Shown in pieces: positions 1 to 32,898 of a stretch of 32,898 nt of DNA. Below the pieces are notes generated by a model that saw only the letters and a program-made list of their open reading frames with translations, searched no databases and was not told where the DNA came from. Source of the stretch: Actinobacteria bacterium RBG_16_68_21 (GTDB taxonomy: Bacteria > Actinomycetota > Acidimicrobiia > Spongiisociales > UBA11373). The DNA is taken from contig MELR01000005.1 of assembly GCA_001767695.1 (NCBI GenBank), positions 259-33,156 of the forward strand, given 5' to 3'. Position 1 is the stretch's first letter. The number at the start of each line of letters is the position of its first letter. A program made the translations under genes and the position numbers.

Positions 1-1186
1 CCTGCCTGATCAGCCCCAAGCACTCGGCGTACGAGTAGCACACCGTTCCGGGTGCGGCGGCGACACTGAACATCGCCGGGACCCAGTCGCTGGTGCAGTA
101 CGAGCCGCCCTGCTCGACCGCCAGTGCGGTGAGGACCAGGAGGTCATAGGCGGTGTAGTTGTACACGTTCTCCGGCCCCAGGAAGTCGGGGTCGGCGGCA
201 TACGAGCTGTTGTTGAACGCTGCGCTGTAGGCGTCCCAGGCCGGGTTGTCGTTGCGGAATCCGGAGCTGATGAACCCGATGCTCGCCTGGGTGTCGACGG
301 TCGCCCCGCCCAGAGTCTCGAGGAACTCCGGCTGTGACCAGCCGGGCTCACCGATCCAGTTGGTGGACAGACCGGCCTCCGCCGCTTCCTTGATCAGGGT
401 GGCGGACTCCAATGATCCCGCCTCCATGATGACCGCATCCGGGTTCAGGTCGGCAATCTGCTGAGCCTGGGTCCGGTAGCTGTCCTGGGTGGCCGGAGCG
501 TCGATGCGGGTGAGCAGTTCGATCCCACCGACGACGGGAACCGCGGCCTCGGCCGCATCGGCAGCCAGCTGGAAGCCCTCCACCTGAGTGGCGAAGATGA
601 CCACCGTCTGTGCACCGATCATCCCTGCGTAGATCGTGGCCTCGGCGCCCAGTCCGGCGTCCGGGCCCTGTGCCCGGAAGATCGGCTCGGCAACGTCGCC
701 GCCGATGTCGAAGGGGATCGAGCCGCCGTGGACCGTAGGTCCGAGCGGCGAGTCGTGCTCAGCTTCCCACTCGATGAACCAGCTGCGGTAGGGGCCGTAG
801 CCGTGCGCCGGGCTGATCAGGATGTCGATCCCGTCTTCCTCGATCATCTTGTGGGCCGCCGCCGCCTCACCGACCGTGCCGATGTCTTCGGCGATGAAGT
901 CCCAATGCCGTCCCAATGGTGGGTCGAGATTGATGACTTCGTCAATCGGGAAGGTGAGGCTTCCGGTGAGCATCTTGCCGTAGGGAGCGAACTCGCCGGT
1001 GTAGTAGGCGAGCTCGCCAGCAATGACGTTGTCGGTGTCGGTGGCACACGGAAGCGCCGACGCGCCGGTCGTTGCCGTCGTGCCGGCCGTGGTCTCGGTC
1101 GAGTCGTCGCCGCAGGCCGCGGCGATGAGGGCGAACACGACCAGGAGCGCCACTCCCGGCAGCACCCTGATTCTTCTCTTCCTCAT
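1..1186 (-). CDS. livK: ABC transporter substrate-binding lipoprotein, branched-chain amino acid (LivK) type, partial
   Basis: Extracytoplasmic binding protein that would deliver ligand to the LivHMGF importer encoded just upstream on the same strand. The start is the ATG at 1184-1186, preceded by the purine-rich AGGAAAGGAAAG. The first residues are basic (MRKRRIR), followed by a hydrophobic stretch and the lipobox-like IAAAC with Cys25. A Thr-rich linker follows, then a periplasmic-binding-protein fold of the Leu/Ile/Val receptor family (for example the segment beginning GELAYYTGEFAPYG). The gene lies 31 nt after livF and is the last gene of the operon. About 395 codons are visible and the C-terminus is cut by the window edge. 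The family binds amino acids, but also amides, urea, aromatic acids and polyols, so the ligand is open; the neighbouring catabolic genes make a non-amino-acid ligand plausible. Confidence 0.88.
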   Translation of the reverse strand, partial: MRKRRIRVLPGVALLVVFALIAAACGDDSTETTAGTTATTGASALPCATDTDNVIAGELAYYTGEFAPYGKMLTGSLTFPIDEVINLDPPLGRHWDFIAEDIGTVGEAAAAHKMIEEDGIDILISPAHGYGPYRSWFIEWEAEHDSPLGPTVHGGSIPFDIGGDVAEPIFRAQGPDAGLGAEATIYAGMIGAQTVVIFATQVEGFQLAADAAEAAVPVVGGIELLTRIDAPATQDSYRTQAQQIADLNPDAVIMEAGSLESATLIKEAAEAGLSTNWIGEPGWSQPEFLETLGGATVDTQASIGFISSGFRNDNPAWDAYSAAFNNSSYAADPDFLGPENVYNYTAYDLLVLTALAVEQGGSYCTSDWVPAMFSVAAAPGTVCYSYAECLGLIRQ

Positions 1187-1217
1187 ATCTTTCCTTTCCT
1201 GTTCTCCGTTGTCGCGG

Positions 1218-1919
1218 TCAGATCTGGTATCCCTCTTTGAGTATCTCGGTGGTGACGCTGGAGGCGTCCATGACCTCGGAGGCCTCCCCCAGGGTGAGCA
1301 CCATCACCCGGTCGGCCACCTCGAGCGCCTTGGTGGCGTTTTGCTCGGCGAGCACGATGCTGACGTTTTGATTCCGGTGGATGTCCCTGATCCTGTCGAA
1401 GAAGTTGTCCACATAGAGGGGGGACAGACCCGCGGTGGGCTCGTCGAGGAGCAGCAGTCGGGGATCCTGCATCAGGGCACGGGCGCAGGCGACCATTCGT
1501 GACTCACCGCCGCTGAGCGTGCCCGCCAATTGGTGGCGACGCGCCCCGATGTCGGGGAACAACTCGACGACCTCGGCGAGTCGCTCGTCCCGGGCGCGCT
1601 CGCCGATCATCGCCCCCACGTAGAGGTTTTCCAGAACGGTGAGATCGGGGAAGAGGCCCTTCTCTTGCGGGACGTACCCGATACCGCGCGCCGCGCTCAC
1701 CCAGGGCGGCGCGTGAGAGATGTCCTGACCGTCGAACCACAGCTCGCCGGCGGTCAGCGGGATGAGGCGGGCGAGCGTTGCCAACAGCGTGCTCTTGCCG
1801 GCGCCATTGGCTCCGAGCACCGCGAACACCTCGGGGCCGACGCTGAGGTCGAGGCCTTTGATCACCGTCACCCCGCTGTATCCGCTGCGGATTCCCCTAG
1901 CGTCCAACATGGCCTTCAC
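1218..1919 (-). CDS. livF: Branched-chain-type ABC transporter ATP-binding protein LivF
   Basis: Second nucleotide-binding subunit of the importer, cytoplasmic, 233 aa, which is the usual LivF length. Walker A GANGAGKST is at residues 36-44, the signature LSGGE at 135-139 and Walker B LLLLDE at 155-160, followed by the PTAGLSP stretch typical of LivF. The ATG at 1919 overlaps the end of livG by 23 nt; a second ATG three codons later (MLDARG) is an equally possible start and still overlaps. The overlap implies coupled translation with livG. All catalytic motifs look intact. Confidence 0.93.
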   Translation of the reverse strand: MKAMLDARGIRSGYSGVTVIKGLDLSVGPEVFAVLGANGAGKSTLLATLARLIPLTAGELWFDGQDISHAPPWVSAARGIGYVPQEKGLFPDLTVLENLYVGAMIGERARDERLAEVVELFPDIGARRHQLAGTLSGGESRMVACARALMQDPRLLLLDEPTAGLSPLYVDNFFDRIRDIHRNQNVSIVLAEQNATKALEVADRVMVLTLGEASEVMDASSVTTEILKEGYQI

Positions 1920-2697
1920 CCAGGTACTTCTCCACCACGGTTGCGTGCTCCCTGATCCAGGGCGGGTCTCCCTGGAGGACGACGCGCCCCTCTGCCATGA
2001 AGTGGACGTAGTCGCTCAGGTTCCAGATCACGTTGAGATCGTGTTCGACGACGACCACCGACACATTCTCCTCGGTCGCCTTCTTCTTGATCAGCTCCAT
2101 CACTCGGTCCCGAATACCCGCCGGGAGGCCGGCGGTGGGCTCATCGAGCAAGAGGAGCTTGGGGCGCAGCAGCAGGCAGCGGATGATGTCGAGCAGCTTC
2201 TTCTCGCCGGCAGACTTGGCGAATCCGAAGGGGTTGTCGAACGGGAAGAGGTTCAGGTACTCGTCGATCTCGTCGCCGTATTCCGACCACACGTGTGGTT
2301 CGCGGAAGATCTTCAGGGCCCGCTCGTCGTGTGCCTTCGAGGCCGCGAGAAGCAGGGAATCCCAAATGGTCAGCTGATCGAAATCCTGGATCACCTGGTT
2401 GGTCTTGACGACGCCGCGGCGGGCGATCGCATGGGGTGCCTTCGACGAGAGCACGACGTCGGGGGCACCGGTGCCGGTCGAGAAGGTGACCCTGCCCCGA
2501 TCGAGGCTGATCGAGTGCGTGACCATGCGCATCAGGGTCGTCTTGCCGGCCCCGTTGGGTCCGATCAGGCCCTCCACCGGGTGTTTCCCCAGGGTGAGGT
2601 CGGCGACGTCGACGACGACCCGTCCGTCGAACGACTTGACCGCGTCCTGGATACGGACACTCGGCCGCGAGACGGGCACGGCCGCGCTCTCAGTCAT
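1897..2697 (-). CDS. livG: Branched-chain-type ABC transporter ATP-binding protein LivG with altered signature motif
   Basis: First nucleotide-binding subunit of the importer, 266 aa. Walker A GPNGAGKTT is at residues 46-54 and Walker B LLLLDEPTAGLP at about 181-192. The signature (C-loop) position reads KSAGEKK (about 161-167) instead of the usual LSGGQ or LivG-type PYGQQ, although the flanking LLDIIRCLL helix fits. The N-terminus is about 10 residues longer than in many LivG proteins. The ATG at 2697 overlaps the livM stop by 8 nt. The C-loop change may affect coupling, or the protein may belong to a divergent LivG subgroup. The family call is firm; the substrate is not known. Confidence 0.9.
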   Translation of the reverse strand: MTESAAVPVSRPSVRIQDAVKSFDGRVVVDVADLTLGKHPVEGLIGPNGAGKTTLMRMVTHSISLDRGRVTFSTGTGAPDVVLSSKAPHAIARRGVVKTNQVIQDFDQLTIWDSLLLAASKAHDERALKIFREPHVWSEYGDEIDEYLNLFPFDNPFGFAKSAGEKKLLDIIRCLLLRPKLLLLDEPTAGLPAGIRDRVMELIKKKATEENVSVVVVEHDLNVIWNLSDYVHFMAEGRVVLQGDPPWIREHATVVEKYLGEGHVGR

Positions 2698-3646
2698 GGG
2701 CCGGCCTCCGCACCGTCCGATCCCGGCGCATCCTGCCCAGAATTCCCAGGGGCCGGGTCATGAGCACGAGGATCAGAGTGGCTCCGTACAGCATTTCGCG
2801 AATCACCGGCAACGACTGCCGTCGCCACTCGGTGGGGAACGGGATCCAGATCAGGAATACCAGTTCGAAGAGCACCCCCACCAGAACCACGCCGACCACC
2901 GCTCCCCAGGCCCGGGCCTGGCCGCCCAGCACCAGCCCCACCATGGCGGCCAGGGTGATGCCGATCCCTAGCTCCACCGGCCTGATGTAGTGGAGCATCA
3001 CCCCGTACATCCCGCCGAGCAGGCCCATCGCTGCCGACCCGGTGGCGAACATCACCATCTTGGTACGGAACGTGGGCTTGCCCAGGCTGCGGGCCAGGGC
3101 CTCGTTCTGACCGGTGGCGATCAGCAGCCGGCCGTACGGGGAGCGGTGGACCCGGATGACGTAATAGAGGATGAGCGCCACCACCACCGTGGTGATCCCC
3201 AGCCACAGCAGGGTGTTCGCCTTGATGGTGCCGATGTCGTAGGGGAAGTCCGTGGTTCCCATGCCCTCGGCTCCCCCGGTCCAGGTCCGGTTGGTCTGGG
3301 ACAGCCCGTAGACGATCGCGGCGAAGCCCAGGGTGCCGAGGAGGATGCCGTCGGCGTCGAGATCGACGATCAGCCAACCCACCAGCAGCCCGGCGATGCC
3401 GGCGATCACCGTCCCGAAGAGCAGGGAGGCGAGGACCGGGGCAACCATCCCCCAGCTCTCCGGCCAGGGGAGGTGGACCAGGAAGATCCCGAAGGCGTAC
3501 ATCCCCACGCCGTAGAAGCCGACGATGCCGAAGTTGCCGATCCCGGCCAACCCCATCTGCAGGTGGAGCAGCAGCGCCAGCCCCACCGTGGTGACGATGA
3601 GGATTACGATGGTCACGACGTACTGGGTGAGCCAATCGAGGTTCAC
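2690..3646 (-). CDS. livM: Branched-chain-type ABC transporter permease LivM
   Basis: Inner-membrane permease of the importer, 318 aa with about eight to ten hydrophobic segments. It carries the family pattern LLLHLQMGLAGIGNFGIVGFYGVGMY near the N-terminus and the cytoplasmic-loop motif around GRLLIATGQNEALARSLGK, which contacts the ATPases. I chose the GTG at 3644-3646 (VNLDWLTQ), with GGGGAAGG a few bases upstream, just 2 nt after the livH stop. A longer open frame to 3883 exists, but it would run back into livH and has no family-like sequence. The C-terminus overlaps livG. Confidence 0.9.
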   Translation of the reverse strand: MNLDWLTQYVVTIVILIVTTVGLALLLHLQMGLAGIGNFGIVGFYGVGMYAFGIFLVHLPWPESWGMVAPVLASLLFGTVIAGIAGLLVGWLIVDLDADGILLGTLGFAAIVYGLSQTNRTWTGGAEGMGTTDFPYDIGTIKANTLLWLGITTVVVALILYYVIRVHRSPYGRLLIATGQNEALARSLGKPTFRTKMVMFATGSAAMGLLGGMYGVMLHYIRPVELGIGITLAAMVGLVLGGQARAWGAVVGVVLVGVLFELVFLIWIPFPTEWRRQSLPVIREMLYGATLILVLMTRPLGILGRMRRDRTVRRPAHD

Positions 3647-3648
3647 AC

Positions 3649-4674
3649 CTACACCTTCCCCGCCTCGGCCAACCGATTGCCTCGCACCTTGAGGATCACC
3701 ATGAACAGGGCGATCACGATCACCTGGGCGTAGACCGGGGTGGTGTTCAGCCCGGGCATCAGTTCCAAGAAGGAGAGCACCACTCCGGTGGCCAGGCCGG
3801 CGATGATGACCCCGCCGATCCCCCTCGCCCCCCCGATGAGCACGACCAGGAGGATGAAGAGGAACTGATCCCACCCGAGCCATGCCCGAACCGAGGTGTT
3901 GACCCCGTAGAACGCCCCGGCGGCTCCCCCGGCCACACCGGCGAGGAACCAGATGAGCACCGTGACCGCCAGGGGGTTGATGCCACTGACCTGGGCGAGG
4001 TTCTCGTCACCGGCCAGTGCCCGGATCTGGATCCCGAGCCGGGACCTGCGAATGAACCAGATGAGCAGGAAGGCGATTCCCAGCGCGCTGACCAGCGCGG
4101 TGATCCGGAAGGGGCTGACCCCGACGCCCAGGACTCGAAGACTCTTCTGAACCGGCACGTCGTAGTAGCGGAACTCGAAGCCAAAGATGAACTGGATGCC
4201 GTACCGGAGGAAGACCGAGAGCCCGAAAGAGATGATGATCATCTCCACCACCCCGACGTTGCGCTGCTTGGCCGGCCGGAAGATGGCGAAGTAGGTGAGC
4301 ACGCTGAACAGGCCGGTCAGAGCGATCGTCGGGATCAGCGTGAAGTAGAAGTTCAACTCGAACGTGGTGTTGACCCACATTCCGATGTAGGCGCCCATGG
4401 TGACGGTCTCGGCATAAGCGACGTTGATCAACCCGGTGAGGCGGTAGAGGAGGGCGAAGCCGATCGCCGCCAGCACCAAGGGAGCATCCGAAACCGTCCC
4501 GATCACCAGGGACTTCCGGGCGAGGTCCCAGGTGGCGACGAGAACGATCAAGGCGACGACAAGGACCGACCATCGGGCGATGGGTTTGTTGATCTCGGCG
4601 AGCCGGGCCATCGGGCCCCGCCCCCTGCTCGGGCGATCCGGAGTTTCTCGACTCAGATCGGGTTCAGCCGTCAC
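3649..4674 (-). CDS. livH: Branched-chain-type ABC transporter permease LivH
   Basis: Inner-membrane permease, 341 aa, first gene of the livHMGFK operon. After a polar N-terminal extension of about 30 residues (MTAEPDLSRETPDRPSRGRG) come about eight membrane segments. Family hallmarks include AIGFALLYRLTGLINVAYAE near residue 90-110 and the coupling-loop segment RALAGDENLAQVSGINP. The start is GTG at 4672-4674, with AGAAGG about 4 nt upstream. A strong promoter with an overlapping dyad lies about 40 nt upstream (4715-4752), so this unit is probably controlled by the same regulator as the cupin and UPF0261 operons. Confidence 0.92.
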   Translation of the reverse strand: MTAEPDLSRETPDRPSRGRGPMARLAEINKPIARWSVLVVALIVLVATWDLARKSLVIGTVSDAPLVLAAIGFALLYRLTGLINVAYAETVTMGAYIGMWVNTTFELNFYFTLIPTIALTGLFSVLTYFAIFRPAKQRNVGVVEMIIISFGLSVFLRYGIQFIFGFEFRYYDVPVQKSLRVLGVGVSPFRITALVSALGIAFLLIWFIRRSRLGIQIRALAGDENLAQVSGINPLAVTVLIWFLAGVAGGAAGAFYGVNTSVRAWLGWDQFLFILLVVLIGGARGIGGVIIAGLATGVVLSFLELMPGLNTTPVYAQVIVIALFMVILKVRGNRLAEAGKV

Positions 4675-4714
4675 CCTGCCTTCTTCCAGAGCCAGCCCGC
4701 AATCCTCGTTGATT

Positions 4715-4752
4715 GATTATCGATCATACGTGACCGCCAAGATCACCGTCAA
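4715..4752 (-). promoter_or_regulatory. Promoter of livHMGFK with overlapping dyad operator
   Basis: On the minus strand, TTGACG (plus-strand 4747-4752), an 18-nt spacer and TATGAT (4723-4728) form a near-consensus sigma70-type promoter. Overlapping the -10 is GATTATCGATCATA (plus strand 4715-4728), an imperfect dyad built on ATCGAT. The predicted transcript starts about 40 nt before livH. The same dyad occurs at 6915-6928 and 23274-23287, also next to promoters. Overlap with the -10 suggests repression; the regulator gene is not in the window. Confidence 0.7.
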
Positions 4753-4805
4753 CCGCACCCGCCAAGAGGGTGTCACCCGCCATCCCCTCCCTGCCGGCCG
4801 TGATC

Positions 4806-4819
4806 GGTCATCGATGACC
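4806..4819. promoter_or_regulatory. Perfect 14-bp palindrome, probable fourth operator copy
   Basis: GGTCATCGATGACC is an exact palindrome centred on ATCGAT. It differs from the consensus dyad GATNATCGATNATC at only two symmetric positions. It lies 153 nt upstream of the LarA-like gene and about 54 nt beyond the livH -35, so it could serve either gene or act with the 4715-4728 site through looping. Confidence 0.5.
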
Positions 4820-4971
4820 CGAAGGTATCGGTCCGGCAGTCCCCGCAGACAGAGGACTCAGTCCCACGCGGAAGGTCCTCGGCGCGGACCCTGGGCAGGG
4901 CGCCAAGTCGCCCGGCGGTACGCTGTCGGGAGCCCGTCGATCGTCCGCGGCAAGCGCAAAGGACCATGGCG

Positions 4972-6234
4972 ATGAGCGATTCGGTCGCAGCTTCGATCCC
5001 GGCCCTTACCCGGGTCGTCCAGCGATTCGCTCGTCCCCGCCTGGACGATGTCGCCGGCACGATCGGAGCCCAGTTGGAGCGGCCCGAGGTGTCGGCGACC
5101 CTCGAGGGAGTCCGTACGGTGGCGGTAGCGGTGGGAAGCCGCGGCATCGCCGGCATCGGGGGCATCGTGAGGGCCCTGGTGTCCGGGCTGACCGGGCGCG
5201 GCCTAGAGGTGTTCATCGTGCCGGCAATGGGGTCCCACGGCGGCGCCACCGCGGCCGGCCAGACCGAGATCCTCGCCCACCTCGGGATCACCGCGGAGAG
5301 CATCGAGGTGCCGATTCGCGCCTCTATGGACGTGATCGAGATCGGTTCGGTTTCCTCCCCCCACGGTCACGACGTTTCCCTGGTGATGGATGCCCTCGCC
5401 TGGGACGAGGCCGACGTGGTGATCCCGGTGAACCGCATCAAGCCGCACACCGGGTTCCGGGGTCCGATCGAGAGCGGGATCTGCAAGATGCTCGCCATCG
5501 GGCTGGGCAAGCACGCCGGTGCCCGTCGCCTCCACGACGAGGGCTATGAGGTTTTCGACCGGCTCATCCTCGAGGCGGGGCGGGCGATCCTCGCCACCGG
5601 GCATGTCGCCTTCGGCGTGGGCGTGGTGGAGAACGCCTACGGCGAGGTGAGCCTGATCGAGGCGATGCCGGCGGATCGGGTCGTGGAGCGTGAGCAGTGG
5701 CTGCTGGAGGAAGCGCGCCGACTCATGCCCCGGCTGCTCATGCCCGAAGTCGACGTGCTGGTCGTGGAGCGCTTCGGTAAGAACCTCAGCGGAGTGGGGA
5801 TGGATGCCAACGTCACCGGGCGTGGGGAAATGGGGGTGGCGCTCCCCCGATTCGACGGCCCCATCATTGGTCGCATCGTGGTACTGGGTCTCACCGCCGA
5901 GACTGCGGGCAACGCCCACGGGATCGGACTCGCCGACGTGATAACGCGACGCGCCTTCGAGCAGATCGATCTGGCAGCCACCTGGGTCAACTCGGTCACC
6001 GCCGGCTCACTCGCCTGCGGGCGGATCCCGATCGCCATGCCCTCCGACGACGAGGCGATCCTGGCGGCCGTCCACTCCCTGCCCGGCGTGGCTCCCTCCG
6101 ACGCCCGGATCGTTCGTATCAAGGACACTCTCCATCTCGGCGAGATCGCCGTGTCGTCGAATCTGGTGGAGGTCTGTCGATCCACCCCGGGTTGCGAACC
6201 GGCCGGCGTTTGGGACGGCACCTGGAGCGGATGA
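4972..6234 (+). CDS. LarA-like (lactate racemase family, DUF2088) protein
   Basis: A 420-aa protein resembling the nickel-dependent lactate racemase family, whose known members isomerise 2-hydroxy acids. Visible family-like patterns are PAMGSHGG (residues 84-91), NRIKPHTGF (154-162) and GLGKHAGA (about 177-184), rich in His and Lys as expected for pincer-cofactor and catalytic residues. AAAGGA at 4958-4963 is 8 nt from the ATG at 4972 but only 2 nt from an ATG at 4966, so the downstream start is preferred. No larB, larC or larE cofactor genes are in the window. The gene is divergent from the ABC importer. A role as a sugar-acid or hydroxy-acid epimerase is inference; it may instead be a family member without nickel. 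Confidence 0.75.
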   Translation: MSDSVAASIPALTRVVQRFARPRLDDVAGTIGAQLERPEVSATLEGVRTVAVAVGSRGIAGIGGIVRALVSGLTGRGLEVFIVPAMGSHGGATAAGQTEILAHLGITAESIEVPIRASMDVIEIGSVSSPHGHDVSLVMDALAWDEADVVIPVNRIKPHTGFRGPIESGICKMLAIGLGKHAGARRLHDEGYEVFDRLILEAGRAILATGHVAFGVGVVENAYGEVSLIEAMPADRVVEREQWLLEEARRLMPRLLMPEVDVLVVERFGKNLSGVGMDANVTGRGEMGVALPRFDGPIIGRIVVLGLTAETAGNAHGIGLADVITRRAFEQIDLAATWVNSVTAGSLACGRIPIAMPSDDEAILAAVHSLPGVAPSDARIVRIKDTLHLGEIAVSSNLVEVCRSTPGCEPAGVWDGTWSG

Positions 6235-6322
6235 CCGGCGCAGGCCGAGGATGGGCCGGATGGCCGTGACCGCAGCCATCGGGAGCATGGTTCACTCGGG
6301 GTGACCACCCCGGGAGGACCCG

Positions 6323-6832
6323 ATGACCGATCCGGAGCTGATTGAGCGAACCCGCTCCCTGTTTCTCCGGGATGACAACACCTACGGATGCGCCGAAGTC
6401 GCCCTGGTAGCGCTGTCGGAGTGCTGGTCGCTTCCCGAGTGGGCCGACTCGTCGGCGGCCATGGCTCTCAACGGTGGCGTCGCCTACTCGGGTGGCACGT
6501 GCGGGGCGATCACCGGGGCGGCGATGGCGGTGGGCCGCCTCGCCGAGCAACGCACCACCGACCATCGCCAGGCCAAGACGATCGCCCGGACGATCATCCA
6601 GGGGCTGATGAAGGAGTTCGCCGACGGATACGGCTCCACGGACTGCCGCCACCTCACCGGGTACGACATGACCACCGATCATGAGGCCTTCATCACCAGC
6701 AACATCTGGCGAGACGTCTGTATGCGGCAGCTCGAATTCGCCGTCGATCGGTTGGCGCCCCTCGGTGATCCGAGCGTATGGGAGGCCGAGGTGGCGCGTA
6801 TCAACGCTCTCCAGCCGGGGGCGGAGGAGTGA
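6323..6832 (+). CDS. C_GCAxxG_C_C family (putative redox) protein
   Basis: A 169-aa cytoplasmic protein with the pattern that names the family: YGCAEVAL near residues 21-28, GGTCGAITGAAMAVG near 57-71, then DCRHLTGYD and a later Cys (WRDVC). These conserved Cys residues suggest redox or metal binding, but the function of the family is not established. The start is ATG at 6323, with GGGAGGA just upstream. It follows the LarA-like gene by 88 nt on the same strand and precedes the 6877-6928 promoter, so it may be the last gene of the larA-like transcript. Confidence 0.75.
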   Translation: MTDPELIERTRSLFLRDDNTYGCAEVALVALSECWSLPEWADSSAAMALNGGVAYSGGTCGAITGAAMAVGRLAEQRTTDHRQAKTIARTIIQGLMKEFADGYGSTDCRHLTGYDMTTDHEAFITSNIWRDVCMRQLEFAVDRLAPLGDPSVWEAEVARINALQPGAEE

Positions 6833-6876
6833 GTGCGAGGTGGCCGTTACTCCCACGACACCAGGGATTCTGCAGG

Positions 6877-6928
6877 TTGACGGGCCTATCGCGCCCGCGT
6901 ATCGTGAAATAGTCGATAATCGATGATC
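6877..6928 (+). promoter_or_regulatory. Promoter and dyad operator upstream of the cupin-transketolase operon
   Basis: TTGACG (6877-6882), a 17-nt spacer and TATCGT (6900-6905) form a good sigma70-type promoter. It is followed by GATAATCGATGATC (6915-6928), a dyad that is symmetric except for the two N positions. The dyad covers the expected start of transcription, about 30 nt before the cupin ATG, which suits a repressor roadblock. It shares its core with the livH and UPF0261 promoter sites. Confidence 0.7.
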
Positions 6929-6956
6929 TACGGTTGAGAACCGGGAAAGGCCTCTG

Positions 6957-7331
6957 ATGGTCAAGGCGGTGCGACGCGACGAGGCCCAGGTCTTCAATCT
7001 CCCCGGACGGGACTGGCTGCTCTACGTGGGACCGGAAACCACCGGGGCCGCCAACCTGACGGTGGGCTGGGCCACCTTCCCCGCCGGTTCGGCGCCTCCG
7101 GGGCACGTCCACCCCACCCAGGAAGAGACCATCTACATCATCTCCGGATACGGCCAGTTGGTCACTCCCGACGGCACCGTCGAGCTCGAGCCGGGAACGG
7201 CGGTCTACATCCCGATCGGGCTGCACCACGCCACCGTGTCGCGCGGTCCCGGACCTCTGGAGATGGTGACCTCGTTCTCCCCGCCGGTGGTGCCGGGTTC
7301 GTATGAGGATCCGGCGCGCAACGAACCGTGA
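6957..7331 (+). CDS. Cupin-domain protein
   Basis: A small 124-aa single-domain cupin. Metal-ligand candidates are His50, His52 and Glu56/57 in GHVHPTQEE, and His90/91 in GLHHATV, matching cupin motifs 1 and 2. The ATG at 6957 follows GGGAAAGG. It is the first gene of a rightward unit with the split transketolase, 25 nt before the next start. Small cupins of this kind are often sugar isomerases, lyases or ligand sensors; which applies here cannot be told. The promoter just upstream carries the shared dyad. Confidence 0.82.
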   Translation: MVKAVRRDEAQVFNLPGRDWLLYVGPETTGAANLTVGWATFPAGSAPPGHVHPTQEETIYIISGYGQLVTPDGTVELEPGTAVYIPIGLHHATVSRGPGPLEMVTSFSPPVVPGSYEDPARNEP

Positions 7332-7356
7332 AACGAGGCTCACCAGGAGGTAGTGC

Positions 7357-8238
7357 GTGAGCAAACAGACCACCGTGGCCGGTCCCGAGGTGACCGAGCT
7401 CGAAGACCTCGCCCGCCGGGCCAGGGCGCACATCGTACGGACCATCGCCGGCGCCCACGGTGGCCATCTCGGTGGTCCGCTATCGGTCATAGACCTGTTG
7501 ATCGCCCTCTACTTCCGGGTGTTGAACATTCGACCCGATGAACCGGATTGGCCCGACCGGGACCGGTGTGTGCTCTCCAAGGGCCACAGTTCGATCGCGC
7601 TCTACACCACGCTGGCGATGCGGGGCTACTTCCCCATCGAAGAGCTCGGTACCTTCGATGCGATCGACTCTCGGCTGCAAGGGCATCCCGACATGACCGC
7701 CACCCCGGGGATCGACATGTCCTCGGGCTCATTGGGCCTCGGCTTCTCCGGCGCCCTGGGCATCGCCATGGGGGCACGGGCTGCCGGCAAGGACTTCACC
7801 ACCTACGCGGTCCTCGGCGACGGGGAGTGCAACGAAGGCATTGTCTGGGAAGCGGCCCATGCCGCCCAGCGATACGCCCTCGACAACATCGTGGCGATCG
7901 TCGACCACAACAAGCTGCAGCAGTTCGGCTGGCACGGCGACACGCTCGACCACCGGCTGTCGCCCTACACCGGTAGCCAGTTGGTCGATCGCTGGTCGGC
8001 CTTCGGATGGAAGGTGTTCGAGATGGACGGGCACGACATCGGTGACGTCCTCGCCACGGTCGCCAGGGCCCGGGATCACGTCGGCGGTCCCGTGGCGGTC
8101 ATCTCCCACACCATCAAGGGCAAGGGGATCTCGTTCATGGAGAACAACTATCAGTGGCACGCTCGAGTGCCCACCGCGGAGGAGCTCGCTCAAGCGCTCG
8201 CCGAGCTGGGGGCGACACCGGCGGGAGGCCGCTCATGA
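7357..8238 (+). CDS. Transketolase, N-terminal (TPP-binding) subunit
   Basis: A 293-aa protein equal to the N-terminal half of transketolase, which transfers two-carbon ketol units between sugar phosphates using thiamine diphosphate. SKGHSS is at residues 74-79 and the TPP/Mg motif GDGECNEG at 154-161, followed by the DHNKLQQFG segment. The start is GTG at 7357, with AGGAGG six bases upstream. The stop overlaps the start of the C-terminal subunit (ATGA), the usual arrangement of split transketolases. In a catabolic operon beside an SDR and an MFS transporter, it may act on an unusual ketose or ketose phosphate rather than serve the housekeeping pentose phosphate pathway. Confidence 0.92.
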   Translation: MSKQTTVAGPEVTELEDLARRARAHIVRTIAGAHGGHLGGPLSVIDLLIALYFRVLNIRPDEPDWPDRDRCVLSKGHSSIALYTTLAMRGYFPIEELGTFDAIDSRLQGHPDMTATPGIDMSSGSLGLGFSGALGIAMGARAAGKDFTTYAVLGDGECNEGIVWEAAHAAQRYALDNIVAIVDHNKLQQFGWHGDTLDHRLSPYTGSQLVDRWSAFGWKVFEMDGHDIGDVLATVARARDHVGGPVAVISHTIKGKGISFMENNYQWHARVPTAEELAQALAELGATPAGGRS

Positions 8239-9263
8239 CGTTGACCAAGGGCAAAGCGCTCCGGTTTGTCTTCGGGGAGACGGTGGCAGAACTGGCCGAG
8301 ACCGACCCGCGGATCGTGGTGCTCGACGGTGACCTGGGGAGCTCCACCGGGGCGTACATATTCGAGCAGGCGCATCCCGATCGCTTCTTCCAGATGGGGA
8401 TCGCCGAGCAGAACCTGCTTGGAGTCGCCGCCGGGATGGCCACCGTCGGGTTCGTCCCGTTCGTGTCCACCTTCGCCTGCTTCGCCGTCGCCCGGGCGCT
8501 CGACAGCATCAGGGTGCTCATCGCCCAGCCCCGGCTCAACGTGAAGATCACCGGCGGCTACGCCGGGCTCCTCGCCGGCATGACCGGCAAGACCCATCTG
8601 ATGTTCGACGACGTCGCGGTGATGCGGGCGTTGGCCAACATGGTCGTGGTCGCCCCCGCCGACGAGGTGGAGGCCCGCCAGGCGATCCGGGCGATCGTCG
8701 ATTACCAGGGTCCGGTGTACTTGCGCCTCACCCGCCAGGACAGCCCGATCGTCTTCGACGACTCCTACCGATTCGAATTGGGCAAGTCCACCATCCTCCG
8801 CGAGGGTGAAGACGTGACGGTGTTCTCGACCGGGGTGCAGACCACGCGGGCCTACGAGGCCGCCCTCCTCCTCGCCGACGACGGCATCGAGGTGCACCTG
8901 GTCCACGTGCCGACGATCAAGCCGCTCGACGAAGGCGGAATCGTCGCCGCCGCCCGGCGGACCGGCTTCGTGGTCACCACCGAGGACCACACGATCATCG
9001 GAGGCCTCGGCGGGGCGGTCGCCGAAGTGCTTTCCGATCGTTACCCGGTACCGGTGAAGCGGCACGGTCTGGCCGACACCTTCGGCGAGTCGGGGCCCGA
9101 CGACGCCCTGCTCGACAAATACGGGATCTCGGTGGAGAAGACCGCCGCCGCCATCAAGGCGCTCGTTCGGGACCGGGGGAAGAGCGGTGGAACGGCCACA
9201 CGGGTTGCGGTGGAGGCCGCGCCGGACACACCCGGCCGACCGGGAGTGACTGACAAGGAGTGA
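8235..9263 (+). CDS. Transketolase, C-terminal subunit
   Basis: A 342-aa partner of the preceding gene, containing the pyrimidine-binding and C-terminal domains of transketolase. The catalytic glutamate that activates TPP is Glu58 in MGIAEQN. The segments GMTGKTHLMFDDVAVMRA and VYLRLTRQ are typical of the split form. The ATG at 8235 overlaps the upstream stop. A longer frame to 8154 exists inside the upstream gene and is not needed. The last 30 or so residues (rich in Gly, Thr, Ala and Pro) look like a poorly conserved tail. Confidence 0.92.
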   Translation: MTLTKGKALRFVFGETVAELAETDPRIVVLDGDLGSSTGAYIFEQAHPDRFFQMGIAEQNLLGVAAGMATVGFVPFVSTFACFAVARALDSIRVLIAQPRLNVKITGGYAGLLAGMTGKTHLMFDDVAVMRALANMVVVAPADEVEARQAIRAIVDYQGPVYLRLTRQDSPIVFDDSYRFELGKSTILREGEDVTVFSTGVQTTRAYEAALLLADDGIEVHLVHVPTIKPLDEGGIVAAARRTGFVVTTEDHTIIGGLGGAVAEVLSDRYPVPVKRHGLADTFGESGPDDALLDKYGISVEKTAAAIKALVRDRGKSGGTATRVAVEAAPDTPGRPGVTDKE

Positions 9264-9265
9264 AC

Positions 9266-10051
9266 ATGGACGTCCTGCAACGATTCCGTCTCGACGGGAA
9301 GGTGGCCGTCGTTCCCGGCGGCGGCGGCGCCATCGGCTCGGCGCTCGCCAAGGCGCTTTCCTCGGCGGGGGCGTGCGTCACGGTGGTCGACCGCGCCGCC
9401 GAGGCGGTCGAGGAGACGGTGGCGGTGATCTGCGAGGGAGGCGCCAATGCCTTGTCGGTACCCGGAGACATGACCGTCGAGGCGGATGTCGATCGGGTGA
9501 TTGCCGTGACCCTCGAGACCTACGGTCGCCTCGACATCATCGTCAACGCCATCGGTGGTGGGGCCGGGAAGGTGCTCTTCGATGCTCAGGTGTACCCCCG
9601 GGCGGAGTGGGACTGGATCTATGAGCTGAATGTGCGCAGCACCCTCTTGCCCACCCAGGCAGCGGTGCGAGCGATGATCGCAGCAGGGCGCGGCGGGCGA
9701 GTCGTGAACATCTCCTCGGTACGCGGTCAGCTCGGCATCAACGCCGGCTACTCGGCCTATGTCGCCGCCAAGGGCGCGATCAGCTCGCTCACCCGGCAGT
9801 GGGCCACGGAGTGGGCCAAGTACGGGATCACGGTGAACGCGATCTCCCCGACGTTCGTCGACACCCCTCAGGTGGCCATGCTTCTCGGCGACCCGGCTTT
9901 CAAGGAAGCCCTGGTGGCGAGGATTCCGATCGGGAGGGTGGGCACGCCGGATGACCTGTTCGGTGCGGTCCTGCTGTTTGCCTCGGATGCCGCCGCGTTC
10001 ATCACGGGGCAGATCCTCACGATCGACGGCGGGCTGACCGCCACCCAGTGA
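9266..10051 (+). CDS. SDR-family NAD(P)-dependent oxidoreductase
   Basis: A 261-aa classical short-chain dehydrogenase. The nucleotide motif is VPGGGGAIG (residues 16-24), with Pro where TGGxxGIG proteins have Thr. NAIGG is at 94-98, the catalytic Ser at about 150-151 (NISSVRG), and Tyr165/Lys169 in YVAAK. AAGGAG lies 5 nt before the ATG at 9266; a GTG at 9260 would overlap that ribosome site and the upstream stop, so it is less likely. It is tightly linked to the transketolase pair, suggesting that it makes or uses the transketolase substrate, for example a polyol or sugar-acid dehydrogenase. The exact substrate is unknown. Confidence 0.9.
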   Translation: MDVLQRFRLDGKVAVVPGGGGAIGSALAKALSSAGACVTVVDRAAEAVEETVAVICEGGANALSVPGDMTVEADVDRVIAVTLETYGRLDIIVNAIGGGAGKVLFDAQVYPRAEWDWIYELNVRSTLLPTQAAVRAMIAAGRGGRVVNISSVRGQLGINAGYSAYVAAKGAISSLTRQWATEWAKYGITVNAISPTFVDTPQVAMLLGDPAFKEALVARIPIGRVGTPDDLFGAVLLFASDAAAFITGQILTIDGGLTATQ

Positions 10052-10118
10052 CCGGTTACCGCCGGGGGGACCCGGCGAGGGCGAGCGACCGGCCTCGGCC
10101 GGCAGAAGGAAAGGGAAG

Positions 10119-10979
10119 ATGCAGAACGTCACCGAGAACGTGTTCACCGACGTCACGATCAGGGGCTGTAACCCGAGCTTCGTGGTCACCTCGGATGGCG
10201 TCGTGTTCATCGACACCCCGCAATTGCCCACCCGGGCGGTGGAGATGCGGGCCGCCGGCGAGAAGCTCGGGCCGATTCGCTACCTGATCAACACCGAGCA
10301 CCACGTCGACCACATCTTCGGCAACTACTACTTCAAAGGTGCCGGGCCGGTTATCGCCCATCGCGGGGTCGACGAGAACTTCATGGTGGTCGGTCCCGAC
10401 CTGGATCCATTCGCCTACGCCGCGGAGGCGATCCCCACCGACGATCCGGAAGGGGCGGCGATCTTCCCCGACAAGGACGTGTACTTCCAGGATCCCAACC
10501 GGCCCAAGATCGTGTTCACCGGGGACGTCACGCTCCGGGTCGGCGATCACGTCTTCGAGTTGATCCACACGCCGGGCCACACCCCCGGGCAGGTTGCGGT
10601 CTACGTTCCCCGCGAGCGGGTTGTCTTCACGGGCGACACCATCTTCAGTGAGTGCCAGACCTGGCTGCACACCTCGAACGTGGACCAGTGGCTGGTGGCC
10701 CTGGAGCGAATCCGCCGGCTCGACGTCGATCACATCGTCCCGGGACACGGTCCGGTGACCACCAAGGCGTACCTGGACGTTCAGCGCAGCGTGCTCATGG
10801 AGTGGGTGACCGCGGTGGCTGTGGCGGTGGCCAGGGGCTGGTCGCGTGAGGAGACCGTCGAGCGAGTCAACTTCGCCGACCGGTACCCGGTCGACGTCGG
10901 CCAGGGATACATGATGAATCACATCCAGACCAACAACGCCGGAGCGCTGTACGACCGGCTCAGCGTGGTGAGGAAGTAG
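10119..10979 (+). CDS. MBL-fold metallo-hydrolase
   Basis: A 286-aa metallo-beta-lactamase-fold enzyme. The metal site is seen as EHHVDH (residues 60-65), PGHTPG with His154, TGDTIF with Asp173 and PGHGPV with His210. The first His of the canonical HxHxDH motif is replaced by Glu60; the other ligands are present. The ATG at 10119 is preceded by GGAAAGGGAAG. It follows the SDR by 67 nt on the same strand. The family hydrolyses lactones, thioesters, cyclic nucleotides and others; a lactonase after the dehydrogenase is one possible reading (inference). Confidence 0.85.
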   Translation: MQNVTENVFTDVTIRGCNPSFVVTSDGVVFIDTPQLPTRAVEMRAAGEKLGPIRYLINTEHHVDHIFGNYYFKGAGPVIAHRGVDENFMVVGPDLDPFAYAAEAIPTDDPEGAAIFPDKDVYFQDPNRPKIVFTGDVTLRVGDHVFELIHTPGHTPGQVAVYVPRERVVFTGDTIFSECQTWLHTSNVDQWLVALERIRRLDVDHIVPGHGPVTTKAYLDVQRSVLMEWVTAVAVAVARGWSREETVERVNFADRYPVDVGQGYMMNHIQTNNAGALYDRLSVVRK

Positions 10980-10992
10980 GGCGGTCGAGCGA

Positions 10993-11028
10993 GCCGACCC
11001 CGTCCCCTCCGGGTGGCCAAGGGTCGGC
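10993..11028. terminator. Possible hairpin between MBL gene and MFS gene
   Basis: GCCGACCC (10993-11000) pairs with GGGTCGGC (11021-11028) around a 20-nt loop that itself contains a short CCC/GGG pairing. It lies 14 nt after the MBL stop. No T-run follows, so termination or attenuation before the MFS gene is only a possibility. Confidence 0.3.
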
Positions 11029-11076
11029 ACCGATCGACTCGGGCAACCATCGACCGGCGCCGGCAAGGAGCATCGG

Positions 11077-12294
11077 ATGAAGAGATCCGCAATCGCACCG
11101 TCGCAGCTGCCTAAAGCAGACAAGCTGCGCATCGCCTTCGCCTTCTACGGCGCGGTGCTCCTCGAGGGGGTGATGCTCGCCTCGATCGGCCCCACGATCG
11201 ACGCCCTGGCCGACAACAGCGCCTCCACCACCGAGCAGATAGCCATCTTGTTCACCGCCAACTCCCTGGGGTACATCGTTGGCTCGCTGCTTGCGGCCCG
11301 GCTCTACGCCCGCCTCCCCGGCAACCGCGTCCTGGCCGGGGCGCTGGTGTGGATGGCGTTGCTCACCGCCACCATCCCCTGGCTGGGCAGCCTGTGGCTC
11401 ATGATCGGGGTGTTCGCCCTCATCGGTCTGTCGGTGGGCCTGCTCGACGTCGGGGGCAACACGCTCCTCGTGTGGCTCTTCCGGCGAGACGTGCCTCCTT
11501 ACATGAACGCCCTCCACCTCTCGTTCGGGATCGGCGCCTTCCTCTGTCCGCTGGTCGTGGACCGATTCGCCGTCGGCGGCGGCGATGCCACTCGGGCATT
11601 CTGGCTCTTCGCCGCCTTGATGATTCCCGTTGCCCTGTGGCTCACCCGGGTGCCCAGCCCCGACAGCCCTCCGGAGACGGCCGAGCCCACTGCCGGCACC
11701 GCCATCGTGAGGCGCTACGCCTACTTCCTGGCTCTCATGGGACTGCTGTTCTTCATGCATGTCGGCGGCGAGCTGGCGTTCGGCGGCTGGATCTTCAACT
11801 ACGCCGATGAACTCGGCTTCGGCAGCCAGACCACGGCCTTCTTGATCAACTCGATGTTCTGGGGTGGGTTGGTCGTCGGGCGGGTGATCGCCATCCCGCT
11901 CTCGCTGCGGTGGAGCGCGCGGATGATGCTGCAGGTAGACCTGCTCGCCGCCGTGGGATTCATCGGCCTGATCTGGCTGCTACCCGACTCGGCGGCCGCG
12001 CTGTGGATCGGTACGGTGGGCTTCGGAATGGCGATCGCCTCGGTGTTCGCCAGCTGCATCAATTTCACCCAGGAGCGCATGCCCGTCTCCAGCCACGTCA
12101 CCGCCATCTTCTTCATCGGGGCCAGCCTGGGGTCGATGAGCCTGCCCTGGCTGATCGGTCAGTTCTTCGATCGGCGCGGCCCGGAGGTGATGATCTGGGT
12201 GGTCGGCGGGGCGATTCTCGCCGGGCTGGTGCTGTTCGCCTGGATCCAGGTCCATGTCGGCCGCCGGATGGGAATCGTGGCGAGGGTCGACTGA
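11077..12294 (+). CDS. MFS transporter (possible sugar/carbohydrate type)
   Basis: A 405-aa integral membrane protein with about 12 hydrophobic helices and two similar halves, consistent with the major facilitator superfamily. Helix-rich segments such as YGAVLLEGVMLASIGPTIDAL near the N-terminus and a basic loop RLYARLPGNR between early helices fit the fold. AAGGAG at 11065-11070 precedes the ATG at 11077. The overall look (GLLDVGGNTLLVWLF, FGIGAFLCPLV) recalls the FHS/fucose-permease-like branch of MFS, which carries sugars, but that is a visual impression only. It would import or export an intermediate of the nearby sugar-type pathway. Confidence 0.85.
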   Translation: MKRSAIAPSQLPKADKLRIAFAFYGAVLLEGVMLASIGPTIDALADNSASTTEQIAILFTANSLGYIVGSLLAARLYARLPGNRVLAGALVWMALLTATIPWLGSLWLMIGVFALIGLSVGLLDVGGNTLLVWLFRRDVPPYMNALHLSFGIGAFLCPLVVDRFAVGGGDATRAFWLFAALMIPVALWLTRVPSPDSPPETAEPTAGTAIVRRYAYFLALMGLLFFMHVGGELAFGGWIFNYADELGFGSQTTAFLINSMFWGGLVVGRVIAIPLSLRWSARMMLQVDLLAAVGFIGLIWLLPDSAAALWIGTVGFGMAIASVFASCINFTQERMPVSSHVTAIFFIGASLGSMSLPWLIGQFFDRRGPEVMIWVVGGAILAGLVLFAWIQVHVGRRMGIVARVD

Positions 12295-12357
12295 CGCCAT
12301 GGCGCTGCGGATCGACGACCGGGTTGGTGGGGTGCGGCCCGGGGACAATGGCCGGCG

Positions 12358-13236
12358 ATGAGCGACTACCACCTTCACCTGTTCCCCCACCGTTCCGACG
12401 AGTCGACTCCGCCCCCTCCCGAGCACATCCCGCTCGACCACATCGAGCGGTTCGTGACCGAAGCGGCAACGCGCGGTGTCACCGAACTGGCGTTCACCGA
12501 GCACTTCTTCAGGTGTGTCGAATCTGCCGATGCCCTCGGTCCGTTCTGGGAGGCGGCGCCCTCCGCAGCCGGCGCGCACACGGCGGCGAATGTGCGCGCC
12601 GATCGCACCATGTCGCTCGAGCGGTACGTCGAGGCGATTTTGGGTGCCAAGGACGCCGGCCTTCCCGTATTGCTGGGACTCGAGGTGGATTTCGTACCCG
12701 GCACGATCGAAGCCGTTCTCGACGTCCTGGCCCCATATCCCTTCGACATGCTGATCGGCTCGGTCCATTGGATCGACGGGTGGTGGTTCGATCGGAGGCA
12801 CTCGATCGAGGAGTGGGAGAGGCGCGGTCATCGCCGGGTCTACGAGCAGTACTTCGGGTTGGAGACCCTTCTGGCGGCGTCGGGAATGGTCGACGTCCTC
12901 GCCCACGTGGATCGGGTCAAGTACCTCGGTCATCGGCTGTCCGAAGAGCCCGTCGACCTGTACGGGGACCTGGTGGCGGCGGCAGCCGGGAGCGGAGTCG
13001 CCGTCGAATTGTCCAGCGCGGGACTGCGCCACCCGGTCGGTGAGGCATACCCGGCTCCCGTGTTGCTCGACATGTTTCGCCGCGGAGGACTCGACATCAC
13101 CCTCGCCAGCGATGGTCATCGACCGGAGCAGGCCGGTTGGGGACACGATCAGGTCGAGCGGATCGCGCACGCCGCCGGATTCACCCACACCGCCCGCTTC
13201 CAGGCACGGCGGAGGAGCCTGGTCGCGATCGAGTGA
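12358..13236 (+). CDS. PHP-domain phosphatase, histidinol-phosphatase-like
   Basis: A 292-aa metal-dependent phosphoesterase of the PHP superfamily (HisK/HisJ type). The metal-binding patterns are in order: HLH at residues 5-7, TEHFF, GLEVDF, IGSVHWID, DVLAHVDRVK and ASDGHRPEQ. All expected His, Asp and Glu positions appear to be present. The start is the ATG at 12358; no strong ribosome site is seen. It is the last gene of the rightward series, 63 nt after the MFS gene. It may act in histidine synthesis or as a phosphatase for a pathway sugar phosphate; no his gene is nearby, which favours the second reading weakly. Confidence 0.85.
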   Translation: MSDYHLHLFPHRSDESTPPPPEHIPLDHIERFVTEAATRGVTELAFTEHFFRCVESADALGPFWEAAPSAAGAHTAANVRADRTMSLERYVEAILGAKDAGLPVLLGLEVDFVPGTIEAVLDVLAPYPFDMLIGSVHWIDGWWFDRRHSIEEWERRGHRRVYEQYFGLETLLAASGMVDVLAHVDRVKYLGHRLSEEPVDLYGDLVAAAAGSGVAVELSSAGLRHPVGEAYPAPVLLDMFRRGGLDITLASDGHRPEQAGWGHDQVERIAHAAGFTHTARFQARRRSLVAIE

Positions 13237-13533
13237 GGGTTGGGGGAGGGCGGGGGTGGCTCGGGACTCCGACGAGAGTTGCCAAGACAGCTTGTCGACT
13301 CTCGATGGTTCGACGCCGATGGCACATTGACGACTCGACGGGTGTTGGGAGCGATCAATCCGACACCCGTCGAGTACCTCACCCGCGGGTCGCGGCAACT
13401 TCGTCCCTGACCGTGCCGTCGGAATGCGACGTCGCGGTCCGATCCCTCCAAATCGAGCCAGGCCGAGGAGGAGATCAAGTGCCTCGGGGACCCTGTCCGG
13501 AGGCCGACGCCGGCTCGAATGACGAAGCGTTTC
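13237..13533. other. Convergent intergenic region with hairpins
   Basis: 297 nt between the PHP gene and the leftward alcohol dehydrogenase. It contains a weak hairpin (CGAGAGT 13273-13279 with ACTCTCG 13298-13304) and a strong one at 13333-13375. No coding pattern is visible. Confidence 0.6.
13333..13375. terminator. Strong inverted repeat, likely bidirectional terminator
   Basis: ACTCGACGGGTGT (13333-13345) is perfectly complementary to ACACCCGTCGAGT (13363-13375), and pairing can extend inwards by about four more pairs including wobbles. It sits between two convergent genes. No clear T-run follows on either strand, as is common in high-GC actinobacteria. Confidence 0.65.
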
Positions 13534-14577
13534 TCACGGCTCGACGATGACCTTGAGGGCGTCGTCGCGGCGCTCATCGAAGGTTGCCAGCGCCTCGCCG
13601 AACCGGTCGAGGGAGAAGGTGTGGGTGTGGATCTCGCTTACGCGGATTCGCCCGTCGGCCACCAGTGGGATCACGTGGCGCATCTCTCCCGCCGTCGCCC
13701 TCACGCCCACAAGCTCCTTCTCGTAGAGCACGAGGTCCTGCAGAGAAAGGGTGACGTCATCCACCGGGATGCCCACCGCGGCGATCCTTCCGCCCTTGCG
13801 CAGCATGGCGATTGCCCAGCGGAAAGAGTCGGCGACACCGGCGCAGTCGAGCACCACGTCGGCTCCCCGGCCGCTGGTTACCGCCGCGGTGGCGGCGACA
13901 GGATCCTCGGATGCATAGTCCACCACCTCGTTCCCCATGGCCTGTGCCTTGCCGAGCCGTCCCCCGCGGCCGACGACGATCACCCGGCCTGCCCCCATTG
14001 CCCTGGCGGCATCGGCGGCGAGCAGGCCGATCGGCCCGGGCCCAAGCACCGCCACTGTGTCCCCTGGTTGCACCCCGCCTCGCCGGGCGGTGTGCAGGGC
14101 GATCGAGGCCGGGTCGAGCAGCGCTCCCTGGGCGAAGGTGAGCGTGTCGGGGAGGTGAAACACCGATTTCAGCCCATGTACCACGAACTCGGCGAAGGCT
14201 CCCTGCCAGGTGTGCCCGTAATGGCGGTGGACTGTGGGGTCCCCGTAGTTCTCACACAGGTTGTAGCGGCCCTCGATGCAGGCCCGGCAGAAGCCGCAAG
14301 CGTCGTGTGACGTCCCGGAGACGCGGTCTCCAACCGACCAGCCATGGGTTGCGGCGTTCTCCCCGAGGGCGACCACCTCACCCGCCCACTCGTGCCCGGG
14401 GATGAACGGATACGCCGGTGGCCAGAATCCTGCATAGTCGCCCCTGACCAGGTGGGAGTCGGTGCCGCAGATCGAGGCTGCCCTGACGCGACAAAGCAGC
14501 TCGTTTCGTTCGGGTGTGGGCGCGTCGACGTCGCGAATCGAATAGTCGTTTGGTGCCGCCAATACCAGCGCCTTCAC
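13534..14577 (-). CDS. Zinc-dependent alcohol dehydrogenase (MDR family)
   Basis: A 347-aa medium-chain dehydrogenase/reductase. Catalytic zinc ligand candidates are Cys37 (ICGTD), His62/Glu63 (GHEW) and Asp155; structural zinc Cys94, Cys97, Cys100 and Cys108. The nucleotide-binding motif is GPGPIG at 179-184. It resembles threonine dehydrogenase and sorbitol/polyol dehydrogenases, so an NAD-linked oxidation of a secondary alcohol is likely. It starts at ATG 14577, 7 nt after the cyclase stop, and is the last gene of the leftward hydroxylase operon. The substrate is unknown. Confidence 0.9.
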   Translation of the reverse strand: MKALVLAAPNDYSIRDVDAPTPERNELLCRVRAASICGTDSHLVRGDYAGFWPPAYPFIPGHEWAGEVVALGENAATHGWSVGDRVSGTSHDACGFCRACIEGRYNLCENYGDPTVHRHYGHTWQGAFAEFVVHGLKSVFHLPDTLTFAQGALLDPASIALHTARRGGVQPGDTVAVLGPGPIGLLAADAARAMGAGRVIVVGRGGRLGKAQAMGNEVVDYASEDPVAATAAVTSGRGADVVLDCAGVADSFRWAIAMLRKGGRIAAVGIPVDDVTLSLQDLVLYEKELVGVRATAGEMRHVIPLVADGRIRVSEIHTHTFSLDRFGEALATFDERRDDALKVIVEP

Positions 14578-14584
14578 GGCTCGC

Positions 14585-15475
14585 TCAGACCACCGCGAGC
14601 GGATCGACCATCGACCCGGTGGCTCCGCGGATCTTTACGGGCAGCATCACGAAGAGGAACTCGTACACGCGATCGCGGGCGATCTCTTCCAGGTACACGC
14701 TCTCGAGGAGGTAGATCCCATTCTCGATCAGCAGTTTCGTGTGGACCGGCTGCGGGTTGGCGGGGGTGCCTCGGTCGGGGGCGGGCTGGACCTCGTAGGT
14801 CTCGGTATCGGTCCCGGTGGCGACCACACCTTGCTCCAGCAGCCACTCGGCAGCCGACAGGTCGGGCCCGGCGGTCTTGTGCTTGAGCATCTCATCGGCG
14901 TCGGGCCAGTACTTCAGGTACCCGGTGCGAATCAGCACGACGTCCCACCGGCGGACCTCGACCCCCTGTGCCTCGGCGATCGCCTGCAACTCGTCGGCCC
15001 CGACCGGCTCCCCGGCGGGCAGCGCGTCGATGCCCCGATGCGTCGGCGGATCGAGCAGCACACCTCGGGTGAAGAACGGTGGCAGCTTCTCGGCGTCGCC
15101 GACCAGCGGGCCGTGGTCGGAGAGATGCTCGCCGGTGTTGCCTCCTCCGTACCAGTGGTTGTCGTCGCCGATGGTCATGTGACCGAGGGCATCGACGTGG
15201 GTGCCGGAGTGTGAGGTGGCCATGACGTACTCGGCCATGTACCCCAGCCCGACATCGTTGGGAGGCCCCCACGGCTGAGCCTTCTCCGCCTTGATCCCCG
15301 GGGGAGTGCGGTAGTTGAGCACCTGAAACGGAGGATGACCGGGGAACAGCGGCATCCCGGGGAACCGGGAGGCCGCCAGCGAGTAGTACTTGCCCTGGGT
15401 GACCATCTGGGCGGCGGCCACCATCGCGGCCGGGGGAATGTCCTTGACGGGACCGACGTGGCGATACTCGGTCAT
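14585..15475 (-). CDS. Cyclase-family metal-dependent hydrolase
   Basis: A 296-aa protein of the cyclase/kynurenine-formamidase-like family. The metal-binding motif is HSGTHVDALGH (residues 89-99), with His89, His93, Asp95 and His99. Family relatives hydrolyse N-formyl amides, isatin and other cyclic amides, or act in polyketide cyclisation. The ATG at 15475 overlaps the end of the large hydroxylase subunit (stop from 15472). Next to a molybdenum hydroxylase, a ring-opening or amide/lactone-hydrolysing role is reasonable, but this is inference. Confidence 0.85.
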   Translation of the reverse strand: MTEYRHVGPVKDIPPAAMVAAAQMVTQGKYYSLAASRFPGMPLFPGHPPFQVLNYRTPPGIKAEKAQPWGPPNDVGLGYMAEYVMATSHSGTHVDALGHMTIGDDNHWYGGGNTGEHLSDHGPLVGDAEKLPPFFTRGVLLDPPTHRGIDALPAGEPVGADELQAIAEAQGVEVRRWDVVLIRTGYLKYWPDADEMLKHKTAGPDLSAAEWLLEQGVVATGTDTETYEVQPAPDRGTPANPQPVHTKLLIENGIYLLESVYLEEIARDRVYEFLFVMLPVKIRGATGSMVDPLAVV

Positions 15476-17712
15476 GTCTTCTCCTTCATCGCTCGCCAGA
15501 CGTTCTCAGGAGAAAGCGGCAGCCGGCGCACCACGGCGCCGGTGGCATCACGGACCGCGCCGGCAACCGCGGGCGCGGTACACAGGAGGCTGCCTTCGCT
15601 GATTCCTTTGATCCCGTAGGGGCCGGGTCCGTCGGCATTCTCGATGGAGAAGCTGTGGAGCTCGCCGGGAAGGTCCAGGCTCGTGGGGATTCGGTAGTCG
15701 ATGGCCCCCAAGTTCCGGGTGCGGCCCTTGTCATCGAGGATCAGGTGCTCCATGAGGGCGTGGCCGATACCCATGATCGCCGCCCCTTCGTCCTGACCGG
15801 TGACCTGGACGGGATTGAGGGCCAATCCGACATCACCGACCGTCACATGGCGGAGGATGGTGACCTCACCGGTTTCCGGATCGACGGCGACATCGCACGC
15901 GGTGCAGTTGAACTCGAAGAACAGCGCGGTGCCTCCCAACGGATGGTCGGGGAAGGCCTCCTTGCGAGCCTCGCCGTTGCCGACCACCTCGCCGCCCATC
16001 CGACCCAGGCCGGCCTTGAGCACATCCACTATCGGAAGCTCGGCGTCGGGGAGGTGGACCACACCTCGGTCCACGGTGATCTCCGCCTCCTCCACGTCGT
16101 GGAGGCGCGCCGCCATGGCCCGGATCTTGCGCTGGATGTCACGGCAGGCATCGAGGACGGCGTTCCCCATGAGGACCGATGACCGGCTTGCCGACGTTTG
16201 CTGGTCGTAGGGAACCACTGCCGTGTCCCCCATCACAACGGCAACCCGGTCGAGGGAAACCCCCAACTCCTCGGCGGCGATCTGAGCGAAGATGGTGCGC
16301 GCCCCCTGACCCATGTCGGAGGTGCCCGAAAAGACCATCACGCTGGCGTCGGCGAGGAACCGGACCGTCGCATAGGACAGGCCGGTGGTGGGTCCGGACT
16401 TGACCCCGATGGCGATGCCCCGTCCCTGTCCCGGAGGCAGCGGGGTTCCCCAGTGGATCTCCTCGGCCGCCTTGCGCACCGTCTGCGCCCAGTCACCGTC
16501 GGCCGGAGTATCCCCTGGGACATGCTCCTCGCCGTAGCGGACCAGGTTGTGCAGCCGGATCTCGAGGCGGTCGATGCCGAGGGCGATCGCCGCCTCGTCG
16601 AGGCAGGACTCCCGGGCCCAGGTGACCTGGGGAATTCCGAAGCCGCGGTAGGGATGGGTCGGGGTGGTGTGGGAGAGGATCGCCTGGGAGACGATCCGCA
16701 CCGCCGGGGTCCGGTAGGGACCAGCGGACAGGAAAGACGCCTTGGCGCTGATCCGGTCGCCGGTGTCGCCGTAGGCCCCGATCAGGAACCGATTCACGTA
16801 ATCCTGGAACACCAGTGTTCCGTCGGACTTCAGACCCATACGGACCTTCACCTCGGTCCCCGCTCTCCGCACCCCCTGGAATGCCTCCTCGAGACTGAGG
16901 ATGAGCCGGACCGGCCGACCGGCGCGCATTGCCATGAACGCCACGAGCGGCTCCAGTTTGGGATGCTGTTTGCCGCCGAACCCGCCTCCGGGATCCGGGG
17001 CGATGACCCGCACCTTCGACAGCGGCATGCCGAGCACGGTGGCGACGGTCTTCTGCAGCTGATAGGGGTGCTGGATGCTGCTCCACACGATGATGCCATC
17101 ACCGTCTGGAGCGGCGATGTAGCCGTGCGGCTCGATGGCGAAGTGCGTCTGCATCGGCCACGCGTAGGTGTGCTCGACGACCATGTCGGCATCCATGGCA
17201 TCGACGTCCCCCCAGCCAAAGTGGTACTCGGTGAGGATGTTCGTCTCGGTGAAAGGTCCCGGCCGCCGGATCGACGGATCCTGAATCAGCTCCGCCGCCG
17301 GGTCGAGCGCGGCTTCGACCGTGAAGATGGCGGGGAGCTCCTCGAACTCGACCTTCACCAGGGTCGCCGCCTCTTCGGCGGCATCCTTGGTCTCCGCCAC
17401 CACTGCGGCGACCGGCTCGCCGTGGTAGTTGGTCGTTCCCTCGGCAATCACGGGACGGTCCTGGTATTGGGGACCGAATCGCGGCATCGGGGTGGGGAGA
17501 TCGTCGGCGGTCATCACGAAGACGACCCCGGGGACCTTCTCCGCCACCGAAGTGTCGATCGACAGGATGCGGGCGTGCGCGCAATCAAGGGCGACCAGCT
17601 TGGCGTGGAGAGTGTCGGCGATGGGGAGGTCCGCCACGTAACGCTGGTGTCCGGTGACCCGGTCGATCCCGCCGAGGCGCTGGGCGGGTGCACCGATGTT
17701 GTCGACCTTCAT
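15472..17712 (-). CDS. Molybdenum hydroxylase large (molybdopterin-binding) subunit, xanthine dehydrogenase/aldehyde oxidase family
   Basis: A 746-aa catalytic subunit that binds molybdopterin and hydroxylates an N-heterocycle or aldehyde carbon. The N-terminal a/b-hammerhead domain starts at GIDRVTGHQRYVADL. GGGFGGK is at 242-248, PYRGFG at 354-359 and GTSDMGQG at 463-470. The C-terminal KGISEGS (702-708) holds the likely catalytic Glu706. The CO dehydrogenase active-loop motif AYRCSFR is absent, so it is not a form I CoxL. The ATG at 17712 overlaps the small-subunit stop (ATGA); a longer open frame to 18045 runs through the small-subunit gene and is rejected. The order M-S-L is typical. The substrate is unknown. 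Confidence 0.93.
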   Translation of the reverse strand: MKVDNIGAPAQRLGGIDRVTGHQRYVADLPIADTLHAKLVALDCAHARILSIDTSVAEKVPGVVFVMTADDLPTPMPRFGPQYQDRPVIAEGTTNYHGEPVAAVVAETKDAAEEAATLVKVEFEELPAIFTVEAALDPAAELIQDPSIRRPGPFTETNILTEYHFGWGDVDAMDADMVVEHTYAWPMQTHFAIEPHGYIAAPDGDGIIVWSSIQHPYQLQKTVATVLGMPLSKVRVIAPDPGGGFGGKQHPKLEPLVAFMAMRAGRPVRLILSLEEAFQGVRRAGTEVKVRMGLKSDGTLVFQDYVNRFLIGAYGDTGDRISAKASFLSAGPYRTPAVRIVSQAILSHTTPTHPYRGFGIPQVTWARESCLDEAAIALGIDRLEIRLHNLVRYGEEHVPGDTPADGDWAQTVRKAAEEIHWGTPLPPGQGRGIAIGVKSGPTTGLSYATVRFLADASVMVFSGTSDMGQGARTIFAQIAAEELGVSLDRVAVVMGDTAVVPYDQQTSASRSSVLMGNAVLDACRDIQRKIRAMAARLHDVEEAEITVDRGVVHLPDAELPIVDVLKAGLGRMGGEVVGNGEARKEAFPDHPLGGTALFFEFNCTACDVAVDPETGEVTILRHVTVGDVGLALNPVQVTGQDEGAAIMGIGHALMEHLILDDKGRTRNLGAIDYRIPTSLDLPGELHSFSIENADGPGPYGIKGISEGSLLCTAPAVAGAVRDATGAVVRRLPLSPENVWRAMKEKT

Positions 17713-18185
17713 CGGCCCGCTCCCTCCGCAGAAGACATGATCGCCGCACTGATCTGCTGGTACCCGGCGCACCTGCAGAGGTTTCCGGCCAGGGCCTCGT
17801 TGATGTCGTCGATCGTGGGGTGGGGGTTGCGCTGCAGGAGGGCGTGGGCCGACATCAGCTGCCCCGGGATGCAGAAGCCGCATTGGGCGGCACCTTGTTC
17901 GAGGAACGCCTGTTGGAGGCGATCCAGGTGGCCGTCGGTGGCCAGGCCCTCGACGGTGAGGACGTCGGCCCCGTCGGCTTCGACGGCGAGCATCAAGCAC
18001 GAGTTCATGGGCACGCCGTCGATGAGGACGGTGCAGGCGCCGCATTCACCGACCACGCAGCACTCCTTGGTGCCGGTGAGCCCGATGTCATCCCTGAGTA
18101 CCTCGAGCAGGGTGTGGTTCACGGCGACATCGAACGAGCGCACCCGCCCGTTGACCGTCATCTCGACTTGCATCATCTCGTTCAT
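17709..18185 (-). CDS. Molybdenum hydroxylase small (2Fe-2S) subunit
   Basis: A 158-aa electron-transfer subunit with two [2Fe-2S] clusters. The plant-type cluster uses Cys43, Cys48, Cys51 and Cys63 (CVVGECGAC followed by NSC); the second uses Cys102, Cys105, Cys137 and Cys139 (CGFC and CRC). Length and spacing are normal for the family. It overlaps its upstream (FAD) and downstream (Mo) partner genes by 4 nt each, implying coupled translation. Confidence 0.95.
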   Translation of the reverse strand: MNEMMQVEMTVNGRVRSFDVAVNHTLLEVLRDDIGLTGTKECCVVGECGACTVLIDGVPMNSCLMLAVEADGADVLTVEGLATDGHLDRLQQAFLEQGAAQCGFCIPGQLMSAHALLQRNPHPTIDDINEALAGNLCRCAGYQQISAAIMSSAEGAGR

Positions 18186-19045
18186 GGCACCCTCGTCTGG
18201 CGTTCGATGGCGGTGCGCAGGGCTCGCGCCCCGAGAACCGGCAGCATGGCGACACGGTACTCAGGGCCGGCGCGCATCGATTTCGGAGACGGACTGGCGG
18301 CGGAAAACATGCTGGCGAGGACCGGGGCCTTGGCCTCGTCACTCGCTGCTGGGTCGGCCAACACGCCGCTGTTGTCGATCACGAGTAGCGCCCTGGGCCC
18401 GACGCTGCCGTAAGCGAGCCTGGTGGTGCCGGTGGCGTCGACCCCGCAGCACAGCGTGATCGATGCAAGGTCGGTGCCCCGTCTGCGGGTCATCCGGGTA
18501 TAGGCCGCAGCGATCGGGGTCGCGGAGATCGGGATCTCGATCGAGGTGACCAGTTCGGTCGGCTGGAGATCGACCTTCCCCGGCCCGATGATGAAATCGT
18601 CGACCGCCACACGGCGGGTGCCGTTCTTGGCAGCGATGACGACCTCGGCACCGTAAACCAACAGCGGGGGGGCGGTGTCGGCCGCCGGGGATCCGTTGCA
18701 GATGTTTCCGGCGAGGGTGGCCCGGTTGCGAATCTGGATCGAGCCGACGACGTCGGCCGCCTCGGCCAATGCTGGGAAGTGGAGCTGCACCCTCTCATCG
18801 GCCACGATCTCCGACATCACCGCCAGAGCGGTGAACACCAGCCGCCCTTCCACCTCACGAATCGGAGGGCGCAGTTCCTCGATTCGCTTGAGGTCGATGA
18901 CGATCTTGGGCCGGCGCCAGCGGTTGCGCAGCTCTATCACTAGGTCGGTTCCTCCGGCGAGCACCCGGGCGGCGTCCCCGTGCTCCTGGAGGAGGGCGAG
19001 CGCCTCGTCGATCGTGCCCGGCCGTCGGTAGCCGAAGGACTGCAT
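18182..19045 (-). CDS. Molybdenum hydroxylase medium (FAD-binding) subunit
   Basis: A 287-aa FAD subunit that passes electrons from the iron-sulfur subunit to the final acceptor. AGGTDLVIELRNR (near residue 30) and TLAGNICNGSPAADT (near 110-125) are the family FAD-binding motifs. The ATG at 19045 is preceded by GGAAGGAT. It follows the HPr-kinase-like gene by 33 nt, so the two are probably cotranscribed. The family call is firm. Confidence 0.93.
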   Translation of the reverse strand: MQSFGYRRPGTIDEALALLQEHGDAARVLAGGTDLVIELRNRWRRPKIVIDLKRIEELRPPIREVEGRLVFTALAVMSEIVADERVQLHFPALAEAADVVGSIQIRNRATLAGNICNGSPAADTAPPLLVYGAEVVIAAKNGTRRVAVDDFIIGPGKVDLQPTELVTSIEIPISATPIAAAYTRMTRRRGTDLASITLCCGVDATGTTRLAYGSVGPRALLVIDNSGVLADPAASDEAKAPVLASMFSAASPSPKSMRAGPEYRVAMLPVLGARALRTAIERQTRVP

Positions 19046-19078
19046 CAGCGGTGATCCTTCCCCGGTCTCATCATCCGC

Positions 19079-19963
19079 TCATAGAACCCGATCCGCCTCG
19101 TCCATCAGCGCTTGCGGCGTGGCGGCCCGGATCATGTAGTAGGGGCGGGTACAGAACCTACTGAGGAACTCCGCCCGACTGCGCCGGCGCTCTTCGGTGT
19201 CCACCACCGGCATCGGCCAGCCCGAGGCGAGCAGCTCATTGAGGTGGAAGTAGTTCTGCACAGAATGCAGTGATTGATACTCGCGCTCGTAGGGGATCAT
19301 CTCGGCGAGGCTCGGGTCGAAGTTGCCGTCGATCGCCGGGACCAGCACGACGTCGACGTTGCTGGCGTCGGGGTATTCCGACCAGGTGGGCATTTCGTCC
19401 CCGAAGAAGATCTGTGCGCCCCGTTCGGGGGCCGCCTTGTCGGCGCGCTCGGTACCCTTCTCGCGGTTCTTGATGAACACCGTCTTCGAACCGGCCACCG
19501 CGGACCCGACATCGTCGATGATCGTGGTCTCGGTGGAGATCAGCAGCCCTCCCCGGCGGCACGCCTCGATCTGGCTCATGCTCTTGCCGTGGTTGGACTC
19601 GCCGCCGAGCAGGAGCACGGTCTTGTCGCGGTAGCGCACTGCTGCGGAGTGGAAGGGGTGCAGCCCTGCCGCCTCCATGCGCAGGGCGAGCAGCGTGATG
19701 ATCGATTTCTGGATCGGTCCCACCGCCCAGCCGCCATTGAAGTGGATCACGCGCCCGTCCCACGTCACGGAGAGATCCGATCCGTCCAGGTTCCACACCA
19801 GATCCGGGTCGGCAAGGGTTACCTCGGGCTCCTTGTGCACCGCGGCGAGCCGGTAGTTGAGGAATTCCATGCTCTCGAGCACGTGGTCAGGCACCTTGGA
19901 TCCGATCACGTCGACCCGGATTCGGGCCGGTCCCGCCGACATCTCTTCAGTCAGCTGTGGCAT
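19079..19963 (-). CDS. HPr kinase-like P-loop protein
   Basis: A 294-aa protein whose central region resembles the C-terminal domain of HPr kinase/phosphorylase and related PEPCK-fold P-loop proteins. HPFHSAAV (102-109) is followed by a Walker A GGESNHGKS (120-128), an RRGG turn (136-139) and IIDD (148-151), where HPr kinases have their conserved Asp pair. Such proteins use ATP to phosphorylate a Ser or small molecule, but no HPr or PTS gene is nearby. The ATG at 19963 follows GAAGGAG. The gene precedes the molybdenum hydroxylase FAD subunit by 33 nt and lies downstream of the phosphohistidine protein, separated by a hairpin. Possible roles are a dedicated kinase or a maturation factor; its target is not known. 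Confidence 0.65.
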   Translation of the reverse strand: MPQLTEEMSAGPARIRVDVIGSKVPDHVLESMEFLNYRLAAVHKEPEVTLADPDLVWNLDGSDLSVTWDGRVIHFNGGWAVGPIQKSIITLLALRMEAAGLHPFHSAAVRYRDKTVLLLGGESNHGKSMSQIEACRRGGLLISTETTIIDDVGSAVAGSKTVFIKNREKGTERADKAAPERGAQIFFGDEMPTWSEYPDASNVDVVLVPAIDGNFDPSLAEMIPYEREYQSLHSVQNYFHLNELLASGWPMPVVDTEERRRSRAEFLSRFCTRPYYMIRAATPQALMDEADRVL

Positions 19964-20041
19964 GGAGGCTCCTTCGCCCTTCGTCGTCCGTCGCCGTCGC
20001 CCGCGATTCGCGGAGCAATTGGCAACTAGCGATTGGCTCGC

Positions 20042-20067
20042 GTCGTCTGTCGTCGGTCGTCTGTCGT
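20042..20067. repeat. Short direct repeat
   Basis: GTCGTCTGTCGT occurs at 20042-20053 and again at 20056-20067, with a related CGTCGTCCGTCG about 60 nt earlier. It sits in the 173-nt gap between the phosphohistidine protein and the HPr-kinase-like gene. No role is evident. Confidence 0.6.
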
Positions 20068-20088
20068 GTTGTGTCTACCGGCGGCGGT

Positions 20089-20119
20089 CCGCCCGGTCCG
20101 GTTGACCCGGACCGGGCGG
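20089..20119 (-). terminator. 12-bp perfect hairpin after the phosphohistidine protein gene
   Basis: CCGCCCGGTCCG (20089-20100) pairs perfectly with CGGACCGGGCGG (20108-20119) around a 7-nt loop. It is 17 nt past the stop of the gene ending at 20137. It likely ends the UPF0261/phosphohistidine transcript, separating it from the HPr-kinase-like/hydroxylase operon. No T-run is present. Confidence 0.6.
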
Positions 20120-20136
20120 CTTACGCCTGCGAACGC

Positions 20137-21867
20137 CTAGCTCAGGATCTGGACGAGGCCCTTCGTGCCGTCGACCCGAATCCGATCGCCGGTCTTGATC
20201 CTCAACGTGGCAATCGAGGTCCCGATGACCGCCGGGATTCCGAACTCCCGGGCCATGACCGCGGGGTGTGACACCACACCACCGGCATCGGTGACGATCC
20301 CGCTGATCACCGCGAACAGCGGCGTCCAGGCAGGGTTGGTCATCTGGCAGACCATGATGTCACCGGGGTTGACCTCGTCGAACTGGTCGATGCTCATCAC
20401 CACCCTGGCGACGCCCTCGACGGTGCCGGGCGATGCTGCCAGGCCGACCACCTCGCCCTTGCCCGCCTCGGCCCTGTTCAGCTTCTCGGGGAAGCCCCAC
20501 AGGTTGAGGTACGGGAAGGCCAACTGGCTCTCGGTGGCGGTGCCGATGAAGTCGGCGGGACGGAGCTTGTAGGACTCCAGCCGCTCCTGGCGGCGCTTCT
20601 TGACGATGCTCCGGGCGTCGTAGTTCTTGAGGTCGCCGAGCAGATACCGCAGCTCGTTGTACTTCAAGAAGATCACGTCGTCGGGTGCATCCAGCACGCC
20701 CTCCTGGACCAGCTTCTTGCCGATGCAGATGAGGACGACCCGCACGTGCTGGTTGGTCCCCTGATCGATGTAGAAGTGGTGGTCCGGGGTCAGCGGCGCC
20801 ATCTTCAGGTTGATCTCGTTGGCCGCCTTCATCTTCTCCAGGGCTTCGCCCTCGAGACCGGCGAGCAGTTCCTTGGAGGCGGCGGCGATGTCGTCGGCCA
20901 GGGCCTTGACCGCAGTCGGGTAGTCGTAATCCGACTCGATGTAGCCCTTGATCAAGTCGAGCACCGGGCCGGCCTCTTCGAAGCGGCTCGGGAAGATGAA
21001 CTCGTGGCTCCAGACCGCATGCCAGCCGAACTCACGCTGGTAGGCGCCGACGTCCTCGAGCAACTTCTTGCCCTCGGCGGTCTTGTCGAGCGCGGCGTGG
21101 ATCTCCATGCCGGTGCCCGAAGCAAACGCCGCGCCAAGGGTCTTGCTCTTCTTCGCCTTCTCCTTGATCTTCCACAGGGTCTCGATGGCGTCCCAGTTGC
21201 GGTCCGCCGCCGAGTTCTGCAACCGGCCGAGCAATGCATCGTCGACCGTGCCTCGAACCTCCTCGACCACGGCGCGGAGGTTGAGCGTCGCCGACAGCTG
21301 GGCGAAATTGAGCATCCAATGGATCTTCCAGTGGCGATCGTGGACATCGATCGCGTCCTCGAGGATCACCGCCCACTCCATGAGCGGGATCTCCTCCCAC
21401 TTGAAGACCTTCGACTCCAGGTAGTCGAGGTTGCGCCGCATCTCGGGAACGAGGCGCTCCCTCCACCAGGTGGCAAAGTTCAATCCGTAGGTGGGGAGGA
21501 CGGCACCCAGGTACGCCCCGATCTTTGCCGGATACTCCGGATCCAGGTTGATCCGCGGGGTGTAGGTGCTCCCGTATTCCATCGCCGGAACGGAGAAGTC
21601 CGGGTCCTGCGGGATTGCCGCCGTGTACAGGTAGCCATTCACGTTCTTGGCAGTCCAGTCCACCGCAAACGGCGTGCCGAACCGACGGAACATGTGATCG
21701 CAGCTCATCCACCACCCGCCGATGTCGAAGTACATCGGCGAGAGGGGCTGTGGGCAGTGGAGGTCGTCGTAGACCCAGAAGAGCTTCTTCTCGGTCTCGG
21801 AGTCCCACTTGACCGGGAACTCCTTCGACCCGAAGAACTCCGCTACCACCTTGCTCGTGTCAGCCAT
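20137..21867 (-). CDS. Stand-alone PEP-utilising (phosphohistidine swivel) domain protein
   Basis: A 576-aa protein ending in the mobile phosphohistidine domain of PEP synthase, pyruvate phosphate dikinase and rifampicin phosphotransferase: GGVVSHPAVMAREFGIPAV with His534 as the expected phosphate carrier. It lacks both the ATP-grasp domain and the C-terminal PEP/pyruvate barrel; the protein ends 42 residues after the His. The first 500 residues are helical, with a distinctive Trp-rich N-terminus. This layout recalls the alpha subunit of phenylphosphate synthase, which needs a separate ATP-binding subunit; none is in the window. The ATG at 21867 follows GAAAGGGGAT and lies 17 nt after the UPF0261 gene. 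A role in phosphorylating a pathway substrate is inference. Confidence 0.75.
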   Translation of the reverse strand: MADTSKVVAEFFGSKEFPVKWDSETEKKLFWVYDDLHCPQPLSPMYFDIGGWWMSCDHMFRRFGTPFAVDWTAKNVNGYLYTAAIPQDPDFSVPAMEYGSTYTPRINLDPEYPAKIGAYLGAVLPTYGLNFATWWRERLVPEMRRNLDYLESKVFKWEEIPLMEWAVILEDAIDVHDRHWKIHWMLNFAQLSATLNLRAVVEEVRGTVDDALLGRLQNSAADRNWDAIETLWKIKEKAKKSKTLGAAFASGTGMEIHAALDKTAEGKKLLEDVGAYQREFGWHAVWSHEFIFPSRFEEAGPVLDLIKGYIESDYDYPTAVKALADDIAAASKELLAGLEGEALEKMKAANEINLKMAPLTPDHHFYIDQGTNQHVRVVLICIGKKLVQEGVLDAPDDVIFLKYNELRYLLGDLKNYDARSIVKKRRQERLESYKLRPADFIGTATESQLAFPYLNLWGFPEKLNRAEAGKGEVVGLAASPGTVEGVARVVMSIDQFDEVNPGDIMVCQMTNPAWTPLFAVISGIVTDAGGVVSHPAVMAREFGIPAVIGTSIATLRIKTGDRIRVDGTKGLVQILS

Positions 21868-21884
21868 AGATCCCCTTTCTCCGA

Positions 21885-23231
21885 CTAAGGCGACGGAACC
21901 GAGTACCGGTCGGGAGAGGACAGGTGTCGATTCCCCGACTGCGCTTCTCGCCGCTCGTTGCTGTGCCTTTCTGGGTTCTCGATCTGGTCTCTTTGTTGGT
22001 AACTACCGGAGCGATGCCATTCGCGATAGAGCCGATCGACGCATTCGGCCATGGCAGAAGCGAACTTCGGGTCGTTGATGTCTGTGTCCATCTCCACGAC
22101 CTCGATCGACGGGTCGAGGTTCGCTCGCAGACTCCCGAAGAGCGCCCGGTCTGCCATCGGATCGTGGAACACGCCACCCTCGACGGCGATCGCCGAGATC
22201 CCGCGCAGGGGGACGAACACGGCCACCGGACCGGTGGCGGCGTTCAGCTTGGCAGCCACGATCTCACCGAGCCGGGCACACTCCTCAGGAGTGGTCCGCA
22301 TCAGCGTGATCGCCGGGTTGTGGGCGTAGAGATTGCGATCGCGGAAACGATCGGGCACGGTTTCAATGGGGCCGAAGTTGGCGATGTCCAGGGATCCCAG
22401 CGACACCACCTGGGGGAGGCCGAGGCTGCCGGCGACTTCCAGCCGTTCCGGTCCCGCCGAGAGCACTCCGCCGATCAGCTCGTCGGCCAGCTCGGTGGTG
22501 GTGACGTCGAGGACACCGGTGATGAGGCCCTGCCGCATGAGAGCTTCCATCGACCGGCCCCCCGCCCCGTTGGCATGGAACACCAGCACCTCGTACCCGT
22601 GGTCCTCCAGCCAGCGGCGGGCGGCGGTGACCCCGGCGGTGGTCACCCCGAACATGGTCGCCGCGATCACGGGACCGGGCTCCACCGACCCGTTCGGGGT
22701 GGCGTGGGCGCGGGCCATCCCGGCGATCGCCGCCGCGGCGTTACCCAGAACCTTTCTGAGGATCTGATTGAGGCCGGAGATGTCCACCACCGAGTGCATG
22801 AGGGTGACGTCGGACCCGCCCACGAACTCCCTGGTGTCGCCGGAGGCCATCGTGGTGACGATCATCTTGGGGAACCCGATCGGCAGCCCCTGCACGGCCA
22901 GGGCGACCAGGGATGTACCGGAAGAACCGCCCATGCCGGCCACGGCGTCGATTCGATGGGTTGCGGCCATCTCGGCCAGGATGCTCCTGGCACCTCGCGC
23001 CATGGCGGCGACGACCGCTCCCCGGGGTCCCCGAGCGACCAGGCGGTCGATCTTCACCCCGGCGGCGGCAGCTACCTCGGATCGGCTGATGTCGGGGGAG
23101 ACCAGCGGCTCGCCGAGGACACCCACGTCCACCAGTACCACTTCGCAGCCGAGGACTTCGATGCGCCGCTTGAGGAAGCGGTATTCCGCTCCCTTGGTGT
23201 CGAGGGTCCCGACCAGCGCGACTGTTGGCAC
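21885..23231 (-). CDS. Tm-1-like ATP-binding protein (UPF0261 family)
   Basis: A 448-aa protein of the UPF0261/Tm-1-like family. The N-terminus VPTVALVGTLDTKGAEYRFL is the family hallmark, followed by GMGGSSGTSL and PIGFPKMIVTTMASGDT, then the second domain around FGVTTAGV and HANGAGGRSMEALM. Related proteins are ATP-binding; their metabolic role is unclear. I prefer the GTG at 23231, with GGGAG 5 nt upstream; a GTG at 23261 has no spaced ribosome site. About 40 C-terminal residues after LYREWHRSG look unconserved, polar and less GC-rich. It heads an operon with the phosphohistidine protein and is preceded by the shared promoter/dyad. Confidence 0.85.
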   Translation of the reverse strand: MPTVALVGTLDTKGAEYRFLKRRIEVLGCEVVLVDVGVLGEPLVSPDISRSEVAAAAGVKIDRLVARGPRGAVVAAMARGARSILAEMAATHRIDAVAGMGGSSGTSLVALAVQGLPIGFPKMIVTTMASGDTREFVGGSDVTLMHSVVDISGLNQILRKVLGNAAAAIAGMARAHATPNGSVEPGPVIAATMFGVTTAGVTAARRWLEDHGYEVLVFHANGAGGRSMEALMRQGLITGVLDVTTTELADELIGGVLSAGPERLEVAGSLGLPQVVSLGSLDIANFGPIETVPDRFRDRNLYAHNPAITLMRTTPEECARLGEIVAAKLNAATGPVAVFVPLRGISAIAVEGGVFHDPMADRALFGSLRANLDPSIEVVEMDTDINDPKFASAMAECVDRLYREWHRSGSYQQRDQIENPERHSNERREAQSGNRHLSSPDRYSVPSP

Positions 23232-23273
23232 GGTGTCTCCCGTGGAGGTGCACTCCCGCACCCCACAATGCTC

Positions 23274-23318
23274 GATAATCGATTAACAATGATACGTGAT
23301 GACCAGGGGCCGCGCCAA
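23274..23318 (-). promoter_or_regulatory. Promoter and dyad operator upstream of UPF0261 operon
   Basis: On the minus strand, TTGGCG (plus 23313-23318), an 18-nt spacer and TATCAT (23289-23294) form a promoter. The dyad GATAATCGATTAAC (plus 23274-23287) lies one base downstream of the -10. The spacer ends in CACG just before the -10, as in the livH promoter. Position suggests repression at the transcription start. Confidence 0.65.
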
Positions 23319-23341
23319 CCGGAATCGACGCCGTGGTGGAC

Positions 23342-23364
23342 CTCGGCGGTAGAGCGACGCCGAG
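23342..23364 (-). terminator. Hairpin after the PGK gene
   Basis: CTCGGCG (23342-23348) pairs with CGCCGAG (23358-23364) around a 9-nt loop, 18 nt past the PGK stop. It probably separates the GAPDH-PGK transcript from the UPF0261 promoter that follows. No T-run. Confidence 0.4.
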
Positions 23365-23382
23365 TTGAAGCGGTTGCGAGCC

Positions 23383-24615
23383 TCAGGCGCCGAACGCCTC
23401 GAGCAGCGGTAACGGCTGACCGGCCACGTGCCGGATGAGCGCTCCCCCGCCGGTGCTGACGTGGTCGAGGCGACCCGGGTCGATGAAACGCCGCGCGCTG
23501 GCGACCGTGTCGCCTCCCCCGATGACCGTCGTGGCATCCGTGGCGGCCAATGCCTGCCACAGCCGTCGGGTTCCGACATCGCCCCCCGCGGTCTCATATG
23601 CTCCCGGCGGGCCGTTGACGAACACGGTCCCGGCGGCGGCGATCTCCCGCTCATAGGCGGTGATGGTCTCCTCGCCGATATCGGTGACCAAGAGGTTGAT
23701 CGGGAGATCGGTCAACGCCACCTCGCGGCGCTTCCCGTTTTCGATCGCCGCCACGTCGGCGGGGAGCGCGATCCGATCCCGATGCTCGGCGAGGAGTCCC
23801 TCGGCGAGAGTGACAAAGCGCCCGAGGTCACGATCGGCGATGAATCGGGCGGTCGGCTCGCCGAGGTCGATCCCGGTGGCCGTCAGCATGACTTCCCCGA
23901 CGAGACCTGCGGTTAGCACCCGATCGGCGATCTTCTCCCCGAGCACTCGCCCCATGATGGAGAAGCCATCGGAGATCTTGAGCCCGCCCAAGATGAACAC
24001 TGCCGGCCGGGATGGATCGTCCACCAACCGGCTGACCGCGCTCAACTCGGCGAACAGCAGCCGCCCCGCCGCCGACGGCATCAACCTCTGAAAGGCGGTC
24101 ATCGAGGGAGAGCCGCGATGGGCGGCGGCGAAGGCATCGTTCACATAGCAGTCGAACAAGGGAGCCAGGTTGCGTACCAGGTACGTCTCGGCCATCTGTT
24201 CGCGGGTCAGTTTGACATCCCGCTCAAAGGTGGATACTTCTTCGGTGAGGTAGCGGAGGTTGTCGAGGAGGAGGATCTCTCCGTCGTCGAGAGCGGCGAT
24301 CCGGGCCCGCGCTGCCGGGCCGGCGACGTCGTCGATGAAACCGACCGGGCGGCCCAGTTTGACGGCGAGCCGGTCGGCGTGCTGCCCGAGGCCGACCAGG
24401 TTGTGATAGTCGAGGGTGTCGCCCTGGTGGGCGATGATCACCAGTCGGGCGCCGCGGTCGGCGAGGTCCTCGATCGTCGGCAGGCTCTGGTCGATCCGGT
24501 TCTCGTCGGCGATCAGGCCCGTTTCGGGGTCGATCGGGGAATTGATGTCGACCCGGAGCAGAACCCTCTTACCGGCGACGTCGATGTCGTCGATCGACGG
24601 GAACGCCTTTGCCAT
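23383..24615 (-). CDS. pgk: Phosphoglycerate kinase, divergent
   Basis: A 410-aa protein of the phosphoglycerate kinase family, which transfers phosphate from 1,3-bisphosphoglycerate to ADP. The RVLLRVDINSPID start, the LLLDNLR segment, NDAFAAAHRGSPSM, FILGGLKISDG, FVNGPPGAYE, GGGDTVAS and STGGGA are all recognisable. Several positions deviate from the bacterial norm: IIAHQGDTLDYHN replaces the SHLGRPKG substrate-binding segment and NRIDQSLPT replaces the usual RIxAALPT. This looks nearer to archaeal PGK or to an enzyme with a changed substrate. It starts at ATG 24615, 2 nt after the GAPDH stop, so the two are cotranscribed. Confidence 0.88.
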   Translation of the reverse strand: MAKAFPSIDDIDVAGKRVLLRVDINSPIDPETGLIADENRIDQSLPTIEDLADRGARLVIIAHQGDTLDYHNLVGLGQHADRLAVKLGRPVGFIDDVAGPAARARIAALDDGEILLLDNLRYLTEEVSTFERDVKLTREQMAETYLVRNLAPLFDCYVNDAFAAAHRGSPSMTAFQRLMPSAAGRLLFAELSAVSRLVDDPSRPAVFILGGLKISDGFSIMGRVLGEKIADRVLTAGLVGEVMLTATGIDLGEPTARFIADRDLGRFVTLAEGLLAEHRDRIALPADVAAIENGKRREVALTDLPINLLVTDIGEETITAYEREIAAAGTVFVNGPPGAYETAGGDVGTRRLWQALAATDATTVIGGGDTVASARRFIDPGRLDHVSTGGGALIRHVAGQPLPLLEAFGA

Positions 24616-24617
24616 CC

Positions 24618-25637
24618 CTACTCCATGCCCAGATATCGGTTGGTGAGCGCCAGTGCCTCGGCCTGATCCTCCTGCATGGGGATCGCCGCCCGGATGGCGT
24701 CGATGGTCTCGGGGATCGTGACCGACTCCTGCGGGATGTTGATGGCGAACATCAGGTCGTCGCCGGAATGGCCCACCGTTTCCTCGAACAGGCCGATCTC
24801 GTACATGTCGCCCCTGGGGTGGCCGAGGAATCGGGCATAGTTGAACAGCGACGTGTTGGTGGTGAACCCGTCGGCGATCCGCACCGAACGCACCCGCGGA
24901 TGAGCACGGAAGATGTCGATGGCCTCGCCGTCGGAGATGGGCTTCTTCGGCGTGGCCACGATCGTGATGATGTGACCGTGGGTTATCGGGGTGTGCACCA
25001 GCAGTCCGGTGGCGTCGACGTGGGGCATGATCTCCATCAGGTCGACCGCCTGGTGGTTGGGGATCGGCTCAATCTGCAGCGAGTCGACCAGCCCCCGGTG
25101 GGTGTCGCCCGGGTCGGCGACCCGGCGGATGATGGTGATCGCCACCTTGGTGATGCCCACCGCCTTGTCGAGGGCATCGACGGCTCGGATCAACCCGGTG
25201 GTGTTGCACGAGGTGAGCTTGAGGTAGTTCTGCCCGACGCCCTTGGCGTAGTTGGCGTAGCCGTGGAAGAAGACGTCGGCGATCTTGCCGGACTCGCCGC
25301 CCTGGAAGACCGCCTTCACTCCAGCGGCGAGGTACTGCTCCTTGTTCTTGGCGCCTATCCCACCCGGGGCGGCGTCGAGCATGATGTCGACATCACCGAT
25401 CAGGTCGGCGAAGGTGCCCGAGACCTTGATCCCGGCGGCGCTCAGGACATCCTCGGCGCCGGGGGCGGCGGTGAACAGGCGGTAGGGCATCCCCCGCTCG
25501 GCGAGTGCCCGCACCGGCAAAGTTGGAGCGACGTCGGCGACGCCGATCAGCTCCATGTCCTCCTGGCGGGCCACTCCGTCGGCGAGACGCTGGCCGATCA
25601 CTCCGTAGCCGGCTACTCCGACCTTCACCTTGCTCAT
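24618..25637 (-). CDS. Type II (archaeal-type) glyceraldehyde-3-phosphate dehydrogenase
   Basis: A 339-aa NAD(P)-dependent phosphorylating dehydrogenase of the archaeal type II class, which is distinct from bacterial GapA. The N-terminal VKVGVAGYGVIGQRLADGV Rossmann motif, FQGGESGK, the catalytic SCNTTG (residues 143-148, Cys144), RRVADPGD and the C-terminal IPETIDAIRA segment match the archaeal pattern closely. The ATG at 25637 follows GGAGGAATGCG. Paired with a PGK, it would convert an aldehyde phosphate to an acyl phosphate and then to an acid with ATP gain. Whether the substrate is glyceraldehyde-3-phosphate or a related phospho-aldehyde is open. Confidence 0.88.
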   Translation of the reverse strand: MSKVKVGVAGYGVIGQRLADGVARQEDMELIGVADVAPTLPVRALAERGMPYRLFTAAPGAEDVLSAAGIKVSGTFADLIGDVDIMLDAAPGGIGAKNKEQYLAAGVKAVFQGGESGKIADVFFHGYANYAKGVGQNYLKLTSCNTTGLIRAVDALDKAVGITKVAITIIRRVADPGDTHRGLVDSLQIEPIPNHQAVDLMEIMPHVDATGLLVHTPITHGHIITIVATPKKPISDGEAIDIFRAHPRVRSVRIADGFTTNTSLFNYARFLGHPRGDMYEIGLFEETVGHSGDDLMFAINIPQESVTIPETIDAIRAAIPMQEDQAEALALTNRYLGME

Positions 25638-25778
25638 CGCATTCCTCCGGCCTGCGGCGGGCGGATGCTCGGCCTCGCCGCTCGAGATCGTCGAACCCTA
25701 TGGCAATCTACGGCGCGGCGCAGCCCGTCTCCTGGGTACTTCGACCCGGCGCGCCCGGCCGGAGTCACTCCGTGAGAT

Positions 25779-26774
25779 TCAGCGGTTGGCGGCGGCGGGC
25801 ACCACTTGGTTGCGGATCAGGCCGATGCCGGGGATCTCGATCTCGAGAACGTCGCCCACTTCCAGCCAGCGTTTCAGGGTCGACATCTGGCAGGTGCCGT
25901 GGTCGCAGGTCCCCGAAGCGATGAAGTCGCCCGGGTACAGCCACTCCTCCTGGGAGATCCACTCGATGATCCTGGGGAACTTGTGGTACATCGCCGACGA
26001 GTTGTCGTCGACGATGACGTCGCCGTTGATCCGGGCGATCATCCGCAGGTTGTCGTAGTCGATCTCGTCGGGAGTGACCATGCACGGTCCCATGATGTTG
26101 GCCCCCTCGAAGTTCTTGCCCTTGGCAGGACCCAGCATCATCTCCATCTCGCGGAACTGGACGTCACGGGCGGAGACGTCGTTGTAGATGGTGAACCCGG
26201 CGATGTACGACTCGGCCTCCTCCGTGGTGATGTTGATCCCCTTGCGCCCGATGTAAAGCCCGAACTCCAACTCAAAGTCCAGCTGCTCGGTGAACCGCGG
26301 TTTGACGATCGGGTCGTAGGGACCGGCGACGATGGCGCCGCTCTGGGTGAAGTAGGGCGGCCACTCGAAGAACACGTCGGGGATCACCGGCCGGCCCATC
26401 TTCACGTGTTCGTGGAACACCATCGAGTCCCACACGATGTTGGGACGGGGCACCGGGGCGAGCAGCCGAACCTCGTCGAGTTGGTAGCTGAGCCGGGCAC
26501 CGCTCGGGCCGAGCTGCTCTCCGGAGGCGGCCGCCGTTGCCGCCAGCGGCAGACTCTCGGCCACCAGCCGGGAGGACTTCTCGCCGCGCTCCAGGTAGGT
26601 GACCATGTCCGGGGGGACCAGAAAGGCGGCGTACTCTCGCCAATCGGGCTCTCCGCGGTCGTGAAGAGCGAGTTCCGCCGCCGCGGTGAGGTCGACCAGG
26701 CTGCCGTCGTGGTCGGCGCCGATCCGGGTGGCGATTCCGGTGGGGGATCCCACCTGGAACGTGTAGTACCTCAT
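25779..26774 (-). CDS. Fumarylacetoacetate hydrolase (FAH) family protein
   Basis: A 331-aa enzyme of the FAH family, which cleaves C-C bonds in, or decarboxylates or dehydrates, keto acids. The metal-binding region DFELEFGLYIGRKG, then YNDVSARDVQ, KGKNFEGANIMGP and SGTCDHGTCQ are characteristic. AAGGAG upstream of the ATG at 26774 fixes the start; the open frame continues to 27308 but that part is antisense to the cupin gene. Members of this family in sugar-acid islands act as 2-keto-3-deoxy-acid dehydratases or hydrolases, which would fit here. It is first of the leftward genes, 141 nt before GAPDH. Confidence 0.88.
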   Translation of the reverse strand: MRYYTFQVGSPTGIATRIGADHDGSLVDLTAAAELALHDRGEPDWREYAAFLVPPDMVTYLERGEKSSRLVAESLPLAATAAASGEQLGPSGARLSYQLDEVRLLAPVPRPNIVWDSMVFHEHVKMGRPVIPDVFFEWPPYFTQSGAIVAGPYDPIVKPRFTEQLDFELEFGLYIGRKGINITTEEAESYIAGFTIYNDVSARDVQFREMEMMLGPAKGKNFEGANIMGPCMVTPDEIDYDNLRMIARINGDVIVDDNSSAMYHKFPRIIEWISQEEWLYPGDFIASGTCDHGTCQMSTLKRWLEVGDVLEIEIPGIGLIRNQVVPAAANR

Positions 26775-26951
26775 CCCCGCTCCTTGGGTCGTTCCGGCGC
26801 GACCAGAAGGGCCGATCGTCTGCGCCCGGCCGCGGCTTCCTGGGGCCGAGGGTAGGAGGCAGACGGGTGACCGATAAGGGACCCTTGGCCCCACCGGGGG
26901 AGCGTTCGGCCGGGGTTGCCCGCGGGCCGGGGCCGGTACCGTGCGGGGGTT

Positions 26952-26971
26952 GCGCGACCGCGGTATCGCGC
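26952..26971. promoter_or_regulatory. Possible operator dyad upstream of cupin gene
   Basis: GCGCGA (26952-26957) and TCGCGC (26966-26971) flank CCGCGGTA in the divergent region between the FAH and cupin genes, about 20 nt before the cupin ATG. It could be a regulator site or a small hairpin; it does not match the ATCGAT dyad. Confidence 0.3.
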
Positions 26972-26990
26972 CGTGGCGACAGGAGTGTCT

Positions 26991-27446
26991 ATGAGCGACG
27001 GCGATTCTTACTTCGAGATCGTCCCGATCACCACCGGGACCCATGATGCCTCCGGCGGATCGGTGGTTCCCATGGACGACTATCCGAAATACGAGATAGC
27101 CGAGGGGGTCATCTTCTGCCCGGTGTTCGCCGACAACATGTCGCTCAACTTCGTCACCTTCCCGGCCAACAGTGGCTTCCCGCCTCACACCCATCCCGAA
27201 GAGCAGATCAGCATCGTGCGCGAGGGGGAGATCGAGATCACCATCGGCGATACGGTGACGATGGCGCGGCCCGGTGATGTGATCATCTTCCCCCCAGACG
27301 TTCCTCACGCCGGGCGCACCTTCGATGCCCTGTGCCGGCTGATCGACATCTTCTCCCCGCCCCGCCGGGGGATGCTCGACCTCCTTGCCACTGCCAATCC
27401 GATCCGCTCCGCCGACGCCGATCGCTGGTGGAAGGCGGAGGGTTGA
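26991..27446 (+). CDS. Cupin-domain protein
   Basis: A 151-aa single-domain cupin. Metal-ligand candidates are His66, His68 and Glu/Gln70-72 in HTHPEEQ, and His106 in PPDVPHAG. The start is the ATG at 26991, with AGGAG 5 nt before it; a longer open frame to 26916 lacks a ribosome site. It is first in a rightward series with the Dabb and Gfo/Idh/MocA genes, and its stop overlaps a candidate start of the Dabb gene. Function is unknown; such cupins include small isomerases and dioxygenases. Confidence 0.85.
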   Translation: MSDGDSYFEIVPITTGTHDASGGSVVPMDDYPKYEIAEGVIFCPVFADNMSLNFVTFPANSGFPPHTHPEEQISIVREGEIEITIGDTVTMARPGDVIIFPPDVPHAGRTFDALCRLIDIFSPPRRGMLDLLATANPIRSADADRWWKAEG

Positions 27447-27484
27447 TGGCGCCGGAGAACCCGACCTTTGGACAGGAGAACGCG

Positions 27485-27787
27485 ATGCTCCGCCATGTCG
27501 TCCTCTTCCAGTGGAAGCCCGAGACCCCGCCGGAGGTGATCACGGAGATCGAAGAGACCTTGTGCTCCCTGACCGGGAAGATTCCCGAGATTGCCGAATT
27601 CGAGTGGGGCACCGATGTCAGCGTCCAGGGTTTGTCTCGGGGATTCACCCACTGCCTCGTCGTCTCGTTCCGGTCAGAGGCAGACCGTGACGTGTACCTG
27701 CCCCATCCGGACCACAAGGCGTTCATCGCCATGAGCGCCCCCCATCGCGAGAACCTGCTCACGTTCGACTACTGGGTGAAGAACTGA
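27485..27787 (+). CDS. Dabb (stress-responsive A/B barrel) domain protein
   Basis: A 100-aa protein of the dimeric alpha-beta barrel type. The start MLRHVVLFQWK is the family N-terminus, and DVYLPHPDHKAF near residue 74-85 is the conserved helix. AGGAG at 27474-27478 is 6 nt from the ATG at 27485; an upstream ATG at 27446 would add 13 residues that do not fit the family. It probably acts as a small enzyme or stabilising protein in the pathway; the substrate is unknown. Confidence 0.85.
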   Translation: MLRHVVLFQWKPETPPEVITEIEETLCSLTGKIPEIAEFEWGTDVSVQGLSRGFTHCLVVSFRSEADRDVYLPHPDHKAFIAMSAPHRENLLTFDYWVKN

Positions 27788-27867
27788 GGCGGCCGAAATC
27801 CTCTGGATGGCAGTCGTCCCAGCCGGTTACCTGAGCGCGTCCGGGGAGTGTGGGAAGGAGACGGCAT

Positions 27868-28875
27868 ATGCTCAAGGCCGCCCAGGTCGGACTCGGCTGG
27901 TGGGGCAGCCAGGTGACCAAGGTCCTGCAGGGAAGCGAGAAGATCGAGATCGTCTGCGGGATCGACCCGAGTGAGGAGATGCGGGACAGGTACCACGCCG
28001 CCCATGGTCTGCCGGTCCTCGCGGACTACGCCCAGGCTCTCGAGAGCGAGGACGTCGCAGCCGTCATCCTCACCATTCCCCACCGACTCCACGAGGAGTC
28101 TGTGATCCGGGCCGCCGCCGCCGGCAAGCAGGTCTTCTGCGAGAAGCCGTTGTCACTCGGCGTGGAGAGCGCCCGGCGGATGATCGACGCCTGCGACGCC
28201 GCGGGCATCGTCCTCGGTATTGGCCACGAGCGCCGCTTCGAACCGGCCTGGGAGGAGATCAAGCGGATGGCCGATGCGGGGGAGCTGGGCACCATCCTCC
28301 ACATGGAGGCCCATTGGAGCCACGATCGATGGCTGAACATGGCGGCGGACAACTGGCGGGGCAGCAAGGAGGAGGCGCCTGCGGCGGGTTGGACGGGGAT
28401 GGGTGTCCATCTGAGCGACATGATGCTCAGCCTCGCCGGCCAGGTCGCCGAGGTCCATGCGTACACCGCGCGGCGGATCCTGGTCATCCCCACCGGGGAC
28501 GTCGTCTCGGCACACCTTCGGTTCGTCGACGGCGCCACCGGTCACATCGGAGCCGTGTCGGCGACTCCCGATTACGCCCGATTCGCGGTGTTCGGCAGCC
28601 TCGCCTGGGCGGAAGCCCGAGAGACGCAGCATGTCGACCCGGGCGGGACCACACACTTCTACGTACGGCGTCGCGGTGAAGCGGAGCAGACCCGGCGGGA
28701 CTTCGAACCCGCCAGCCCGGTGCGGGCCGGTTATGAGCACTGGGCCGATGCGGTTGCCGGCCGGGTCCCTTACCGGTTCACCAACGAGCAACGCTTGGGC
28801 AACGTGGCGGTCCTGGAGGCAGTGGTCCGCTCCGCCGATGGCGGCCGGCCCGTGGCCGTCGCACAGTACTCCTGA
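27868..28875 (+). CDS. Gfo/Idh/MocA-family oxidoreductase
   Basis: A 335-aa NAD(P)-dependent dehydrogenase for sugars, inositols or related compounds. The N-terminal Rossmann motif is VGLGWWGS (residues 7-14), the family EKP motif is at 92-94 (CEKPLSL), and GVHLSDMMLSLAG (about 175-187) carries the likely catalytic His with the typical HxxD spacing. AAGGAG lies 7 nt before the ATG at 27868. It is followed by modABC after 85 nt. A sugar or inositol substrate supports the sugar-type pathway, but the exact one is unknown. Confidence 0.9.
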   Translation: MLKAAQVGLGWWGSQVTKVLQGSEKIEIVCGIDPSEEMRDRYHAAHGLPVLADYAQALESEDVAAVILTIPHRLHEESVIRAAAAGKQVFCEKPLSLGVESARRMIDACDAAGIVLGIGHERRFEPAWEEIKRMADAGELGTILHMEAHWSHDRWLNMAADNWRGSKEEAPAAGWTGMGVHLSDMMLSLAGQVAEVHAYTARRILVIPTGDVVSAHLRFVDGATGHIGAVSATPDYARFAVFGSLAWAEARETQHVDPGGTTHFYVRRRGEAEQTRRDFEPASPVRAGYEHWADAVAGRVPYRFTNEQRLGNVAVLEAVVRSADGGRPVAVAQYS

Positions 28876-28960
28876 GGGCTCGCGGCCAACCCGCCGGGCC
28901 GAGCCGTCGGCATATCCTCGGTCCAACCATTACTCGTCGCGGAGACCCAGGGAGGCTCGA

Positions 28961-29728
28961 GTGACCGAACGGTTCCGACTCGTTGCGGCGGCCCTCGTGG
29001 TAACTGCCGTGGCAGCCTGCGGCGACCCGGCGCCGACCGGCCACGCCGTCGTGGAGGGCGAAGTGCTGGTGTCGGCCGCGGCCTCCCTCACCGACGCCTT
29101 CGGGGAGATCTCCGTGGCATTCGAGGTGGCTCATCCCGGGGTCGATGTCGTGGTCAACCCGGGAGCCAGCTCGGCACTGCGCGAACAGATCCTGGCGGGG
29201 GCTCCGGTGGACGTGTATGCCTCGGCGAACCAGGCGAACATGGACCGGCTGGTGGCGGTTGGCCAGGTTGCCGGGAAACCTCAGGTCTTCGCCCGCAACC
29301 TCCTCCAGATCGCGGTGCCGCCGGGCAACCCCGCCGGAGTCACCGGACTGGAGGACTTCGCCAACCCCGACCTCCTGATCGGGCTATGCGCCGCAGGGGT
29401 TCCCTGCGGCGACTTCGCCCGCCAGGCGTTGCACAATGCCGGGGTGACGGCAGCGATCGACACCAACGAACCAGACGTGAGGGCGCTGCTCACCAAGATC
29501 GAGGCGGGAGAACTCGACGCCGGAATCACCTACGTCACCGACGTCTACTCGAGCGGCAGCGCGGTGGAGGGCATCGAGATTCCTGGGGACGTCAATGTGG
29601 CCGCCGAGTACCCGATCGCCGCGCTGTCCCACGCTCCGAATCCCGCTGCTGCCGCGGCGTTCGTCGCCTTCGTGGTCTCTGGTGAAGGGCAGTCGATTCT
29701 GGCTCGCTACGGCTTCGCCTCGCCGTGA
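28961..29728 (+). CDS. modA: Molybdate ABC transporter substrate-binding lipoprotein ModA
   Basis: A 255-aa lipoprotein that captures molybdate outside the membrane. The signal peptide ends in VAAC with Cys20. The mature protein starts VLVSAAASLTDAFGEIS, the ModA hallmark, followed by NPGASSALREQILAGAPVDVYASAN with the oxyanion-binding Ser residues. The GTG at 28961 follows GGAGG by 5 nt. It overlaps modB by 4 nt. It would supply molybdenum for the hydroxylase encoded at 15472-19045. Confidence 0.93.
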   Translation: MTERFRLVAAALVVTAVAACGDPAPTGHAVVEGEVLVSAAASLTDAFGEISVAFEVAHPGVDVVVNPGASSALREQILAGAPVDVYASANQANMDRLVAVGQVAGKPQVFARNLLQIAVPPGNPAGVTGLEDFANPDLLIGLCAAGVPCGDFARQALHNAGVTAAIDTNEPDVRALLTKIEAGELDAGITYVTDVYSSGSAVEGIEIPGDVNVAAEYPIAALSHAPNPAAAAAFVAFVVSGEGQSILARYGFASP

Positions 29729-30537
29729 CCTCGGAGCGCCGTGGCCAGCGACGGATGCCGGGTCGACCCCCGGTGGTCTTGATCGTCCTCGGATGCCTCG
29801 GTCTGGCCCTGTTCGTGGTGCCGTTGGCGGGCTTGGTGGCGCGTACCCCCTGGTCGCGACTCCCGGACCTGCTCACCGGCGACGTGGTCGCCGACGCTCT
29901 CCGGCTGTCGCTGATCACGTCGCTGGCTTCCACGGTGATCGCCCTCGTCCTCGGCGTGCCGCTGGCGTGGCTGCTGGCCCGGGTCGACTTCCCGGGGCGG
30001 GCGGTGGTCCGCGCCGTCGTCACCCTTCCCCTGGTGCTCCCCCCGGTTGTGGGCGGCGCCGCACTGCTCTTCGCCCTGGGCCGCCGTGGCCTGGTCGGAG
30101 AACCACTCAACCGGCTCACCGGGCTCTTGCTCCCCTTCTCCACCTGGGGAGTGATCATCGCCGCCACGTTCGTGGCCATGCCGTTCATGGTGATCACGGT
30201 CGAGGGGGCGCTGCGCAATCTCGACCGGCGGTATGAGGGGGCAGCGGCCAGCCTGGGAGCGGGACGGTGGACCGTGCTCCGCCGGGTGACGCTGCCGATG
30301 ATCGGGCCTTCGCTGGCGGCTGGCCTCGCGCTCACCTGGGCGAGGGCTTTCGGAGAGTTCGGGGCCACCATCACCTTCGCCGGAAACCTCCAGGGCAGGA
30401 CCCAGACACTCCCGCTGGCGGTGTTCGTCGCCCTGGAGAGCGACCGGGAAACCGCCGTCGCCATCAGCTTGCTGATGGTGGCCGTCTCTCTCGCCGTTCT
30501 GATCGCCCTGCGCGACCGCTGGTGGAGGGCGCTGTGA
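29725..30537 (+). CDS. modB: Molybdate ABC transporter permease ModB
   Basis: A 270-aa inner-membrane permease with about five to six membrane segments. The cytoplasmic EAA-type loop EGAAASLGAGRWTVLRRVTLP, followed by ARAFGEFGATITFAGN, is the ModB/CysT signature. It starts at GTG 29725, overlapping the modA stop, and its own stop overlaps modC. The N-terminus (MTSERRGQRRMPG) is short and basic. Confidence 0.93.
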   Translation: MTSERRGQRRMPGRPPVVLIVLGCLGLALFVVPLAGLVARTPWSRLPDLLTGDVVADALRLSLITSLASTVIALVLGVPLAWLLARVDFPGRAVVRAVVTLPLVLPPVVGGAALLFALGRRGLVGEPLNRLTGLLLPFSTWGVIIAATFVAMPFMVITVEGALRNLDRRYEGAAASLGAGRWTVLRRVTLPMIGPSLAAGLALTWARAFGEFGATITFAGNLQGRTQTLPLAVFVALESDRETAVAISLLMVAVSLAVLIALRDRWWRAL

Positions 30538-31616
30538 TCGACGGACCCGGCCTCAGAGCGCACTTCGAGCTGCGACGGTCGGAAGCGTTCCGACTCGACA
30601 TCGATGTGACGATCCCGCCGGGGACGACCGGCGCCCTGCTCGGGCCCAACGGAGCGGGCAAGTCGACGGCGGTCGCCGCCATCGCCGGGCTGGTTCCCAT
30701 CGACCAGGGGCGTATCGAACTGGCTGGTGCCGTCCTCGACGACCCGGGCACTGGGGTGTTCGTTCCGTCCGAAGCCCGTCGGATCGGCGTGGTGTTCCAG
30801 GACTACCTCTTGTTCCCTCACCTCGACGTGATCGAGAACGTCGCCTTCGGCCTGCGCTCCCGTGGTGTGGGACGGGATGAGGCGCGCGCCCGCTCCGGGG
30901 AGTGGATACGCCGCCTTGGACTCGATGGGATGGAGCGGCACAAGCCCGGTGACCTGTCCGGGGGCCAGGCGCAGCGAGTGGCACTGGCGCGCGCTCTGGT
31001 GACCGAGCCGGACCTGCTGCTCCTCGACGAGCCGCTGGCCGCGCTCGACGTCACCACCCGGTCGCGGCTGCGGAGAACGCTCCGCGAGCACCTGGATGGT
31101 TTTGCCGGACCCCGGCTGCTCATAACGCACGATCCCACCGAGGCCTTTCTCCTCGCCGACGAGATCCACGTGATCGAAGACGGCGTCGTCACGCAGAGCG
31201 GCACCGCCGACGACGTCAGGCTCCGCCCCCGGACCCGCTACGCCGCGGACCTCGCCGGAGCCAATCTGCTGGTAGGCACGGCGTCGGGAGGCGCGGCGAC
31301 CGTCGGAGCCCACGTCTTCCACATCGCCCACGGCGATGTGGCCGGTCCGGTGCTGATCACCATCCATCCCACCGCGATCTCGGTGCACCGGGCGCCACCC
31401 GAAGGAAGCCCCCGCAACGCCTGGGTGACCACGATCGAACGTATCGAGGATCTCGGGGAAAGGGTGAGACTGCGGACTGGGGCGCCCGTGGCGTTGACCG
31501 TTGAGATCACCAAGCAATCCACCGAGGCGCTCCACCTGACTCCCGGCGAGTCGGTGTGGATCGCGGTCAAGGCGACTGAGATCGGCGTGGAAAGCAACGA
31601 CCCGACGCCGGCATGA
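30534..31616 (+). CDS. modC: Molybdate ABC transporter ATP-binding protein ModC
   Basis: A 360-aa ATPase. Walker A GPNGAGKST is at residues 37-45, LSGGQ at 141-145, Walker B LLLLDEP at 161-167 and the switch His in LLITHD. The C-terminal 70 or so residues form a TOBE/mop-like domain typical of ModC, which binds molybdate to regulate uptake. It starts at GTG 30534, overlapping the modB stop. A hairpin terminator follows at 31637. The frame continues upstream to 30267 inside modB and is rejected. Confidence 0.93.
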   Translation: MIDGPGLRAHFELRRSEAFRLDIDVTIPPGTTGALLGPNGAGKSTAVAAIAGLVPIDQGRIELAGAVLDDPGTGVFVPSEARRIGVVFQDYLLFPHLDVIENVAFGLRSRGVGRDEARARSGEWIRRLGLDGMERHKPGDLSGGQAQRVALARALVTEPDLLLLDEPLAALDVTTRSRLRRTLREHLDGFAGPRLLITHDPTEAFLLADEIHVIEDGVVTQSGTADDVRLRPRTRYAADLAGANLLVGTASGGAATVGAHVFHIAHGDVAGPVLITIHPTAISVHRAPPEGSPRNAWVTTIERIEDLGERVRLRTGAPVALTVEITKQSTEALHLTPGESVWIAVKATEIGVESNDPTPA

Positions 31617-31636
31617 TGCAGGTGACGTCGAACGCG

Positions 31637-31666
31637 GTGGAAGGGCCGGTGGTCCGGCCCTTCCAC
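31637..31666. terminator. Strong hairpin between modC and the rhodanese gene
   Basis: GTGGAAGGGCCGG (31637-31649) is perfectly complementary to CCGGCCCTTCCAC (31654-31666), with a 4-nt TGGT loop. It lies between the convergent modC and rhodanese genes and probably serves both strands. Confidence 0.75.
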
Positions 31667-31682
31667 AAAGGCGTTCCGATTG

Positions 31683-31961
31683 CTACGGAGTGGCGACCGG
31701 CTCGCCCGCTGCCGTCCAGGCGGCATAGCTGCCGGGGAAGGCCTTCACATTGCTGAACCCGAGCACTTGAAGGATGGATTCGGACAGAGCGGCAGGCCAT
31801 CCCGACTTGCAGTAGACGATCACCTGCGTGTCGGTGGGGATCAGGCTCGTATTGTCGGCCAGGGTTCTCAGGTCGATGTTGGTCGCGCCGGGGATGAAGC
31901 CCTCGGCGTACTCGCTCGGAGTGCGCACGTCGATCAGGAAGGCTCCGGCCTCGATCGCCAC
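31683..31961 (-). CDS. Rhodanese-like domain protein (N-terminally truncated)
   Basis: A 92-aa rhodanese (sulfurtransferase) domain. FLIDVRTPSEYAEGFIPGATNIDL is the first half and the active-site loop is CKSGWPAA with the persulfide-carrying Cys. The only start codon after the upstream in-frame TAG is GTG at 31961, inside what looks like the domain: STIPEGWLSAGDVEAV lies upstream in frame, as expected for the family's lead-in. So the open part is probably a remnant of a longer, possibly exported, protein. It could still be a minimal active domain. Confidence 0.6.
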   Translation of the reverse strand: MAIEAGAFLIDVRTPSEYAEGFIPGATNIDLRTLADNTSLIPTDTQVIVYCKSGWPAALSESILQVLGFSNVKAFPGSYAAWTAAGEPVATP

Positions 31962-32081
31962 CTTGACGGCCTCGACGTCTCCCGCCGACAGCCAACCTTC
32001 GGGGATGGTGCTCTAGAAGCCGTCGACGGCGGCGAGCAGTTCGGGGGCGATGTCGGGTGCGGCAAACGTCTCAGGCGCCAC
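31962..32081 (-). pseudogene. Broken 5' part of the rhodanese gene with in-frame amber codon
   Basis: In the rhodanese frame, reading leftward from GTG 32081, comes VAPETFAAPDIAPELLAAVDGF, then TAG at 32013-32015, then STIPEGWLSAGDV continuing into the domain. The segment before the TAG looks like the helix that precedes the domain in related exported rhodaneses, where the interrupted position would be a Leu (TTG to TAG is one change). No signal peptide is found further upstream; the sequence there is the CMD gene in another frame. A sequencing error is also possible. Confidence 0.45.
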
Positions 32082-32304
32082 CAGGTCCGTCGGCGCGGAG
32101 GGCTCGGCGCACGTGGGACTTGAGTGCCGAGTCGAGGCCACCACCGAGGGAGATGCCGATCTTGATCAGCTGACAGGTGCGCTCGTCCAACGGACCACCA
32201 GCCATCGTCGCCTCAGTCGCCGCCGCGTTAGCCTCGGCCAGCGCCGGGAACCGCGCCGAGAACTTGAGGTGTGTATCGGGCAGGTGCTCGCCCTCGGTGC
32301 CCAT
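32071..32304 (-). CDS. Carboxymuconolactone decarboxylase (CMD/AhpD-like) family protein, C-terminally truncated
   Basis: A 77-aa protein with the segment FPALAEANAAATEATMAG, then LDERTCQLIKIGISLGGGLDSALKSHVRRAL, which fits the CMD family helix pair; the CxxC redox motif of AhpD is absent. The ATG at 32304 follows GAGGAG. The family is usually 100 aa or more with a further C-terminal helix, and here the frame ends abruptly with RADGPGGA. This suggests a frameshift or deletion that joined it to the damaged rhodanese gene. Confidence 0.6.
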   Translation of the reverse strand: MGTEGEHLPDTHLKFSARFPALAEANAAATEATMAGGPLDERTCQLIKIGISLGGGLDSALKSHVRRALRADGPGGA

Positions 32305-32483
32305 GTCGCAGCTCCTCGATCGTGTCGCCGCGAGCGTAGCCAGCGGGCGACCGGAGCCGCCTCGAACGGGAAGAGGCCAGTTCCGGGCTGGGAGCGAGTC
32401 GACGTGCCGACGGCGCATGGCGCACGCGGGCAGCGGTTGCATGACATCGCACTAGCCTCCCGCGGCAGTTGGAAAGGAGGGCG

Positions 32484-32898
32484 ATGCCGCTCGTTGCCGG
32501 AGTCGATACGTCCACCCAATCCACCAAGGTCGTGGTCGTCGACGTCGATACGGGAACGATCGTCGCCCAGGGCCTGGCCCCGCATAAAGTCACCGGCACC
32601 GGTGGAGCTCGCGAGACCGATCCCGAGGTGTGGTGGACCGCACTGCACGATGCCCTCGCCCAGACAGAGCGAACGAAGGACATCGCCGCGATCTCCGTGG
32701 CCGGCCAGCAGCATGGGCTTGTCGTTCTCGACGAGGCGGGGCGGCCGGTGCGGCCTGCGAAGCTCTGGAACGACACCGAATCTGCCGAGGATGCCCGCCG
32801 GATGATCGACGCCTTTGGCGGTCCCTTGTGGTGGGCGGAGCACATCGGACTCGTGCCCGTCGCGTCGTTCACTGCGACGAAATGGGCATGGCTGAGGC
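32484..32898 (+). CDS. xylB: FGGY-family carbohydrate kinase, xylulokinase-like, partial
   Basis: The first 138 residues of a sugar kinase. GVDTSTQSTKVVVVD is the N-terminal phosphate-binding motif and VAGQQHGLVVLD the second, where xylulokinase has the similar SGQMHG; KLWNDTES follows as in XylB. AAAGGAGG just upstream supports the ATG at 32484. The gene runs off the right edge. It would phosphorylate a ketose such as xylulose, giving a substrate for transketolase, but related kinases for other sugars cannot be excluded. Confidence 0.8.
   Translation, partial: MPLVAGVDTSTQSTKVVVVDVDTGTIVAQGLAPHKVTGTGGARETDPEVWWTALHDALAQTERTKDIAAISVAGQQHGLVVLDEAGRPVRPAKLWNDTESAEDARRMIDAFGGPLWWAEHIGLVPVASFTATKWAWLR

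Follow-up and report, generated by a model that had tools for sequence, protein, structure and literature searches.

The stretch of Actinobacteria bacterium RBG_16_68_21 analysed here (32,898 nucleotides, hereafter the window) belongs to a genome assembly of 2.03 Mb that is 92% complete (G000). Its reverse strand carries an operon that includes genes for a predicted phosphotransferase subunit, a P-loop protein, the three subunits of a molybdenum hydroxylase, a cyclase-family protein, a zinc dehydrogenase and a UPF0261 protein. The features are listed in Table 1. The phosphotransferase ORF is real and intact, has an ATG start and encodes 576 aa. The neighbourhoods in relatives share the phosphotransferase, P-loop protein, molybdenum hydroxylase, cyclase-family protein and zinc dehydrogenase genes, and some of them also hold the UPF0261 gene.

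Table 1. Features of the operon in the window, with the basis of each assignment.
Feature	Coordinates	Strand	Basis
Predicted RPH/HpeH-type phosphotransferase subunit	20137..21867	(-)	PF00391, RPH profile and fold, His534 invariance
Swivel-domain core with TDAGGVVSH and His534	20158..20370	(-)	PF00391 at residues 500-570
UPF0261 (Tm-1-like) protein, upstream in operon, inconstant companion	21885..23261	(-)	PF06792/PF23189; 17/62 loci
HPrK/PEPCK-fold P-loop protein, 294 aa, in slot of ancestral ATP-grasp gene	19079..19963	(-)	Model fold, profile, conserved neighbour
Molybdenum hydroxylase FAD subunit (XdhB-like)	18182..19045	(-)	PF00941/PF03450; conserved neighbour
Molybdenum hydroxylase [2Fe-2S] subunit	17709..18185	(-)	PF01799 (E 8e-31), PF00111
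Molybdenum subunit (XdhA-like)	15472..17712	(-)	PF01315/PF02738/PF20256
Cyclase-family protein, operon-conserved	14585..15475	(-)	PF04199
Zinc alcohol/threonine dehydrogenase-like protein, operon-conserved	13534..14577	(-)	PF08240/PF00107

The ORF call for the molybdenum subunit (857 aa) extends too far: residues 1-111 are an out-of-frame reading of the overlapping [2Fe-2S] gene. Because the extra N-terminus has this origin, the true start of the XdhA-like protein is probably at 17712 (MKVDNIG). Just upstream of the operon, at 23383-25637 on the same strand, are genes for a phosphoglycerate kinase (410 aa) and an archaeal-type (type II) GAPDH (339 aa). Type II GAPDH is unusual in bacteria. Their position is the same in the relative G007; at the other orthologous loci they were not observed. 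Divergently from the operon, at 27850-31616 on the forward strand, lie genes for a GFO/IDH/MocA-type oxidoreductase and for the binding protein, permease and TOBE-domain ATPase of an ABC uptake system, and a similar oxidoreductase gene lies directly upstream of the phosphotransferase gene at loci L119, L122, L126 and L129.

The phosphotransferase subunit and the P-loop protein

A Pfam search of the 576-aa protein returned PF00391, the mobile domain of PEP-utilising enzymes, as the sole match (E 3.6e-24). The protein is laid out as an acceptor-binding body (approximately residues 1-465) followed by a phosphohistidine swivel domain (approximately residues 470-576). The Pfam search gave no PPDK_N (ATP-grasp) match inside the chain and no PEP barrel, the chain stopping after the swivel domain. 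A preliminary description of the locus had called it a His-domain protein without local ATP or PEP modules, which these searches bear out, and had considered its helical body unrecognised, which was wrong. NCBIfam PRK08296 models align across the helical body, and a profile built from 42 orthologues matched RPH over residues 230-576 (E 4e-40). The AlphaFold model (pLDDT 88.6) was compared with RPH structures 5fbt and 5hv1 using Foldseek and matched them over the whole chain, with E-values of 2e-20 to 4e-20, TM scores of 0.64-0.66 and sequence identity of 18-20%. His534 lies in the context TDAGGVVSHP and is invariant in 42/42 aligned orthologues. When a simple motif pattern was applied to 80 rows, 67 matched, all with His534, and the other 13 were cut or unmatched by the pattern.

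HpeH, CreH and PpsA each consist of an acceptor domain and a swivel domain and have separate ATP-grasp partners, HpeI, CreI and PpsB (PMC12167813). Since these proteins share the make-up of the window protein and pair with a separate ATP-grasp protein, the window protein would, by analogy, work like the acceptor half (HpeH/PpsA) of a two-component dikinase. Its domain content and RPH fold are as described above, and His534 would be the phosphorylated residue; the resulting picture is that of one half of a split, RPH-like small-molecule dikinase.

The 294-aa P-loop protein was predicted with high model confidence (pLDDT 91), and its model matched the folds of ATP-PEPCK (E 4e-8) and HPrK (E 8e-5) in the PDB. 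Its profile aligned with PEPCK over the Walker A motif (E 0.009), and the Walker A sequence GGESNHGK is invariant in 38 sequences of the protein. E145-T146 stands in place of the HPrK/PEPCK acid pair, an equivalence that is a reading of the alignment. Pfam searches with the P-loop protein of the window (threshold E 0.01) and with an orthologue (threshold E 1) gave no family, and an NCBIfam HPrK-related model scored below its curated family threshold (E 0.019; 14.4 bits against a cut-off of 252). The modelled structure has an HPrK/PEPCK P-loop fold with a Walker A motif; the protein is very likely to bind ATP and may be a kinase. This P-loop family, which has no Pfam or NCBIfam assignment, was met only in genomes that have the phosphotransferase, one incomplete genome apart, and among 397 genomes of a phylum sample only the window's own genome matched. 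We found no support for regulation of a Thr/Ser beside His534 by the P-loop protein, on the model of PEP synthase, since S or A occurs at position -1 and V, T or A at position -2.

Two exclusive operon types among orthologous loci

A clear orthologue of the phosphotransferase was present in 16 of 99 relatives (64-88% identity), and a scan of species genomes yielded 254 relatives, so that the protein is not a chance finding. The scan provided 80 orthologous loci, several of them from the same genomes as the G-numbered relatives. All of the genomes are drafts and most are MAGs, so that the absence of a gene may reflect incompleteness, and contig ends limit the view at the loci. Neighbour profiles of the 80 loci revealed an ATP-grasp gene in 16, a P-loop gene in 39 and both in none. 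At the 60 loci with at least 3.5 kb of downstream sequence, 14 had the ATP-grasp gene only, 35 the P-loop gene only, 0 both and 11 neither (Fisher p 3e-7, to be taken as a guide only since the test treats related loci as independent).

The two genes share one position. In relatives G022 and G091, which have no P-loop gene, the slot between the phosphotransferase gene and XdhB is occupied by a lone PEP-synthase-type ATP-grasp gene. The other 14 of the 16 phosphotransferase-positive relatives have the P-loop gene, and exactly this slot is the one that it takes, with or without a GntR gene in between. In the neighbourhood survey, which the preliminary description had proposed, the HPrK-like protein proved to be a near-constant companion of the phosphotransferase. 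The P-loop gene was found in 15 of the 99 relatives, the fifteenth being G043, a genome that is 56% complete and has the gene at a contig end. Searched genome-wide, it was absent from 11/11 ATP-grasp-type genomes and from 7 genomes with neither partner gene at the locus, and 4 further genomes without it at the locus had it elsewhere. A GntR/FadR-type regulator gene is present in most neighbourhoods of relatives and absent from the window and from G007. The gap after the phosphotransferase gene was considered as the place of a missing kinase and rejected: the gap gene in most P-loop-type loci encodes this FadR/GntR-type regulator, not an enzyme.

In the basal relatives, the histidine is presumably charged by the nearby lone PEP-synthase-type ATP-grasp protein. 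The window's lineage no longer has this ATP-grasp gene and carries the HPrK/PEPCK-fold P-loop gene in its slot. One explanation is that the P-loop protein also took over the function, transferring the gamma-phosphate of ATP to His534 with ADP rather than AMP as the product, which would have converted an ancestral dikinase to a monokinase. The shared slot, the strict exclusion, the near-constant presence of the gene where no ATP-grasp gene is adjacent and the invariant Walker A motif all speak for this explanation. Against it, HPrK phosphorylates serine and PEPCK a small molecule, so that a phosphohistidine product would be new, and the acid pair of both enzymes is replaced by E-T. We consider it a tentative explanation, well short of an even chance.

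The preliminary description had instead put forward the UPF0261 protein as the ATP partner, having correctly placed its gene directly upstream of the phosphotransferase gene in the operon. Tomato Tm-1, which binds ATP, is a relative of this protein. The UPF0261 domain corresponds to the N-terminal domain of Tm-1 (PMC5028733). However, the gene was present at only 17 of the 62 orthologous loci with enough upstream sequence and at 1 of 13 ATP-grasp-type loci. These neighbourhood counts largely refute UPF0261 as the ATP partner, and we rejected it as barely conceivable. We know of no phosphohistidine precedent for UPF0261, and a literature search for work linking UPF0261, HPr kinase and PEP-utilising enzymes found none.

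In the phosphotransferase tree, rooted on a Rhodobacteraceae group, the ATP-grasp type is basal, and three more ATP-grasp-type members lie next to Acidimicrobiia. The derived clade is made up of the P-loop type, with at least four separate absences of the P-loop gene inside it. The part of the tree without an operon ATP-grasp gene spans Acidimicrobiia and Chloroflexota. Only residues 447 (A versus Q) and 422 (S versus A), both outside the swivel domain, separate the phosphotransferases of the ATP-grasp type from those of the P-loop type; these residues say nothing about docking and were rejected as a signature of a partner switch. On contig C35 of relative G017 (locus L109, approximately 28.7-32.8 kb), a lone ATP-grasp gene adjoins a phosphotransferase-like paralogue with 28% identity to the window protein, forming an HpeIH-like pair. 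The same genome also has the P-loop type.

Candidate donors of phosphate to His534

A profile search of the window's genome for PPDK_N gave matches on contigs C24 and C31 only, and none in the window. PF00391 was matched only by the window protein and by the PPDK on C31, and not on C24. The genome therefore encodes one ATP-grasp protein that lacks a His domain (C24) and, not counting PPDK, a single protein with a His domain and no ATP-grasp (the window protein). The preliminary description had recommended a genome search for a lone PPDK_N protein and had accepted that a conserved ATP-grasp partner encoded elsewhere would count against its proposal; the search found one, at C24:1514-3295 (L009:1514-3295; 593 aa), and it belongs to a clade-conserved family, which largely corresponds to that refuting observation.

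Proteins of this C24 type usually consist of a PPDK-type ATP-grasp, their own His domain and a C-terminal domain of ~210 aa, in total ~710 aa, without a PEP barrel. They match PF01326, and a full-length member scores above the cut-off of PRK05878; the C-terminal domain has no Pfam match. Alignment of the C24 protein with eight orthologues showed that ~110 residues are missing in frame, exactly the His domain. The remaining ATP-grasp is 63-71% identical to those of the orthologues, the same as among other pairs, and retains the GNKG, SVRSGA, CDIEF and LQVR stretches, which we take to hold the catalytic residues of PPDK. Having lost its own His domain, the C24 protein would need the histidine of another protein.

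A C24-type protein with an ATP-grasp is present in 11 of the 99 relatives (counting the window's shortened copy), all of them positive for the P-loop gene, and in 0 of the 84 P-loop-negative relatives. It was absent from 11/11 ATP-grasp-type genomes searched and lies within the available flank of 22 of 64 non-ATP-grasp loci. At the P-loop-less loci L155, L158, L161, L169 and L172 the C24-type gene is just downstream of XdhA, and no lone ATP-grasp was seen in the genomes of these loci. Since these loci keep the C24-type protein, it must suffice there, if the enzyme works there. The loss of the P-loop gene in at least four places of the tree while the phosphotransferase stays speaks against the P-loop protein as the donor and suggests that its gene is dispensable where a C24-type protein is present. 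In G103, a small assembly, neither a C24-type protein nor a lone ATP-grasp was seen.

Other genomes show the reverse. In G007 and G012, the nearest relatives of the window's genome, the gene context of the C24-type gene (a GntR or racemase gene on one side and an isopropylmalate-dehydrogenase-like gene on the other) is kept, and only the C-terminal domain is left. G007 (97% complete) and G024 (95% complete) have no ATP-grasp protein besides PPDK, and both keep the phosphotransferase and the P-loop protein. Because the C-terminal remnants are syntenic, true deletion of the C24-type ATP-grasp is favoured over incompleteness. The P-loop protein, kept in these genomes, may thus suffice where the C24-type ATP-grasp has been lost, which is a further point for it as the donor. 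The lack of a dedicated ATP-grasp in G007 and G024 could also mean that the phosphotransferase is a relic that transfers no phosphate in the window's lineage. This is very improbable given that His534 and the surrounding motif are invariant, and that the ORFs are intact and the operon conserved in many genera. A stand-alone C-terminal domain gene similar to those of G007 and G012 is present in G004 (L251:6208-7143), broken by one in-frame TAG, which is either a sequencing error or a sign of a decaying gene. Overall, the ~210-aa domain occurs on PPDK-derived proteins (L009:1514-3295 and L112:9327-11468) and on its own (L249, L250 and L251), next to a racemase-like gene in L249 and L250.

The explanation we prefer is that the helical body of the window protein is the binding site of a small organic compound, which the protein phosphorylates by way of phosphate carried on His534 of its swivel domain. 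This reaction would belong to a catabolic route that also involves the molybdenum hydroxylase, the cyclase-family hydrolase and the zinc dehydrogenase. His534 would be charged in trans by the ATP-grasp of the PPDK-derived C24 protein, and the P-loop protein would either be a further kinase, acting in regulation or at a different step, or serve as an alternative donor. For the window's genome, which has both candidates, we give C24 as the donor an even chance of being correct; the role of the P-loop protein and the class of substrate are likewise put forward as predictions. Against C24, its gene is on a different contig from the phosphotransferase gene and is not co-transcribed with it, and its orthologues have their own His domain and no need of that of the phosphotransferase. 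C24 may be a relic on its way out, as G007 and G012, and separately G004, have lost the ATP-grasp and His domain and keep the phosphotransferase and P-loop protein. Judged by its place in the operon, the P-loop gene is at least as good a candidate for the donor as C24.

Alternatively, the P-loop protein might act in regulation or phosphorylate a different metabolite of the pathway, with His534 charged in some other way, for example by PPDK or by ATP-free exchange from a phosphorylated metabolite. Most of these genomes encode PPDK, and HpeH on its own transfers the phosphate of a phosphorylated phenol to a different phenol (PMC12167813), so the transfer itself can proceed without an ATP-grasp. 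However, this alternative, which we consider unlikely, leaves unexplained both the exclusion of the ATP-grasp and P-loop genes in one slot and the loss of the His domain in C24.

To our knowledge, use of an ATP-grasp module is common to the ATP-driven enzymes with a swivel histidine that have been described (PEP synthase, PPDK, RPH, PpsAB and HpeHI). The present clade has an unrelated ATP-binding fold in place of the operon ATP-grasp gene, and natural genomes represent different stages: a lone ATP-grasp next door, a PPDK-derived protein in trans, the same protein minus its His domain (the window's genome) and the C-terminal domain only. With such genomes, the identity of the protein that charges the histidine can be tested directly. 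If the P-loop protein does charge an RPH-type swivel histidine, phosphohistidine would be made in a new way and a dikinase would have been turned into a monokinase. The preliminary idea of a new type of phosphorylation system survives in part. Since the acceptor domain that forms the body is of RPH type, known dikinase chemistry is most likely, and the possible novelty lies in histidine charging by the HPrK-like protein, not by UPF0261. The analysis also marks an undescribed catabolic operon and a P-loop family for study.

Comparison with known systems

The nearest described relative in kind of the C24-type proteins, likened by description, is VadK (Rv1127c), a PPDK without a PEP-binding domain that autophosphorylates its own histidine (PMC13400623). 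Both combine a PPDK-type ATP-grasp with a His domain and have no PEP barrel. In contrast to VadK, the C24-type proteins add the C-terminal domain of ~210 aa, and the copy in the window's genome has no His domain of its own. PPDK and PEP synthase have a C-terminal PEP/pyruvate barrel that is missing from the window protein. RPH shares its acceptor and swivel fold with the window protein; however, RPH is a single chain with its own ATP-grasp, the window protein has none, their sequence identity is low, and there is no reason to expect rifampin as its substrate. The P-loop protein shares its predicted fold and the position of Walker A with HPrK and ATP-dependent PEPCK, members of the P-loop superfamily, and differs from them in its unusual P-loop, GESNHGKS, and its replaced acid pair.

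The window protein resembles in make-up, motif and fold the acceptor components of HpeHI, CreHI and PpsAB, with which it shares an acceptor body and a C-terminal swivel histidine in one chain, an RPH-like fold and the lack of a PEP barrel. The swivel motif T/SxxGGxxxH, described for HpeH, RPH, PpsA and CreH (PMC12167813), is present in the window protein as TDAGGVVSH. A neighbouring ATP-grasp gene, as in those systems, is found next to the basal orthologues and not in the window operon, which has instead a gene for an HPrK/PEPCK-fold protein, linked to a molybdenum hydroxylase.
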